Below, piece by piece: positions 1 to 64,000 of a DNA stretch of 64,000 nucleotides. The notes beneath the pieces are model-generated. The model was not told the DNA's origin. It made no database searches and saw only the letters and a list, made by a program, of their open reading frames with translations. Position numbers and translations under genes: made by a program. Numbering within the stretch: the first letter of the stretch is position 1; every line of letters begins with the position of its first letter. This DNA comes from Deltaproteobacteria bacterium. GTDB lineage: Bacteria; Myxococcota_A; Polyangia; DRWM01; JAAZOP01. The stretch lies in contig JACRCX010000054.1 in assembly GCA_016218815.1 (NCBI GenBank), positions 1 to 64,000 on the forward strand, written 5' to 3'.

Positions 1-1
1 G

Positions 2-241
2 ACTTCGGCCACGGTCATCACCGATCGCGAGACGGGCCGTTCGAAGGGCTTCGGGTTCGTCGAGTTCGCGAGCCCCGAGGAGGCCAAGAAGGCGATCGAG
101 GGTCTGAACGGCAAGGAACTGCAGGGCCGGACGATCACGGTCGCTGAGGCGCGTCCGCGCGAGGAGCGCGGTGGTGGCGGCGGCGGCGGTCGCGGCGGCC
201 GCGGTGGCGGCGGCGGCGGCGGTTACCGCGATCGGTACTAG
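2..241 (+). CDS. RRM RNA-binding protein, C-terminal part (5' end outside window)
   Basis: The frame is open from base 2 to a TAG at 239-241 and gives about 79 residues. It shows the second half of an RNA recognition motif, including the RNP-1 motif KGFGFVEF and the closing strand [11 protein letters not shown], followed by an Arg/Gly-rich tail of the RGGGG type ending in YRDRY. This is the architecture of small bacterial glycine-rich RRM proteins, usually about 90-120 residues, which bind single-stranded RNA in the cytoplasm and are often cold-responsive. The first strands and the RNP-2 motif lie left of the window. The family assignment is firm; the RNA targets are unknown. Confidence 0.9.
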
Positions 242-341
242 CCCGAACCGGAGAAGCTCCCCGGACCCGCTCCGCCGCCGTAGGGCGTGCGGAGCGGTGC
301 CGGGGTCGTACGGCCTCGGGGGGCGAGCGACGGGGCGAGGC

Positions 342-1970
342 ATGAGCACCAGGGAGCCGACCGACAGGCGGTCGTCCGACCGTGCACTGCCGGCGCGGGC
401 CGGCAAGCCTGCGCGGAGCGTCGCGACCGCGGCGGCTCCGGCGGACGACGACGACGAGTCGGCCGTCCCGGGGCGCTCGAACGACCCCTTGCGGCAGTTC
501 CTGGGCAGAATGGCGACGGTGCCGGTCCTCACGCGCGAGGGGGAGGTGGCGGTAGCCCGGCGCATCGAGGCCGGCGAACGCAAGGTCTTGTCCACGCTGT
601 TCCGCTCGCCCGTGGCCCTGCGCGAGATCCTCGAGTTGGGCGAGGGGCTGCGGCGAGGCTCGATTCGCGTCCACGAGGTCGTTCGCCAGTTCGAGGACGA
701 GGAGGGGGACGAGGATTTCGACGAAAGCGCTGCCGTGCGGCGGGTGGTGCGGCAGATTGACCTGGTGCGGCGACAGGCTCGCGCGATCGCGCACGCCCGG
801 GCGCGCCTCGGGCGGGCGGGGGGGGGGCTCGGGTCGCGACGGCGGGCGACGCTGGACGCGATCGAGGCCCGGCGCGGCAGTATGGTGGAGACGTTGTGCG
901 CGTTGCGTCTCACCGGGCGCCACGTGGCGGCGATCGTCGGCCGGCTCGAGCAGTTCCACCGCCGGGTCGAGCGGGCGCGTGCGGAAATCGCCGAGCGCGA
1001 GCGCGCGGCCGGAATGGACGAACAGGCGCTGCGGCGGACGATTCGCCGGATGCGCTCCGGCCGGGCGGTGGAGCGACGGCTCTCCCGCAAGCTCGGTGCG
1101 CGGCTGGACGAGCTGGTGGAGGCCGAGCGCGCCATCCGCGGCTCGCGGCGAGCGATCGCGAAGGTCGAGCGGGAGGCGAACCTGTCGGCCGGCGAGCTGA
1201 CGGGGACCTTCGACGCGATTCGCGACGGCCAGCGCGAGGCCGAGCAGGCGCGGGGGGAGCTGGTGGTGGCCAACCTGCGGCTCGTGGTCTGGATCGCGAA
1301 GCGGTACGTCAACCGCGGGCTGCAGTTCATGGACTTGATCCAGGAGGGGAACATCGGGCTGATGAGGGCGGTGGACAAGTTCGAATACCGCCGCGGCTAC
1401 AAGTTCTCCACCTACGCCACCTGGTGGGTGCGGCAGGCGATCACGCGAGGCATCGCCGACCACGCGCGCACGATCCGGGTTCCGGTGCATATGATCGAAG
1501 CCATGCACAAGGTTCTCCGGACGACCCGGCTGCTCGTCCAGGAGATCGGGCGCGAGCCCACGGCCGAGGAGCTGGCCGCGAGGATGGAGGTGCCTCCGGA
1601 CCGCGTGCGCAACGTGCTGCGCGTCGCCCGCGAGCCCATCTCCCTGGAAACGCCCATCGGCGAGGAACAGGACAGCCACCTGGGCGATTTCATCGAGGAC
1701 AAGGCTGCGGTCTCGCCCGCCGACGCCACGGTCGATGTCGATCTGTCCGACCGCATCCGCGACGTGCTGCACACCGTCACGGGACGCGAGGAGAAGGTGC
1801 TGCGGATGCGCTTCGGCATCGGCGAGCGCTGCGATCACACCCTGGAGGAGGTGGGCCGGGAGTTCGGGGTGACGCGCGAGCGCATCCGGCAGATCGAAGC
1901 CAAGGCGCTGCGGAAGCTCCGCCACCCGACGCGCAGCGAGCGGCTGCGCGTCTTCCGGGAGCCGGTGTAG
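342..1970 (+). CDS. rpoD: primary RNA polymerase sigma factor (sigma-70 family)
   Basis: A 542-residue sigma factor. Region 1.2 is [22 protein letters not shown] near residue 47. Region 2 starts near residue 307 ([20 protein letters not shown], then [20 protein letters not shown] and [13 protein letters not shown]). Region 3 follows, and region 4 ends with the helix-turn-helix [19 protein letters not shown] near residue 505. Between regions 1.2 and 2 lies an Arg/Glu-rich non-conserved segment, as in group 1 sigma factors. A typical acidic region 1.1 is not evident; the N-terminus is a short low-complexity stretch. ATG at 342 is preferred to upstream codons because the Ala/Val-only extension would overlap the RRM gene. 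A run of ten G lies inside the gene at 818-827. It recognises the TTGACA/TATAAT-like promoters seen elsewhere in the window. Confidence 0.93.
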
Positions 1971-2046
1971 CGGGCGTCTTCCCGGGACCGGCCGCAGGTC
2001 CTGTTGCGCCCGGTCGAACCGTGCTACCACGCAGGCAGGAGGTCCC

Positions 2047-2238
2047 TTGAAGACAAGACCATCCATCGTCAAGAGGCAGAAGGAGATCGCGAGACTCGAA
2101 CGCCAGCAGGCCAAGGCCGAGCGGCGCAGCAAGCGCAAGCAGGAGCGCGACGCGCATGCGCCGGCTGCCGGCCCGCAGCCGGGTACGCCCGAGACCGTGG
2201 TCCAGCCGCCGTCCGATGAGAAGGTTGCCGGCGGCTGA
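2047..2238 (+). CDS. small highly basic protein of unknown function
   Basis: Sixty-three residues starting at TTG, with AGGAGG at 2037-2042 just upstream. The first 36 residues are almost entirely Lys/Arg/Gln/Glu (VKRQKEIARLERQQAKAERR), predicted to be one long charged helix, followed by a Pro/Ala/Gly tail. Similar short Lys/Arg-rich proteins are common in delta-proteobacterial and myxobacterial genomes. A nucleic-acid or ribosome-associated role would be a guess from composition only. It overlaps the next gene by 23 bases, so the two are probably co-transcribed. Confidence 0.6.
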   Translation: MKTRPSIVKRQKEIARLERQQAKAERRSKRKQERDAHAPAAGPQPGTPETVVQPPSDEKVAGG

Positions 2239-3192
2239 GTCCGGGCATCGCGCCCCGGCGAGCGCCGCGCCGGCCGCGCGACGGCCGGCGGCAAGCGCTT
2301 CCCACGCATTCGCCTTCCGTTGCGCCGCGTTCGCCCTCGCGACCGCCGTCCTGGCGTGCGGTTCGTCCCCCGATGGGGGCACGGGCGACGCGGACGGCGC
2401 CGACGCTGCCGCGGAAGCGGCGGACGTACCGCACGAGATTGCGGCCGATGTCCCCGGCGGGGAGGACGCCGGCGCGGACGAATCGGGCGGCGGGGATGTC
2501 GCCGAGGCACTCGAGGACGAGCCGGACGACGAGACCGAGGACGCGGGCGACCCCTGCCCGCCGCTCATGGCCCTGGTGGACGACGCGTTCTGTATCGACA
2601 TCTACGAAGGGAGGCTCGAGGAACAGGACGCCGCCGGCACGTGGTCCGCGGCCGAGCCGTACTTCACCGTGGGTGCCCGCATCGTGCGGGCCGTGCCCGC
2701 CGAAGGCGCGGTGCCGCAGGGCTACATCTCCGGCGGCGAGGCCCAGGCCGCGTGCGGGCGGTCCGGCAAGCGGCTGTGCACCTCCGACGAATGGCTCGTC
2801 GCGTGTCAGGGTCCCGCCGGCCACGTCTACCCGTATGGGGACGAACACATCGACGGCGCGTGCAACGACCGCTACGCGGGCGGGCACCCCGTCGTGGACT
2901 ACTTCGGCACCAGTGAAGGCGTCTGGGATATGGCGCACATGAACGATCCCGGCATCAACCGGCAGCCGGGCACGGTGGCGCCGGGCGGCTCCTTCGCCGA
3001 CTGTTCGAGCGACTGGGGAGTGCTCGACATGCACGGCAACCTGCACGAGTGGGTCGCCGACGCCGACGGCACCTTCCGCGGCGGCTTCTACGCCGACGCC
3101 GTGCTCAACGGCCCCGGGTGCCTGTACCGCACGACCGCCCACGACAGCACCTACCACGACTACTCGACCGGCTTCCGCTGCTGCGCCGATCG

Positions 3193-3196
<4 letters not shown>
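2216..3196 (+). CDS. SUMF1/formylglycine-generating-enzyme-like lipoprotein
   Basis: A 326-residue protein with a long N-region, a hydrophobic segment and the lipobox ATAVLAC (Cys48), so a lipoprotein signal is likely. An Ala/Asp/Glu-rich linker of about 60 residues follows, then a SUMF1-type domain: FCIDIYEG, GKRLCTSDEWLVACQG, MHGNLHEWVADADG, and a closing RGGF...GFRCC. In true formylglycine-generating enzymes two cysteines near this C-terminal RGG motif bind copper and act in catalysis. Here only one (GPGCLY) lies at the corresponding place, so sulfatase activation is doubtful and another role of the fold, for example ligand binding at the cell surface, is likelier. A second protein of this type is at 28962-30326. 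ATG 2216 was chosen because it overlaps the preceding gene and still leaves a plausible signal peptide. Confidence 0.75.
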
Positions 3197-4528
<1,332 letters not shown>

Positions 4529-4560
4529 CGTCGGCGGTCGGCGGTCGACCGGCGGAGCGT

Positions 4561-5844
4561 TCACAACCGCTGGATCAGGTACAGGTACGCCGGCAGGCGG
4601 AGGTGCGGCGCGATGGAGCGGAACGCGGCGCGGAGGCGGCGTCGCGAGTCCTCGCCGCCGGCCGCCTCGTCCGCCAGCGGCGAGAGGTAGATCGTCCCGC
4701 GTTCGTCGAAGCCGCCGAGCGTGCGCGCGCAGAGCGCCGCCAGCGCCGGCAGGTGACCGGGCGGAAGCCTCTCGCCGAGCACGAAGTTCGCCGTGACCTC
4801 CACGCGCCGGTACGTGCGGTCGATGGCCAGCATCCGCTCGAACGCCGCCGCGACCTCCGCGGCGGCAACGGGCTTGCCGAGCGCGGCGAGCGTGTCCGCG
4901 TCGGCCGACTCCATCCCGACGTTGACGAAGCTCCGGAACGGCAGGCGCTCCAGCGCCGCGAACGGGGCCTCGCCGTGCTCCAGGAGGGACCGTACGCTGC
5001 CGAAGAGGAAGAGGTGCGGCTCGCCGACCAGCGAGTGTGCCAGCCCGAACAGCTCGAAGGCGCGGCGCGCCGCGTGCTCGAGCGCCTCGGCACCGGCGCC
5101 CAAGGCGTCGTGCTGGGCGAGGAAGACGCCGGCGTGGTTCGGCAGATCGTCGCCGACCAGCGCGGCGACCTCGTCGATCTGCCGCGCGACGTCGGCCTCC
5201 GACCGCACGCGGAACTCGCCGCGCGAGCGGACCGAGCAGAAGCGGCACCGGTGGCGGCAGCCGTCGGCGACCAGGACGGGGAGGACATCGTAGTCGACAT
5301 GGCGCGCGTCGGGCGGCAGCACCGGCAGGTCGTCGCCGAGAATTTCGTGCAGCCGCCGCGCTCCGGCCGCCGTCCGGTCCCGGTCCTGGGCCGCGGCCCG
5401 CGCCAGGAACCCGGCCACGGGCGGCGGGGCGTCCCCGACGTCGATCCCGCGCAGCCGCCCCGGGAGCGACTCGGCGGCCCGAATCGCCTCGCGCACCGCC
5501 GGGTGCGCGAACGGCTCGTCCCACAGCACCGCGTTGCTCGGGTAGGATAGGCAGGGCAGGTAGTGCTCGCCCAGCAGCGTGTGCAGGTCGCGGTAGTCGG
5601 CAGCCGAGTAGTAGACCCAGTCGCCGCGGGCCGTGCGCTTGAGCCAGTCGGTCGGGTGCGGCCAGGTCGGCCCTCGACCCTGGACGAACCGCACGGCACC
5701 GCCCGGGCCGCAGTGGAAGACGTGGCCCGAGGTCCGGATTTCGGAATAGCGGCCGAAGCGCAGCGGTGCGCCGACCTTCAGGTAGCGGTGGGCGCCTTCG
5801 AGGTCCACGCGCACTTCCAGATCACCGGCTTGCCATGCGTCCAT
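4561..5844 (-). CDS. radical SAM enzyme of unknown specificity
   Basis: A 427-residue protein. The iron-sulfur ligands are in CRHRCRFCSV (CX3CX2C) near residue 190, preceded by VDYDVLPVLVADG and followed by typical radical SAM barrel features, including FVNVGMESADADTL. An N-terminal domain of about 170 residues (YLKVGAPLRFGRYSEIRT, WVYYSAADYRDLHTL) precedes the barrel and is not a family I recognise. Members cleave S-adenosylmethionine to a radical that attacks an unknown substrate. It is the second gene of a minus-strand pair: its start overlaps the end of the acyltransferase-like gene by 23 bases, so the two are probably translationally coupled and act on one pathway, perhaps lipid or natural-product tailoring. 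Confidence 0.82.
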   Translation of the reverse strand: MDAWQAGDLEVRVDLEGAHRYLKVGAPLRFGRYSEIRTSGHVFHCGPGGAVRFVQGRGPTWPHPTDWLKRTARGDWVYYSAADYRDLHTLLGEHYLPCLSYPSNAVLWDEPFAHPAVREAIRAAESLPGRLRGIDVGDAPPPVAGFLARAAAQDRDRTAAGARRLHEILGDDLPVLPPDARHVDYDVLPVLVADGCRHRCRFCSVRSRGEFRVRSEADVARQIDEVAALVGDDLPNHAGVFLAQHDALGAGAEALEHAARRAFELFGLAHSLVGEPHLFLFGSVRSLLEHGEAPFAALERLPFRSFVNVGMESADADTLAALGKPVAAAEVAAAFERMLAIDRTYRRVEVTANFVLGERLPPGHLPALAALCARTLGGFDERGTIYLSPLADEAAGGEDSRRRLRAAFRSIAPHLRLPAYLYLIQRL

Positions 5845-7117
5845 CGTCGAAGATCGTCTCCAGCTCGGCGGCCAGCCGTTCCAGCTCCGGCGCCGTCTCG
5901 GCGTATCCGTTGAAGTGGATTGTGAGGTCGCCGCAGAAGCCCGTGGCGGTGAGAACGGGAATGGGGAGGCCGCGCACCGACGGCCCGACGAAGGTCGCGT
6001 CCCGCACCAGGTCGCCGAACGGGGCGAGGCAAGGGTCCAGCGGACCGATGTTGGTGACCAGCAGTCCGCGGGTGAGCAGCCGCCGGATCCAGACCGCGAA
6101 GACCAGCCGCGTGAGCCGCCGCACGAGCCCGTGCGGCAGGCAGAGGATCAGCGGGAGGTTGAACAGGAGCGCCGCCAGACCGTCGACGTCCGGCCGGCGG
6201 CGGGACGTACGCCGGGCAACCTCGGCCAGCGCGTCGGGAAGCGAGGCGGCATGTGCCCGCGGCAGCGAGACCGAGATGACCGCGCTCAGGTTGGCGACCC
6301 GTGGCCGATCGTCGGGAAGGCGGCGGCGCAGGTCGGCCGTGTAGAAGCACCCGCTCCGCCCCCGCGTGCTCACGCGCCGCACGAGCACGGCCAGCGCCGC
6401 GACCAGCAGGTCGTTGACGGTCGCGTTCCGGACGCGGCACAGCTCCCGCAACGCCGAGCCCTCGCCGACGTCGACCCGGACCGTGCGCCACGTCGCCGGG
6501 CCGGTCGGAGGCGGCCCCGCGGTCGCGGTGCGGGCGAGGAACGGGACCTCGAACGGACGCGTCGTCTCGCGCAGCAGCCCCGCCGCCAATCGGACCAGTC
6601 CCGCCGCTCCCAGCCGCCGGAAGAGCATCCCGACATGGCGCTCGACGGGGCAGGGGCGTTCGACCGTCGTGCCGCCCATCAACAGGCGTGCCAGCTCCCG
6701 CACGGCGGCGAGCGTTCCCGCACCGTCGGCCGCCACGTGGAGCACGCTCACCAGCAGCCGGCAGCCGCGCTCGCCGGGCAGCACTGCCACCCGCCAGGGC
6801 CATCCCGCCCGCTCGTCGATCTCCCGCGCCAGCCACTCCCTCGTGGTCGTCTCGGGGTCCGCGGCGGGGTCGAGAAGCTGCACGGCGTCGGTGGCGGACA
6901 TGGTCGGGTCGGTCACCCAGCGGTCGCGCCAGGCGCCGGGCACGTAGCGGCAGCCGAGCAGGGGGAATGCGGCCACCGTGCCCGCGACCGCGCGCTCCGC
7001 TTCGTGTCGGTCGATGGGGCGGTCGAGGTCCACGATGACCTGAAGGTGCTCGCGCCCCAGCACGGTCAAGGCCACGTCGAGCGGTTGTGCGGGGTAGGAA
7101 GAACGAGCCTCGCTCAT
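5822..7117 (-). CDS. condensation / wax-ester-synthase-like acyltransferase (HxxxDG)
   Basis: A 431-residue protein. The motif HVAADG near residue 120 (HxxxDG, in SVLHVAADGAG) marks the CoA-dependent acyltransferase superfamily that includes PapA-type acyltransferases, WS/DGAT enzymes and peptide-synthetase condensation domains. The N-terminal part (VIVDLDRPIDRHEAERAVAG, FPLLGCRYV) and the C-terminal half (ATVNDLLVAAL, LLVTNIGPLDP, GFCGDLTIHFNGY) fit the two-lobe fold. It probably transfers an acyl group from CoA or a carrier protein to an alcohol or amine. ATG 7117 has GGAAGG upstream. The frame stays open beyond the start but lacks family-like sequence there. It is the first gene of a pair with the radical SAM gene. 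Confidence 0.8.
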   Translation of the reverse strand: MSEARSSYPAQPLDVALTVLGREHLQVIVDLDRPIDRHEAERAVAGTVAAFPLLGCRYVPGAWRDRWVTDPTMSATDAVQLLDPAADPETTTREWLAREIDERAGWPWRVAVLPGERGCRLLVSVLHVAADGAGTLAAVRELARLLMGGTTVERPCPVERHVGMLFRRLGAAGLVRLAAGLLRETTRPFEVPFLARTATAGPPPTGPATWRTVRVDVGEGSALRELCRVRNATVNDLLVAALAVLVRRVSTRGRSGCFYTADLRRRLPDDRPRVANLSAVISVSLPRAHAASLPDALAEVARRTSRRRPDVDGLAALLFNLPLILCLPHGLVRRLTRLVFAVWIRRLLTRGLLVTNIGPLDPCLAPFGDLVRDATFVGPSVRGLPIPVLTATGFCGDLTIHFNGYAETAPELERLAAELETIFDDGRMASR

Positions 7118-7229
7118 CCCGTCACCTTCCGGCCATTCCAGCACGCGCCCCGGGCCGCGGCAAGCACGCGGTCGCCGCCGCGCCCGTTCGTGATTGACCC
7201 GCCTCGCCGATCGGCCCGACACTCCCCGG

Positions 7230-9404
<2,175 letters not shown>

Positions 9405-9418
9405 AACGCGAGGAGGTC

Positions 9419-9452
9419 GGAACCACCGATGGACACCGATGAACATCGATGG
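9419..9452 (+). repeat. GGAACCACCGATG-type tandem phrase, copy 1
   Basis: GGAACCACCGATG is followed by two 10-base echoes, GACACCGATG and AACATCGATG, so the unit ACxCCGATGR is repeated three times. It lies 14 bases after the glgX stop. Near-identical copies are at 44411-44445 (minus) and 59520-59552 (plus), where the two inner units are in the other order. The 186-base gap between glgX and the next gene holds nothing else recognisable. Confidence 0.8.
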
Positions 9453-9590
9453 CTCCGCTCCGAATCCCGGAGAAGCGCAGGGAAAGACGGGAATACCCCG
9501 GGGTGAATCCGCGCCGGGGCGGATGGCGCCGCTCGTCGGCCCACCGGGCAGCCGGTGCTGCCGCATGGGCCGGAGTGGTTAGCCTGCGGC

Positions 9591-10928
9591 ATGAGACACG
9601 GAACAATCGCAGCCCTCCTCGTTCTGGTCCTTTCGTGCGGCGACTCCGCCGGGTCGCCGGATGGCTCGCATCTGGTCATCGGCCCGGACGTCTGGGTGCC
9701 GCCCGAGTGCGACCGGTCGGCCATCGCGGCCTATCCGGCGGCTTCGGACCTCGTCGAGGACCCGATGGGGCCTCCCGCGAGCCCGCCGCTAGCCCTTGCG
9801 GACCAGCAGGCGGTGTTCGAGGCCGTGGTGCGGGCGGTGACCGACGAGTACGTCGATCCCGCGTTCAATGGCGTGGATTGGCCGGGAATCGTGGCCACGC
9901 ACCGCGCTCGCGTCGCAGCCGGGTTGGAGACCGAGGCGTTCTACGCCGACCTGCGGAGCCTGATCTCCGAGCTGGGCGACGAGCACTCGTACTTTTCCTC
10001 GCCCGGCGAGGTGCAGGCGGAGGCGGCGGCGCTGGCCGGACAGAACGACTTCGTCGGCTTCGGCGTGTATATGCTGCCGCTGCTCGAGAAGGACCGCGCC
10101 GCGATCATCGCCGTCTTCCCCGCGTCGCCGGCGGAGCGCGCCGGGCTGGCGCAGCACGACTCGATCGTCGCCCTGAACGGCTTCCCGCTGGTGGCCGGCG
10201 GCAAGTCGCACCCGGAGCGCCTGCGGGGGCCCGAGTGCACGGGGGCGGTGTTGACGGTCCAGACTCCCGGGCAGGCGCCGCGGGAGCACACGATGGTTCG
10301 GCAACGGTTCTCGGCGCCGCTGCCCGTGTACGACCGGCTGGTGCCCACCACCGACGGCTCCCGCATCGGCTACGTGCTGCTTCCGACGTTCTTCGATTCG
10401 ACCGTCCCCGCGCAGGTGCGCGACGCCCTTCAGCGGCTCGGGCCGCTCGACGGGTTGGTCATCGACGACCGGGTCAACGGCGGCGGAGCGAGCTCGGTCC
10501 TGGAGCAGACGCTCTCGCTGTTCGCCTCGGGGACGTTGGGGCACTTCGCCAACCGCGCCGCGTCGCGACCGCTGGAGATCGCCGCCGACCCGGTCCAGGA
10601 CTCGCAGACCGTGCCGCTGGCCGTCCTGATCGACGAGGACACCGTCAGCTTCGGGGAGATTTTCGCCGGGGTGCTGCAGGACACCGGCCGCGCCCGGCTG
10701 GCCGGCCGGACGACGCTGGGGAATGTCGAGACCCTGGACCGGCACGTGTTCCCGGACGGCTCCGAGCTGTGGCTCGCCGGCGAGCGTTTCGTCCCCCTCC
10801 ACTCGACCGCCGACTGGGAAGCGACCGGCATCATTCCCGACGTCGAGGCGCACGCGGACTGGGACACGTTCACCTTCGAGAGCGACCCGGCGATTGCCGC
10901 CGCCCTCGGACTCCTCGGGCACTCGTAG
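9591..10928 (+). CDS. S41-family serine protease lipoprotein (tricorn/IRBP-like)
   Basis: A 445-residue protein starting MRHGTIAALLVLVLSCGDS, a short lipoprotein signal with Cys14. The S41 core is present: the LISELGDEHSYF motif gives the His of the tricorn/IRBP branch (His132), a PDZ-like segment follows (VFPASPAERAGLAQHDSIVALNG), then IGYVLLPTFFD, LVIDDRVNGGG and the nucleophile region IDEDTVSFGEIFAG (Ser353). The Lys of the CtpA-type Ser/Lys dyad, expected about 25 residues after this Ser, is replaced by Asn in TTLGN, which fits the His-dependent branch. It is probably a cell-envelope protease. ATG 9591 lies 5 bases after a TAGCCT hexamer and has no Shine-Dalgarno sequence. Confidence 0.85.
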   Translation: MRHGTIAALLVLVLSCGDSAGSPDGSHLVIGPDVWVPPECDRSAIAAYPAASDLVEDPMGPPASPPLALADQQAVFEAVVRAVTDEYVDPAFNGVDWPGIVATHRARVAAGLETEAFYADLRSLISELGDEHSYFSSPGEVQAEAAALAGQNDFVGFGVYMLPLLEKDRAAIIAVFPASPAERAGLAQHDSIVALNGFPLVAGGKSHPERLRGPECTGAVLTVQTPGQAPREHTMVRQRFSAPLPVYDRLVPTTDGSRIGYVLLPTFFDSTVPAQVRDALQRLGPLDGLVIDDRVNGGGASSVLEQTLSLFASGTLGHFANRAASRPLEIAADPVQDSQTVPLAVLIDEDTVSFGEIFAGVLQDTGRARLAGRTTLGNVETLDRHVFPDGSELWLAGERFVPLHSTADWEATGIIPDVEAHADWDTFTFESDPAIAAALGLLGHS

Positions 10929-11001
10929 CGCCTCCCGGACCCATCGGCTAGAGTGGACGGTGATCCGCGACGGCGGACACCCGCGTGCAGGGAGGCCCAC
11001 G

Positions 11002-12333
11002 ATGTCAGCCCCGCTCTGGAGTCTGCTCCCGCTGTCGATCGCGGCCATCGGCTGCGGGCCGTCTCACCGCGAGCTCGAGCCGTGGGATTGGACGAGCGAT
11101 CGCGGCGCGGACGCGGACGGGGACGTTCCCGGCGTGGACGCGCCGAGCGAAGCCGTTGACGCGGCGGACGGAACGCACGCGACGTTCGTCTATCCGCCGC
11201 TGGAGCCGGCGGAGGAGTGGTGCACCGACCCGGGCGTGGAGGCGGCGTCGCCGGGCCTGTTCGTCCACGGGGGGCTGCTGTTCGCCTTCCACAACGGCCG
11301 GGTCGCGTCGCCCGGCCCGGGCGATTCCGGTCGGCGATTGATGTTGCGCACGGCCGACGTGAGGGCGCCGTCGTTCGATCCGGCCGTCCCGCTCGCCGTG
11401 GACGGCTATCCGGTCGACCTGCTCGCGTTCGGCGACGACCTGTGGGTGGTGACCGCCGGGCCGATGATCTCGACGTTCCTCCTCCACACGACCGATCACG
11501 GCGCGGTGTGGTCGGTCGAGGAGGTCTTCGCGGGCGGGTCGGACTCGGGGGTCTGCACCTACAACGTGCCGAGCGTCTTCGTCCGTCCGGCGGAAGCGTC
11601 CCGCCGCCTGGTGCTTGGCTTCGACAACGACTCGCACATTTTCGGTTGCAGCGCGCAGGCTCGCTGGACGTTCCTGGACGGCGGGGTCTGGGCGGAGCCG
11701 GGGCGGATTGCGGACGGCGCGCCCGCCGGTGCGTTCGTGACCCCGGCCGGCATCGTGGTCGCGACGACGGGCGGCGTGGTGTTGTCCACCGACGGCGGCG
11801 CGACGTTCGCGCCGATTCCCGGCGGCGACACGACGTCCACGCGGGTCGTGGGCGAGCGGCTGGCGATGACGGCGGACGGGACGTTGTTCCTGGTGCAGAG
11901 CTACGGCTACGCGCTGCGCCAGGTCGTCGCGCTGGTGATTTCCCGCGACGGGGGTGCGACGTGGCCCGAGCGGATCGTCCTGGCGGACGAGGCCGAGGCC
12001 GACGCGTACTTCTTCGGGCCGACGGTCGCGGCGGCGAGAACGGATGTCATCGTCGCCTGGCGACGCGGCGACCCCCGGGACATCCTGGGCAGCTACCACC
12101 GCTGTTCGGCGTGGGCGACCGAGAGCCCGGATGACGGCGCCTCCTGGTCCATTCCCGCGTCGTTCGAGGCGACGTCGTCGGACGAGAACGTCTGGTCGGT
12201 GGCTGCGGCGACCGACGGGAATGGCGAGGCCGGCGCCCGCTCGTTCGTCGCCTACGCCGTCACTGGCGAGAACCCGACGTGGCAGCCGCGCCGCGTCTGC
12301 GTCGTCCGCCTCACCTTCGCCCTCGCCCCGTGA
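11002..12333 (+). CDS. lipoprotein with BNR/Asp-box beta-propeller
   Basis: A 443-residue protein. The N-terminus MSAPLWSLLPLSIAAIGCG is a lipoprotein signal (Cys18), followed by an Asp/Ala/Gly linker. The rest is beta-rich with repeated Asp-box sequences (TTDHGAVWS, STDGGATF, SRDGGATWPE, SPDDGASWS), as in sialidase-like propellers. These repeats are structural; catalytic residues of a true sialidase (an Arg triad) cannot be identified, so the function is open. GGGAGG lies about 7 bases before the ATG. It follows the S41 lipoprotein by 73 bases in the same direction, with a TAGAGT hexamer (10949-10954) in the gap. Confidence 0.75.
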   Translation: MSAPLWSLLPLSIAAIGCGPSHRELEPWDWTSDRGADADGDVPGVDAPSEAVDAADGTHATFVYPPLEPAEEWCTDPGVEAASPGLFVHGGLLFAFHNGRVASPGPGDSGRRLMLRTADVRAPSFDPAVPLAVDGYPVDLLAFGDDLWVVTAGPMISTFLLHTTDHGAVWSVEEVFAGGSDSGVCTYNVPSVFVRPAEASRRLVLGFDNDSHIFGCSAQARWTFLDGGVWAEPGRIADGAPAGAFVTPAGIVVATTGGVVLSTDGGATFAPIPGGDTTSTRVVGERLAMTADGTLFLVQSYGYALRQVVALVISRDGGATWPERIVLADEAEADAYFFGPTVAAARTDVIVAWRRGDPRDILGSYHRCSAWATESPDDGASWSIPASFEATSSDENVWSVAAATDGNGEAGARSFVAYAVTGENPTWQPRRVCVVRLTFALAP

Positions 12334-12459
12334 TCGGACTTGCGCCCACGCACTTCCCGCCCTCGCCGCCCTTCCCGCACCTCCGGACCAACAACCAATG
12401 ACTTCTCCGATCGTCCCACTCCTCCGATCATCCGACTTCTCCTTGCCCCACTCCTGCAA

Positions 12460-12488
12460 TTGACCCACCCCTTCCCGGCGGCTAGTCT
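12460..12488 (+). promoter_or_regulatory. sigma-70-like promoter of the surface-glycan operon, probably leaderless
   Basis: TTGACC (12460-12465), a 17-base spacer and TAGTCT (12483-12488). The first codon of the operon, GTG at 12497, is only 8 bases beyond the -10, close to the expected transcription start, and no Shine-Dalgarno is present. The 163-base gap before this gene also contains a CCAACAACCA phrase (12388-12397). Confidence 0.6.
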
Positions 12489-12496
12489 CCGCCGCC

Positions 12497-13801
12497 GTGT
12501 CGAAACCGGGAGCGCCGGCGGATGTGGTGATTCTCGGAGCGGGGCTTGCGGGCCTCGCCGCCGCCACGGGTCTGCGGTCCGGCTACCGGCTGCTCGAGGC
12601 GTCGTCGCGGGTGGGCGGGCTGTGCACGACGACGGCCGACGAGGGCTTCCGCTTCGACGTCACGGGCCACCTGTTCCACTCGCGCGACCCGAAGATCCGG
12701 GGCTGGATCGAGTCGATGCTCGGGCCGCGGCTGCTGCGGATCGAGCGTCGCTCGCGCATCTTCTCGCACGGCGTATACACGCGGTTCCCGTTCCAGGCGA
12801 ACACGTTCGGCCTGCCGCCGGCGGTGGCCTTCGACTGCCTGAAGGGGTTCTTCGAGGCGTGGGACCGCCGCACCACGCACGCCACACCGCCGCGCGACTT
12901 CGACGACTTCATCCGACGCTACTTCGGCGACGGGATCGCCCGCCATTTCATGGTGCCGTACAACACGAAGCTGTGGGGCGTGGCGCCGAAGGAGATGTCG
13001 TCGGCCTGGACCGACCGTTTCGTGCCCAAGCCGTCGCGCGACGACGTGGTGGCGGGTGCGGTGGGCCTCAACGACCGGGAGCTGGGCTACAACGCGACGT
13101 TCCTCTACCCGCGAGGAGGCATCGGCGAGCTGCCCGATGCGATCCACCGCCGGCTGGCGGTGCCGGCGGAGCTGGCAGCGGAGGCACGGGGGGTCGACGT
13201 CCGTCGCCGGATCGTCTGGACGAACGGGGGCGCCGTCCCGTACCGGCGGCTGATCTCGACCGTGCCGCTGCAGCGGCTGGGCTTCCTGCTGCGCGGGGCG
13301 CCGGCGTGGGTCGTGCGGGCGGCGTCCCGGCTGCGCTGCACCAGCCTGGCGTACCTGGACGTGGCGCTCGAGCGCCGGCCGGGCAACGACTACCACTGGT
13401 CGTACGTGCCGGAGGAGCGCTATCCGTTCTACCGCGTGGGGGCGTACTCCAATTTTTCGGCGGCGCTGGCGCCGCGCGGGAAGGGCTCGCTGTACGTGGA
13501 GCTGGCCTCGCGGCGGCCGTTCCGGCGGTCGCACCTGCCGGCGGTCGTGCGGGGATTGCGGGAGCTGGGCCTCATCCGCCGCGAGGGGGACATCCGGTTC
13601 GTGCGGCCCCGGCGGGTCCCGTTCGCGTACGTCGTCTACGATCACGCCTGGGAGCGGGCGCGCGCGCGGCTGCACGCCTTCCTGGCGGAGAACGGCATCC
13701 TGTCCTGCGGCCGCTACGGCGCGTGGGAGTACTCGGCGATGGAGGACGCGCTGCTCGCGGGTCGCGACGCGGCGCGCTGGGCGAAGGAGGGCGAGGAATG
13801 A
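12497..13801 (+). CDS. FAD-dependent oxidoreductase, amine-oxidase/UDP-galactopyranose-mutase-like
   Basis: A 434-residue protein. An N-terminal dinucleotide-binding motif VVILGAGLAGLAAATGL and the second FAD motif LLEASSRVGGLCTT identify the flavin fold. GHLFHSRDPKIRGWIESML, VPYNTKLWGVAPKEMSSAW and LYPRGGIGELPDAI resemble flavoproteins of the protoporphyrinogen-oxidase / UGM-like group often found in polysaccharide clusters. It is first in an operon with a glycosyltransferase, a deacetylase and an epimerase, so a role in making or modifying a sugar or isoprenoid-linked glycan is the best inference. It starts at GTG directly after a promoter. It overlaps the next gene by 4 bases (ATGA). Confidence 0.82.
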   Translation: MSKPGAPADVVILGAGLAGLAAATGLRSGYRLLEASSRVGGLCTTTADEGFRFDVTGHLFHSRDPKIRGWIESMLGPRLLRIERRSRIFSHGVYTRFPFQANTFGLPPAVAFDCLKGFFEAWDRRTTHATPPRDFDDFIRRYFGDGIARHFMVPYNTKLWGVAPKEMSSAWTDRFVPKPSRDDVVAGAVGLNDRELGYNATFLYPRGGIGELPDAIHRRLAVPAELAAEARGVDVRRRIVWTNGGAVPYRRLISTVPLQRLGFLLRGAPAWVVRAASRLRCTSLAYLDVALERRPGNDYHWSYVPEERYPFYRVGAYSNFSAALAPRGKGSLYVELASRRPFRRSHLPAVVRGLRELGLIRREGDIRFVRPRRVPFAYVVYDHAWERARARLHAFLAENGILSCGRYGAWEYSAMEDALLAGRDAARWAKEGEE

Positions 13802-14526
13802 ACGAGCAGCAGGCGAGTCCGACGCCCCGGCTGTCGGTGGTGATTCCGGTCTTCAACGAGGAGGCGATCCTCCGTTCCGCGATCGTCGACCTCATCGCGC
13901 GGCTGGACGAGACGAAGATCCCGTACGAGATCCTGATCGCGGAGAACGGCTCGCGCGACGGCACGGTGGCGATGGCGGCGGAGCTGGCCAAGCGCCATCC
14001 GCAGGTGCTGTACTCCAGCCTGGGCGAGCCCAACTACGGCAAGGCGCTGCGGCAGGGGATCCTGCGCGCGCGGGGCGAGTTCGTGATCTGCGAGGAGATC
14101 GACCTGTGCGACTCGGAGTTCCACCGCCGCGCCCTGGAGATCCTGGAGACCGGCGGCGCGGAGCTGGTCATCGGCTCGAAGCTGCTCGAGGGCGCCGAGG
14201 ACAAGCGGCCGTTCATGCGGCACCTGGGCAGCATCGTGATCAACCAGATGCTGCGCGTGTCGCTGGGCTTCAAGGGCACCGACACGCACGGCCTCAAGGC
14301 CTTCCGCCGCCTCGCGCTGCTCGACGTCGTCCACGCCTGCCTGGCCGACCGCGATCTGTTCGCCAGCGAGCTGGTGATCCGGGCGGATCGGTCGGGGATC
14401 CGCAAGGTCGAGATCCCGATCCGCGTCATCGAGAAGCGGACTCCGTCGATCAACCTCTTCCGCCGCGTGCCGAACGTGATGAGCAACCTGGCGAAGCTGT
14501 TCTACGCCATCCGCATCCGGGGCTAG
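13798..14526 (+). CDS. family 2 glycosyltransferase (dolichyl-phosphate-mannose-synthase-like)
   Basis: A 242-residue soluble protein without membrane segments. It opens with LSVVIPVFNEEAILRSAIVDLI and IPYEILIAENGSRDGT, the nucleotide-sugar binding half of GT2 enzymes. Where most members have a DxD-like motif it has VICEEIDLCDSEF. Later segments GSKLLEGAEDKRPFMRHLGS, GFKGTDTHGLKAFRR and IPIRVIEKRTPSINLFRRV match the polyprenyl-phosphate glycosyltransferase subgroup. It probably transfers a sugar to a lipid or polyprenyl-phosphate acceptor at the inner membrane. It is translationally coupled to the preceding flavoprotein gene through an ATGA overlap. Confidence 0.88.
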   Translation: MNEQQASPTPRLSVVIPVFNEEAILRSAIVDLIARLDETKIPYEILIAENGSRDGTVAMAAELAKRHPQVLYSSLGEPNYGKALRQGILRARGEFVICEEIDLCDSEFHRRALEILETGGAELVIGSKLLEGAEDKRPFMRHLGSIVINQMLRVSLGFKGTDTHGLKAFRRLALLDVVHACLADRDLFASELVIRADRSGIRKVEIPIRVIEKRTPSINLFRRVPNVMSNLAKLFYAIRIRG

Positions 14527-14541
14527 GGGGAAGGGACAGGC

Positions 14542-15507
14542 ATGCGACCGAGTCGGCGGCTGGTGGCGTTGACGGTCGACCTGGACGAGCTCGACTGCTA
14601 CCGGGCGATCCACGGGCTGGCGCCGGGGGGCGGCGAGGCGCCCATCTACGACCGGGGAGTGCCGCGCTTCGGCGAGCTGTTCGCGCGGGAGGGCGTGCGC
14701 GGGACGTTCTTCGCCGTCGGAAGGGACGCGCAGCGGCCGGAGCGGGCGGTACGGCTGCGGGAGCTGGCCGGCGCCGGGCACGAGCTCGCCAACCACTCGC
14801 TGTCGCACTACTACGACCTGGTGCGGCGGCCGCCGTCGGTGCTGGTGGCCGAGGTGTCCGGGGGGCGGGCGGCGATCCAGGACGCGGTGGGCGTGGCGGC
14901 CGTGGGGTTCCGCGCGCCTGGCTATACGCTGTCGGCCGAGCTGGTCGACGTGCTGGGCGACCTGGGCGTCGCGTACGACTCGTCGGTCCTCCCCTCGCCC
15001 GCGTATTTCGCGGCGCGGGCCGCGGCGATCGTGATCAAGGCGCTGCGCGGCCGGCGCAGCCGCTCGCTGTTCGCCGGTTTCGAGCTCAGCCTCGCGCCGC
15101 GCCGCCCGTACGTGCTTTCGTGGCCCCCGTTCGTGCGCGGGACCGAGCGGGTGGGCGACCGGGGCGGCGGGCTGCGCGAGCTGCCGATCGCGACGATCCC
15201 CTGGGCCCGCGTGCCCGTCCTGGGGACGACGATCGTCCTGGCCGGCGCCGCCAACGCGGTGCGCCTCTGCCGGCTGCTCTCGGGCGACTTCTTCGTCAAC
15301 CTCGAGCTGCACGGCATCGACCTTTGCGCACCGGACGACCCCGGCGTGGCCGCGCTGGGTCACGCCCAGCCCGACGCGCGCGTGCCGCTGTCGCGCAAGA
15401 CGACCGCGATCGAAGCGGTGATCCGGCACTTCCGCGGCGAGGGGGCCGAGTTCGTCACGCTGGCCGAGGCGGCCGAGCTGGCGTTCCAGAAGCCCCTCAA
15501 GGGTTGA
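14542..15507 (+). CDS. polysaccharide deacetylase (NodB homology)
   Basis: A 321-residue protein with the NodB fold. The catalytic/metal motif 1 is LTVDLDELDCY near residue 10. Motif 2, the zinc site, is HELANHSLSH near residue 76. GFRAPGYTLSAELVDVLGDLGVAYDSSVLPS is motif 3, and FVNLELHGIDL is late in the barrel. It removes acetyl or formyl groups from a polysaccharide or lipid-linked sugar. There is no clear signal peptide, so it may act on a cytoplasmic precursor, as ArnD-type enzymes do on the inner membrane. It lies 15 bases after the GT2 gene, in the same operon. Confidence 0.9.
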   Translation: MRPSRRLVALTVDLDELDCYRAIHGLAPGGGEAPIYDRGVPRFGELFAREGVRGTFFAVGRDAQRPERAVRLRELAGAGHELANHSLSHYYDLVRRPPSVLVAEVSGGRAAIQDAVGVAAVGFRAPGYTLSAELVDVLGDLGVAYDSSVLPSPAYFAARAAAIVIKALRGRRSRSLFAGFELSLAPRRPYVLSWPPFVRGTERVGDRGGGLRELPIATIPWARVPVLGTTIVLAGAANAVRLCRLLSGDFFVNLELHGIDLCAPDDPGVAALGHAQPDARVPLSRKTTAIEAVIRHFRGEGAEFVTLAEAAELAFQKPLKG

Positions 15508-15553
15508 CCCCGGTCCGTAGCCAACCGTGTGCCGCTGTGCTAAGCACGGCGGC

Positions 15554-16513
15554 ATGCGCGTCGTCGTCACCGGCGGTGCCGGATTCATCGGCTCGCACTT
15601 GGCCGAGCGGCTCGTGGCGCGGGGGCACGAGGTCGTCATCTACGATTCGTTCGCCAAGCAGTACGCGGAGGCGATCAAGCGCCGCAACGTGGCCGCGGCG
15701 CTGGCGCTGCCGGGCTGCACGCTGATCGAGGGCGACATCCTGGAGGCGCAGCGCCTGGACTCGGCCTTCTCCGGCCACGCGATCGACGTCGTGGTCCATC
15801 TGGCCGCGTCGATCGGTACGCCGGCGTCGGGCGCCGTGAAGCCGATCGTCGAGGCCAATGTCCTGGGCACGCACAACGCGCTCGACGCCTGCCGCAGGCA
15901 CAACGTCGGGCGGTTCGTGCTGGTGTCGTCCTCCGTCGTCTACGGCTCGGGCCTCTCCGGGCCCTGCCGGGAGCTCGACCCGACCGATCGGCAGCTCAGC
16001 GTCTACGCGGCGACGAAGAAGATGGCGGAGACGCTGGCCTGGCTCGCGCACCACCAGCACGGGCTGAACGTCTGGGTCGTGCGGCCGTTTTCCGTGTACG
16101 GCCCCCGGCAGAGGCCGGATCAGGCGCTCTACCGCTGCGCGCGGTCGGTGATGGCGGGCGAGGCGGCCGAGCTTCCGGGGGACGGCTCGGCGACGCTCGA
16201 CGCGATCTACGTCGACGACACGGTCGAGGCGATCGCCCTGGCGACGGAGGCGGTGCGGGGGCACGAGGTGTTGAACGTCGGCACGGGCCGGGGCACGACG
16301 ATGCGGGAGCTGGTCGCGCGCCTGGCCGCGGTGCTGGGGGCCCAGGCCGAGCTGCGTGCCGGTCCGCCGGACCCGGCGCTGCCGGCGCATTCGGTCGCCG
16401 ACACGGAAACCGCCCAGCGGCTGCTCGGCTGGCGGGCCGCGATCGACCTCGACGAGGGGTTGCGGCGTTTCGCGAACTGGGTGCGGGCCGAGGAGTTCGC
16501 CGACGAGGCGTAG
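15554..16513 (+). CDS. NAD-dependent sugar epimerase/dehydratase
   Basis: A 319-residue extended short-chain dehydrogenase. The Rossmann motif is VVVTGGAGFIGSHLAERL, followed by VVHLAASIGTPASGAVKPIVEANVLGTHNALDA, a Ser region (LVSSSVVYGSG) and the catalytic YAATK. VWVVRPFSVYGPRQRPD and the C-terminal substrate domain fit UDP-glucose/UDP-glucuronate 4-epimerases and relatives; the exact sugar cannot be told. It is the fourth gene of the glycan operon. A TAAGCA hexamer (15541-15546) with TAGCCA 17 bases upstream lies just before the ATG, so an internal leaderless promoter is possible. Confidence 0.88.
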   Translation: MRVVVTGGAGFIGSHLAERLVARGHEVVIYDSFAKQYAEAIKRRNVAAALALPGCTLIEGDILEAQRLDSAFSGHAIDVVVHLAASIGTPASGAVKPIVEANVLGTHNALDACRRHNVGRFVLVSSSVVYGSGLSGPCRELDPTDRQLSVYAATKKMAETLAWLAHHQHGLNVWVVRPFSVYGPRQRPDQALYRCARSVMAGEAAELPGDGSATLDAIYVDDTVEAIALATEAVRGHEVLNVGTGRGTTMRELVARLAAVLGAQAELRAGPPDPALPAHSVADTETAQRLLGWRAAIDLDEGLRRFANWVRAEEFADEA

Positions 16514-16525
16514 GGGGCGCGCACC

Positions 16526-18445
16526 TTGAGCGTCACGGAAGTCGTGCGGGGCGGAGCATTGCGGCGCTACGGCGACGTGGTGCTGGCGGCGATCGTCGTC
16601 GCGGTCGTCGCGATGATGATCCTGCCGCTGCCGACGCCGCTGCTGGACATCCTGCTGGCGACGAACATCTCCGTGGCGGTCCTGATCCTGCTGGTCACGC
16701 TGTACGTCTCGGACGCGCTGCGCATCGCCTCCTTCCCGACGATTCTGCTGCTCACGACGCTGTTCCGGCTGGCCCTGAACGTCTCCTCCACACGGTTGAT
16801 CCTGGGGCAGGCGTACGCGGGCGAAGTGATCAACGCCTTCGGCGACTTCGTGGTGGCGGGCAACGTCGCAGTCGGCGCGGTGATCTTCCTCATCCTGACC
16901 CTCATCCAGTTCGTGGTCATCGCCAAAGGGGCGGAGCGGGTGGCGGAGGTCGCGGCGCGGTTCACCCTGGACGCGATGCCCGGCAAGCAGATGAGCATCG
17001 ACGCCGACCTTCGCGCCGGGCTGGTGACGGCCGACGAAGCGCGGGCGCGGCGGGCGACGTTGCAGCGCGAAAGCCAGTTCTACGGGGCGATGGACGGCGC
17101 GATGAAGTTCGTCAAGGGGGACGCCATCGCGGGGATCGCGATCACGCTGGTCAACATCGTCGCCGGGTTGGCCATCGGCGTCCTGCAGCTGGGGATGAGC
17201 GCGGGCGACGCGATCGGCACGTATGCCCTGCTGACGATCGGCGACGGGCTGGTGTCGCAGATCCCCGCGCTGCTCCTGTCGACGGCGGCCGGGTTCATCG
17301 TGACGCGCGTGGTCGCCGAGGAGCCGGGGGGGAACCTGGGGGCCGACATCGGCCTGCAGATCGTGGGCCAGCCCAAGGCGTTCCTCATCCTCTCCGCTCT
17401 GCTGCTCGGCCTGGCCCTGGTTCCCGGCCTGCCGTTCGGTCCCTTCATCGTGCTCGCCCTCTTCGCCGGGCTCGCCGGCTGGCGACTCCGCGTGGGAGCG
17501 CGACCGGGGCGGGCGGAGCGCGCGAGGACGGCGGAGGAACGCGCCGCCGGGCCGCCCGCGGTGGTGCCCGCGGCCCTGGAGCTCGGCGTCGAGCTGGTCG
17601 CGCGGTTCGCCGCGGGCACGGCCGACGGCGAGCGGCTGGGGTCGGCGCTGCGGGCGGTGCGCGAGGAGCTGACCGCGGAGACGGGGGTGCCGCTGCCGGC
17701 GACGGTCGTGCGGCCCGGGGCGGGGCTGCCGCCCGCGGGGTACCGCCTCGCGCTGTTCGAGGTCCCGTTCGGGCGGGGGGAGGCCGGCGCCGGAGAGGGG
17801 GCCGAGGCGCTGGCGGAGCGCGTGCGGGGCGTGCTGCGGCGCCAGGCGGCGCAATTCCTGGGGCACCAGGAGGTGCAGGACCTGCTCGACCGCCTGGAGG
17901 AGACGGCGCCGGCGCTGGTCCGGGCGGTGACGCCGAAGCCGGTGCCGCTGGAGCGGCTGGTCGCGGTGCTCAAGATCCTGGTCGAGGAGGGGGTCCCGAT
18001 CCGGGACCTGCGCCGGGTGCTGGAGTCGACGGTGTCGCACGCCGCGGAGAAGGACCCCTACGTGCTGGCCGAAAGGATCCGGGCGGACGGGAAGCGCGCG
18101 CTGACGGCGACGTTGACGGGCGACGCGCCGGCGTTGCGGGTGGTGCTGGTGGCGCCGGAGGTCGAGGACGTGCTGCGGGACGCGATCAAGGACCTGGGGG
18201 ACGGCCCGCGGATGCTGATCGACCCGGAGACGGCGGAGGCGGTGATCCGCGCGGCGAAGGCGGCGGTGGATGCGCTGCCCGGCGACGGCCGGCCGCGGGT
18301 GGTGTTGACGCAGCCGGAGATCCGGCGGCACCTCTGGCGGCTGCTCGACCTGGACGTCCCGGACGTCCGGGTGGTCTCGTTCCGCGAGCTGGACCCCGGC
18401 GTGCGCCTGGAGCGTGCGGGCGTGATCGCCGTGGGTGGGACGTAG
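16526..18445 (+). CDS. type III export gate protein, FlhA/SctV family (orphan)
   Basis: A 639-residue membrane protein, slightly shorter than the usual 680-700. The N-terminal half has about eight membrane segments and the family signature between them: FRLALNVSSTRLIL, FVVIAKGAERVAEVAARFTLDAMPGKQMSIDADLRAG and FYGAMDGAMKFVKGDAIAGI. The last is closer to non-flagellar SctV than to FlhA. The C-terminal cytoplasmic domain ends with RVVLTQPEIRRHLWRLL and VSFRELDPGV. Such proteins form the nonameric gate of flagellar or virulence-type export. No other flagellar or type III gene is in the window; it sits 12 bases after the epimerase. It starts at TTG with AGGGGG 8 bases upstream. Confidence 0.93.
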   Translation: MSVTEVVRGGALRRYGDVVLAAIVVAVVAMMILPLPTPLLDILLATNISVAVLILLVTLYVSDALRIASFPTILLLTTLFRLALNVSSTRLILGQAYAGEVINAFGDFVVAGNVAVGAVIFLILTLIQFVVIAKGAERVAEVAARFTLDAMPGKQMSIDADLRAGLVTADEARARRATLQRESQFYGAMDGAMKFVKGDAIAGIAITLVNIVAGLAIGVLQLGMSAGDAIGTYALLTIGDGLVSQIPALLLSTAAGFIVTRVVAEEPGGNLGADIGLQIVGQPKAFLILSALLLGLALVPGLPFGPFIVLALFAGLAGWRLRVGARPGRAERARTAEERAAGPPAVVPAALELGVELVARFAAGTADGERLGSALRAVREELTAETGVPLPATVVRPGAGLPPAGYRLALFEVPFGRGEAGAGEGAEALAERVRGVLRRQAAQFLGHQEVQDLLDRLEETAPALVRAVTPKPVPLERLVAVLKILVEEGVPIRDLRRVLESTVSHAAEKDPYVLAERIRADGKRALTATLTGDAPALRVVLVAPEVEDVLRDAIKDLGDGPRMLIDPETAEAVIRAAKAAVDALPGDGRPRVVLTQPEIRRHLWRLLDLDVPDVRVVSFRELDPGVRLERAGVIAVGGT

Positions 18446-18450
18446 GCTGT

Positions 18451-18466
18451 CGCCCGAAACCGGGCG
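18451..18466 (+). other. short GC hairpin after the export-gate gene
   Basis: CGCCCG and CGGGCG form a 6-bp stem around the loop AAAC, 5 bases after the stop codon of the FlhA/SctV gene. No T-run follows, so it is only a weak candidate for a transcript end. Confidence 0.3.
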
Positions 18467-18526
18467 CTGCGGCGGCGCTTCCCCATCGGATGAGCGACGG
18501 AACGGCGCCGGCGGGAGGTCGTGCTC

Positions 18527-19564
18527 ATGTACCAGACGGAGAGGGTGCTGCGGCGGCCGTTGCGCGTGCGCTATCCGGCGGCGGGAGCGCGCATCGTGCT
18601 GCGCACGGAGCTGGACTGGGATCGCGACCTCGAGCCCGCGTCGGTCTCCGACGACGGCACGTGCTTCACCTTCGCGCTCGAGGCGCGCCGGCCTTTCCTG
18701 CGCTTCAAGCCCTGCCTGCGGCGTGGCGCCGAGCTCCACTGGGCGGCAGGCCACGACATGCTCGTGATGATGACGCACCAGGGCGGTCGCGACGTGTACC
18801 CGGGCTTCTTCACGCCCGCGACGGGGGCCTTCACGCCGCTGCTCGAGATCGAGTCGGCCATCCTGGGCCGCAGCCACAAGGTGCGCGTCTACCTGCCCTC
18901 CGGTTACGACGAGAACCCGCTGCAGCGCCACCCCGTGCTGTACATGCAGGACGGCAAGAACCTTTTCTTCCCCGAGGAAGCCTTCGGCGGCCGCGAATGG
19001 CAGGTCGACGAGTCGCTCGCGCTGCTCGACGGCATGAACGCCCTCGACGAGCTCCTGGTCGTCGGGATCCACTCGGGCGATCGCATGCTCGACTACACGA
19101 AGCCCGGCTACGAGCCGTACGGGCGCTCGGTGGTCGAGGAGCTCAAGCCCGAGATCGACCGCCGGTTCCGCGTGCGCCCCGGGCGCGGCGACACCGGAGT
19201 GATGGGCTCGTCGCTCGGCGGCGTCGTGTCGTTCTACATGGCCTGGCAGTGGCCCGAGGTCTTCGGCAACGCGGCCTGCCTCTCGAGCACGTTCTCGCAC
19301 CGGGACGATCTCGTCGAGCGCGTGCTCTCGGAGCCGAGGCGCCCCTGCAAGTTCTATCTCGACAGCGGCTGGCCGGGCGACAACTTCGAGACCACGCTGG
19401 CCATGGCGCTCGCCCTGAGCCACGCGGGCTACGAGTACGGGCGCGACTTCCTGCACCTCGCCTTCCCGCTGGCCGGGCACGACGAGGGCGCGTGGGCCGA
19501 GCGGCTGCACGTGCCGCTGCAGCTCTTCTACGGGCGGCTCGGCACGGCGGCCCGGAGCGACTGA
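18527..19564 (+). CDS. esterase-D-type alpha/beta hydrolase
   Basis: A 345-residue protein. The C-terminal two thirds are an esterase fold: KVRVYLPSGYDENPLQRHPVLYMQDGKNLF, LDELLVVGIHSGDRMLDYT, the nucleophile elbow GVMGSSLGGVVSFYM (GxSxG) and a late LAGHDEGAW that supplies the His. The N-terminal 100 residues (RVRYPAAGARIVLRTELDWDRD, LRRGAELHWAAGHD) form a small beta domain like the carbohydrate-binding or Ig-like domains that precede such esterases. The likely substrates are acyl or feruloyl esters, or enterobactin-type esters; it cannot be narrowed. No signal peptide. ATG 18527 is chosen over GTG 18521 because GGGAGG (18513-18518) is 8 bases before the ATG. Confidence 0.82.
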   Translation: MYQTERVLRRPLRVRYPAAGARIVLRTELDWDRDLEPASVSDDGTCFTFALEARRPFLRFKPCLRRGAELHWAAGHDMLVMMTHQGGRDVYPGFFTPATGAFTPLLEIESAILGRSHKVRVYLPSGYDENPLQRHPVLYMQDGKNLFFPEEAFGGREWQVDESLALLDGMNALDELLVVGIHSGDRMLDYTKPGYEPYGRSVVEELKPEIDRRFRVRPGRGDTGVMGSSLGGVVSFYMAWQWPEVFGNAACLSSTFSHRDDLVERVLSEPRRPCKFYLDSGWPGDNFETTLAMALALSHAGYEYGRDFLHLAFPLAGHDEGAWAERLHVPLQLFYGRLGTAARSD

Positions 19565-19732
19565 CGCGAGGCGACGCCGTCCTTTTCCTGAACGGCAATT
19601 CATTTTCTTGCTTGACTTCGGCCCGCCGACTTGCGGGAATTGGCGCGGGCGAGCGCGGGGGCGTTCCCACCGCCGGCGGGTCGCGACGGCCCGGCCGGGC
19701 GGCGGCGCGTCCGCCGGCCGAAGGAGGCGACG

Positions 19733-21577
<1,845 letters not shown>

Positions 21578-21688
21578 CGCGGCCGAAGGCCGCCAGCGGC
21601 GGCCCACGGCCCCGCGGGGTCGGGGGGCGGGGGTCGGGGGCGGGCACATCGGGCGGAGGGGCCGGGGGGCGGCGAAGGGCGGGGATTC

Positions 21689-22600
21689 GTGACGGACCCT
21701 CGAGATGATCGGGGTCGGGAGCTCCCGTCGACTCCAGCGCTGCCAGGCAGTCCGCGGCAGCCGCCGGGCGGGCCAGGTGCGACTCCTTCGGCGCCCCCCT
21801 TCTCCTGGAAGCGCGGCATCCTTCACGCGGCGATCGGCTTGGGTGTGGTCGTGCTGGCCGGCGCGTTGCTGGCCGTCACGGTGCGGCCGGTCTCGCCGTA
21901 CCGCTTCGGCGAGGGCGTCGGCCGGCTGGCGTGCTTCGCCGCGCTGGCCGGGCTGGGCGCGTCGTGGTTCTTCCAGCGCGGCAGGCGGTTGGGCGGCTGG
22001 CTGGTGGTCGGCGGGTTCGCGGCGCTGGTCGGCGGTGCCGTCGTCGCCGTGCTGGCGACGACGCCGGATCGGGCGACGCGCCCGGAGCGGCTGGGCGCCT
22101 CCGATGTCGCGCCGCTGGTGTCGTCGTCCGAGGACGGACGGAGCATCCTGGCGCACCCGTCGCTCGGGTTCCGCTTCCCCCACCCGGGTGCCGACTTCGC
22201 GCCGCTCGACGAGGCCGAGTTGCAACGTCTGGCGCGGGGGTTCGCCGATCCCGGGATGCACATCTGGGGCTGGTTCGATCAGGCCTCCGGTTCGATTCTG
22301 CTCGTCGGGCTGCTCAAAGGGATGGCGACGGAGCGGGACCTGCGTTCGTTCCAGGACGGCGTGGCGCAGGCGTTCGGCGAGACGCCCGGGTCGAGTCTGG
22401 CGGTGGACCGTGTGGGGAACACGCCGGAGGGGATCGAGGGCGAGTTGCGGGGGGGGATGCCGGACGGGTCGTTCGTCGCGGCACGCAGCCGGATCGCACG
22501 GTTGCCGCCGGCCGGCCGGAGCTACCTGCTGGCGCTGTTCGCCTTCACCGCCGACCAGGGCGCGCTGGATTTCGTGCTGGAGGGGTTGCGCGTGCGGTGA
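21689..22600 (+). CDS. membrane protein of unknown function
   Basis: A 303-residue protein. A Pro/Gly-rich cytoplasmic N-terminus of about 40 residues is followed by three predicted membrane helices (ILHAAIGLGVVVLAGALLAV; RLACFAALAGLGASWFF; GWLVVGGFAALVGGAVVAVL), then a soluble domain of about 180 residues beginning near GRSILAHPSLGFRFPHPGADF and ending ADQGALDFVLEGLRV. The soluble part has the look of a small alpha/beta sensor-like domain, but no family is recognised. It starts at GTG, 111 bases after the acyl-CoA dehydrogenase, and faces the toxin-antitoxin genes tail to tail. Confidence 0.65.
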   Translation: MTDPRDDRGRELPSTPALPGSPRQPPGGPGATPSAPPFSWKRGILHAAIGLGVVVLAGALLAVTVRPVSPYRFGEGVGRLACFAALAGLGASWFFQRGRRLGGWLVVGGFAALVGGAVVAVLATTPDRATRPERLGASDVAPLVSSSEDGRSILAHPSLGFRFPHPGADFAPLDEAELQRLARGFADPGMHIWGWFDQASGSILLVGLLKGMATERDLRSFQDGVAQAFGETPGSSLAVDRVGNTPEGIEGELRGGMPDGSFVAARSRIARLPPAGRSYLLALFAFTADQGALDFVLEGLRVR

Positions 22601-22626
22601 CCCCGCGCGGTCGGCTTCACGCGGCC

Positions 22627-23037
22627 CTAGCGAAGCCACTCGAAGCGGATCTCTCCCTCGCGATCGATGGGATCGAATTCGGAATGGTCCGTCGTCTGGA
22701 GCACCGCTTCCAGGCGCTCGGCGAGGGCCAACGCAAACGCATCAGCCAGCGAAATGCGATGGCGTACCTTCCACCTGCCCACAGCGGCAAGGAAGGCGTC
22801 ATCCATGTCGCGGTGGACGACCAGTCCCATGCGGGCCACGGTCCCCCAGACCGTGTCCGCGCGCCGATCGTCGCCGGAACGCAGCGCATCGTAGAAGACC
22901 TCGCAGAGATTCACCGCGTGGATGGAGGCGTGCCCGCGCCGGATGCTCGCGGCGACTCGTCGCCATCCCTGCTCCGCCCGGAAGAACGCGATCAGGGCGC
23001 AGGCATCCAGCACGCGGGCGGGCGCCCGGCTCGTCAC
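22627..23037 (-). CDS. vapC: PIN-domain toxin, VapC-like
   Basis: A 136-residue protein starting at GTG. The acidic residues of a PIN nuclease are all visible: Asp in RVLDACALIAFF near residue 10, Glu in HAVNLCEVFYDAL, Asp in RHRISLADAFALALAE and a late Asp in LQTTDHSEFDPI. Such toxins cut RNA, often initiator tRNA or rRNA, when their antitoxin is lost. The start overlaps the stop of the upstream antitoxin gene by 4 bases (GTGA), the usual coupling in VapBC modules. The frame continues upstream but that part overlaps the antitoxin gene and lacks family sequence. Confidence 0.85.
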   Translation of the reverse strand: MTSRAPARVLDACALIAFFRAEQGWRRVAASIRRGHASIHAVNLCEVFYDALRSGDDRRADTVWGTVARMGLVVHRDMDDAFLAAVGRWKVRHRISLADAFALALAERLEAVLQTTDHSEFDPIDREGEIRFEWLR

Positions 23038-23288
23038 CCGCGCTCCTCCAGGAGCTTCTCCGATGCCTTCCGTGCCGCGAACTGCTCGCTCGTGCTCAAG
23101 ACGTCCCGCAGGCTCCCAGCGATCCGGTCGAGGTCGATTGCGGGCCGGGAGCGCAGCGGCCGGCGTCGCGGACGAGCGCGAAGGCAAGCGGCGAAGTCGA
23201 GCAACTCCCTTCGCTGTGCGGGCGTGAGTTGGCCGATCACTTCCGTGATGCGGGACTCGACCGAAGGCTCGCCGCTTCTCTCGCTCAT
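23034..23288 (-). CDS. vapB: VapB-like antitoxin (DUF2281-like)
   Basis: An 84-residue protein placed directly before the PIN toxin. The N-terminal half, ITEVIGQLTPAQRRELLDFAACLRAR, resembles the DUF2281-type antitoxin segment in which a short helix ends with LLDFxxxL. The basic middle (RPRRRPLRSRP) is followed by a toxin-wrapping tail, IDLDRIAGSLRDVLSTSEQFAARKASEKLLEERG. It should neutralise the toxin and repress its own promoter. The assignment rests mainly on size, position and the 4-base overlap. Confidence 0.75.
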   Translation of the reverse strand: MSERSGEPSVESRITEVIGQLTPAQRRELLDFAACLRARPRRRPLRSRPAIDLDRIAGSLRDVLSTSEQFAARKASEKLLEERG

Positions 23289-23647
23289 GACCGCCCTTCC
23301 CTCAAGACCTGACCAGCCTCACGCCCTCCGTCCGACGAGTCGTCGGCGCACGGCCGACGTCTCAACATTGGATCCGAACCTCGACTCGGTCAAGCGCGGA
23401 CAGGTGATCGCGATCAACGACCCGAGTCTACCGTTGGTCCGTGGCACAGATCGCACGTGTCGTTGTCGGGAAGCATCGGCCCGCGTCGGCTGCACTCCGT
23501 CGCGATGCGGACGGGCCGTGCCACGGGCAACGCCCGCCGGGAGAGGTGCCAGCCGTCATCCACCTTGGCGGGCGGCCCCCGCCTGCGGTAGGTTCCCCAC
23601 GGTCCGGTCGGCAGGGAGGGCCGCGTCGGGCAGGGCGGAGGTCGGGG
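23289..23647. other. 359-base gap between antitoxin and exporter genes
   Basis: Apart from the promoter candidate for the minus-strand toxin-antitoxin pair, no gene is supported here. The open frames on either strand have only shadow-like composition. The last bases carry the Shine-Dalgarno sequence GGAGG (23637-23641) of the exporter gene. Confidence 0.5.
23365..23393 (-). promoter_or_regulatory. candidate promoter of the toxin-antitoxin pair
   Basis: On the minus strand TTGACC (complement of 23388-23393), a 17-base spacer and CAATGT (complement of 23365-23370) lie about 77 bases upstream of the antitoxin start. The -35 is good, the -10 poor. Confidence 0.35.
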
Positions 23648-24412
23648 TTGTTCTTCCTCACGGCGCTCGGGGTCGGGTTCCTGCACACGCTGGTCGGGCC
23701 CGACCACTACGTGCCGTTCATCGTCATCGGCCGCGCTCGGCGCTGGGGCCTGGGCCGGACGATGCTGCTCACGTTCGTCTGCGGGCTGGGCCACATCCTG
23801 TCCAGCGTCCTGCTCGGGCTGCTCGGCATCGCCGCCGGCGTGGCGCTGGCCAGGGTGCAGGGGTGGGAGTCGTCGCGCGGTGCCTGGGCCGGCTGGGCGC
23901 TGTTCCTTTTCGGTCTGGCCTACACCGCGTGGGGCGTCTGGCGGGCGCTACGCGGGCGGAAGCACGGCCACGCCCACCTGCACCCGGACGGGACGCTGCA
24001 CAAGCACGCGCACGGCCACGCGCACGCGCACCCGGCGGTGCACGAGCACTTCCACGGCGGGGAGCACGCGCACCCGCACGTCCACCCCAAGGCCGAGGTG
24101 GAGTGGGAGCAGGCACCGGCGTCGTGGAAGAGCCTGACGCCGTGGCTGCTGTTCGTGATCTTCGTCCTGGGGCCGTGCGAGCCGCTCATCCCGCTGTTCT
24201 TCGCCTCGGCGGTCGCCGGGGACTGGGCCCAGGTTTCGCTGGTCGTGGCAGGCTACGGCGGCGCCACGCTGCTGGCGATGCACGGGCTGGTGGCGTTGTT
24301 CTGGGTCGGCCTGCGCAAGGTGGACCTCGGACCGCTCGAGCGCTGGACGCACGCGCTGGCGGGCGGGGTCCTGGCGTTGGCCGGGGCGGCGATGGTCTTC
24401 CTGGGCCTGTAG
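23648..24412 (+). CDS. NicO/TauE-like membrane exporter with His-rich loop
   Basis: A 254-residue protein starting at TTG, with GGAGG 6 bases upstream, which places the first membrane helix at the very N-terminus (FFLTALGVGFLHTLVGPDHYVPFIVIG). About six membrane helices are predicted. The GPDHYVPF motif matches the HxxxxD/DH-type signature of nickel/cobalt exporters and UreH-like proteins. A cytoplasmic loop of about 45 residues is packed with His (HGHAHLHPDGTLHKHAHGHA and following), as in RcnA-type metal efflux proteins. Export of Ni, Co or a similar metal is the best guess. The next gene is convergent. Confidence 0.8.
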   Translation: MFFLTALGVGFLHTLVGPDHYVPFIVIGRARRWGLGRTMLLTFVCGLGHILSSVLLGLLGIAAGVALARVQGWESSRGAWAGWALFLFGLAYTAWGVWRALRGRKHGHAHLHPDGTLHKHAHGHAHAHPAVHEHFHGGEHAHPHVHPKAEVEWEQAPASWKSLTPWLLFVIFVLGPCEPLIPLFFASAVAGDWAQVSLVVAGYGGATLLAMHGLVALFWVGLRKVDLGPLERWTHALAGGVLALAGAAMVFLGL

Positions 24413-24440
24413 GCGGCGGTCGGCGGGCTGCGCCTCGCCG

Positions 24441-26723
24441 CTACAACGGCAAGACCTCGCGCAATCTTTCGACGAGCTTCGTGCGGCGGAGGACGGGGGC
24501 GTCGTTGCGCACGGCGCGGCCGAGGGCGCGAGGCGAGCCTACGAGCAGGACGAGGCGTTTGCCGCGGGTGATGGCGGTGTAGAGCAGGTTGCGCGCGAGC
24601 ATCTGCCAGTGCGAAGGAACGAGGGGCACGACGACGACGGGGTATTCGGAGCCTTGCGCCTTGTGGATCGAGCAGGCGTAGGCGAGCATCAACTCGTCGA
24701 GGTCCCGCGCGCCGTACGAAACCGCCCGGCCGTCGAACTCGACCGTCACCTCGCCGGACTCCCCGCCGGCGGCGATGATCCGCCCCAGATCGCCGTTGTA
24801 GACCTCGCGGTCGTAGTCGTTGGCGATCTGCATCACGCGATCGCCGACGCGCAGTCGCCGCCAGCCGGAGACCGCTTCGGCGCCGCCGGGATTGAGGCGG
24901 GCCTGGAGGGCGTCGTTGAGCTCCTGGGAACCCGAGCGGCCGCGGTTCATGGGGCAGAGCACCTGGATGTCGGCCGCGGGGTCGAGCTCCAGTCGTCGCG
25001 GGATGTCTTCGGCCACGAGCCGGACGATCCTCGCGGTCACGTTCTCCGGCTCCTCCTCCAGGAAGTAGAAGTCGCCGCCCCGGGCCGGGGCGCTCCGCGG
25101 GATGCCACCCCGGCGGACGTCGTGCGCCGCCGCGACGATGCTGCTGCGGGCGGCCTGGCGGAAGACCTCGGTCAGGCGCACCACCGGCACTCGGGCGGAG
25201 GCGATGACGTCGGACAGGACGTTGCCCGGGCCGACAGAGGGGAGCTGGTCGACGTCGCCGACCAGGATCAGGCGGGCCTCGCGCGGCACGGCGGCCAGGA
25301 GGTGGTGGGCCAGGACGACGTCGAGCATCGAGGCTTCGTCGATGATCACGACGTCCGCCTCCAGCGTGCGGTCGCGACGGCGGGTGAAGGACCAGGTCTT
25401 CGGGTCGAAGGCGAGCAAGCGGTGGATCGTCTGCGCCGCGACGCCGGTCGCCTCGGTCATCCGCTTCGCGGCGCGCCCTGTGGGTGCGGCCAGGGCGGTC
25501 CGCACGCGCTTCCGGCGCAGCACGGCCAGGATCGCGCGGAGGAGCGTCGTCTTCCCCGTACCCGGCCCGCCGGTGATCACGAGGACCTTCTCGGCCAGCC
25601 CGCGGGCGACCGCCTCGCGCTGCAACGGGGCGAGCCGCAGCGACGACTGCGACTCGTACCACGCCAGCGCGGCAGGGACGTCGAGCGGGACGGGCTTCGC
25701 CGGCGTGCGCAGGAGCGCGGCCAGCGAGGACGCGATCCCGCGCTCGCACGCGGCGAGCGAGGCGGGGGCAAGCAGGGGGGGCGGGAGGGGGGAGTCGTGA
25801 GTCGTGAGTCGTGAGTCGTGAGTCGGCCCGCCCTGAGCGCCGTCGAAGGGGAGCTGTGAGTCGGGGGGGTCGGTTTCGACGCGGCGTTGGATGCGGAGCT
25901 GCTCCAGGGCGCGCTCGGCCGCGGCGCGCGGGACGTCGAGGTCGCGCTCGGCGCGGGCCAGGGCGTCGTCCGCGGGGATCCAGACGTGTCCGTCGTCGGT
26001 CAGCTCGCCGACGACGTGCTGGAGCGCGGCCTCGGCGCGCGCCGGTGCGTCGTGGGGGACCCCCAGCTCCTGCGCGATGCGGTCGGCGGTCTTGAACCCG
26101 ACGCCGCGGATGTCCTGCGCGAGGCGGTACGGGTCGTGGTGCAGGATGTCGATGGTGCGGTCGGCGTACCGCTTCCAGATCCGGTGCGCCAGCAGCGGCG
26201 AGGCGCCGTGGCTCTGGAGGAAGACCATCGCCGACTGGATCGCCTTCTGCTCGTGCCACGCATCCCGGATGCTCTGCACCCGCTTGCCCCCGATGCCTCC
26301 GACCTCGCGCAGCGTTTCGGGCGCGTCGTCGAGCACGCTGATCGTCCGCTCGCCGAAATGCTCGACGATGCGGCGCGCCAGTTCCTTGCCGATGCCGTGG
26401 ATCAGGCCGGAGCCGAGGTAGCGGCGGAGGCCGGCGACGGTCGAGGGTACGGTCGCGCGGTAGGAGGTGACCTCGAGCTGCGGGCCGTACTTCGGGTTGC
26501 GGGTCCAGCGTCCGCGCAGGGCGACTTCCTCGCCGACCTGGGCGGCGCCGAGGTTGCCGACGGCGGTCACGGGTTCGGGCGTGCCCGGGATCCGGATGCG
26601 CAGGACGGCATAGCCGGTGTCCTCGGCGCGGTACGTGACCCGCTCGACGAGGCCCTCGAGGGAGTCCTCGCCGTCCTTCGGCGTGGGCGGCATGAGCAGG
26701 ACCTGGCGGGAGGGGCGCCGCAC
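24441..26723 (-). CDS. recD2: RecD2-type DNA helicase with an in-frame repeat insertion
   Basis: A 760-residue SF1B helicase that unwinds DNA 5' to 3' in repair without RecBC. The N-terminal OB-like segment (GLVERVTYRAEDTGYAVLRI) is followed by helix-hairpin-helix repeats (GIGKELARRIVEHFG; VGGIGGKRVQSI; GVGFKTADRIA). Walker A ITGGPGTGKTTLLRAIL lies near residue 385, then AAPTGRAAKRM, Walker B VIIDEASMLD, VGDVDQLPSVGPGNVL and VFRQA. The C-terminal motif is ACSIHKAQGSEYP...YTAITRGKRLVLL. Between the two halves, residues about 286-311 (DSQLPFDGAQGGPTHDSRL and on) are encoded by a GAGTCGT repeat that looks like absorbed intergenic sequence. The start is GTG 26723, 3 bases after the upstream stop, or ATG 26693. 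Confidence 0.93.
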   Translation of the reverse strand: MRRPSRQVLLMPPTPKDGEDSLEGLVERVTYRAEDTGYAVLRIRIPGTPEPVTAVGNLGAAQVGEEVALRGRWTRNPKYGPQLEVTSYRATVPSTVAGLRRYLGSGLIHGIGKELARRIVEHFGERTISVLDDAPETLREVGGIGGKRVQSIRDAWHEQKAIQSAMVFLQSHGASPLLAHRIWKRYADRTIDILHHDPYRLAQDIRGVGFKTADRIAQELGVPHDAPARAEAALQHVVGELTDDGHVWIPADDALARAERDLDVPRAAAERALEQLRIQRRVETDPPDSQLPFDGAQGGPTHDSRLTTHDSPLPPPLLAPASLAACERGIASSLAALLRTPAKPVPLDVPAALAWYESQSSLRLAPLQREAVARGLAEKVLVITGGPGTGKTTLLRAILAVLRRKRVRTALAAPTGRAAKRMTEATGVAAQTIHRLLAFDPKTWSFTRRRDRTLEADVVIIDEASMLDVVLAHHLLAAVPREARLILVGDVDQLPSVGPGNVLSDVIASARVPVVRLTEVFRQAARSSIVAAAHDVRRGGIPRSAPARGGDFYFLEEEPENVTARIVRLVAEDIPRRLELDPAADIQVLCPMNRGRSGSQELNDALQARLNPGGAEAVSGWRRLRVGDRVMQIANDYDREVYNGDLGRIIAAGGESGEVTVEFDGRAVSYGARDLDELMLAYACSIHKAQGSEYPVVVVPLVPSHWQMLARNLLYTAITRGKRLVLLVGSPRALGRAVRNDAPVLRRTKLVERLREVLPL
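25792..25863 (-). repeat. GAGTCGT tandem repeat inside recD2
   Basis: On the plus strand, five GAGTCGT/GAGTCG units run from 25792 to 25824, then a unique stretch and another GTGAGTCGG at 25857-25865. Read on the coding strand they give the THDSRL-type phrase. The insertion is in frame and falls in the linker before the helicase core, so it is probably tolerated. Confidence 0.8.
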
Positions 26724-26726
26724 GGC

Positions 26727-27749
26727 TCACGTCCCGGCCGCGGCGAACCGCGCGGCGGCGAGGGCGACCCGCGCCTTCTCGGGCGGCCACTCCCGGTCGG
26801 TGTGGACGGTGATGAACGCGTCGGGGGATCGGCGCAGCGCGCCGGCCGCGCGGCGGAACACCTCGAGCCAGTCCTGGCGGCGAGCCTCGAGGGCGGCGAC
26901 GGCGAGCAGCGGCGGGTCGCGCTCGAGCGAAAGGTGCGGGCCGGCGTCGAGGCGAATCTCCCCCCTGCGGGTGCGGACGGACGCCTCCAGCCGCCAGCGG
27001 CCCGTGGCGGCGAGTCCGAGGCGCAGGGAGAAGCCGTCGAGGTCGTCCAGGGGCAGGGACTCGGGGGCGGCGAGCGCCCCGCCGCGGGAAAGCCGCAGGC
27101 CGTCGCGTCCCCAGGCCAGTACCGGTCCCGAGCGGGCGACGAGCCGGGAGAGGGCGAACGCGACGGCGGCGATGAACAGGAACCCGGTGGCGGCCAGGAG
27201 CAGGGAACTGCGGGCCGGAAGGCCCGGCGGCTGGCCGAGCGCGACGGCGGCGCAGGGCAGGGCGCCGAGCACGACGGCGGCGAGGCCGGCCTGGAGCCAC
27301 GCGCGGCCCGCGCCCGGGCGGGTGACCTCGACGGCGCCGTCGTCCCGCTCGCGCAGGCAGCGCAGGGGGCGCGGGTGCGGATCGTCGCGGGCGACGAGCA
27401 AGGCGCCGACGACGCCGCCGGGCCGTTCCCCGACGTCGCGGTGGTCGACGACCAGCATGTCGCCGTCGGCAAGACGTTCGGGGCGTCCCGGGGCGACGCG
27501 GGCTGGGCCGAGCACGAGGTTGGCGCCCTCGAGCACCAGGGCGGGGCGCCCGGACTCGTCGCTACGCCAGCCCACGGCGGCGATGCGCGCGTCCTTCGGC
27601 AGCACCTCCGACGGCGTTCGCGGCAGGAGGCGTCCGTCCCGCAGGACGATGTCCATCGGGGCGGCGTCCACCGGCCAGACGCCAGACACTTCGCCGTCCG
27701 CCGTGAACGACGCCAGGACGGCCGGGGAAGGGGGGGGACGGGAACGCAC
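26727..27749 (-). CDS. membrane protein of unknown function
   Basis: A 340-residue protein if started at GTG 27749. Two predicted membrane helices in the middle (AGLAAVVLGALPCAAVALG and SLLLAATGFLFIAAVAFAL) split it into an N-terminal half (IAAVGWRSDESGRPALVLEGANLVLGPA) and a C-terminal half with alternating beta-like segments (GRDGLRLSRGGALAAPESLPLDDLDGFSLRL). No family is recognised. A TAGCAG hexamer lies 7 bases before this GTG, in line with leaderless starts elsewhere. The frame extends upstream only through repeat-like sequence. It is followed 3 bases later by recD2, so the two form an operon. Confidence 0.6.
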   Translation of the reverse strand: MRSRPPPSPAVLASFTADGEVSGVWPVDAAPMDIVLRDGRLLPRTPSEVLPKDARIAAVGWRSDESGRPALVLEGANLVLGPARVAPGRPERLADGDMLVVDHRDVGERPGGVVGALLVARDDPHPRPLRCLRERDDGAVEVTRPGAGRAWLQAGLAAVVLGALPCAAVALGQPPGLPARSSLLLAATGFLFIAAVAFALSRLVARSGPVLAWGRDGLRLSRGGALAAPESLPLDDLDGFSLRLGLAATGRWRLEASVRTRRGEIRLDAGPHLSLERDPPLLAVAALEARRQDWLEVFRRAAGALRRSPDAFITVHTDREWPPEKARVALAAARFAAAGT

Positions 27750-27801
27750 GAACGGACTGCTACCACACCGGGGGGGCGCGAGACGATGGAGAAGGTGGGG
27801 A

Positions 27802-27825
27802 GTTGTTGGTTGTTGGTTGTTGGTT
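27802..27825 (+). repeat. GTTGTTG tandem repeat
   Basis: Three direct copies of an 8-base unit GTTGTTGG/TTGTTGGT. Shorter copies occur at 42921-42934 (plus) and, as the complement CCAACAACC, near 12388 and 28080. Confidence 0.75.
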
Positions 27826-28110
27826 CCGACCACGAACCGGCTCGGATTCGGTCCGCGGCGGTCCGGGCGTCGTGCGCGGTGTCCGGCGTGCCTTCGTCGG
27901 TCGTTCGTCGCTCGTCGCTCGTCGCCAGCTCCGCTTGGCCGCCGGGCATTTCCGGATCATTCTAATCCTCGAAGCTGGGAGTCCGGCATGGGCACGGTTC
28001 GGGGCAACGGGTTCATCCGCCGTCAGCATCGCGGTCGCTCGCGCACGTGGGATTCCGTCTGCCGTCCAGGTGCCGACCACCAACAACCTGAATTCGGCGC
28101 CGCCTCGCCG

Positions 28111-28125
28111 CCCCCCCCCCCCCCC
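28111..28125 (+). repeat. homopolymer of 15 C
   Basis: Fifteen consecutive cytosines in the gap upstream of a lipoprotein gene. Tracts of this length are prone to slippage in vivo and to miscounting in sequencing, so the exact length is uncertain. Confidence 0.8.
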
Positions 28126-28178
28126 AAGAAGATCGGTTCCCCTCCGTCCGAGAGTAGTCGACCCTCGTTTGCTCGACT

Positions 28179-28198
28179 CGGCCGGCCTTCGCCGGCCG
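28179..28198 (+). other. 8-bp GC hairpin upstream of lipoprotein gene
   Basis: CGGCCGGC pairs perfectly with GCCGGCCG around the loop CTTC, 53 bases before the ATG at 28252. No T-run follows. It could end an upstream transcript or structure the leader. Confidence 0.35.
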
Positions 28199-28251
28199 GA
28201 ATGCGCAGCCGCGCCTTTGGCCGAAGCCGATTGGAGGAATGGAGGTTTCGC

Positions 28252-28965
28252 ATGAACAGGGTGGTGGACGGAGGGGTCTCGGGCACGACGGGTGACGCCC
28301 CCCGCGCGGCGACGATGCGCGTCGGTCGGGCGGCTGTCTTGGCGGCGGCGTTCCTTGCGCTTGATTGCCGGCAGGACGAACCGTCGAGCGGCCAGCCGTC
28401 TTCGCCGACGCCCGACGCGGGGACCCCGGACGCGGGCCCCGATGGGCTCGCGATCGGGCGGCCGAACGTGTCGCCGGAGGGCATCGCGTCCGCCTCGTCC
28501 TGCCCGCCGGCCTGGAATGCGGATCTCGGGGAGGTGCCGGCCAACCTCGAGGACGGAGAGACCAGAGGCTTCCATGTGGAGTTGGCCCTAGACGCCACGA
28601 AAGTCACCGACCGCCGGGTGGAACTCGCGCTGCGCGTCTCCGCGAAATGGCTGGGTGCGTCGTTCAGACGCGCTCGGCTCTACGACCGGGACACCTGCTT
28701 CGTTTTCTTCGAGAGCTTCTGGCCGTCCGCCGACGCCGGGGAAGGTGCAACCACGATCGAGGCCGGCCAAAGCGGTCTGCGCCACGTCATCTTCTCCAAC
28801 GAGTACGGCAACATCCCCTTGATGTTGGAGTTGTTGGCCGCACCCTGGAAGGGATCCCTGGTCCACTTCGTGATCCCCGTGCCCGACCAACTGCTCGTTC
28901 CCAAGCTGGATGGCCGTCCGACCGACGGATCCCCCTCCACGATCGACGGCGGAGGCGCGCCATGA
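28252..28965 (+). CDS. putative lipoprotein of unknown function
   Basis: A 237-residue protein. A 22-residue leader precedes a second Met, then RVGRAAVLAAAFLALDCRQD, a hydrophobic stretch ending in a lipobox-like LALDC. An Asp/Pro/Gly linker (TPDAGTPDAGPDG) follows. The mature part has no family I know; it includes GFHVELALDATKVTDRRVELALRV and CFVFFESFWPSADAGEGATTIEAG and looks like one beta-sandwich-like domain. The GGAGG before ATG 28252 is well spaced; the internal ATG at about 28315 is the alternative and would give a more standard signal peptide. It overlaps the next SUMF1 lipoprotein gene by 4 bases. Confidence 0.65.
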   Translation: MNRVVDGGVSGTTGDAPRAATMRVGRAAVLAAAFLALDCRQDEPSSGQPSSPTPDAGTPDAGPDGLAIGRPNVSPEGIASASSCPPAWNADLGEVPANLEDGETRGFHVELALDATKVTDRRVELALRVSAKWLGASFRRARLYDRDTCFVFFESFWPSADAGEGATTIEAGQSGLRHVIFSNEYGNIPLMLELLAAPWKGSLVHFVIPVPDQLLVPKLDGRPTDGSPSTIDGGGAP

Positions 28966-30326
28966 CGCGCAGGCCGGCAATTCGACGGTCGATCGTCCTG
29001 CCGATCGCCGCAGTCGGCGCCGCGGCGCTCGCTGTGCTGTGCGGCTGCCAGAAGGTCTTCGACGTGCCCGCGGCCAGCCCCATGCTGATGTACAACCTGC
29101 GTCTCGATTCCGACCAGAGCTACGACTTCGTCACGAAGGACCTGGTGCCGGAGGTCGAGGGCGCCGAACCCGACACCGTCATGCACATCGTCAACACGTG
29201 GACCAAGGAGTGGATCTCGTCGAACGACGAGTGCGCGGACCTCCCGGGAGTCGACTCGTGCATCCGCAACTTCACTCCGCCGTCCCCGGGACTGTACACG
29301 GTCATCGTTCACGCCTTCACCACCGAGTCGGCGTCCTCCGGCACGATGATGGTCACGACCTCGGACGGCACGACGCTCCGCGAAGTCCGGGGCCAGCGCT
29401 TCGGCGGGGTGTCGTTCAAGACGCCCGACTACTACCTGGGGTGGCATGCGGGCGAGGAACTGTTCTCCGTCTCCGCGCCCGGCGGTCCACTGGTAACGAC
29501 GTGCGTTGTCCCCTATTATCCGGCCGGATACACCGCGAGGAACGACGTGCGGTTGCTGGCGTGGGACAGGAGATCGTGGATCGGGAAGGGCTGCAACGCC
29601 ATCTTGCCCGAGCCAAGCTACGCCCTTGGTCGACCGCTCTGGTTGGTCGTCGGAGTGCAGCAGGGGGAGAACGACGGCCACGGGACCCTCTACATGAATG
29701 ACGGCTGGAACGACAACGACGGTGACGGCCTGGGTGCGTACCTGGAGACCCAGCTCGGCCTGTGCGACCGCGATCCCGGTGGTCCCGGAGGCGACGCGAC
29801 ACCCTGCGGCCCCGACATGGCCATGATCGAGACGCTCGGCGTCTGCATCGACCGGTACGAGGCAGCACGTGCCCCGGACGGACACGCCATTTCGATCCCG
29901 GGAGTCATTCCATGGACGGGTATCGCATGGGAGTGGGCAGGCGGCGCCTGCAGATTGGCCGGAAAGCGGCTCTGCACCTCCGACGAATGGGGCGCGGCCT
30001 GCGGCGGCCCCGACGACCTGTCGTACCCGTGGGGCAATGAGCCATCATCAGGCCGGTGCGCCAACGAAGCCCTGGCGGACTTGCAGCCCACCGGGGCTTT
30101 TCCAGAGTGCGAGGGATGGTATCCAGGCGTCTTCGACATGATCGGCAGCGTGTCCGAGTGGACCTCGACCTGGAAAGACCCTGTGGGCGGCCCGACCGGG
30201 TACATCACGCGCGGCGGCACGATTCACGGCAACGACGGAGACGTGTGCTACAGCACTTCGGAAACGATGCCCTCGGAATTGGGTGACCCTCACCTGGGCT
30301 TCCGGTGCTGCCGGGATCCGGAGTAG
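28962..30326 (+). CDS. two-domain lipoprotein with C-terminal SUMF1-like domain
   Basis: A 454-residue protein. The signal SIVLPIAAVGAAALAVLCGC gives lipidation near Cys29. Residues 30-265 are a beta-rich domain of unknown family (FTPPSPGLYTVIVHAFTTES, GQRFGGVSFKTPDYYLGWHAGEELF). A calcium-loop-like Asp/Asn stretch (DNDGDGLGAYLET) leads into a SUMF1-type domain: MIETLGVCIDRYEAARA, GKRLCTSDEWGAACGG, YPWGNEP, FDMIGSVSEWTSTW, RGGTIHGNDGDVC and GFRCCRD. As in the protein at 2216-3196, only one of the two catalytic Cys of true formylglycine-generating enzymes can be placed. ATG overlaps the preceding stop. Confidence 0.75.
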   Translation: MTRRPAIRRSIVLPIAAVGAAALAVLCGCQKVFDVPAASPMLMYNLRLDSDQSYDFVTKDLVPEVEGAEPDTVMHIVNTWTKEWISSNDECADLPGVDSCIRNFTPPSPGLYTVIVHAFTTESASSGTMMVTTSDGTTLREVRGQRFGGVSFKTPDYYLGWHAGEELFSVSAPGGPLVTTCVVPYYPAGYTARNDVRLLAWDRRSWIGKGCNAILPEPSYALGRPLWLVVGVQQGENDGHGTLYMNDGWNDNDGDGLGAYLETQLGLCDRDPGGPGGDATPCGPDMAMIETLGVCIDRYEAARAPDGHAISIPGVIPWTGIAWEWAGGACRLAGKRLCTSDEWGAACGGPDDLSYPWGNEPSSGRCANEALADLQPTGAFPECEGWYPGVFDMIGSVSEWTSTWKDPVGGPTGYITRGGTIHGNDGDVCYSTSETMPSELGDPHLGFRCCRDPE

Positions 30327-30464
30327 GCGAACATCGGGCGTCCGGATGCTGGAACATGATTCCGGCGGCGGGGCGACCCGTCTGCCCCCAATCCCGGCTG
30401 GGCCAGCGGCGCTTGCCCATGGCACCCGTGGACCGGTATACAGCCGGTGCACGCGAGGTGGGTC

Positions 30465-32579
30465 ATGACGCGAGCTGCGATGGGGGTCGTTCTGGGGCTG
30501 CTGGTAGGGGTGGGCGCCGCGGAGCCGGCGGACGCGGAGCGGGGCGAGTCGCGGCGCGCGATGACCGCCGAGGACCTCTGGGACCTCTTCCGGGTGTCCG
30601 ATCCGAGGGTCTCGCCCGACGGCTCCCAGGTCGTCTTCGTTGCGACGCGGTTCGACCTGGAAGCGAACACGGGGAACGACGAACTGTACGTCGTTCCCTC
30701 GGGCGGCGGCGAGGTGCGGCGGCTGACGACGAGCGACGGGCCGGACCGCAGTCCGCGCTGGCTGCCGGACGGGTCGGCGATCCTGTACCTCTCCGCGAGG
30801 AACGAGGAAGGGACGCCGCAGATCTTCCGGATGCCGATGGCCGGCGGGGATCCCGAGGCGGTCACGGACTTCCCGTCGGGGGTGTCGTCGTTCTTCGTGT
30901 CCCCGGACGGCGCGACGCTCGCGGTGACCAGCGATGTGTTTCCGGACTGCGAGGACCTGGACTGCACGCGGGAGCGGGCGAAGGAGCGCGAGGAGAGCGG
31001 GGTGACGGCGGTGGTCGCCGACGCCCTGCCGTACCGCGTGTGGAACGCGGTCCGCGGCGGGATGGTCAGCCACCTGTTCGTGCAGCCGCTCGACGGCGCG
31101 GAGCCGCCGCGCGACCTGACGCCCGGGGGCCACGACTGCCCGCCCATCGACCTGGGCACGCCGCACGACGTCGCCTTCTCGCCGGACGGGGCGTTCCTGG
31201 CGTACGTCCTGAACGCCGACGAGGACGTCGCGTGGAGCACGAACAACGACGTCTGGGAGGTGCCGCTGGCGCGGGGCGGCGTGGTGCGACAGGTGACCAC
31301 CGGGCTCGGGAACGACGCCGGGCCGGCGTACTCGCCGGACGGACGGTGGCTGGCCTGGCTATCGATGGAGCGGTCGGGGTTCGAGGCGGACCGGCGGCGG
31401 GTGATGCTGCAGGACCGGGCGACGGGGGAGGTGCGCGAGCTGGGGGCCGCGCTGGATCGCAGCCCGGAGTCGCTGGCCTGGACGCCGGACTCCGCGGCGC
31501 TGCTCTTCGTCGCGGCGGACCGCGGGCGCGAGCGCGTGTTCCGGGTCGACCTGTCGGACGGCGTCGCACGCGCGGTCGTCGAGGACGCCTCGTACGGCTC
31601 GCTCGACCTGGCTCCGGACGGGAGCTGGGCGGCGGCGGTGCGGGAGAGCCATGACCATCCGCCGGAGATCGTGCGCGTGCCGCTGGACGGGACCGCCTTC
31701 ACGGCGTTGGACAAGCTCAACGACGAGCTCCTGGCGCAGCTCGCGATGCCGACGGCGCGGGAGTTCTGGTTCGAGGGGGCGAACGGCGACCGGGTGCAGG
31801 GCTTCCTGCTCGAGCCGGCCGACCTGCGCCGCGGACGGAAGATCCCCGCGGTGTTCGCGCTGCACGGCGGACCGCAGGGGGCGTTCGAGGAGGGCTTCCA
31901 TTTCCGCTGGAACCTGCAGCTCCTGACGTCGCCGGGCTATGCCGTGGTGGCCGTCAACTTCCACGGCTCGGTCGGCTACGGGCAGGCGTTCGAGGACGCG
32001 GTGTCGGGCGACTGGGGCGGCGCGCCGTTCGAGGACGTGATGAAGGCCGTCGACTACGTGGTGGCGGAGTACCCCGAGATCGACGGTGATCGACTGGCCG
32101 CGGTCGGCGCGTCCTACGGCGGTTTCCTCGTCGACTGGATCCTCGGGCACACGGATCGCTTTCGCTGCCTGATGACGCACGCGGGGGTTTCGGAGCAAGC
32201 GAGCATGTACGGCGCGACCGACGAGCTGTGGTTTCCGGAGTGGGAGTTCGGGGGGACGCCGTGGGAGAACCCGGAATCCTACGACCGATGGAGCCCCTTG
32301 CGCTACGCGGCGGATTTCCGCACGCCGACGCTGGTCTCGGCCGGGGAGGGCGATTTCCGGGTGCTGTACACGCAGGGGACGGCGATCTTCACGGCGCTCC
32401 AGCGCCAGGGCGTGCCGTCGCGGCTGCTGCTCTTCCCGGACGAGGACCACTTCGTGCGCAAGCCGAAGAACGCGATGCTGTTCTGGCGGACGATGTTCGA
32501 CTGGTTCGCGACGTACCTGGAGCCGGAGCGGCCGGTGTGGGTCCCTCCGCCGCGGGCCGCGCCGGCGGGCTCGCCGTAG
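30465..32579 (+). CDS. secreted S9 family peptidase (prolyl oligopeptidase type)
   Basis: A 704-residue protein. The signal peptide is MTRAAMGVVLGLLVGVGAAEPADA. An N-terminal beta-propeller with WD40-like PD40 repeats (DPRVSPDGSQVVFVATRFD, WLPDGSAILYLSARNEEG, AFSPDGAFLAYV, YSPDGRWLAWLSMER) precedes an alpha/beta hydrolase domain: FALHGGPQGAFEEGFHFRWN, the nucleophile motif GASYGGFLVDW (Ser about 549), the Asp in GEGDFRV and the His in FPDEDHFV. It should cleave oligopeptides from the N-terminus in the periplasm or outside. It has the usual family length. ATG 30465 with GAGGTGG upstream is preferred to GTG 30447. Confidence 0.93.
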   Translation: MTRAAMGVVLGLLVGVGAAEPADAERGESRRAMTAEDLWDLFRVSDPRVSPDGSQVVFVATRFDLEANTGNDELYVVPSGGGEVRRLTTSDGPDRSPRWLPDGSAILYLSARNEEGTPQIFRMPMAGGDPEAVTDFPSGVSSFFVSPDGATLAVTSDVFPDCEDLDCTRERAKEREESGVTAVVADALPYRVWNAVRGGMVSHLFVQPLDGAEPPRDLTPGGHDCPPIDLGTPHDVAFSPDGAFLAYVLNADEDVAWSTNNDVWEVPLARGGVVRQVTTGLGNDAGPAYSPDGRWLAWLSMERSGFEADRRRVMLQDRATGEVRELGAALDRSPESLAWTPDSAALLFVAADRGRERVFRVDLSDGVARAVVEDASYGSLDLAPDGSWAAAVRESHDHPPEIVRVPLDGTAFTALDKLNDELLAQLAMPTAREFWFEGANGDRVQGFLLEPADLRRGRKIPAVFALHGGPQGAFEEGFHFRWNLQLLTSPGYAVVAVNFHGSVGYGQAFEDAVSGDWGGAPFEDVMKAVDYVVAEYPEIDGDRLAAVGASYGGFLVDWILGHTDRFRCLMTHAGVSEQASMYGATDELWFPEWEFGGTPWENPESYDRWSPLRYAADFRTPTLVSAGEGDFRVLYTQGTAIFTALQRQGVPSRLLLFPDEDHFVRKPKNAMLFWRTMFDWFATYLEPERPVWVPPPRAAPAGSP

Positions 32580-32731
32580 GCGGCCTCGGGTTCGTCCCCG
32601 GTTCCGGCCCGCCGAGGTCGTCCCGGCGAGCGCCCCCGAGAGAAGGATCGAGTCGGAATTGCGACGGTCGCTCCCTCGTTTGGGGGAGGGACGACGAGGT
32701 CGTGCAGGGCCTGCGCCGTGCGGGACTTGGC

Positions 32732-32760
32732 TTGACCGCCGCCGGGAGGGGGCCTACGCT
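32732..32760 (+). promoter_or_regulatory. sigma-70 promoter for the Ser/Thr kinase gene
   Basis: TTGACC (32732-32737), 17 bases, TACGCT (32755-32760). Predicted transcription starts near 32767, about 32 bases before the kinase ATG. The rest of the 219-base gap after the S9 peptidase shows no gene. Confidence 0.6.
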
Positions 32761-32798
32761 GAACGACCGCGTGTGGTTTCGTTCGGGGCGGAGGCGGG

Positions 32799-34811
32799 AT
32801 GAGCGGGGAGGACGAGGGGCGGACGAGGAAGCACTCGCAGGAGAAGGTCCTGCGGGCATTTCTCGACCACGTGACGGGGTCCGTCCCTGCGGCCAAGCCC
32901 GGGGTGCGGATCTCGTCGCCGCCGCCCGAGGGCGGCTCCCCGCCGGGCGGCGTGGTGCCGATTCCGGCCGTGGTGCACGGGGCGGAGCCGCACGTGCGAC
33001 CGCCGTCCACGCCGCCCTCCGGCCGTCGCCGCTCGATGCCGTACGCGGTGACGCCGCCCGATTCGGCGGCGGTGGACCGCCGACCGGATCCGATGCCGCC
33101 GACGGGCCGTCACCGGCGATTGCCGTCGTCCCCGCCTGGACCGCCGTCGGGCGCCGGCGTGGGCTCGGCGCCGACCGAGATCCGGCCGTCGCCGCACGAG
33201 GGTGTGGTGCCCGAGGGTGGCGCGGGAATGGTGCGGGTTTCGCCCCTGCCCGGGCCTGCGCCTGCGCCGTCCGGCCAGGCCTCGGCGGTCCACGCCGGTG
33301 CGCTGCTCGGAGGCAAGTACCGGCTGGTGAAGATGCTCGGACGCGGAGGGGTCGGCGAGGTCTGGGAAGCGGTCCACGACGTGATCGGGCTGCGGGTGGC
33401 GGTCAAGTTGATCCGCTTCGAGTACGCGGGGAACCCCGAGCTGAACGCGCGGTTCATCCAGGAGGCGCGGGCGGCGGCGGCCGTCGGCCATCCGGGCATC
33501 GTGCAGGTCCACGACGTGGGAACGAGTCCGGACGGGCGGGCGTACCTGGTGCTCGAGTTCCTGGAGGGTGAGGACTTCGAGAAGGTGCTGGCGCGGCAGC
33601 GGCGGCTGTCGGTCGGCGAAACGGCGGAGGTGCTGGTCGATGCGCTGGACGCGTTGGGCGCGGCCCACGCCAAGGGCATCGTGCACCGCGACATGAAGCC
33701 GGAGAACGTCTTCCTGGTGCCCGGCCGCAAGGGGGAGCGTGTCGTCAAGCTGGTCGACTTCGGCATCGCGCGGCTCGCGGACGAGACGGACTCGGCGATG
33801 CGGCTGACGCGGCCGGGCGCGGTGATGGGGACGCCGTACTACATGTCGCCCGAGCAGGCGCGTGGGGAGGCCGAGGTCGATCCGGGCGTCGACATCTACG
33901 CGGTCGGGGTGATGCTCTTCGAGGCGCTGGCGGGGCGGCTCCCGTTCATGGGCAGCAGCTACAACGAGGTGTTGTCGAAGGTGCTGGCGGAGCCGTTCCC
34001 CTCGATCCGGGAGACGCGGCCGGACGTTCCGGTGGAGGTCGAGCGCATCATCGGGCGGGCGTGTGCGCGCGAGCGCGGGGAGCGGTTCCGGGACGCGGCC
34101 GAGTTCGGGGAGGCTCTCGCGCCGTTCGGGCGGCCACGTGGGGCCGCGCGGCGCGGGAACAGCTCGGGGGAGGGGCTTGCGGCGGTCCGGACGTCCAGCG
34201 TCAGCACGCCGGTGCCGGCGGTGTCGCCGTCTTCGGTCCCGCCGCCCGCGGCGGACAACGAGCCGCGGACGGCGCCGGCGGCCGAGACGAGTGCGGGCGA
34301 GGGTGCAACGGCCGATGTGGCTTCCGCGACTTCTACCGCGGCGGGCTCGCGGCTTCCGCCGCCGGCGCCGGGGGCGGAGGGGTCGCCGGCGATCGAGGTC
34401 GAGCCCGGGGCGTCGGACCCGCCGCGCAGGACGAGATCCTGGGGGCTCTACGCCGCCAACGCGCTGCTGCTCGTCGGCCTGCTCGCGGTCGCGGCCTTCT
34501 TCCTGTTCCGCGGCGGCGGCGACGGCGGAGGCCAGGGCCGTGCCGCCGGCACGTCCGGCGCCGCAGCCGACCAGGCGGCGGTGGAGATCCGCGTGATCGG
34601 CGTGCCGGAGGGCGCGGAGGTCCGTTTCGACGGAAGGTCGGTGGGGACCGAGTTCGAGGTTCCTGCGGCGCGGGACGAGCACTGGGTCGAGGTGAGGGCG
34701 CCCGGTCGGTGGCCGGTGGTTCGCATGGTCCGGCCGAACGCCGACCTGACGCTCGACCTCCGTTCGGAGTTCGGCGAGGGGGCGTCCGAGGGCGGTTCAT
34801 CCGCCCCATGA
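32799..34811 (+). CDS. transmembrane Ser/Thr protein kinase (Hanks type)
   Basis: A 670-residue protein. A Pro-rich disordered N-terminus of about 170 residues is followed by the kinase domain: YRLVKMLGRGGVGEVWEAV (the Gly-rich loop has Val where most bacterial kinases have Met), VAVKLI with the ATP Lys, catalytic loop VHRDMKPENVFL, DFGIARL and activation segment MGTPYYMSPEQARG. All catalytic residues are present. A Pro/Ala/Thr-rich linker leads to one membrane helix (LYAANALLLVGLLAVAAFFLF, about residues 549-570) and a small C-terminal PEGA-like domain (VEIRVIGVPEGAEVRFDGRSVG) that would be periplasmic. It probably senses an envelope signal. Its neighbour is a pseudokinase-TPR protein. Confidence 0.95.
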   Translation: MSGEDEGRTRKHSQEKVLRAFLDHVTGSVPAAKPGVRISSPPPEGGSPPGGVVPIPAVVHGAEPHVRPPSTPPSGRRRSMPYAVTPPDSAAVDRRPDPMPPTGRHRRLPSSPPGPPSGAGVGSAPTEIRPSPHEGVVPEGGAGMVRVSPLPGPAPAPSGQASAVHAGALLGGKYRLVKMLGRGGVGEVWEAVHDVIGLRVAVKLIRFEYAGNPELNARFIQEARAAAAVGHPGIVQVHDVGTSPDGRAYLVLEFLEGEDFEKVLARQRRLSVGETAEVLVDALDALGAAHAKGIVHRDMKPENVFLVPGRKGERVVKLVDFGIARLADETDSAMRLTRPGAVMGTPYYMSPEQARGEAEVDPGVDIYAVGVMLFEALAGRLPFMGSSYNEVLSKVLAEPFPSIRETRPDVPVEVERIIGRACARERGERFRDAAEFGEALAPFGRPRGAARRGNSSGEGLAAVRTSSVSTPVPAVSPSSVPPPAADNEPRTAPAAETSAGEGATADVASATSTAAGSRLPPPAPGAEGSPAIEVEPGASDPPRRTRSWGLYAANALLLVGLLAVAAFFLFRGGGDGGGQGRAAGTSGAAADQAAVEIRVIGVPEGAEVRFDGRSVGTEFEVPAARDEHWVEVRAPGRWPVVRMVRPNADLTLDLRSEFGEGASEGGSSAP

Positions 34812-34817
34812 TTCGGC

Positions 34818-34846
34818 TTCCCATCGGGTAGGCGCATCCCTATAAT
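34818..34846 (+). promoter_or_regulatory. sigma-70 promoter with consensus TATAAT before the TPR gene
   Basis: TTCCCA (34818-34823), 17 bases, TATAAT (34841-34846). This is the only exact consensus -10 noticed in a gap. It starts 6 bases after the kinase stop and would give a leader of about 14 bases that includes GGAGG before ATG 34867, so the pseudokinase-TPR gene can be made independently of the kinase. Confidence 0.65.
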
Positions 34847-34866
34847 CCGCCGCGTCTGGAGGCACC

Positions 34867-37800
34867 ATGGAGCTGCTGCAAGAGATCCTGCAGGGCGAGT
34901 TGGAACGTTTGTTCAGCCTGGCCGAGATCCAGGCGCTGGTCCGCGACTACCTGGGCATGACGCCCGGCGACGTCGCGGACGAGCGGGCGGGCAAGGCGAC
35001 GTTCGTGCGCCGGCTGTTGGCGTGGGCGGACGAGGAGAGCGCCACGCCCGCGCTGGCAGACGTCGTGCTGGCGCTCAAGGGGGCGGCGGTGGATCCGCGG
35101 CTCCGCCAGAACCGCGGCCGGCGGCCGCCGGAGGAGCTCGAACCCGGCACGAAGCTCGGCGCCTTCACGATCGAACAGGCGATCGGGGCGGGAGGCGTAA
35201 GCCTGTTCTACAAGGCGCAGGGGCCGGACGGGCCGGTCGGCCTGCGGGTGTTGCGGCGCGAGCACGCACACGACCCGGCCGCGCTGCACCGGTATCTGGC
35301 GGCGCAGCGCTTGATCCGGACGGTCGAACACGCGGCGCTGCCGAAGATCCTCGAGGTCGGGCGGGCCGACGGCCGCGTCTTCCTGGCCACCGCATGGCTC
35401 CCGGGGAAGACGGCGCGGTCGCTGCTTGCGGACGGGCCGGCGCGGTTCGTCGCGTTGCGTCCGATCCTGACGCCGGTGTTCGCGGCCTTGAGCGCGCTCC
35501 ACGCCCGGTCGCTGGTCCACGGCGACGTCAAGGTCGAGAACGTGATCCTGTGGGAGGACGGCGGCGAGCAGCGGGTGGTGCTGGTGGGCGCCGGAGCCGA
35601 CAGGCTCGGCGGTCGCGGCGCGGGCGGGCTGGAGGAGGCCGGGCGCCTGGCGGGCTTCGGGACGCCGAAGGCCGTTCCGCCGGAGCAGGTACGCGGGGCC
35701 ACGCTGGACGCGCGCTCGGACATCTACGCGGTCGGCGCGATGCTCTACGAGCTCCTGACCGGCCAGCCTCCGTTCGTGGAGAAGACGGCGGTCGATGTCT
35801 GCGTGCGTCACCTGACGGCGGAGCCGGAACCGCCCAGCGCGCGGAACCCGCGCGGGTCGCAATCCAAGCGCATCGATGCGCTGGTCCTGCGCTGCCTGCG
35901 CAAGGACCCGGCGGCGCGCTTCGCAACGATCGAGCAGCTCCAGACGGAATTCGAGTCGATCCAGCGCGAGGAGCAGGAGGCCGAGGAGCGGCGGACCGCG
36001 GTGCGCAGCGCCACGGTCGACGAGGTGCAGGACTGGGCTGACCAGTACATGGCCGAGCCGGAGGACGACGAGCTGTTCCAGGAGCTGGAGGCCGCGGCGC
36101 GCGGCGCGAAGGCCTGGGACCCCGTGCTGCAGGCGTTGCAGGTCGTCCTGGACGACGCGACGCCCGAGAGGAAGAAGCAGACGCTGTTCCGGATCGGCCG
36201 CATCTACGAGGCGGAGCTCAAGGATCTCGAACAGGCGGAGGCGACGTACCGCTCGATCCTGGAAGCGGACCCCGAGGACGACATGGCGGTGGTGGCCCTC
36301 GAGGACATGCACCGCTCGGCGGGCCAGTTCGACAAGCTCGTCGACCAGCTCCTGGAGCGGGCCGCGGAGGCGAAGTCGGACGGCGACCGGCGCGAGGCGA
36401 TGCTCGAGGCGGCACGCGTGTACGAGACCGAGCTGAGCGACTACGGCAAGGCGCTGGCGGTCGTGCTGGGGGTGCTCAAGGAGAACCCTGCGGACGAGGC
36501 GTTGTACGCGCGGATCGAGCGGTTGGGCGTGCTGGCGGAGGCCTGGACGGCCGTGATCGAGGAGGTCGGCGGGCTCCTGGGCGCGACACGGGATCCGGCG
36601 ACCGTGGTCAAGCTCTGCACGCGCCTGGGAACCTGGTCGCAGGAGCATCTCGGTCGACCGGATTTCGGCCTGCGCTACCATCAGCAGGCGTTGCAGATCG
36701 ATCCGCAGTCCGAGGACGCACTGGAAGGCATCGAGCGGATCTACCGTTCGGCCAAGCAGTGGCCGGAGCTGGTGCAGGTGCTCGAACGGCGGGCGGAGGT
36801 GGCGGCGTTCCCGGGCGTGCGCCGGGACCGGCGGGCGGAGGCCGCGGCGATCTACGAGGAGCGGTTGGGCCAGGCCGGCAAGGCGATGGAGCTGTACCGC
36901 GCCGTGCTGGACGAGGACGCCACGCACGCGCAGGCCGGTGCCGCGCTGGAGCGGCTGTACACGAAGTCCGAGCGGTGGGATGACCTGGTCGCGCTGCTGG
37001 ACAAGCGGCTCGCGGCGGCGACGGACGCGAAGGTGCGTCGCGACACCCTGCTGTCGATCGCCGAGATCCGGGAGGACCGGCTGGAGCGGCTCGAGGCGGC
37101 CGCGGAGGCGTTCCGCGCCGTGCTCGAGCTCGACACCGACAACCTCGATGCCTTGAAGGGCCTGGAGCGTCTCTACGCGCGCCGCGACCAGTTCAAGGAG
37201 CTGCTCGCCGTGCTCGAGCGGCAGCTCGGCCTGGCCACGACCCCGCGCCAGAAAGTCGCGCTGCTCGAGCGCGTGGCGGCGTTGCAGGAAGAGGAATTCA
37301 TGGACGTCGCGGCGGCGATCGCGACGTTCGAGAAGATCGGCGACATCGACCGCGACCACCCCAATGCTCTGGCGGCGCTCAACCGGCTGTACCGCAGCGA
37401 CAAGCGCTGGAGCCAGCTCGTGGAGATCCTCGAGCACCAGGCCGAGCTGGCGACGGAGCGGGCCGAGAAGATGCTGCACCTGCGGGCGCAGGCCGACGTG
37501 CTGACGAACAACCTCGAGCTGTGGGGCCCGGCGCTCGACGTGCTGGACAAGGTGGTCGAGCTGGCGCCGGACGACAAGGCCGTGCTGCGCGAGGTGGTGA
37601 TCTGTGCGCGAAAGACGGCGCAGCACGAGCGTGTCGCCGGCGCGCTGCGCAAGCTCGCCGGACTGACCGGCGACGGCGTGGAGAAGGGGAAGATCCTCGT
37701 CGAGCTGGGGACGTTGCAGGACGACGACCTCAAGGACCACGCGGCGGCGCTGGAGGCCTACCGGGCGGCGCTGGACGCGGACCGCAACAATGCCGCGGCG

Positions 37801-40221
37801 GCGTCCGCACTGCGCGACGCCTATCTGGACAAGGGCGACCACACGGCCGCGATCGAGATGTTGCAGCGCGAGATCGACGCGACGACCGGTACGCTGGCCA
37901 AGGCCGAGCTGCTGGCGCGGATGGGTCGCATCTACCGCCGCCAGGTCGGCGATCGGGACAAGGCGCTCGACTGCTTCGAGAAGGCGTTCGCGCTGGACTC
38001 GACGATGGTCGAGGCCGCGGAGCCGCTGGCCGAGATCTACCGCGAGTTGGAGCGCTGGGCCGACGCGTCGCGGATCTATGAGCAGTTCTCCGCGTCCGCC
38101 GACGCGCTGGGTACGAAGAGTGCCGCCGACCTCTTCCTGCGGCAGGGCGAGGCGGCGTGCCGGCTGGGCGACATGGAGCGCGCGGACAAGGCGTTCTCCA
38201 AGGCGCTGCAGCTCTCGCCCGGCGACGTGGCGGTCCATCGCCAGTCGGCGCAGTGCAAGCTCGATCTCAAGCGCTTCGAGGAGGCGCGGACGCTGCTCCA
38301 GGAGCTCCTGCTGCGCTTCGGCGCGGACATGCCGCCCGAGGAGCGGGTGCGGGTGTACCTGCAGCTCGCCCGGGCGCTCCAGGGCCTGAAGGACCAGGCC
38401 GGCGTGGCGGCCGCGGCCGACGACGTGCTCAAGCTCGAGGCCGGCAATCGCGAGGCCTTGCGGCTGCGCGCGGCGGCCGACGAGGAGCTGGGCCGCTGGG
38501 CGGAGGTGGTGGCGGACCTGCGCAAGCTGATGGAGTCGGCCGAGGACGAGGAGCGGTTCGAGCTGCTCGTACGGGCCGGCGACATCCTCCGGGAGAAGCT
38601 GTCGGACAACGAGAAGGCGGCCAAGAGCTACAACGCCGCCCTCGAGATCCGGCCCGAGCACCGCACGCTGTTGCACAAGCTGATCGCGGTGTACCAGGCG
38701 ACGGAGCAGTGGTCGCGCGTGGTCGAGGCGATCCTGCGCATCGCCGACCTGCTCGACGACAAGAAGATGCTCTCCAAGTACTACCTCACCGCCGCCCGCG
38801 TGAACGCGGACAAGCTGGGGCGCACGGACGAGGCGGTGACGTACTACGACCTGGCGCTGGACAACGACCCGGACGTGCTCACGGTCTTCGAGGAGATGGT
38901 CCGCATCCTGACCGACAAGCAGAACTGGAACGATCTGGAGCGCGCCTACCGCAAGATGATCGGGCGGCTGGAGAAGGGCGGCGACGTGGTCGTCCGCGCC
39001 AACCTGTGGCACTCGCTGGGGGAGATCTGCCAGCACCGACTGAACCACATGGGCGACGCCATCGCGGCCTACGAGACCGCCCTGCGACTCGACCCGGAGA
39101 ACCGCCCTTGGATGGAGGTACTGGCGCGTCTGTACGGCGACGACGCGCGCCACGCCGACAAGGCCACCCGGCTGCACCGCCAGCTCCTCGACCTCAACCC
39201 CTACCGTGCCGAGAGCTACCAGCTCCTGGCGCGCATCCACGCGACGCGCGAGCGCTGGGACGAGGCGTGGTGCTTCTCCGCGGCCCTGCATTCGCTGGGC
39301 CTGGCCGAGGACGCGGAGAAGGAGATCTACGAGAATTACCGCGAGGCGCAGCTCCCGCAGACCGGGGACGGGCTGACCGAGGACATGTGGCGACGCCACA
39401 TGTACCACGAGAGCCTGGACGAGATGATCACCGGCATCTTCGCCACGCTGCAGCCCGCGTACTTGAAGCGCTACGGCAAGACGCTCAAGTCGCTGGGCCT
39501 CGCCGATGCCGAGAAGCTCGACGTGGAGAAGAAGGACGAGCGCCTGACGTGGGCCATCGCCGAGGTGTCCCGGAACCTGGGGCTCGAGCCGCCCGCCCTG
39601 ATCTTCCATCCCGACCGCGTCGGCACCCTCGCGCTGCTCGATACCGACCCGCCGACGCTCCTGGCCGGCAAGACGATCCGCGAGATGGCCGAGCACGAGA
39701 TGGAGGACCTCAAGGTCGTCGCGTTCCTTGCCGGCCGTGCGCTGGCCTACAACCGGCCCGGCTTCTACATGCGCTACGCGCTGCAGAGCGGGACGGCGCT
39801 CTCCACCTGGTTCCTGGCCGGCGTGCGCCGGATCATGACCAACTTCCCCATTCCGCCGAACCTGGCGCAGCCCGTGAGCGACGCCGTGGAGGTCCTGTGG
39901 CGGCAGCTCGACCGCCCCGCGACGGACAAGCTGGGCGACCAGGTCGCCTCGTTCCTCTCCGCGGTCGGCGGCGGGCTGGACCTCAAGCGCTGGGGCTACG
40001 CGGTGGACCTGACGACCGATCGGGCGGGCTTCTTCTCCTGCAACGACATCGACATCGCGTCCAAGACGGTCAAGTCCAGCCCGGCGGAGTCGTGGATGGC
40101 GCCGATCAAGGATCGGTTGCGCGAGCTGATCCTGTATGGCGTCTCCGAGAGCTACTTCGTCCTGCGCGAGAAGACCGGCCTGCGCATCGTGGTCGACGCC
40201 GAAGCGGTGGCGGAGGGCTGA
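34867..40221 (+). CDS. giant pseudokinase-TPR protein
   Basis: A 1784-residue cytoplasmic protein. After about 95 helical residues there is a kinase-like domain (LGAFTIEQAIGAGGVSLFYKA, then LRVLRRE where the ATP Lys should be). The catalytic loop is LVHGDVKVENVIL instead of HRD, and the DFG position reads LVGAGAD. YAVGAMLYELLTGQPPF is typical of a kinase C-lobe. So the fold is there but the ATP Lys and the DFG Asp are lost. From about residue 385 to 1540 follow many tetratricopeptide-like helical repeats (ALEGIERIYRSAKQWPELVQVLERRAE and similar). The last 240 residues form a separate conserved-looking domain of unknown family. It is probably a scaffold for the adjacent kinase. Confidence 0.88.
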   Translation: MELLQEILQGELERLFSLAEIQALVRDYLGMTPGDVADERAGKATFVRRLLAWADEESATPALADVVLALKGAAVDPRLRQNRGRRPPEELEPGTKLGAFTIEQAIGAGGVSLFYKAQGPDGPVGLRVLRREHAHDPAALHRYLAAQRLIRTVEHAALPKILEVGRADGRVFLATAWLPGKTARSLLADGPARFVALRPILTPVFAALSALHARSLVHGDVKVENVILWEDGGEQRVVLVGAGADRLGGRGAGGLEEAGRLAGFGTPKAVPPEQVRGATLDARSDIYAVGAMLYELLTGQPPFVEKTAVDVCVRHLTAEPEPPSARNPRGSQSKRIDALVLRCLRKDPAARFATIEQLQTEFESIQREEQEAEERRTAVRSATVDEVQDWADQYMAEPEDDELFQELEAAARGAKAWDPVLQALQVVLDDATPERKKQTLFRIGRIYEAELKDLEQAEATYRSILEADPEDDMAVVALEDMHRSAGQFDKLVDQLLERAAEAKSDGDRREAMLEAARVYETELSDYGKALAVVLGVLKENPADEALYARIERLGVLAEAWTAVIEEVGGLLGATRDPATVVKLCTRLGTWSQEHLGRPDFGLRYHQQALQIDPQSEDALEGIERIYRSAKQWPELVQVLERRAEVAAFPGVRRDRRAEAAAIYEERLGQAGKAMELYRAVLDEDATHAQAGAALERLYTKSERWDDLVALLDKRLAAATDAKVRRDTLLSIAEIREDRLERLEAAAEAFRAVLELDTDNLDALKGLERLYARRDQFKELLAVLERQLGLATTPRQKVALLERVAALQEEEFMDVAAAIATFEKIGDIDRDHPNALAALNRLYRSDKRWSQLVEILEHQAELATERAEKMLHLRAQADVLTNNLELWGPALDVLDKVVELAPDDKAVLREVVICARKTAQHERVAGALRKLAGLTGDGVEKGKILVELGTLQDDDLKDHAAALEAYRAALDADRNNAAAASALRDAYLDKGDHTAAIEMLQREIDATTGTLAKAELLARMGRIYRRQVGDRDKALDCFEKAFALDSTMVEAAEPLAEIYRELERWADASRIYEQFSASADALGTKSAADLFLRQGEAACRLGDMERADKAFSKALQLSPGDVAVHRQSAQCKLDLKRFEEARTLLQELLLRFGADMPPEERVRVYLQLARALQGLKDQAGVAAAADDVLKLEAGNREALRLRAAADEELGRWAEVVADLRKLMESAEDEERFELLVRAGDILREKLSDNEKAAKSYNAALEIRPEHRTLLHKLIAVYQATEQWSRVVEAILRIADLLDDKKMLSKYYLTAARVNADKLGRTDEAVTYYDLALDNDPDVLTVFEEMVRILTDKQNWNDLERAYRKMIGRLEKGGDVVVRANLWHSLGEICQHRLNHMGDAIAAYETALRLDPENRPWMEVLARLYGDDARHADKATRLHRQLLDLNPYRAESYQLLARIHATRERWDEAWCFSAALHSLGLAEDAEKEIYENYREAQLPQTGDGLTEDMWRRHMYHESLDEMITGIFATLQPAYLKRYGKTLKSLGLADAEKLDVEKKDERLTWAIAEVSRNLGLEPPALIFHPDRVGTLALLDTDPPTLLAGKTIREMAEHEMEDLKVVAFLAGRALAYNRPGFYMRYALQSGTALSTWFLAGVRRIMTNFPIPPNLAQPVSDAVEVLWRQLDRPATDKLGDQVASFLSAVGGGLDLKRWGYAVDLTTDRAGFFSCNDIDIASKTVKSSPAESWMAPIKDRLRELILYGVSESYFVLREKTGLRIVVDAEAVAEG

Positions 40222-40256
40222 GCGAAGACCGCCGGGAACGGGGCGATCTGGAGTTC

Positions 40257-40297
40257 GCGCAAAGGACGCCAAGAACCGCAAAGCACGCAAAGGGAAG
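40257..40297 (+). repeat. CGCAAAGGACGCCAAGAA-type phrase
   Basis: A purine-rich stretch built from the related units GCAAAGGACGCC, AAGAACCGCAAAG and CACGCAAAGGGAAGG, between the TPR gene and the convergent PC4-like gene. Its composition differs sharply from the surrounding GC-rich sequence. The 132-base gap contains nothing else. Confidence 0.65.
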
Positions 40298-40353
40298 GCG
40301 AGCGGGAAGGGATCCCGGCGGAGGGCGCTCCGGCCGTTGGCGATCCGGTGGAG

Positions 40354-40653
40354 TTACTTCGCCTCGGGCGGGGGCGGCTTGGGGGCCTCGGCGTCGGGGG
40401 CGGGGGCGGGGGCGGCGGCCTGCTCTTCCTGGACGGCCTTGGCGAGTTTCTCCACCATCCGGGTCAGCTCGCCGAGGAGGTCGACGGAGAGGTTGATGCC
40501 CTTCTTCGTCGGCTTGTACTCGCCGGCGTCATCCAGGTAGTAGATGCGCATGTCCATGTACTGCTTCCCGCGGTAGGTGCGCACGGTCCCGCGCACCTCC
40601 TCCGTGGCGTTGCGCTTGAAGCTGTCAACCACCTTGTCCTTGTCGTCGGCCAT
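40354..40653 (-). CDS. PC4-like transcriptional coactivator (YdbC-type ssDNA-binding protein)
   Basis: A 99-residue protein. VVDSFKRNATEEVRGTVRTYRGKQYMDMRIYYLDDAGEYKPTKKGINLSVDLLGEL is a full PC4/p15 fold: four strands and a helix, ending in the KPTKKGI motif. Bacterial members bind single-stranded DNA as dimers. An Ala/Pro-rich acidic tail follows. ACGGAGG lies 6-7 bases before the ATG. It follows the EF-G2 gene by 70 bases on the same strand and may share its transcript. Confidence 0.88.
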   Translation of the reverse strand: MADDKDKVVDSFKRNATEEVRGTVRTYRGKQYMDMRIYYLDDAGEYKPTKKGINLSVDLLGELTRMVEKLAKAVQEEQAAAPAPAPDAEAPKPPPPEAK

Positions 40654-40682
40654 GACGTCCTCCGTTCGGACCGGCGGGCTTG

Positions 40683-40723
40683 CCCCTCGACTCGCTTCGC
40701 TCGCTCGGGGCTGCGCTTCGCCG
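40683..40723 (-). repeat. imperfect GC inverted repeat plus conserved 3' flank of fusA2
   Basis: CCCCTCGACTCGC and GCTCGCTCGGGG (plus strand, 40683-40710) form an imperfect hairpin between the EF-G2 stop and the PC4-like gene. The bases next to the stop, read on the minus strand as TAGCGGCGAAGCGCAGCCC, recur almost exactly after the recD2 stop (24425-24443). Confidence 0.6.
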
Positions 40724-42823
40724 CTATTCTTCTTCTTCCTCTTCGACCTTCCAGCCGCTGTCCTGGATGATCTTGTCCTGGAACTGCGCCGGAACCTCGT
40801 CGTAGTGCGAGAAGCCCATCGTGAAGGCGCCGCGGCCTCCCGTGATCTGGCGAAGATCGGAGGAGTAGCGGAGCATCTCGGACATCGGCACCTGGGCCTT
40901 GATGACCTGATTGCGGCCCTTGGTGTCCATGCCCTGGACGCGTCCGCGGCGCTGGTTGATGTCGCCCATCACGTCGCCCATGCACTCGTCGGGGCTGATG
41001 ATCTCGACGTTCATGACCGGCTCGAGGATGGTCGGCTTGCACTGCTTGACGGCCGCCTTGAAGGCCTTGGAGCCGGCGAGCTGGAAGGCCATGTCGCTGG
41101 AGTCGACGTCGTGGTACTTGCCGTAGTAGAGGGTCACCTTGACGTCGACCACCGGGTAGCCGGCGATGACACCGCGCTTCATCGTCGCCACGACGCCCTT
41201 CTCGACCGAGGGGATCCACTGGCGGGGGATCGTGCCGCCGACGATCGCGTCCTCGAACTCGAAGCCGCCGCCGCGCGGCAGCGGTTCCATGTGGATGTAG
41301 GCCACGCCGAACTGGCCGCGCCCGCCGGTCTGTTTCTTGTGCTTGCCCTCGACGTTCTGCACGCGGCCCCTGATCGTCTCGCGGTACGGGATCTTCGGCG
41401 GCTGGAGGTCGACCTCGACCCCGAACTTCCGCTTCAGCTTCTCCACGGTGACCTCGATGTGCACCTGGCCCGTCCCGGCGAGCAGGATCTCCCGCGACTC
41501 GGGGTCGTGCGACATCTGGAGCGTCGAATCCTCCTCGAGGATGCGCAGCAGGGCCTGGCCGATCTTGTCCTCGTCGGTCTTCGTGCGCGGCTTGAGCGCG
41601 AAGGTGATGGCGGGAACGACCGCCGCCAGCGGCGGGAAGACGACCTGGTCCTTCTCCTCGGCCAGCGAGTCCCCGGTCTGGGTCTCCTTGAGCTTGGCCA
41701 CGGCCACGATCTCGCCCGGGCCGGCCTCGGTCCCATTCTCCTGCTTCTTGCCCTGCGGCCAGAGGATGGCGTTGAAGCGCTCGCGCGCCCCGCGCGTGAC
41801 GTTGTAGAAGCCGGTCTCGGTCTTGAGCGTGCCGGACCAGACGCGCAGCAGGTTCATGCGGCCCGTGAACTGGTCGACGACCGTCTTGAAGACCTGCGCG
41901 CAGAACGGCGCGGCGGGATCGGCGGAGCGGACGACTTCCTCCTTGCCGCCGGGGCGGGTGAGGGTGCGGGGCGGGCGATCGGCGGGCGAGGGGCAGGAGC
42001 CGACGACGAGGTCGAGGAGCTGGGCGCCGCCGACGGCCAGCGTGGCGGCGCCGCAGAGCGCGGGAACGAACTGCCCCGAGACGATGCCCTTGCGCAGGCC
42101 CTGGATCGCGTCCTCCTCGGACAGCGTGCCCGCCTCGAGGTACTTCTCGGTCAACGCGTCGTCGCTGGCGGCGATGCCGTCGATCAGCTTCTCGCGCGCC
42201 TCGGCCACCCGGGCCTTGAGGTCCGCCGGGACGTCCACGGACTGGAATCCGCCGCTGCCGTCCTTGGTGAACGTGAAAGCCTTGCCCGAGAGCAGGTCGA
42301 CCATGCCCTCGAACTTGTCCTCCCTGCCGATCGGGACCTGCACGGCGACAATCTTGTCCGAGAGGTTCTTGCGCAGGTCGGCCAGCGCGGTGTCGAAGTC
42401 CGCGCGCTCGCGGTCCATCTTGTTGATGAACACCAGCCGCGGCGCCGCCAGCTCCTCGGCGATGCTCCAGGCCTTGTCGGTCTGCACCTGCACGCCGTCC
42501 ACGGCGGACACGACGAGCACCGCGGTGTCCATGACGGTCATGCAGTTGTGCGTATCGAGGAAGAAGTTGGCGTCGCCGGGGGTGTCGACGATCGTCACCC
42601 GCACCTTCTTCCAGTCGCCGTTGGCCACGGCCGGCGTGATGCTCGACCCGCGCTTGATCTCCTCCGGCTCGAAGTCGAAGGTCGAGGTCTCGCTGGCCGC
42701 AATGCCCAGCTTGGGCGTGGCCTTCATCGCCAGGAGCAGCATTTCGCCGACCGAGGTCTTCCCGGTTCCCGCGTGTCCCACCAGGCCGATGTTCCGCAGC
42801 GCCGCCGTCTCGTATTTCTTCAT
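40724..42823 (-). CDS. fusA2: elongation factor G-like translational GTPase (EF-G2)
   Basis: A 699-residue protein with all five EF-G domains. G1 is IGLVGHAGTGKTSVGEM, unlike the GHIDAGKTT of canonical EF-G and typical of the EF-G2 branch; G3 is VTIVDTPGDANFF, G4 FINKMDRERADF. Domain IV contains GRGQFGVAYIHMEPLP and domain V DVMGDINQRRGRVQGMDT. The C-terminus is a run of Glu. EF-G2 proteins have a translation role that is less well defined than that of EF-G, sometimes in ribosome recycling or stress. GAGGAAGG precedes the ATG, and a good promoter lies 46 bases upstream. It is not near ribosomal protein genes, which fits the second-copy type. Confidence 0.93.
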   Translation of the reverse strand: MKKYETAALRNIGLVGHAGTGKTSVGEMLLLAMKATPKLGIAASETSTFDFEPEEIKRGSSITPAVANGDWKKVRVTIVDTPGDANFFLDTHNCMTVMDTAVLVVSAVDGVQVQTDKAWSIAEELAAPRLVFINKMDRERADFDTALADLRKNLSDKIVAVQVPIGREDKFEGMVDLLSGKAFTFTKDGSGGFQSVDVPADLKARVAEAREKLIDGIAASDDALTEKYLEAGTLSEEDAIQGLRKGIVSGQFVPALCGAATLAVGGAQLLDLVVGSCPSPADRPPRTLTRPGGKEEVVRSADPAAPFCAQVFKTVVDQFTGRMNLLRVWSGTLKTETGFYNVTRGARERFNAILWPQGKKQENGTEAGPGEIVAVAKLKETQTGDSLAEEKDQVVFPPLAAVVPAITFALKPRTKTDEDKIGQALLRILEEDSTLQMSHDPESREILLAGTGQVHIEVTVEKLKRKFGVEVDLQPPKIPYRETIRGRVQNVEGKHKKQTGGRGQFGVAYIHMEPLPRGGGFEFEDAIVGGTIPRQWIPSVEKGVVATMKRGVIAGYPVVDVKVTLYYGKYHDVDSSDMAFQLAGSKAFKAAVKQCKPTILEPVMNVEIISPDECMGDVMGDINQRRGRVQGMDTKGRNQVIKAQVPMSEMLRYSSDLRQITGGRGAFTMGFSHYDEVPAQFQDKIIQDSGWKVEEEEEE

Positions 42824-42868
42824 CGCGACCTTCCTCGTCCCCGCTCTTCGGGCTGCAGGGGGTTGCCG

Positions 42869-42897
42869 AACGTAGCGAAGTTCGGGGCTCGGGTCAA
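42869..42897 (-). promoter_or_regulatory. sigma-70 promoter of fusA2
   Basis: Minus strand: TTGACC (complement of 42892-42897), 17 bases, TACGTT (complement of 42869-42874). The predicted start near 42862 gives a leader of about 40 bases containing the Shine-Dalgarno sequence. Confidence 0.6.
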
Positions 42898-42900
42898 AGG

Positions 42901-42960
42901 GGTTCGAGGAGTTCGAGGAGTTGTTGGTTGTTGGCGGGTCGATCGGGTCGAGTTGTTGGC
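42901..42960 (+). repeat. GTTCGAGGA and TTGTTGG simple repeats
   Basis: Two copies of GGTTCGAGGA/GTTCGAGGAG (42901-42920), then TTGTTGGTTGTTGG (42921-42934) and another GTTGTTGG (42952-42959), between the fusA2 promoter and the PflX-like gene. It belongs to the same GTTGTTG family as 27802-27825. Confidence 0.65.
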
Positions 42961-43011
42961 CCGGAGCCGACGCCCCTTGACGCCGGGCACCACCGGACCT
43001 ACGGAGGCGCC

Positions 43012-43929
43012 GTGGAACGGCGACTCACGCCCGAGCAGACCGAGGAGCGCGCGGGGCGGCTGCGCGAGCTGTTCGCCCGGTGCGAGGTCTGCCCTTGGGC
43101 TTGCCGGGTGGATCGGCGGATCGAACGGTCGGGCAAGTGCGGCATGGGGACCGTCCCCGTGGTCTCGTCGGCGAACCTGCACCGCGGCGAGGAGCCCCCG
43201 CTCTCCGGGCTTCGCGGCTCCGGCACGATCTTCCTCGCCGGGTGCAACCTCGCTTGCCGCTTCTGCCAGAACTGGCCGATCAGCCACCTGCGGCACGGCG
43301 AGCCGGCGAGCATCGAGGAGCTGGCGGGGATGATGCTGACGCTCGAGCGGCGGGGAGCCCACAACGTCAACCTCGTCACGCCGACGCACTTCACGCCCCA
43401 GATCGTCGAGGCGGTCGCGCGGGCCCGCCGCGGCGGATTGTCGGTCCCGCTGGTCTGGAACTCGAACGGCTACGAGCGCGTCGAGGCGCTGCGGCTGCTC
43501 GACGGTGTCGTCGAAATCTACCTGCCGGACCTCAAGTACGCCGACGACGAGCATGCCGCGGCGTTTTCCGGGGCAAAGGACTACTGGGCGACCGCGACCG
43601 CGGCAATCGCCGAGATGAACCGGCAGGTGGGACGGCTGGTGCGCGACGAGTGCGGGATCGCGGTGCGGGGCCTCATCATCCGGCACCTCGTGCTGCCGGG
43701 CGGCCTGTCCGGCACCCGTCGCGTGTTGCAGTGGGTGGCCGAGCACCTTCCTCCGGGGACGGCGCTGTCGCTGATGGGCCAGTATTTCCCGGCCGGCGAG
43801 GCCGTCGGCGACCGGCGGATCGGCCGCAAGCTCTCGCCCGAGGAGTATGCGGACGCGTGCGCGCTGCTCGACGAATTCCCCGAAATCGAAGGCTGGACGC
43901 AGGACATGTCGCTGCCCGGGGGGTGTTGA
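43012..43929 (+). CDS. radical SAM protein, PflX/pyruvate-formate-lyase-activase-like (COG1313)
   Basis: A 305-residue protein starting at GTG with GGAGG 5 bases upstream. An N-terminal Cys cluster (ARCEVCPWACRVDR, GKCGMG) precedes the radical SAM motif IFLAGCNLACRFCQNWPIS (CX3CX2C, about residue 82). HNVNLVTPTHFTPQIVEAV, VPLVWNSNGYE, VEIYLPDLKYAD and RHLVLPGGLSGTRRVL are typical of the COG1313 group. Members resemble activating enzymes of glycyl-radical proteins, but no glycyl-radical enzyme is encoded nearby and the substrate is unknown. Confidence 0.9.
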   Translation: MERRLTPEQTEERAGRLRELFARCEVCPWACRVDRRIERSGKCGMGTVPVVSSANLHRGEEPPLSGLRGSGTIFLAGCNLACRFCQNWPISHLRHGEPASIEELAGMMLTLERRGAHNVNLVTPTHFTPQIVEAVARARRGGLSVPLVWNSNGYERVEALRLLDGVVEIYLPDLKYADDEHAAAFSGAKDYWATATAAIAEMNRQVGRLVRDECGIAVRGLIIRHLVLPGGLSGTRRVLQWVAEHLPPGTALSLMGQYFPAGEAVGDRRIGRKLSPEEYADACALLDEFPEIEGWTQDMSLPGGC

Positions 43930-43935
43930 CCAGCC

Positions 43936-43990
43936 CGTGGCTGGTGGCTGGTGGCTGGTGGTTGGTAGCTACGAGCTACGAGCCAGAAGC
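43936..43990 (+). repeat. GTGGCTG and GAGCTAC tandem repeats
   Basis: Three to four GTGGCTG/GTGGTTG units followed by GAGCTAC units (AGCTACGAGCTACGAG and CTACTCGCTAC), filling the whole gap between two convergent genes. Confidence 0.7.
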
Positions 43991-43996
43991 TACTCG

Positions 43997-44434
43997 CTAC
44001 GGTAATTCGCCGCGCTCCACGGCAACTTCGACGCGGTTCCACCTCGAGCCGTCGGCGACCCAGTGCTCGCGGACGGTGACCTCGTGGACGACCATCTCCG
44101 TCTCGCGGAACCAGGAGAAGCTGACCCAGACGTCGGCCTCCTCGTTGCCGTCGGCGATGACCAGCCGGTCGACCTCGTAGTCGGCGATCTGCACGCCTTC
44201 CATGCTCGCCTGGTGCTCGGCGGCGAAGGCGTCCTGGTCCTCGGGCCGGATGTGCGGCAGCATCGACCCCATCGCGTCCCAGCGGAAGCCGTCGTGGAAT
44301 TCGTCCACGGCGTTGCGCAGCGCGGTCTGCGTGTCGTAGCCCCCGGCGCAGGCGGGGAGTGCGAGGCCGGCGAGGGCGACGAGCAGCAGCGCCCGCGCCC
44401 GTTCGATTCCGCATCGGTGTCCATCGGTGTTCAT
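43997..44434 (-). CDS. small lipoprotein of unknown function, start codon in a repeat
   Basis: A 145-residue protein. ATG 44434 and the first codons (MNTDGHRC) come from the GGAACCACCGATG repeat; ARALLLVALAGLALPACAGG then gives a lipobox with Cys about 29. The mature part, TQTALRNAVDEFHDGFRWDAMGSMLPHIRPEDQDAF and VDRLVIADGNEEADVWVSFSWFRETEMVVHE, looks like an NTF2-like or similar small alpha+beta domain, but this is only an impression. GAGAAGGGA lies about 8 bases before the ATG. It is divergent from the next lipoprotein, with overlapping promoters. Confidence 0.65.
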   Translation of the reverse strand: MNTDGHRCGIERARALLLVALAGLALPACAGGYDTQTALRNAVDEFHDGFRWDAMGSMLPHIRPEDQDAFAAEHQASMEGVQIADYEVDRLVIADGNEEADVWVSFSWFRETEMVVHEVTVREHWVADGSRWNRVEVAVERGELP

Positions 44435-44445
44435 CGGTGGTTCCC
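44411..44445 (-). repeat. GGAACCACCGATG-type tandem phrase, copy 2
   Basis: Minus strand: GGAACCACCGATG, then AACACCGATG and GACACCGATG. The first GATG provides the ATG of the small lipoprotein gene. Copies are at 9419-9452 and 59520-59552. Confidence 0.8.
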
Positions 44446-44470
44446 TTCTCTCGGCTTCCGATGCTAGCTT
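44441..44470 (+). promoter_or_regulatory. overlapping divergent promoters around CTAGC
   Basis: Plus strand: TAGCTT (44465-44470) lies 6 bases before GTG 44477 of the right-hand lipoprotein gene, with TTCCCT 18 bases upstream. Minus strand: TAGCAT (complement of 44461-44466) with TTGGCC 18 bases upstream points to the left-hand lipoprotein gene. The two -10 boxes share the bases CTAG, so only one polymerase can bind at a time. Confidence 0.45.
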
Positions 44471-44476
44471 CCCGCC

Positions 44477-45505
44477 GTGTCGATGGCCAAGAAAGCTCCC
44501 CTCCTCCTCTTCCTCGTCCCGGCCGGCCTGGCCGGAGCGAGCGCGTGCTCGTCCGGCGCCGACCCCCGGCCCGACGTCTCCGACGCCGTCGAGGCCGAGG
44601 GCTCGGATGGGACGGACGGAGGCTGCGAGCCGGGAGACGAGCCGTTGGATCTGCTCGGCACCTGGGCCGCGAGGGCCTGGGTCGATGTGTACATGGTCAC
44701 GCCCGGCGGCGGCATCGTGCACCTGTGCCCCGACCCACGCGTGTATGGCGTGTCGCTCATCACCCTGCGGGTGCGCGTCTACGAGCAGACCGGCACGGCG
44801 GTGCGGCACGTGTTCAACGTCTGCCGCCTGCAGATGCCGCTCGTCGAGGCGGCGATCGATCCGCTGTGCGCGAGCACGGTCGGCATGCAGCTCGCCATCG
44901 GCCGGCCGCTCACCCAGCAGTGGCCCGACATCGACTATCCCGGCGGTGCGGTGCTGGGCGGCACGGGCACCTGCTCGACCTACGTCGCCGACCCGCTGGT
45001 CGCCGTCTTCGGCACCGACGAGACGATCGGCGCGACCGAGACGCTGCCCACGTGGCGTTCCGGATGCGAGAGCGACCCGCCGACCTGCGTCGACGGCTGG
45101 GAGCACGTCGTGGACTCCGACGGCGACGGCCATCCCGGCGTGACCCTCACCGTCACGTCGGAGCCCGGGGACCTGATCGTCGGCGAGGCGTACACGGCGT
45201 ACCGTACCGTGGACCTGCTCCGCGGCGTGGCCCGAAGCTCGAGCCTGATCCTCGGCGAGGTCGAGCCGGAGATGGACTACCAGATCATCGACAGCGACGT
45301 CCTGGTCGGCGGCGGCCCTCTGCCGCCGCAGCTCGTGCGGGACAACATCCCGATCTTCGAGATTCCGCGGGCGGGGTCGACGTTCGTGCTGCTGCGCGCC
45401 GACGGCCGTTACGGCGCCGACGACCTGGACGCGGACGGCTCCGGCGAGGTCACCTGCGACGAGATCCTGGCGGCCGAATCGATCTTCGCGCCGTACCAAC
45501 CCTGA
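44477..45505 (+). CDS. lipoprotein of unknown function
   Basis: A 342-residue protein. The signal KAPLLLFLVPAGLAGASACSSG predicts lipidation near Cys24, followed by the usual Asp/Glu/Gly linker. The mature domain has several Cys (LCPDPRVYG, FNVCRLQMPL, IDPLCASTVG, GCESDPPTCVDGWEH) and a calcium-loop-like VDSDGDGHPGVTLTV, suggesting a disulfide-bonded surface domain. A second Asp-rich loop, DDLDADGSGEVTCDE, near the C-terminus also looks calcium-binding. No known family. It starts at GTG 44477 (or ATG 44483) with no Shine-Dalgarno and a TAGCTT hexamer 6 bases upstream, so it is probably leaderless. Confidence 0.7.
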   Translation: MSMAKKAPLLLFLVPAGLAGASACSSGADPRPDVSDAVEAEGSDGTDGGCEPGDEPLDLLGTWAARAWVDVYMVTPGGGIVHLCPDPRVYGVSLITLRVRVYEQTGTAVRHVFNVCRLQMPLVEAAIDPLCASTVGMQLAIGRPLTQQWPDIDYPGGAVLGGTGTCSTYVADPLVAVFGTDETIGATETLPTWRSGCESDPPTCVDGWEHVVDSDGDGHPGVTLTVTSEPGDLIVGEAYTAYRTVDLLRGVARSSSLILGEVEPEMDYQIIDSDVLVGGGPLPPQLVRDNIPIFEIPRAGSTFVLLRADGRYGADDLDADGSGEVTCDEILAAESIFAPYQP

Positions 45506-45551
45506 GGGGGGGAGGTCGCCGAGGGGAGGGGAGGGCGCGGAGATCCGACTT

Positions 45552-45593
45552 ACCACTGAGACGCTGAGAACGCTGAGAGGGACGCTGAGAAGG
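45552..45593 (+). repeat. GACGCTGAGAA tandem phrase
   Basis: ACCACTGAGACGCTGAGAA is followed by CGCTGAGAGG and GACGCTGAGAAGG: three to four diverged copies of (GA)CGCTGAGA in the 123-base gap before the GT39 gene. Confidence 0.75.
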
Positions 45594-45628
45594 CAGGGAA
45601 GGGGAAGGTCGGGCGGTCGGGAGTCGCG

Positions 45629-48445
45629 ATGGCGGACGACGGACAGCGTGCGGAAGAAGGCGGGACCGCCGAGCCTGCGGTCGTCGCCGCGGCGGAGATC
45701 CCTCCGCCCGCGTCGCCGCCTCGGGAATCGCCGCTCGTTCGTGCCGTCCGGCGCCGCGCGACTCCGCTCGTGTTCCTCGGCGCCCTGGCGGTCCTGCTTC
45801 CCGGCCTGGGCTACGGGCTCTGGGACCCGTGGGAGACGCACTACGCCGAGGTGGCGCGTCGGATCACGGTCGATGGGGACTGGGTATCGCTGCACTGGGG
45901 CAACGCCGACTCGGACCCGGCGGAAGTGCGCAAGCACCCGCGGCCCGAGCAGGCGGCGCAGCGCTTCCTGTTCTTCTCGAAGCCGATCCTGGCCTTCTGG
46001 CTGATGGCGCTGTCCTTCCTCGCGTTCGGGGTAAGCGAGTTCGCGGCGCGGCTGCCGATGGTGCTGCTGGCCGCCGGGGGGGTGGCCGGCGCGTTCTTCT
46101 ACCTGCGACGCATGGTCGGGGATCGCGCCGCGCTGCTCTCGTCGGTGGTGCTGCTGCTGACGCCGATGTGGGCGATGGTCGGGCGGCACGCGATCACGGA
46201 CATGCCCTTCGTCGCGCCGGCGATGGTGGGTACGCTCGCCTTCGCCGCCGTGCTGCTCGACGACCGGACCGATCCGCGGCACTCGTACGTCGGCTACGTC
46301 TGCCTGGCGCTGGCCACTCTGGCCAAGGGGCTGCTCGGTTTCCTCCTGCCCGGCGCGGCGTTGCTCGCGATGCTGTTCGTGACCGGCGAGCTGCGGCGGA
46401 TCCGGGTGGCGAAGACGGAGCTGGGCGCGGGGCTGGACGCGCTGGGCGACTGGCTCCGCGGCGCCGGAAGGTTCCTCCTGCGGCGCGGTCCGTTCCCGGC
46501 GGCGCGTGGCGAGCTGTGGGTGTGGCTGTCGGTCGCCGGCGGGTGCGTCCTTGTGGTCGTGGGAGTCGCGATGGCCGCGGTCTGGCGATTCGGACCGGCG
46601 GGCCACGGCGGCGCGGTCCGCCTTTCCGACGCGTTGAATCCGTTCCGTTTCGCGAGCGGCCGCTGGGGCGGGATCCTGGCCGGCGCGCTCGTCGCCGTCG
46701 CCGCCGTCCTGCTCGCCAACGGTGCCCGGTGGAAGCGGTTGCGGATGCCGCTGGGGATTCCCCTGTTCCTGGCGATCTGCGCGACGTGGTACGGGCCGGT
46801 GATCTGGCGGCACGGGAGTGCCTTCATCAACGAGTTCTTCCTCCTGCACCACTTCGGGCGGGCGTCGAGCGGGATCGGACTGGACCTGACGGGTTTGGAC
46901 GTGCACGACGGGACGGCGGGGTACTACCTGCAGCAGCTCGGGTTCGCGCTGTTCCCGTGGATCGTCGTGCTGCCGGCGGCGGTCGTCGCCTGGGCGCGGG
47001 GGGAACGCGCGCCCTTCGACGAGCGCAGGGCGCCTCCGGCGGAGGTGGCGTCCGGGACGCCGGGGGAGCCGAGCGGCGGGTTGTTCGTGCTGGCCATCGC
47101 GTGGGCGGCCATCCCGTACGTGCTGTTCACGCTGTCGCAGGTGAAGTTCCACCATTACATCCTCCCGGCCATCCCGGCGTTGGCCATCCTGGCCGGCGTG
47201 GGTCTCGACCGGATGCTGCGCCGGGGCGTCGGGCGATGGGAAGCGACGGGGCTGCTCCTGGGCGGCGTATTCCTCTTCCTGGCCTGGCGCGAGCTGGCGG
47301 AGGACCCGCATCGTCTGGTGCGGCTGTTCACGTACCGCTACAACCGCCGTTTCCCGGAGTTCGGCTGGATGCGGATCTTCTTCGGCGCGGCGCTGGGGCT
47401 GGCCGCGGCGGGGGGGCTCGGCGCGCTGCTCGGGGCGTGGCGCCGCTCGCGACGCGCGGGGGACGGGAAGCCGGGCGTGCTGGAGCGGGCGGGCGGTGGC
47501 TGGCTCGTGGTAACGACGCTGCTGGCGTCGGCTGTGCTGACCGCGGGGGCGTTGTGGGGCCACGTGCCGCGGTTGTCGCGCTGGATCAGCCAGCAGGAGG
47601 CGTTTGCGGCGATCGACGCCGAGCGACGGGAGGGCGAGGCGCTGGTTTCCTGGGCCAACAACTGGCGCGGCGAGGTTTTCTACTCCCGGGACCAGGTGAT
47701 TGTGATCGAGAAGCGCGACGATGCGGAGGCGAAGCTGCGAGGGGTGCTGCGGCGCGCGGGGCGGGTGTTCTTCATCACCACGAACGTGGGCGAGATGCGG
47801 GACGCGGTGGGGCGTGCGGTGGGCGCGGCGGCGGCGCGCCAGCATTTCCGGGTGCTCACGAAGGAGCGCTCGGGCGGCTTCGACGCCGCCGTGTACGAAG
47901 GTCCGGCGGCGGGGACGTACGAGCCGCGGGTGGCGGTGCTGCCGGCGGGGGTGGGGCGGCCCGAGGGAGCGGGCGGCGCGGAGGTCGTGCTGCTCGAGCA
48001 TGGCCGGCGGGGGCGGCTGGCGCTGGTCGGGTCGCGCCTCTCGCCGGCCCGGGTGGCGCCTGGGGGCACGGTGCGGGTCGAGCTGTACTTCCGGTGCGAC
48101 GCACCCACGTCGAACGCCTGGGAGGTGTTCATCCACGCGGACGGCTCGCCTCCGTCGCGCAAGCCCCGGGTGGGCAACGGCGACCATGGTTTCGCCGGTG
48201 GCGCCGTGCTCACCTCGGCCTGTCGCCGCGGCGAGCTGCTGCTCGACCGCTGGGAGCTGGAGCTCGCGGCGGGCGCGGAGACGGGCACGTACCAGGTCTT
48301 CGCCGGGCTGTGGTACCCGCCGGAGGGCGGCCGGATGACGGTCGAGCCCCCGGAGGCGTCGCGCAGTCCCGGCGCCGAACGGGGGCCGCTGGACGACGAG
48401 TCCAGGGATCGGGTGTACCTGGGGGACGTGATCGTCGCGCGTTGA
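45629..48445 (+). CDS. GT39-type membrane glycosyltransferase (ArnT/PMT-like)
   Basis: A 938-residue protein. A short cytoplasmic N-terminus is followed by a first helix and the family signature [27 protein letters not shown] with the catalytic Asp/Glu, then about ten to twelve membrane helices ([63 protein letters not shown]). A soluble C-terminal part from about residue 640 probably lies in the periplasm. Such enzymes move a sugar from a polyprenyl-phosphate donor to lipid A, protein or another glycan. The polyprenyl-phosphate GT2 at 13798 could make such a donor, though it is far away. GGGAG is 5 bases before the ATG. Confidence 0.9.
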
Positions 48446-48450
48446 GGCGT

Positions 48451-48479
48451 TTGACCTGCATTCCCGCGACGAGTACAAA
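48451..48479 (+). promoter_or_regulatory. sigma-70 promoter of metK
   Basis: TTGACC (48451-48456), 17 bases, TACAAA (48474-48479), just after the GT39 stop. The predicted leader is about 50 bases. No SAM riboswitch fold was recognised in it. Confidence 0.55.
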
Positions 48480-48536
48480 GCGCACCGCGTCCGCGCGCGA
48501 AGGGGCGCGAGGACCGGGGGGCGGCGAGGAGGGAAC

Positions 48537-49700
48537 ATGGGCGAGCGGCATCTGTTCACGTCGGAGTCGGTGACCGAAGGACATCCGGACAAGATCTGCG
48601 ACCAGATCTCGGACGGGATCGTCGACGCATGCCTCAGCGCCGACAAGCAGTCGCGAGTGGCGGCGGAGTGCCTGGTCAAGACGGGGATGGCGGTCATCGC
48701 CGGGGAGATCACGACCCGCACGTGGGTGGACATGCCGGCGCTGGTGCGCTCCGTCATCCGCGACGTTGGCTACAGCCACTCGGACATGGGCTTCGACTGG
48801 GAGACCTGCGCGGTGCTGACCGCGATCGAGAAGCAGTCGCCGGACATCGCGAGGGGGGTCGATCGCGGGGATCCGATGGAACAGGGCGCGGGCGACCAGG
48901 GGCTGATGTTCGGCTTCGCCTGCCGCGAGACGACCGACCTGATGCCGCTGCCGATCATGCTCGCGCACGCGATTTGCCGGCGACTGGCCGAGCTGCGCAA
49001 GTCGGGCGAGGTCGACTGTCTGCGTCCCGACGGCAAGTCGCAGGTCACGGTCGAGTACCAGGACGGCAAGCCGCGACGCGTGCACACCGTCGTCTGCTCG
49101 ACGCAGCACACCGAGGAGGCCACGTGCCGCGGGCTGCGCGACATGATCGTCCGCGACGTCATCCGCCACGCGATCCCGGAGAAGTGGCTCGATCGGCGCA
49201 CGATCTTCCACGTCAACCCGACGGGCCGCTTCGTCCTGGGCGGGCCGTTCGCGGACACGGGCGTCACGGGCCGGAAGATCATCGTCGACACCTACGGCGG
49301 CTACGCCCCGCACGGCGGCGGGGCGTTCTCGGGGAAGGACCCGAGCAAGGTCGACCGCAGCGCCACCTACTATGCGCGCTACGTGGCGAAGAACCTCGTC
49401 GCCGCAGGCGCCGCGACGCGCTGCCAGGTGCAGATCGCGTACGCCATCGGCGTCGCCCAGCCGGTGTCGGTGCTGGTCGACACCTTCGGCACCGCGCGCG
49501 TCCCGGAGAAGAAGCTGGCCGCGTACGTGCGCGAGGCGTTCGACATGCGGCCGCGGGCCATCATCCAGGAGCTGCAGCTCCTGACGCGTTCGTATCGCCA
49601 GACCGCGGCCTACGGCCACTTCGGCCGCCGCGGCAAGAACTTCACCTGGGAGTCCACCTCCCGCGCCGCCCGCATCGCCAAGGACCTCGGCCTGAAGTAG
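48537..49700 (+). CDS. metK: S-adenosylmethionine synthetase
   Basis: A 387-residue enzyme that makes S-adenosylmethionine from methionine and ATP. It is full length, with [25 protein letters not shown] at the start, the first signature [12 protein letters not shown], the methionine/ATP site segments [32 protein letters not shown] and the P-loop-like signature [16 protein letters not shown], and the C-terminal [27 protein letters not shown] lies 5 bases before the ATG. Several SAM-dependent enzymes occur in the window (two radical SAM proteins), but metK appears to be transcribed alone. Confidence 0.98.
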
Positions 49701-49799
49701 GGCCCGCGGGAACCGCCGGGTCCGCCCGTCGTCCCAAGCGGCCCCATGGCTACCGCTCCCAGGGATGCTGTGTTAGGCTCCCGCCGCGCGAGGGGCGCG

Positions 49800-50708
49800 A
49801 TGGCGAACGTGACCGACACGACGGGCGACGTGGAGGAGGGGACGGACGAGAAGGAGCCCGCGGCGCCCGAACGCCCGCGCCTGCCGATCGTTTCCCTGGC
49901 GATCACGGCCGTGTTCCTCGCGCTGGGGGGGTTGTTGCTCTACTTCGTCCGTGCGGAGGTCGGCTATTTCTTCTCGTCCAAGGCGCCGGGCCTGCACTTC
50001 CTTCCGACGCGCGAGATGCCGCTCCCCGTTCATCCCCCTTCGAACGTCTATGCCGAGGCGCGCATCGACTACCGGGAGCTGTGCGACTTCTGGGACACGG
50101 AGAAGGACCCGCTGCCGCCCGAGGTCTCTTACGCTTTCACGCTGCAGATGGGGATGGGAAAGCGATACTTCCTGACCTGCGTCGGCGAAGGCGAGACGCG
50201 GCCGAGGCTGTGGATCCTGCGGCCGGAGTCGGCCGACGAGACCAAGCGCATCCAGGTGGAATCGCAGAGCCGTCGCGTGGGCCAGCTGGGAGTCGAGCAG
50301 TGGACCGAGGAGCGGGTGCCCGAGATCCACATTCCGGGCGGGCCGGGCTGCGTCGTCAATGACCCTCGCGAGGGCCTGTGCCGGGGGCGTCTCGTGCGTT
50401 TCGGCGAATACGCCCAGAACCCGCTGGGTGGCGTGCGCAAGATCCAGGACGTGCTGCGCGAGCGGCTGGAGGCGGAGTTCCGGCGTCTGGGCCGCCAGCC
50501 GCTGGAGGACGGGGACTACCTGCTGATTCTCGGCGAGACCCCCGCGTCGCGCTGGTGGTACGTCGCGCTGCTCGGCGGCGTCGCAGCGCTCACCCTGGCC
50601 AACCTGCTCCTGGGGGTCCGCGCGCTCCGGCGCTACCTGCGCGCGCGTCGCATCGTCGAGGAGTACTTGCGGCGCGCCGGCGGCGCCGCGGCCGGAAAGA
50701 AGGTTTAG
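49800..50708 (+). CDS. membrane protein of unknown function, two helices
   Basis: A 302-residue protein. An acidic N-terminus is followed by one membrane helix (IVSLAITAVFLALGGLLLYFV), a periplasmic domain of about 200 residues (MPLPVHPPSNVYAEARIDYRELCDFWDT; a pair of Cys in GCVVNDPREGLCRG) and a second helix near the C-terminus (WWYVALLGGVAALTLANLLLG) with a basic tail. No family recognised. ATG 49800 is preferred to 49746 because GAGGGG lies just before it and a TAGGCT -10-like hexamer (49774-49779) lies between the two. Confidence 0.65.
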   Translation: MANVTDTTGDVEEGTDEKEPAAPERPRLPIVSLAITAVFLALGGLLLYFVRAEVGYFFSSKAPGLHFLPTREMPLPVHPPSNVYAEARIDYRELCDFWDTEKDPLPPEVSYAFTLQMGMGKRYFLTCVGEGETRPRLWILRPESADETKRIQVESQSRRVGQLGVEQWTEERVPEIHIPGGPGCVVNDPREGLCRGRLVRFGEYAQNPLGGVRKIQDVLRERLEAEFRRLGRQPLEDGDYLLILGETPASRWWYVALLGGVAALTLANLLLGVRALRRYLRARRIVEEYLRRAGGAAAGKKV

Positions 50709-50756
50709 CACGGCTCCGCCCCTTCGAAGGTGGCCCCGGCTTTCCGGCACGCATCG

Positions 50757-53700
50757 ATGACCCTGGAACCGATCGTCCCATCGCCCGGAACCCTCGCTCG
50801 CGTTGACGACGTCGTCCGGCGCCTGTCGGGTCCGCCCGGGCGCGTCGATGTGTCGGGCCTCGAGGGCGGCGCCGGGGCGTGGTTCCTGACGCGCTGGCAG
50901 CGCGGCCTCGCCCGCCCGATCCTCGTGTTGACCGTCGGCGCCGGGCGCGTCCGGCGCTGGGCGGACGATCTGCAGCACTTCGCCGGAGGGGGCGTCGAGC
51001 GGGGCGGCGAGGTCGTGGCGATCGGGCCGCCGGAGATCGATCCCTACGCCGAGCTGGTGCCGGACCGCTCGACCGCCATCGAGCGGCTCTCGGCGCTGCA
51101 CCGGCTGGGCGTCGCGGCGCCGCCGCGCTTCGTGGTGGTGGCGGCCGAGGCATTCGTGCGGCGGGTGTTGCCGCCCGAGGCGCTGCGCTCGCGCTCGGCG
51201 GTCGTGGCCGCGGGCGACGTCCGTTCGCAGGACGAGCTGATCCGGCTGCTGGTGGAGGGCGGGTATCACCGGGTGCGAGCCGTGGACCTGGCCGGGACGT
51301 TCGCGGTCCGCGGCGGGCTGCTCGACGTCTTCCCGCCGGCCGCGGAGGAGCCGGCGCGCATCGAATGGGACGGGGACGACGTCGTGGCGGTGCGGAGCTT
51401 CGACCCGGCGACCCAGCGCACGGCCGGGGAGCTCCCGCGCGTCGGGATCCACCCGGTGACGGAGATCCTGCGCGGGGCGGCGGAGCTGCGGCGGGCGCGG
51501 GAGCGGCTGCGGGAGCTGGGGGACGCCCGCGGGATGCCGACGCGGCGGATCCGGGAGCTGGTCGAGCAGGTGGAGGAGGGGGCGGCGTTCCCCGGCGTGG
51601 AAACGCTGCTGCCGGCCTTCCACGAGCGACTGGTGTCGGTCGCGGCGTATCTGCCGGACGGCGCGGCCGTGTGCGTCGACAACCCGGCCGCGGTCACGGA
51701 TGTCTGGCGGCGGGAGCACGAGGCGATCGAGCGGTCGTTCGCCGCGGCGAGGGAGCGGCTGGTCTTCGAGCCGGCGGCGCTGGCGTTGGACGGGGTCGAG
51801 GCGGCGGCGGAGTGCGGCGCGCGTCCGCTGGTGCTCTCGGTCCCGCCCGGTGCGGTCGAGGCGGCGTCGCCGCGGGGTTGGAGCGAGGCGTCGGCGGGGA
51901 GGGTGGTGTTCGGCGGGGAGGACAACGAGCCGCTGGTGCTGGAGCTGCGGCAGGCGCGGCGGGACCGGCGCGGGACGGCGCCGCTGGCGCCGCTGGCGCG
52001 TGCGATCCGCGAGAAGCTGGAGTCGGGCGTGCGGGTGGCCTTGACGGCGCGGACGGCGGGCGGGCTGGAGCGCCTGGCGGCCTTGCTGCGCGGCCACAAC
52101 CTGCACGGCGCGGCGGCGGCCGTCGCGTTGCCCGGGCGCGGCGCGGTCGTCCTTCCGGCCGGCGCGGCCGAGGGTGCGGGAGCCGGCCTGCCGGGCGCGG
52201 CACTTGACGGGCTGCGGGAGGCGCCGGGCTTCCGGCGGTACGTGCTCGAGCCGGGCCCGCTGTCCCGCGGCTTCCACCTTCCGGCGGACGGCGTGGCTTG
52301 GATCACGGAGGAGGAGGTCTTCGGCACGCGGGCGCCGCGTGCCGGGCGGCCGCGTCCGCCGATCGATCCGGCGGCGCTGCGGTCGCTGGCCGAGGGCGAG
52401 TACGTCGTGCACGCGGTGCACGGCATCGGGCGCTACGAGGGGCTGGTCCGGCGGGTGTTCGACGGCGTGGAGCTGGACCTGTTGCGCATCCGCTATCGGG
52501 ACAACGACCGCCTGCACGTGCCGGTGTACCATGCCAACCAGGTTTCCAAGTACGTGGGGCAGGGCGAGCCGAAGCTGGATCGGATGGGCGGGGCGTCCTT
52601 CGCCAAGGCGCGGGAGAAGGCCGAGGCGGCGGTGCGGGTGCTGGCGGACGAGCTGTTGCGGCTGCACGCGCAGCGCAAGGCGCACCCGGGGCGGCCGGTG
52701 GCGGCGGCGGACGACGCCTACCGTGCGTTCGAGGCGCAGTTCCCGTTCGAGGAGACGCCGGACCAGTCGCGGGCGATCGCGGAGGTGGTGGCGGATCTGG
52801 AGCGCGAGGCGCCGATGGACCGGCTGGTGTGCGGGGACGTCGGCTTCGGCAAGACGGAGGTCGCGCTGCGGGCGGCGTTCCGCGTGGTCTGGTCGGGGCG
52901 CCAGGCGGCGGTGCTGGCGCCGACGACGGTGCTCACGCAGCAGCACCTGGCGACGTTCCGGCGGCGGTTCGAGCGGTTCCCGGTGCGGATCGAGCCGTTG
53001 TACCGGTTCCAGACGAAGGCGGAGCAGGCGGAGGTGGTGCGCGGCGTGGTGGCGGGGGAGGTGGACATCGTGATCGGCACGCACCGGCTCTTGTCCAAGG
53101 ACGTGCACTTCAAGGACCTGGGCCTGATCGTGATCGACGAGGAGCACCGGTTCGGCGTGGCGCACAAGGAACGGCTGAAGCGGCTGCGGCGCGAGGTGGC
53201 GGTGCTGACGCTGACCGCGACGCCGATCCCTCGCACGCTGCACCTGGCGATGTCGGGACTGCGCGATCTGTCGCTGGTGGCGACGGCGCCGGAGGACAGG
53301 CTCGCGGTGCGCACGACGGTGGCGCAGGCGGACGACGAGCTGGTCCGGCGGGCGCTGCTGCGCGAGCTGTCGCGCGACGGCCAGGCGTTCTTCGTGCACA
53401 ACCGCGTCGAGACGATCCACTCCACGGCCGACCGCCTGCGCGCGCTGGTACCGGAGGCGCGTTTCGGCGTCGCCCACGGGCAGATGGAGGAGGACGCGCT
53501 GGAGCAGGCCATGGTCGACTTCGTCGCCGGGCGCTTCGACGTCCTGGTCTGCACGTCGATCATCGAGTCGGGGCTGGACATCCCGCGGGCCAACACGCTG
53601 ATCGTCGACCGTGCCGACACGCTCGGTCTGGCCCAGCTCTACCAGATCCGCGGCCGGGTGGGGCGCTCGCGCCAGCAGGCGTACTGCTACCTGCTCGTGC

Positions 53701-54392
53701 CGCCCTTCCACGCGATGACGGCGGACGCGCGGCAGCGCATCGACACGCTGGCGCGCTTCACGGCGCTGGGCTCGGGGTTCAACGTCGCCTCGATGGACCT
53801 GGAGATCCGCGGAGCGGGCGACCTGCTGGGTGCGGAGCAGTCCGGGAACGTGGCAGCCGTCGGTTTCGACATGTACTGCCACCTGCTGGAGGACGCGGTG
53901 GCGCGGCTGCGGGGGGAGCCCCCTTCGGACGAGCCGGAGCCCGAGCTGACGGTGGACGAGGCGGCGCTGCTCCCGGACTCCTATGTTGACGACGTGGGCC
54001 AGCGCCTGGAGTTCTACCAGCGGCTGGCGGCCGCGCGCGGGGAGGAGGACGTGCGCGACGTCGCCGCCGAGCTGCGCGACCGGTTCGGGCCGCTGCCGGA
54101 GGAGACGGCGCGGCTGGTGGAGCTGATGGCGGCGAAGGTGCTGCTGCGGCGGATGCGCGCCGCCGGGCTGGAGGCGCGCGGCGAGCGTGTGACGGTGCAT
54201 CTGCGCGCCGAGACCCCGCTTGACCCCGCGGCCGTGATGGTGCTCGTGCGGCGTCCCGGCTCGACATGGCGGGTGACGCCGGAGCTGCGGGTCGAGTGGC
54301 GGGCGGGGGCGGGCGATCGGGACGGGTCGGTGGCGCGCGCGGCGAAGGTGGTGCGCGAATTGTCCGGCTGTCTTCGTCCGGGTCGCGAATAG
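50757..54392 (+). CDS. mfd: transcription-repair coupling factor
   Basis: A 1211-residue ATPase that removes stalled RNA polymerase at DNA damage and recruits UvrA. The N-terminal UvrB-homology region (LIVEGGYHRVRAVDL-like segments, VRGGLLDVFPPAAEEPARIEWDGDDV) is followed by the RNA-polymerase-interaction domain (GEYVVHAVHGIGRYEGL, about residue 545), the translocase with Walker A CGDVGFGKTEVALRAAF (about 693), Walker B VIDEEHRFGV, the TRG motif LTATPIPRTLHLAMSGLRDLS, and a C-terminal TRCF domain. It is of usual length. The start could also be GTG 50730; neither site has a good Shine-Dalgarno sequence. Confidence 0.96.
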   Translation: MTLEPIVPSPGTLARVDDVVRRLSGPPGRVDVSGLEGGAGAWFLTRWQRGLARPILVLTVGAGRVRRWADDLQHFAGGGVERGGEVVAIGPPEIDPYAELVPDRSTAIERLSALHRLGVAAPPRFVVVAAEAFVRRVLPPEALRSRSAVVAAGDVRSQDELIRLLVEGGYHRVRAVDLAGTFAVRGGLLDVFPPAAEEPARIEWDGDDVVAVRSFDPATQRTAGELPRVGIHPVTEILRGAAELRRARERLRELGDARGMPTRRIRELVEQVEEGAAFPGVETLLPAFHERLVSVAAYLPDGAAVCVDNPAAVTDVWRREHEAIERSFAAARERLVFEPAALALDGVEAAAECGARPLVLSVPPGAVEAASPRGWSEASAGRVVFGGEDNEPLVLELRQARRDRRGTAPLAPLARAIREKLESGVRVALTARTAGGLERLAALLRGHNLHGAAAAVALPGRGAVVLPAGAAEGAGAGLPGAALDGLREAPGFRRYVLEPGPLSRGFHLPADGVAWITEEEVFGTRAPRAGRPRPPIDPAALRSLAEGEYVVHAVHGIGRYEGLVRRVFDGVELDLLRIRYRDNDRLHVPVYHANQVSKYVGQGEPKLDRMGGASFAKAREKAEAAVRVLADELLRLHAQRKAHPGRPVAAADDAYRAFEAQFPFEETPDQSRAIAEVVADLEREAPMDRLVCGDVGFGKTEVALRAAFRVVWSGRQAAVLAPTTVLTQQHLATFRRRFERFPVRIEPLYRFQTKAEQAEVVRGVVAGEVDIVIGTHRLLSKDVHFKDLGLIVIDEEHRFGVAHKERLKRLRREVAVLTLTATPIPRTLHLAMSGLRDLSLVATAPEDRLAVRTTVAQADDELVRRALLRELSRDGQAFFVHNRVETIHSTADRLRALVPEARFGVAHGQMEEDALEQAMVDFVAGRFDVLVCTSIIESGLDIPRANTLIVDRADTLGLAQLYQIRGRVGRSRQQAYCYLLVPPFHAMTADARQRIDTLARFTALGSGFNVASMDLEIRGAGDLLGAEQSGNVAAVGFDMYCHLLEDAVARLRGEPPSDEPEPELTVDEAALLPDSYVDDVGQRLEFYQRLAAARGEEDVRDVAAELRDRFGPLPEETARLVELMAAKVLLRRMRAAGLEARGERVTVHLRAETPLDPAAVMVLVRRPGSTWRVTPELRVEWRAGAGDRDGSVARAAKVVRELSGCLRPGRE

Positions 54393-54420
54393 ATCCGGCC
54401 TCCCGACAGTACGTAGGGTT

Positions 54421-54436
54421 CCGGACCGCGGTCCGG
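54421..54436 (+). terminator. perfect 16-base palindrome after mfd
   Basis: CCGGACCGCGGTCCGG is fully self-complementary. As RNA it folds into a 6-bp stem with loop CGCG, and TTTT occurs 8 bases later (54444-54447). It may terminate mfd transcription. As DNA it could also be an operator, since the -35 box of the next gene starts 14 bases further on. Confidence 0.45.
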
Positions 54437-54449
54437 TCGGCCATTTTCG

Positions 54450-54479
54450 TTGACCGGCCGTCGCGCGGCGCTCTATGGT
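54450..54479 (+). promoter_or_regulatory. sigma-70 promoter of the repeat lipoprotein gene
   Basis: TTGACC (54450-54455), 18 bases, TATGGT (54474-54479). The leader of about 40 bases contains GGGAGG before ATG 54526. Confidence 0.55.
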
Positions 54480-54525
54480 GACCGCTCGGTCGTTCGAACG
54501 CCCTTCGGGGCAGGGAGGCGAGAAG

Positions 54526-56523
54526 ATGAGGATTCCCCGGTCGTTGCTCGTCGTGGGAGCTGTCGTCCTGGCCGCGGCGGGCGCGTGCGTGGGCGGGTCA
54601 ATGTCCATCACCCAGCGCTTCGCTTCGGTGCACAACGTCCTGGCGCCGGCCGGGTTCGGGCAGCTCGGGCCCATCTCGGAAGGCGAGTTGGGGCAGGGCG
54701 AGAGCGCGGACGTCGACCTGCCGCTCTCGGCCAACCAGTGCTACTCGGTGACGGCCTTCGGCGACCAGGGTGTCTGGGACCTCGACGCGGAGATCCTGGA
54801 TCCCGACGGCACGCCGGTGGCATCGGACGCGGCGCGCGGTCCCCAGGCCTCGGTGTACTACTGCGCCCAGCGCTCGGGCCGGCACGTCATGCGTGTCACG
54901 GCGTCCTCCGGCGCCGGCGCGTACGCGGTCGGCCTGTGGGCGGCGTCGGAGGCGGGCGCCGGTATCTTCTCGGGCGGCGGCGGTGGAGGCGGGACGTGCG
55001 ATGCCCCGGTGCCGCTGGAGCTGGGGGCGACGGTCCGCGGGTCCACCCAGGGCGGGAACGACAACATCACGCCGTCGTGCGTACAGCCCGGGGACAGCTC
55101 GGCGCCGGACGCCGTGTACGAGGTCACGATCGAGCAGGCCGGGATGCTGCGGGCGAATCTCCAGACGCAGTACGACGGCGTGCTGTCGCTGCTCGTGGAG
55201 TGCGTGGGGGATCCCGGTGCGGCGATCGCCTGCAACGACGACCTGGTAGAGCAGGACACGACGCGGTCGGGCTTCGAGGTGGCCGTCGAGCCGGGGACGT
55301 ACTACCTGGTCGTGGACGGGTACGCGGCGGAGGCGGGCGGCTTCTCGCTGTCAACCGAATTCGAGGTGCAGCGCGACATGGGCGAGGTGTGCGCGGAGCT
55401 GCCGCTGCTCGCGGCGGGTGAGACGGTGGAGGGCACGACGGCGGACCAGGGCGACGACTTCCGCACGGACCAGGAGTGCGCGGGCGGCAGCCGCGCGCCC
55501 GACGTCGGCTACCGGCTGGAGCTCACCGAGCGCTCGCGCGTGCGGCTGAGCCTGGCTTCCCAGTACGACGGCGCGCTGGCGATCCGCCGCGAGTGCGCGG
55601 TCGCGTCGTCGGTGGTCGCCTGCAACGACGACTTCGGCGAGAGCGACCCGCCGCGCGCATCGCAGATCGTCACCGCGCTCGACCCCGGCACCTACACCGT
55701 CATCGTCGACGGGTACGAGGGCGAGCGGGGTCGGTTCGAGCTGACGGCGACGGTGGTTCCGGTCGGCCAGGCCTCCGCCCCGAACGACGCCTGTTCCGGC
55801 GCGATCGCGCTGGAGCCGGGCGAGACGGCGGAGGCCGACACCTTCCAGGCCGACGACGACACCCGCGGTTCTTGCATCCAGGAGCCGGGGGCGCCGGACG
55901 TCGTGTACGAGGTGCGGGTCGCGGAGCGCAGCCTGCTCGTCGCCGAGGCGACCGGCGGGGACCTCGTGGCGCCGGTGCTCTACCTCCAGCGCACCTGCGG
56001 CGACGCGGAATCCGAGATCGCGTGCGGCGACCGGCGGGTCAGCGCGGTACTCGACCCGGGCACCTACTACCTGATCGCGGACGGCGCGACGCGGGACGCG
56101 ATGGGCAGCCTCAACCTGAGCTACACGCTGAGCGACGTGGCGCCGCTCGACGCGGTCTGCTCGGACGCCCCGGTGCTGGCGGCGGGCGAGACGACGCACG
56201 CGCGGACCTCGGGCCAGGATCGGTTCCAGGGGCCGTGCGGCGAGGGCTCGCGCGGGCCGGAATCGGTCTTCTCGCTCCGGGTGCGCGAACGCTCGCGCGT
56301 GGAGCTCTCGGTCGAGGCCGAGTTCGACTCGGTACTCTACGTGCGCAGCGACTGCGTCGACCCCGGCACGACGGTCGACTGCAACGACGACGCCGGCGAC
56401 TCCAACCACTCGCTGCTCGACCTGGAACTGGACCCCGGCACCTACTACGTCTTCGTCGACGGCTACGGCGAAGGCAGCGAGTCCGGCCCCTTCACCATCC
56501 GCGCCGAAGTCACGCCGCGGTAG
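54526..56523 (+). CDS. lipoprotein with four tandem PPC-like beta domains
   Basis: A 665-residue protein. The leader MRIPRSLLVVGAVVLAAAGAC ends in a lipobox-like AGAC (Cys21). An N-terminal beta domain (residues about 40-155) precedes a Gly-rich hinge (SGGGGGGG) and four repeats of roughly 125 residues. Each repeat opens with a Cys-containing segment and LxxGET/GAT, has a central DxVYEV/PDVVYEV, a CxxDD(F/L) near the end and closes with DPGTYYLxVDGY. This pattern resembles bacterial pre-peptidase C-terminal (PPC) domains. It is probably a surface structural or adhesive protein. The repeats are diverged enough to be old. Confidence 0.75.
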   Translation: MRIPRSLLVVGAVVLAAAGACVGGSMSITQRFASVHNVLAPAGFGQLGPISEGELGQGESADVDLPLSANQCYSVTAFGDQGVWDLDAEILDPDGTPVASDAARGPQASVYYCAQRSGRHVMRVTASSGAGAYAVGLWAASEAGAGIFSGGGGGGGTCDAPVPLELGATVRGSTQGGNDNITPSCVQPGDSSAPDAVYEVTIEQAGMLRANLQTQYDGVLSLLVECVGDPGAAIACNDDLVEQDTTRSGFEVAVEPGTYYLVVDGYAAEAGGFSLSTEFEVQRDMGEVCAELPLLAAGETVEGTTADQGDDFRTDQECAGGSRAPDVGYRLELTERSRVRLSLASQYDGALAIRRECAVASSVVACNDDFGESDPPRASQIVTALDPGTYTVIVDGYEGERGRFELTATVVPVGQASAPNDACSGAIALEPGETAEADTFQADDDTRGSCIQEPGAPDVVYEVRVAERSLLVAEATGGDLVAPVLYLQRTCGDAESEIACGDRRVSAVLDPGTYYLIADGATRDAMGSLNLSYTLSDVAPLDAVCSDAPVLAAGETTHARTSGQDRFQGPCGEGSRGPESVFSLRVRERSRVELSVEAEFDSVLYVRSDCVDPGTTVDCNDDAGDSNHSLLDLELDPGTYYVFVDGYGEGSESGPFTIRAEVTPR

Positions 56524-56568
56524 CGCCCTCCACGGTACCGTACGGCTCTCCCGATTCGGGTCCATCCC

Positions 56569-57360
56569 CTACTCTCGTTCGACGTAGCACTCCGGCCGGC
56601 GGTCGCCGAGGCGGTCGTTGCGGGGCGTGAGCGACTTGTCGCGCGCGAGCTCGAGCTCGAGGTCCACGGCCAGCGTCGCCTCCGCATCGGACGGCGCCCG
56701 GGCCAGCACCCGACCTTGCGGATCGACAATCTGGCTGCGTCCCGTGAACGCCAGCTCGACCCCGGCGCGGCGCTCGACGCCGACGCGGTTCGCGGTGAGA
56801 CAGAAGACGCCGTTCTCCAGCGCGCGCGTCACCATCGCGTCCTGGCAGAAGGGCAGGACCAGATTCGCAGGGTGGGCGATGACGTCCGCCCCGAGCAGCG
56901 CCAGCGAGCGCGCCGCCTCGGGAAACACCCAGTCGAAGCAGATCATCATCCCCAGCCGGTGGGCGCCGAGCGGGTCGACGCGGAACGGACCCGGGCCGGG
57001 GTCGAAGGTGACGCGCTCCCGATCGAAGAGGTGGACCTTGCGGTAGACGGAGAGGACGCCTTCGGGCGACAGGTGCGCCGCCGCGTTGTAGATCCGCTCG
57101 CCTTCGCGTTCCGCGAAGCCAATCACGACGCGTGTCGAGCGCTCGCGACAGAGGTCCACCAGCGCGCGCAGTGACGGTCCGTCCGCCGGCTCGGCCAGCG
57201 CCGAGCACTCGGCGCGGTCCGCGAAAAGGTATCCCGTGGTCGCCAGCTCCGGCAGCACCCACAGATCGGCGTCGGCCGATCGGACGGCGCGCTCGATGCG
57301 CGCCATGTTCGCCGCGACGTCACCGAACGCCGGCGAGAACTGGAAGATCGCTGCCCGCAT
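56569..57360 (-). CDS. carbon-nitrogen hydrolase (nitrilase superfamily amidase)
   Basis: A 263-residue cytoplasmic enzyme. The catalytic triad is visible: Glu in LWVLPELATTGYLF, Lys in YRKVHLFDRE and Cys in MMICFDWVFPEAAR. ANRVGVERRAGVELAFTGRSQIVDPQGRVLA is the usual C-terminal core. It should hydrolyse an amide, such as an omega-amide or carbamoyl compound; the substrate cannot be predicted. ATG 57360 starts at the first core strand (AAIFQFSPAFGD). It is divergent from the Kazal lipoprotein gene; the 109-base gap between them has a TATGCT hexamer (57440-57445) for the latter. Confidence 0.9.
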   Translation of the reverse strand: MRAAIFQFSPAFGDVAANMARIERAVRSADADLWVLPELATTGYLFADRAECSALAEPADGPSLRALVDLCRERSTRVVIGFAEREGERIYNAAAHLSPEGVLSVYRKVHLFDRERVTFDPGPGPFRVDPLGAHRLGMMICFDWVFPEAARSLALLGADVIAHPANLVLPFCQDAMVTRALENGVFCLTANRVGVERRAGVELAFTGRSQIVDPQGRVLARAPSDAEATLAVDLELELARDKSLTPRNDRLGDRRPECYVERE

Positions 57361-57469
57361 CCGCCGCTCCCGTTCGTCTCCCGCCGCCGGCGTCCCCCGA
57401 CCGGCCTCCACCACCCTACCGCATGGCCCCATCCCGCGCTATGCTCCCACCGGACGACGAGAGGAGGCC

Positions 57470-58330
57470 ATGATGACCAGAATCCTGTTTGGCTGCCTGC
57501 TTCTTGGCTTGTCAGTGGCCGCCTGCGGCGATCCCGGAAGCGAACCGTGCTCGCCGGCATGCGGCGCCTGCCAGGAGTGCTACCTGGGTGCGTGCGTGCC
57601 GATCGTCAACTGCGATGCGGGCGCCGAGGGCGACGGTGCCGCGGACGCCGATGGCGGTGCCGACGCGGACGCGGATGCGGGTGCGGACGCGGATGGGGAT
57701 GCGGATGCGGATGCGGACGCGGACGCGGATGCGGATGCGGATGCGGATGCGGACGCGGACGCGGATGCGGATGCGGATGCGGATGCGGACGCGGACGCGG
57801 ATGCGGATGCGGATGCGGACGCGGATGCGGATGCGGATGCGGACGCGGATGCGGATGCGGATGCGGACGCGGATGCGGACGGCGGGCGGACCTGTGGACC
57901 GTGGCCGGGGGGCGAGTGCGGGATGCGCGAGACCTGCGACATCCGCGGGTGCTGGCCGGGAGCTTCCGGTACCTGCGTGCCGACGCCGAACACCTGTCCC
58001 GACCTGTGGGCTCCCGTCTGCGGGTGCGACGGGAACACCTACTCGAACGACTGCGAGCGGATCGCGGCCGGGATGTCGCTGGACCACACGGGCGAGTGCG
58101 AGACGCCGCCGCCGCCGCCCCCGCCGCTGTGCTCGAGCGACGGCAGCGGATGGCTTTCTGCCGACGGGACGGTGATTTGCGACGCGACCTGCGGGGGTTG
58201 CCGGGCGGAGTGCCAATTCATCGGGTCGTACAGCGAGGGTTGGTACGCGGTCTGCATCGACTCGACGGTCCCCGGCGGCTGCGGCTGGCCCTTCGTCGAA
58301 GACCTCATCGAATGGACCGATTGCGGTTGA
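57470..58330 (+). CDS. lipoprotein with Asp-Ala tract and Kazal-type domain
   Basis: A 286-residue protein. The signal MMTRILFGCLLLGLSVAACG has a clear lipobox (Cys19). A Cys-rich segment (CSPACGACQECYLGAC) follows, then about 80 residues of almost pure Asp-Ala repeat (residues about 57-140), and a Kazal-type inhibitor-like domain with CPDLWAPVCGCDGNTYSNDC and a closing C. A Pro run leads to a final Cys-rich domain (CDATCGGCRAEC). The Asp-Ala tract would form an extended acidic stalk, presenting the Kazal domain away from the membrane, perhaps against foreign proteases. GAGGAGG precedes the first ATG. The last 19 bases overlap the next gene. Confidence 0.8.
   Translation: MMTRILFGCLLLGLSVAACGDPGSEPCSPACGACQECYLGACVPIVNCDAGAEGDGAADADGGADADADAGADADGDADADADADADADADADADADADADADADADADADADADADADADADADADADADADADADGGRTCGPWPGGECGMRETCDIRGCWPGASGTCVPTPNTCPDLWAPVCGCDGNTYSNDCERIAAGMSLDHTGECETPPPPPPPLCSSDGSGWLSADGTVICDATCGGCRAECQFIGSYSEGWYAVCIDSTVPGGCGWPFVEDLIEWTDCG
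57656..57888 (+). repeat. GCGGAY hexanucleotide repeat coding for Asp-Ala
   Basis: About 230 bases made of GCGGAT and GCGGAC units in a semi-regular order (runs of two or three GCGGAT between GCGGAC), with a few Gly interruptions at the left end. Being a 6-base unit it keeps frame when units are gained or lost. Confidence 0.9.
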
Positions 58331-58770
58331 TTGCAGAACCCATCCCGGACGTCGAAGACCTCGTTCCGCACCGTGGCCGGATGAAGCTGGTGCGGGCGCT
58401 GGCGGCCGTGGACGACGACGCGGCGGAGACGGAGGCACGGGTCGAGGAGAGCTGGCCGACGTTCTCCGGCGGGTCGGTCGATGCGATCGTGCTGGTGGAG
58501 CTGATCGCGCAGAGCGTGGGCGTGCACATGGGTTGGGAGCGGCGGCACGTGGAGCGGATGGGTGGTCGGGGGCTTCTGGTCGGGGTGCGCCGCGCCTCGT
58601 TCTCCGTCGCGCGCGTGCCTTCGGGCGTGGTGCTGCGGACCCGCGTGCGCCGCGTGCGTTCGGTTGAGACCTTCGTCGTCTTCTCCGGCGCGGTTTCGGA
58701 CGGCCGGCAGACGCTGTGCGAGGCGGAAATCCAGGCGTTCCGGCCCGAGGACATGGAGGTGAGCGGATGA
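58312..58770 (+). CDS. hotdog-fold 3-hydroxyacyl-ACP dehydratase-like protein (ApeP type)
   Basis: A 152-residue protein. IPDVEDLVPHRGRMKLVRALAAVDDD and SVDAIVLVELIAQSVGVHMGW match the small hotdog proteins of aryl-polyene clusters (PHRxPM near the start, ExxAQ-like helix). It would dehydrate 3-hydroxyacyl-ACP intermediates or assist this. The start is ATG 58312, overlapping the previous gene by 19 bases, or TTG 58321/58327. It is first in a run of eight tightly packed genes and overlaps the ketoreductase gene by 4 bases. Confidence 0.8.
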   Translation: MDRLRLIAEPIPDVEDLVPHRGRMKLVRALAAVDDDAAETEARVEESWPTFSGGSVDAIVLVELIAQSVGVHMGWERRHVERMGGRGLLVGVRRASFSVARVPSGVVLRTRVRRVRSVETFVVFSGAVSDGRQTLCEAEIQAFRPEDMEVSG

Positions 58771-59516
58771 GCGCGGAGGAGCCGCCGACGGACGAGCGCC
58801 CGACGGCGATCGTGACCGGCGCCAGCCGCGGCATCGGGCGCGCCTGCGCCATCGAGCTGGGGGCGGCGGCGCACCATGTGGTGATCAACTTCCGCGAGAG
58901 GCGCGACGCGGCGGAGGCGACGCTCGCGGCGGTCCGCGCGGCGGGGGGAGACGGCGAGCTGCTGGGCTTCGACGTGACGGACGGCGAGGCGACGAAAGCG
59001 GCGCTCGAGGGGCTGTTCGAGCGCCGGCCGCGGATCGACGCGCTGGTAAACAACGCCGGGGTGGTCGCGGACGGCCTCTTCGCGACGATGTCGCCCGGCG
59101 ACTGGCACAAGGTCCTGGCCACGTCGCTCGACGGGTTCTACCACGTCACGAAGCCGGTGGTCCGCCGCATGATCCGGCACCACCGCGGCTCGATCGTGAC
59201 GGTGGCGTCGGTCTCCGGCCTGGTCGGCAACCGCGGCCAGGCCAATTACGCGGCCGCGAAGGCCGGGCTGATCGGCGCCACGCGCGCGCTGGCGGCCGAG
59301 GTCGCGCGGCTGGGGATCCGCGTCAACGCGGTGGCGCCCGGCCCGATCGCCACCGACATGATCAAGGATGCGCCGCTCGAGCAGCTCGTGGCGCTGATTC
59401 CGATGAACCGCATCGGTCGGCCGGAGGAGGTGGCGAAGGTCGTGCGTTTCCTGTGCTCGGACGACGCGTCGTACGTCACCGGACAGGTGATCGGGGTGAA
59501 CGGGGGGATGGCGTGA
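58767..59516 (+). CDS. fabG: 3-oxoacyl-ACP reductase (short-chain dehydrogenase, FabG-like)
   Basis: A 249-residue SDR enzyme. The cofactor loop is AIVTGASRGIGRACAIEL, with NNAGVVADGLF, the catalytic Ser in VASVSGLVGNRGQANYAAAK (which also holds YxxxK) and the C-terminal GQVIGVNGGMA. It reduces 3-ketoacyl-ACP with NADPH. Its place between an ApeP-like dehydratase and a LolA-like protein suggests the ketoreductase of a polyene or fatty-acid-like product rather than housekeeping synthesis. ATGA overlap with the preceding gene. Confidence 0.92.
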   Translation: MSAEEPPTDERPTAIVTGASRGIGRACAIELGAAAHHVVINFRERRDAAEATLAAVRAAGGDGELLGFDVTDGEATKAALEGLFERRPRIDALVNNAGVVADGLFATMSPGDWHKVLATSLDGFYHVTKPVVRRMIRHHRGSIVTVASVSGLVGNRGQANYAAAKAGLIGATRALAAEVARLGIRVNAVAPGPIATDMIKDAPLEQLVALIPMNRIGRPEEVAKVVRFLCSDDASYVTGQVIGVNGGMA

Positions 59517-59519
59517 ATT

Positions 59520-59552
59520 GGAACCACCGATGAACACCGATGGACACCGATG
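59520..59552 (+). repeat. GGAACCACCGATG-type tandem phrase, copy 3
   Basis: GGAACCACCGATG, AACACCGATG, GACACCGATG, beginning 4 bases after the fabG-like stop and lying just before the LolA-like gene. The frame of that gene runs through it (MNTDGHRC), exactly as in copy 2, though the true start is probably downstream. Confidence 0.8.
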
Positions 59553-59577
59553 CCGGAGGGGGTTCGCGGGGGACCGG

Positions 59578-60225
59578 GTGGTGGCGGCCGTGCGGACGAC
59601 CGAAAGACGGTCATTGGCACGGGTGGTTCTCTTTGCGGCGCTGGCCGCGGGGGCGATGCTTGCCGGCGCCGGGTGGGGCGAGAGCTGGGAGGCGATCCGC
59701 GAGGCAGCGGCGTCGGTGCGCACCGTGCGCGCGTCGTTCGTGCAGGAGAAGCGCCTGCCGATCCTGACGCGGCCGCTGCGGTCCGAGGGGACGTTCGCGT
59801 TCCGCCGGCCGGGGTCGATCCGCTGGGAGTACCGCATGCCGGTGGAGAGCGTGCTCCTGACCGACGGCGGGGACGTGCGGCGGTACACGAAGCGGGACGG
59901 CGAGTGGGCGGCCGAGGCGGGGGCCGGGATGGAGGCGATGCGGGTGGTGCTCGACGAGGTCGCGGCGTGGATGTCCGGGCGGTTCGACGAGAGCGCGGCA
60001 TTCGCCGCGACGTTGAGTCCGGGGACGCCGACGACGATCGAGCTGACACCGCGCGAGGAGGCGATTGGCCGCTTCGTGACGCGGATCCTTGTGACCCTCG
60101 CCGAGACACCGGGGGCCGTGGCGTCGATCGAGATTTTCGAAGGAGCCGAGGCTTCGACGCGCATCGAGTTCCAGGGCATGGAGCTGAACGTCGAGCTCGG
60201 CGACGCGCTCTTCACGGCTCCATGA
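59578..60225 (+). CDS. LolA-like outer-membrane lipoprotein carrier
   Basis: A 215-residue periplasmic protein. The signal TTERRSLARVVLFAALAAGAMLAGAG is followed by the LolA-type core VRASFVQEKRLPILTRPLRSEGTFAFRRPGSIRWEYRMP. The FxQEKxLxxLxRPLxSxG sequence is typical of the LolA homologues inside aryl-polyene clusters, which probably help carry the lipid product to the outer membrane. The start is GTG 59578 or 59581; the open frame extends back to 59518 through the GGAACCACCGATG repeat, so an upstream ATG (59530) cannot be excluded. Confidence 0.82.
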   Translation: MVAAVRTTERRSLARVVLFAALAAGAMLAGAGWGESWEAIREAAASVRTVRASFVQEKRLPILTRPLRSEGTFAFRRPGSIRWEYRMPVESVLLTDGGDVRRYTKRDGEWAAEAGAGMEAMRVVLDEVAAWMSGRFDESAAFAATLSPGTPTTIELTPREEAIGRFVTRILVTLAETPGAVASIEIFEGAEASTRIEFQGMELNVELGDALFTAP

Positions 60226-61253
60226 AGGCGGGGGTTCCGATCGCGGCCGTGCTGGCCCTGCTGGGCTGCGGGGGGCCGCCGCGGCTGGTGCCGGCGGCGC
60301 CGCAGGCGCGGGACGAGACGCTGGGGCGATGTCTCGGGGTGTTTCCGGCGCCCGACTTCCGTGCGGTGCACTCGATTTCGGCCACGTTGCCGGGCGGGGT
60401 GACGGGTGTGTTCCTGGGCGTGAGCGCGACGAGCGACGGGGGACGGTCGTTCCGGGGAAACCTGCTGTCGTTGGAGGGGATGGTCCTGGTGGATGTCGAG
60501 TGGTCGCCCGCAGGCCTCGTCGTGCACCGGGCGTTGCCTCCGCTGGACCGCGAAGGGTTTGCTGCGGGCATGGCGGCGGACATGCGACTGCTGCTGTTGG
60601 CGCCGGCCGGGCCGCCGCGAGAGATCGGCGAGGATGGCGATGGGCGCGCCGTTTGCCGGTGGGTGAGAGAGGACGGGGCCACCCAGGACATCGCGATCGC
60701 GGCGGACGGCGAGGGGTGGGCGACGACGGTGTGGGATGCGGGCGGCAGGAAGTCGCGCCAGGTTCGTGGCTCGGGTCCGATGCGCGACGGTTTCGCGTCG
60801 CGCATGGAGCTGACGGCGAGCGGGGAGAGCGCCTATTCGCTGGTGTTGGAGCTGGTCGACGTCGAGGCTGTGGGTGCCGGGGCGGGGGAGATGATTTCGG
60901 CGCCCCCCGCCCCCGCGGGCGGATGTCTTGACACCCCGCCGCGCGGCCCTCTATACGCGATCGGCGCGTCGGGTCGGGAGGGGGGCGCGCACGGGGAAAC
61001 GATGGATCGCGAAACCGCATTCGAGACCGTCCGCCGCTACTTGACCAAGCAGTTCGAGCTGCCGCCGGAGAAGGTGACGGCCGAGGCCCACCTCTTCGAG
61101 GAGCTGGCGCTGGACAGCATCGACGCGCTGGACATGATCAGCCTGATGGAGACCGAGCTGGGCATGGCCGTGGTCGAGGAGGAGCTGAAGACGATCCGCA
61201 CGGTCGAAGACGTGGTGCAGTACCTGGTGCGCCACGCGCCGCAGAAGAAGTGA
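60222..61253 (+). CDS. DUF3261-like lipoprotein, reading frame continuous with ACP
   Basis: ATG 60222 overlaps the LolA-like stop. MKAGVPIAAVLALLGCGGPP is a lipoprotein signal (Cys16). The next 200 residues (SATLPGGVTGVFLGVSAT, GNLLSLEGMVLVDVEWSPAGLVVHRALPPLDREGFAAGM, AADMRLLLLAPAGPP) resemble DUF3261 lipoproteins of aryl-polyene clusters. No stop codon follows: the frame runs through a linker (about residues 225-260) that contains a strong promoter, and into the whole acyl carrier protein. An exported ACP makes no sense, so either this is a sequencing or real one-base indel, or the tail is non-functional. Losing one G from the run at 60884-60888 would give a TGA at 60892-60894, ending the lipoprotein at about 223 residues. 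Confidence 0.65.
   Translation: MKAGVPIAAVLALLGCGGPPRLVPAAPQARDETLGRCLGVFPAPDFRAVHSISATLPGGVTGVFLGVSATSDGGRSFRGNLLSLEGMVLVDVEWSPAGLVVHRALPPLDREGFAAGMAADMRLLLLAPAGPPREIGEDGDGRAVCRWVREDGATQDIAIAADGEGWATTVWDAGGRKSRQVRGSGPMRDGFASRMELTASGESAYSLVLELVDVEAVGAGAGEMISAPPAPAGGCLDTPPRGPLYAIGASGREGGAHGETMDRETAFETVRRYLTKQFELPPEKVTAEAHLFEELALDSIDALDMISLMETELGMAVVEEELKTIRTVEDVVQYLVRHAPQKK
60928..60957 (+). promoter_or_regulatory. strong sigma-70 promoter upstream of the ACP gene
   Basis: A perfect TTGACA (60928-60933), an 18-base spacer and TATACG (60952-60957). Transcription would start near 60964, 38 bases before ATG 61002. It lies inside the frame that joins the lipoprotein to the ACP, which argues that the two are separate genes. 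Confidence 0.65.
61002..61253 (+). CDS. acyl carrier protein (separate start within the joined frame)
   Basis: An 83-residue protein. AFETVRRYLTKQFELPPEKVTAEAHLFEELALDSIDALDMISLMETELG carries the DSxD phosphopantetheine site (Ser in LALDSIDAL), and the remainder completes a four-helix ACP. It would hold the growing chain for the dehydratases, ketoreductase and ligase around it. It has its own promoter and ATG, and lies 6 bases before the next gene. It is annotated separately although the upstream frame is open into it. Confidence 0.88.
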   Translation: MDRETAFETVRRYLTKQFELPPEKVTAEAHLFEELALDSIDALDMISLMETELGMAVVEEELKTIRTVEDVVQYLVRHAPQKK

Positions 61254-61259
61254 CGGGCG

Positions 61260-61643
61260 ATGGGGGACGCCTGGCTGTCGCGGCCGGAGGTCGTCGCGTC
61301 GAACGAGGCCGGGGTGGAGGCCGTCGTGGACATCCCGGCCGACTCGCCGTGGTTCTCCGGCCATTTCCCCGGCCGCCCGGTCCTGCCCGGCGTCGTCTGG
61401 CTGTTCGCCGCCGCCGAGGTCGTCCGCGAGAGCGCCCGGCGCGAGGGGCGGCCGGTGGAGATCGGGGGCTTCCGCAACGTCCGCTTCCGGACGCGGGTCG
61501 AGGGTGCCGCGCGAGCCGTGATCGCCGTCGGGCCGGCGGCCGTCGCGCGTACGGGCGAGCTGCGCTTCGAGGTCCGGATCGGCGGCGAGTCGGTGTGCCG
61601 CGGGCTGATCGCCGTCCGCGAGCCTGCGGTACGCGAATCATGA
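61260..61643 (+). CDS. FabZ/FabA-like hotdog dehydratase (ApeI type)
   Basis: A 127-residue protein. VDIPADSPWFSGHFPGRPVLPGVVWLFAAAEVV has the His-containing HFPGxPVLPGV motif of FabA/FabZ enzymes. The acidic residue that FabZ has four positions after PGV is Phe here; the ApeI group of aryl-polyene clusters also deviates at this place (PGVVQLDW). It probably dehydrates 3-hydroxyacyl-ACP, but catalytic competence should be tested. It overlaps the ligase gene by 4 bases. Confidence 0.8.
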   Translation: MGDAWLSRPEVVASNEAGVEAVVDIPADSPWFSGHFPGRPVLPGVVWLFAAAEVVRESARREGRPVEIGGFRNVRFRTRVEGAARAVIAVGPAAVARTGELRFEVRIGGESVCRGLIAVREPAVRES

Positions 61644-63004
61644 CGCGGCCGGGACGCGACGCCGAGTCGGGCGCGTTCGAGGCGCTGCTGCTCGCGCGGC
61701 CCGCGGCCCGCTTCCTGCTCGGCGGCCCGTCGCGCCGCGACGTGGTCGCCCGGGCGCTCGGACTGCGCGACGCCCTTCTGCGCGACGGTGCGACCGACGA
61801 ACCCGTGTGCGTGACTTCCGACGACCGATTGACCGTCGCCGCGGCGCTGCTGGCGTCGTTGGCCGGCGGTCCGCCGCTGGTGATTCCGCACGACGGGACG
61901 CGTGAGGCGTTGCGGGCCGCGCGGGAGGCCGTTCCCTTCGGACGGACCGTCGGCGACGATGCGTCGGTCCTGCCCGCGGGGGTCCGTCTCGTCCGCCTCA
62001 CGACGCGCGGCGCGAGAGGCCGGTTCCGCCTGCTCCGTGCGCTCGACGAGCCGTTCCTCCACCTCCACACGGGCGGCTCGACCGGTCGTCCCCGCACCTG
62101 GACGAAGACTCCGCGGAACCTCCTGGCCGAGGCCTGCTACCACGTCGGGCGTCACGGGCTCGGCCCGGCAGATCGAATCGTAGCCACGGTCTCGCCGCGC
62201 CACATCTATGGCCTGCTGTTCTCGGTCGTCGTGCCGCTGGTCGCCGGCGCCGCCGTGCTGCGGGAAACCCCGTTCTTCCCGGCAGCCATCGGCACGGCGC
62301 TGGCGCGTGTTCGCGCGACGGTGCTGGTGACCGTTCCGGCCCACGTTCACGCGCTGGCGCGGACGACGTGGTCCGCCCGGCCGCGGCTCGCCTTCTCCTC
62401 GACGGGGCCGCTGGAGGAGGCCGACGTCTTGCGGTTCGCGGCGCGCGCCGGGGTCGGGATCGAGGAGATCTACGGTTCGACCGAGACCGGGGGGATCGCC
62501 GTACGGTTCCGGGCGGACGGGCGGGATGCCTGGCAGGCGTTGGCCGGCGTGAGCTGGGCCGTCGTGCGTGGCCGGCTGCGCGTGCTTTCGCCGTACCTTT
62601 CGCCGGAGCTGCCGCGGGACGGGCGAGGGTTCTTCGCGACCGCGGACCGCGTCGTTCGCGGGGGTGCGGGGTTCGTCCTGGTGGGGCGGGCGGACGGAAT
62701 CGCCAAGGTCGGCGGACGTCGCGTCGACCTGGCGGAGGTCGAGGAACGGATCCGGGCGGTGCCCGGCGTGCGCGACGCGTGGGTGTGGTCGCGCGGCGGA
62801 TGCGGCGTCCGCGGCGACGAGATCGTGGCGCTGGTGACGGGGACGGTGGAGCCGCGCGCGATCCGGAGCGCACTGCGCGGAAGCCTGCCGCAGGCTGCGT
62901 GGCCGCGGCGCGTGCGCCGTGTCGCGCGGCTGCCGGTGACGTCGGCCGGCAAGCGGGATCGAGCGGCGGCGGAGATGCTGTTGGACGGTGGAGGGCAGGA
63001 ATGA
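61640..63004 (+). CDS. AMP-binding acyl-CoA/ACP synthetase (ApeH type)
   Basis: A 454-residue ANL-superfamily enzyme. The phosphate loop is HLHTGGSTGRPRTWTKT (about residue 144), followed by TVSPRHIYGLLFSVVVPLVAGAAVL, IYGSTETGGIAVRF, GRADGIAKVGGRRVDLAEVEERI and the C-terminal catalytic Lys in TSAGKRDR. It is shorter than free-standing fatty acyl-CoA ligases, like the ligases of aryl-polyene and DUF-type hybrid clusters. It would activate a starter acid (for example a 4-hydroxybenzoate-type acid) and load it on CoA or the ACP. Starts with an ATGA overlap. Confidence 0.85.
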   Translation: MTRPGRDAESGAFEALLLARPAARFLLGGPSRRDVVARALGLRDALLRDGATDEPVCVTSDDRLTVAAALLASLAGGPPLVIPHDGTREALRAAREAVPFGRTVGDDASVLPAGVRLVRLTTRGARGRFRLLRALDEPFLHLHTGGSTGRPRTWTKTPRNLLAEACYHVGRHGLGPADRIVATVSPRHIYGLLFSVVVPLVAGAAVLRETPFFPAAIGTALARVRATVLVTVPAHVHALARTTWSARPRLAFSSTGPLEEADVLRFAARAGVGIEEIYGSTETGGIAVRFRADGRDAWQALAGVSWAVVRGRLRVLSPYLSPELPRDGRGFFATADRVVRGGAGFVLVGRADGIAKVGGRRVDLAEVEERIRAVPGVRDAWVWSRGGCGVRGDEIVALVTGTVEPRAIRSALRGSLPQAAWPRRVRRVARLPVTSAGKRDRAAAEMLLDGGGQE

Positions 63005-63966
63005 GCGTGTCCGGGACGGGAGACGGCGCGAAGGACGAGACGGCGGGCGCGGGCGTCAAGACAGCCCTCCTCTTTCCCGGCCAAGGCTCGCAGTCGGTCG
63101 GCATGCGCGAGCGCCTCGGACCGCGCTCGAAAGCGCAGGAAGAGCTGTTCGAACGCGCGGAGGCGGTGCTCGGCTTCGCCCTGGGCCGGCTCATCGACGA
63201 AGGGCCGGAGCCGGAGCTGACGCGGACCTCGAACGCGCAGCCGGCGCTGCTGGTCATGGACCTCGCGCACGCCGAGGGGCTGCTAGCCCGGGGCATCGGC
63301 GCCGACGTGGTCTTGGGCCACAGCCTCGGCGAGTACGCCGCCCTGGTCCACGCCGGAGCGCTCGCCTTCGAGGACGCGGTGCGCGTGGTGCGGGCCCGCG
63401 GGCGCGTGATGGAGGATGCCTCGTGGCGGACGCCGGGGCGGATGGCGGCGGTGATCAAGGTGCCGCTCGAGGCTCTGCGGCGCGTGGTCACCGAGTGCAG
63501 CGCGGAGGGCGTGCTGGAGATCACCAACTTCAACGGTCCCGACCAGCTCGTGGTGTCCGGCGAGACAGAGGCGGTGGAAGCCGCGGTCGAGACGATCCGG
63601 GAGCGGCGGCTGGGACGTGCCGTGCCGCTCAACGTCTCTGCGCCGTTCCATTCGTCGCTCATGGTGCCGGCAGCGGAGGCGTTCCGGGCGGAGCTCGGCG
63701 CGGTCGAGCTCCGGGCGCCGACTTGCACGTTCATCGATAACGTCACCGGCAGTCCGGAGGCCGATCCGCTGCAGATTCGCCGCAAGCTGGTGCAACAGAT
63801 CGTCGCGCCGGTCCGCTGGGAGGAATCGGTGCGCACCGCGATGGCATTGGGAGTCACGCGGTTCGTGGAAAGCGGTCCCGGCTCCGTCCTCGCGGCGCTG
63901 GCCAGGCGGATCGCGCCGCCGGGCACGGCGATCGCCACGTCCGAGTCCATGGTGGCGGGAGGGTAG
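63001..63966 (+). CDS. fabD: malonyl-CoA:ACP transacylase
   Basis: A 321-residue enzyme. TALLFPGQGSQSVGMRERLG opens the fold; the nucleophile is in VLGHSLGEYAALVHAG (Ser about 108), and the catalytic His in NVSAPFHSSLMVPA. IVAPVRWEESVRTAMALGVTRFVESGPGSVL completes it. It transfers malonyl groups to ACP, supplying extender units for the cluster or for general fatty acid synthesis. The ATG overlaps the ligase stop, so it is in the same operon. Only 34 bases remain to the right edge. Confidence 0.94.
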   Translation: MSVSGTGDGAKDETAGAGVKTALLFPGQGSQSVGMRERLGPRSKAQEELFERAEAVLGFALGRLIDEGPEPELTRTSNAQPALLVMDLAHAEGLLARGIGADVVLGHSLGEYAALVHAGALAFEDAVRVVRARGRVMEDASWRTPGRMAAVIKVPLEALRRVVTECSAEGVLEITNFNGPDQLVVSGETEAVEAAVETIRERRLGRAVPLNVSAPFHSSLMVPAAEAFRAELGAVELRAPTCTFIDNVTGSPEADPLQIRRKLVQQIVAPVRWEESVRTAMALGVTRFVESGPGSVLAALARRIAPPGTAIATSESMVAGG

Positions 63967-64000
63967 GTCGGCGGGCCGGATCGCGCGGGCCGGGTCCGAT

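Follow-up and report, generated by a model that had tools for sequence, protein, structure and literature searches.

The lipoprotein and the acyl carrier protein (ACP) that share one open reading frame in the window, the whole 64,000-nucleotide stretch of DNA that was analysed, are probably (at a probability of roughly 0.7) encoded by two distinct genes of an aryl-polyene/flexirubin-type cluster that the loss of a stop codon has incidentally joined. The joined frame encodes 343 amino acids (60222-61253), has no internal stop and first closes at the TGA of 61251-61253. It opens at the lipoprotein ATG (60222), carries a lipobox-like LLGC in its lipoprotein part, crosses the sequence TTGACA-18-TATACG and ends in the 83 residues of the ACP, whose own ATG (61002) lies in the same frame. 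The coordinates that the initial annotation had given for this uninterrupted frame all agreed with the ORF listing and the sequence, and the promoter (60928-60957) and the separate ACP start that it had placed between the two genes were found there. Its statement that one G fewer in the run of five G (60884-60888) would create a stop at 60892 was confirmed by reading the shortened run, GGG GCG GGG AGA TGA, in which the stop occupies 60892-60894. The same frame is also open from an ATG at 59550, from which it passes through the LolA gene in the wrong frame. The features of the region are listed in Table 1.

Table 1. Features in and around the joined lipoprotein-ACP frame, in window coordinates
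Feature	Position	Strand	Basis
LolA-like periplasmic carrier gene	59518-60225	+	Pfam LolA E 3.7e-16
ApeN-like lipoprotein	60222-60890	+	82% identical to L031:4001-4699
GC hairpin	60876-60916	+	13-nt arms, one mismatch, 15-nt loop
36 bases unalignable with the sister	60889-60924	+	Where the two genomes differ in length and the lipoprotein stop is missing
Likely ACP promoter TTGACA-18-TATACG	60928-60957	+	29/30 bases as in the sister; genome pattern count
ACP leader	60958-61001	+	1-nt indel against the sister; GGGGA before the ATG
Acyl carrier protein (ACP)	61002-61253	+	Own ATG, 83 aa, ALDSID site

Comparison with the sister genome

The scan of genome contigs found one close relative, G001 (JACRCZ010000103.1, Deltaproteobacteria MAG NC_groundwater_1659; locus L031), with G001 and JACRCZ010000103.1 identical over the compared stretch, and the same-genus genomes G002 and G003 gave no match to the lipoprotein or the ACP. 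This sister has the same gene order as the window, proteins that are 82-93% identical and the same promoter, but its spacer between the lipoprotein and ACP genes is about 480 bp longer and includes a reverse-strand membrane-protein gene, and these two genes lie in different frames, with stops, whereas those of the window are joined. From the ATG to the end of the G-run, the alignment of the lipoprotein genes is gap-free (667 nt in both); the sister has six G at the run and reaches its lipoprotein TGA (L031:4697-4699) about 10 codons further on, followed by the reverse-strand gene for the small membrane protein, the promoter and an ACP gene (L031:5260-5511) to which that of the window is 93% identical. 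DNA matches to the sister cover 60700-60888 (80%) and 60925-61260 (93%), with nothing between them, and the stretch after the G-run measures about 516 bp in the sister versus 36 bases in the window. From ATG to ATG the distance is 1259 bases in the sister and 780 in the window, a net difference of 479.

Over 60925-61001, 67 of 78 alignment columns agree, and a 1-nt indel lies between promoter and ATG. Because of this indel in the leader, the frame of the sister's ACP is closed by a TGA inside TTGACA, where the window frame reads CTT GAC. Relative to the sister, the joining of the frames thus required two differences, the missing stop and the leader indel, and an indel that breaks the frame speaks against a coding linker. 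A weak third match between the joined protein and the sister includes the linker (residues 198-258, E 9.9e-4) and stems from the conserved promoter block, translated in a different frame from that of the sister's ACP. By eye, the window residues GEMISAPPAPA past the G-run loosely resemble the sister's tail GGVSGEPVAAP, but the sequence is of low complexity, and another frame looks about as similar.

Against the sister, pairwise dN/dS came to 0.31 (lipoprotein) and 0.28 (ACP), with 0.17-0.31 as the range among the neighbours. In a separate count, substitutions were tallied by codon position for the lipoprotein and the ACP only. Both genes look kept as proteins, and the ratio is silent on their joining. 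The dS of the ACP against the sister was 0.11 and that of six neighbouring genes 0.28-0.43. Upstream, the ORF at 57236-58330, which encodes a Kazal domain and a long repeat of alternating Asp and Ala, is 84% identical in the sister.

The hairpin and the chance of an open frame

The G-run lies inside the left arm of the GC hairpin (arms 60876-60888 and 60904-60916), and the 36 unalignable bases include part of this structure. Arms of 13 nt were reached in one of 500 shuffles and in 6 of 1827 window tiles, and the best arm in the sister was 7. The hairpin is unusual only as an inverted repeat, its folding energy being ordinary: the surrounding 101 nt gave a z of 0.01, and 93 of 200 shuffles folded as well. 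When 60870-60935 was searched in its own genome, the only other matches had E values of 0.42 or worse.

The stretch 60870-61001 is 77% G+C, against 72% for the window. Of 5000 dinucleotide shuffles of this stretch, 63.9% left a given frame open, as did 72.6% of 20,000 stretches of that length drawn at random from the window. In 60870-61001 itself, the two remaining frames are closed. Once the stop is gone, the chance of a joined frame is 0.21-0.24 (the open rate multiplied by 1/3 for register), and the open frame does not exceed chance expectation.

Promoter and leader of the ACP gene

The promoter consists of TTGACA at 60928-60933, an 18-nt spacer and TATACG at 60952-60957, and 29 of its 30 bases are identical in the sister. 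A pattern search of the genome for TTGACA-N16..19-TATAC returned four matches versus none for the reversed control, suggesting that TTGACA-18-TATACG is probably more than a chance occurrence. The three further sites (G000:C130:73156, C135:200805 and C149:7493) all start with TTGACAC and may represent a promoter type common in this organism. TTGACA-18-TATACG escaped the promoter scan, which accepts only second hexamers that end in T; the scan listed one weaker site, at 61111, inside the ACP gene. The terminator scan of 60000-61500 found none.

Homologues in the class and the membrane-protein gene

A match to the lipoprotein was present in 12 of 317 genomes of the class, its own included. Nine of the eleven others were examined, the short matches in G124 (E 9.0e-4) and G307 (E 3.5e-4) being left out; besides the sister, these comprise eight homologues to which the window lipoprotein is 35-41% identical. 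The conserved part of the lipoprotein ends near residue 216 (about 60869), and what follows is a variable tail. The comparison of stop codons among orthologous clusters that the initial annotation had called for gave a uniform result, for all nine homologues stop within 27 residues of the end of the matched part (0, 0, 0, 0, 2, 6, 14, 17 or 27 residues past it). In four of the nine, the protein stops at LVD[HR]E, just where conservation ends, and the tail of the lipoprotein is therefore free to vary. When the joined protein was compared with 59 genomes, 48 gave some match, most of them to the ACP part only, and a single match over both parts occurred in its own genome only. Both parts stand on one contig in three others (G001, G053 and G031), and in none of these do they share a frame. 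The long fused frame that relatives might have carried was absent from all three, in which the genes lie apart, and the linker holds an indel relative to the sister.

The membrane-protein ORF of the sister (L031:4612-5058, minus strand) recurs in the clusters of G053 and G031, at 39% identity and behind the AMP ligase; it is found in the three clusters at changing places and is absent from the corresponding site of the window. Among 19 genomes, matches to the protein were found in G001 and in the window's own genome only, where a distant copy (G000:C13:15476-15799, 40% identical) lies on contig C13. This copy stands beside an RND-transporter-like and a radical-SAM-like ORF, both named by reading the sequence. 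Neither Pfam nor NCBIfam returned a match to the protein at E<=10. Since the gene is elsewhere in G053 and G031, it has moved, and its presence in those clusters, next to the AMP ligase, favours loss in the lineage of the window. Deletion in that lineage would be a simpler reading than insertion in the sister, although one sister cannot prove it.

Gene identities and related clusters

The genes run in the order SDR reductase (FabG, near FlxB), LolA, lipoprotein, ACP, FabA/FabZ-like dehydratase, AMP-dependent ligase and FabD-kind acyl-transferase. By profile matches, the FabG, LolA, ACP, dehydratase and AMP-ligase genes stand side by side, and the set, the FabD-kind acyl-transferase apart, appears to be of the kind seen in aryl-polyene/flexirubin clusters. 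Among flexirubin genes, FlxB and LolA2_flexi are strongly matched by the reductase and the LolA of the window, yet below the curated NCBIfam cut-offs (297.1 bits versus 340 for FlxB; E 3.5e-20 and 72.2 bits versus 125 for LolA2_flexi). The end of the LolA gene shares 4 bases (ATGA) with the start of the lipoprotein gene, and LolA adjoins the lipoprotein in nine, and FabG in eight, of the nine homologous loci examined. With the joined frame as query, the ACP matched Pfam PP-binding (PF00550, E 3.7e-9, 37.1 bits, cut-off 20.8); it also matched NCBIfam NF003757 (80.1 bits, cut-off 65). Its ALDSID, which we take to be the DS[LI] phosphopantetheine site, together with these scores above cut-off identifies it as an acyl carrier protein. 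The PHROGs search gave a weak ACP match only, and the viral contigs searched held no relative of the ACP.

The earlier label 'DUF3261-like' for the lipoprotein proved weak, as neither this protein nor that of the sister gave a Pfam match to PF11659 (DUF3261) at E<=10, and the G053 homologue reached E 0.15 and 12.4 bits, below the cut-off of 22.3. 'ApeN-like' accordingly rests on position, not on the DUF3261 profile. In the aryl polyene (APE) cluster of Escherichia coli CFT073 (apeA-R), the gene table of PMC8253772 names ApeQ as a FabG-type reductase, ApeL as LolA-like, ApeN as a DUF3261 LolB-like protein, ApeE/F as ACPs, ApeH as an acyl-ACP synthetase and ApeI/P as dehydratases. By predicted function, the window holds counterparts of ApeQ, L, N, E/F, I/P and H of that table, in a different gene order (PMC8253772). 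There, ApeN and the ACPs are separate entries, no malonyl-transferase like the FabD of the window is listed, and ApeN is assigned to DUF3261 (PMC8253772), whose profile the window lipoprotein fails to reach.

Proposed scenario and alternatives

Considering these results, the favoured reading of two incidentally joined genes may be set out as follows. The lipoprotein would be the end of a FabG-LolA-lipoprotein gene row and the ACP the start of the next, in a putative operon structure. Just past the G-run, the spacer of the window differs wholly from that of the sister, and the lipoprotein stop would have gone with this change of spacer; in the resulting stretch of 77% G+C the frame may have stayed open by chance, and the 1-nt difference in the leader would have brought the ACP into register. 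Provided that the sequence is correct, translation of the lipoprotein mRNA would run on through linker and ACP, giving the lipoprotein a passive extension of about 120 residues, presumably without function, which would be exported with it unless transcription stops earlier. The working cytoplasmic ACP would be expressed from the promoter and ATG of its own gene.

The initial annotation had offered a recent mutation, a sequencing or assembly indel and a length-variable G-run as origins of the frame. A recent mutation is the best supported of these, but not with the G-run as its place, since the sister has the same length through the run. The main rival, unlikely though to be taken seriously, is an error of sequencing or assembly at the hairpin (60876-60916), whether by one base too few or too many or by the collapse of a stretch, with the real gene stopping there. 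The hairpin marks the spot at which the two genomes differ, and short reads or their assembly could fail at it; the genome assembly is a draft of 161 contigs at 83% completeness, the G-run lies in one arm of a rare 13-nt GC inverted repeat, and four of the nine homologues end a few residues before the place at which one base fewer would give a stop. However, the sister not only matches the length through the G-run but also continues in frame for some 10 codons more, and the difference between the genomes far exceeds one base. It is very unlikely that the spacer of the window represents the old state, the sister having gained the membrane gene by insertion and the stop having been gained there or lost here by a point mutation. 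The movement of the membrane gene inferred from G053 and G031 would fit such an insertion, but the stops of all nine homologues near the end of the conserved part make the joined frame the odd state.

A functional fusion, or a G-run switch making lipoprotein and ACP jointly or apart, is highly improbable. The frame is open and in register, and the run has five G here and six in the sister; but within the linker lie a conserved promoter and an indel that breaks the frame relative to the sister, the genes lie apart in the three other genomes that have both, and export behind a lipoprotein signal would separate an ACP from its enzymes. Five G make a short run by the standards of phase-variable tracts, and the proposal of a length-variable switch gains no support from the sister, which aligns gap-free through the run and with six G still reads on to its stop. 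That the joined frame is expressed and useful, some of the ACP being made, always or according to G-run length, as the tail of an exported lipoprotein and so carrying acyl or polyene groups outside the cytoplasm, is barely credible.

The joining by itself matters little. In GC-rich DNA, a frame that runs uninterrupted across two genes is only weak evidence of a fusion, and gene callers may wrongly predict the lipoprotein and the ACP as a single protein. Expression of the joined frame, if it occurred, would place a carrier protein in an unusual location, outside the cytoplasm.
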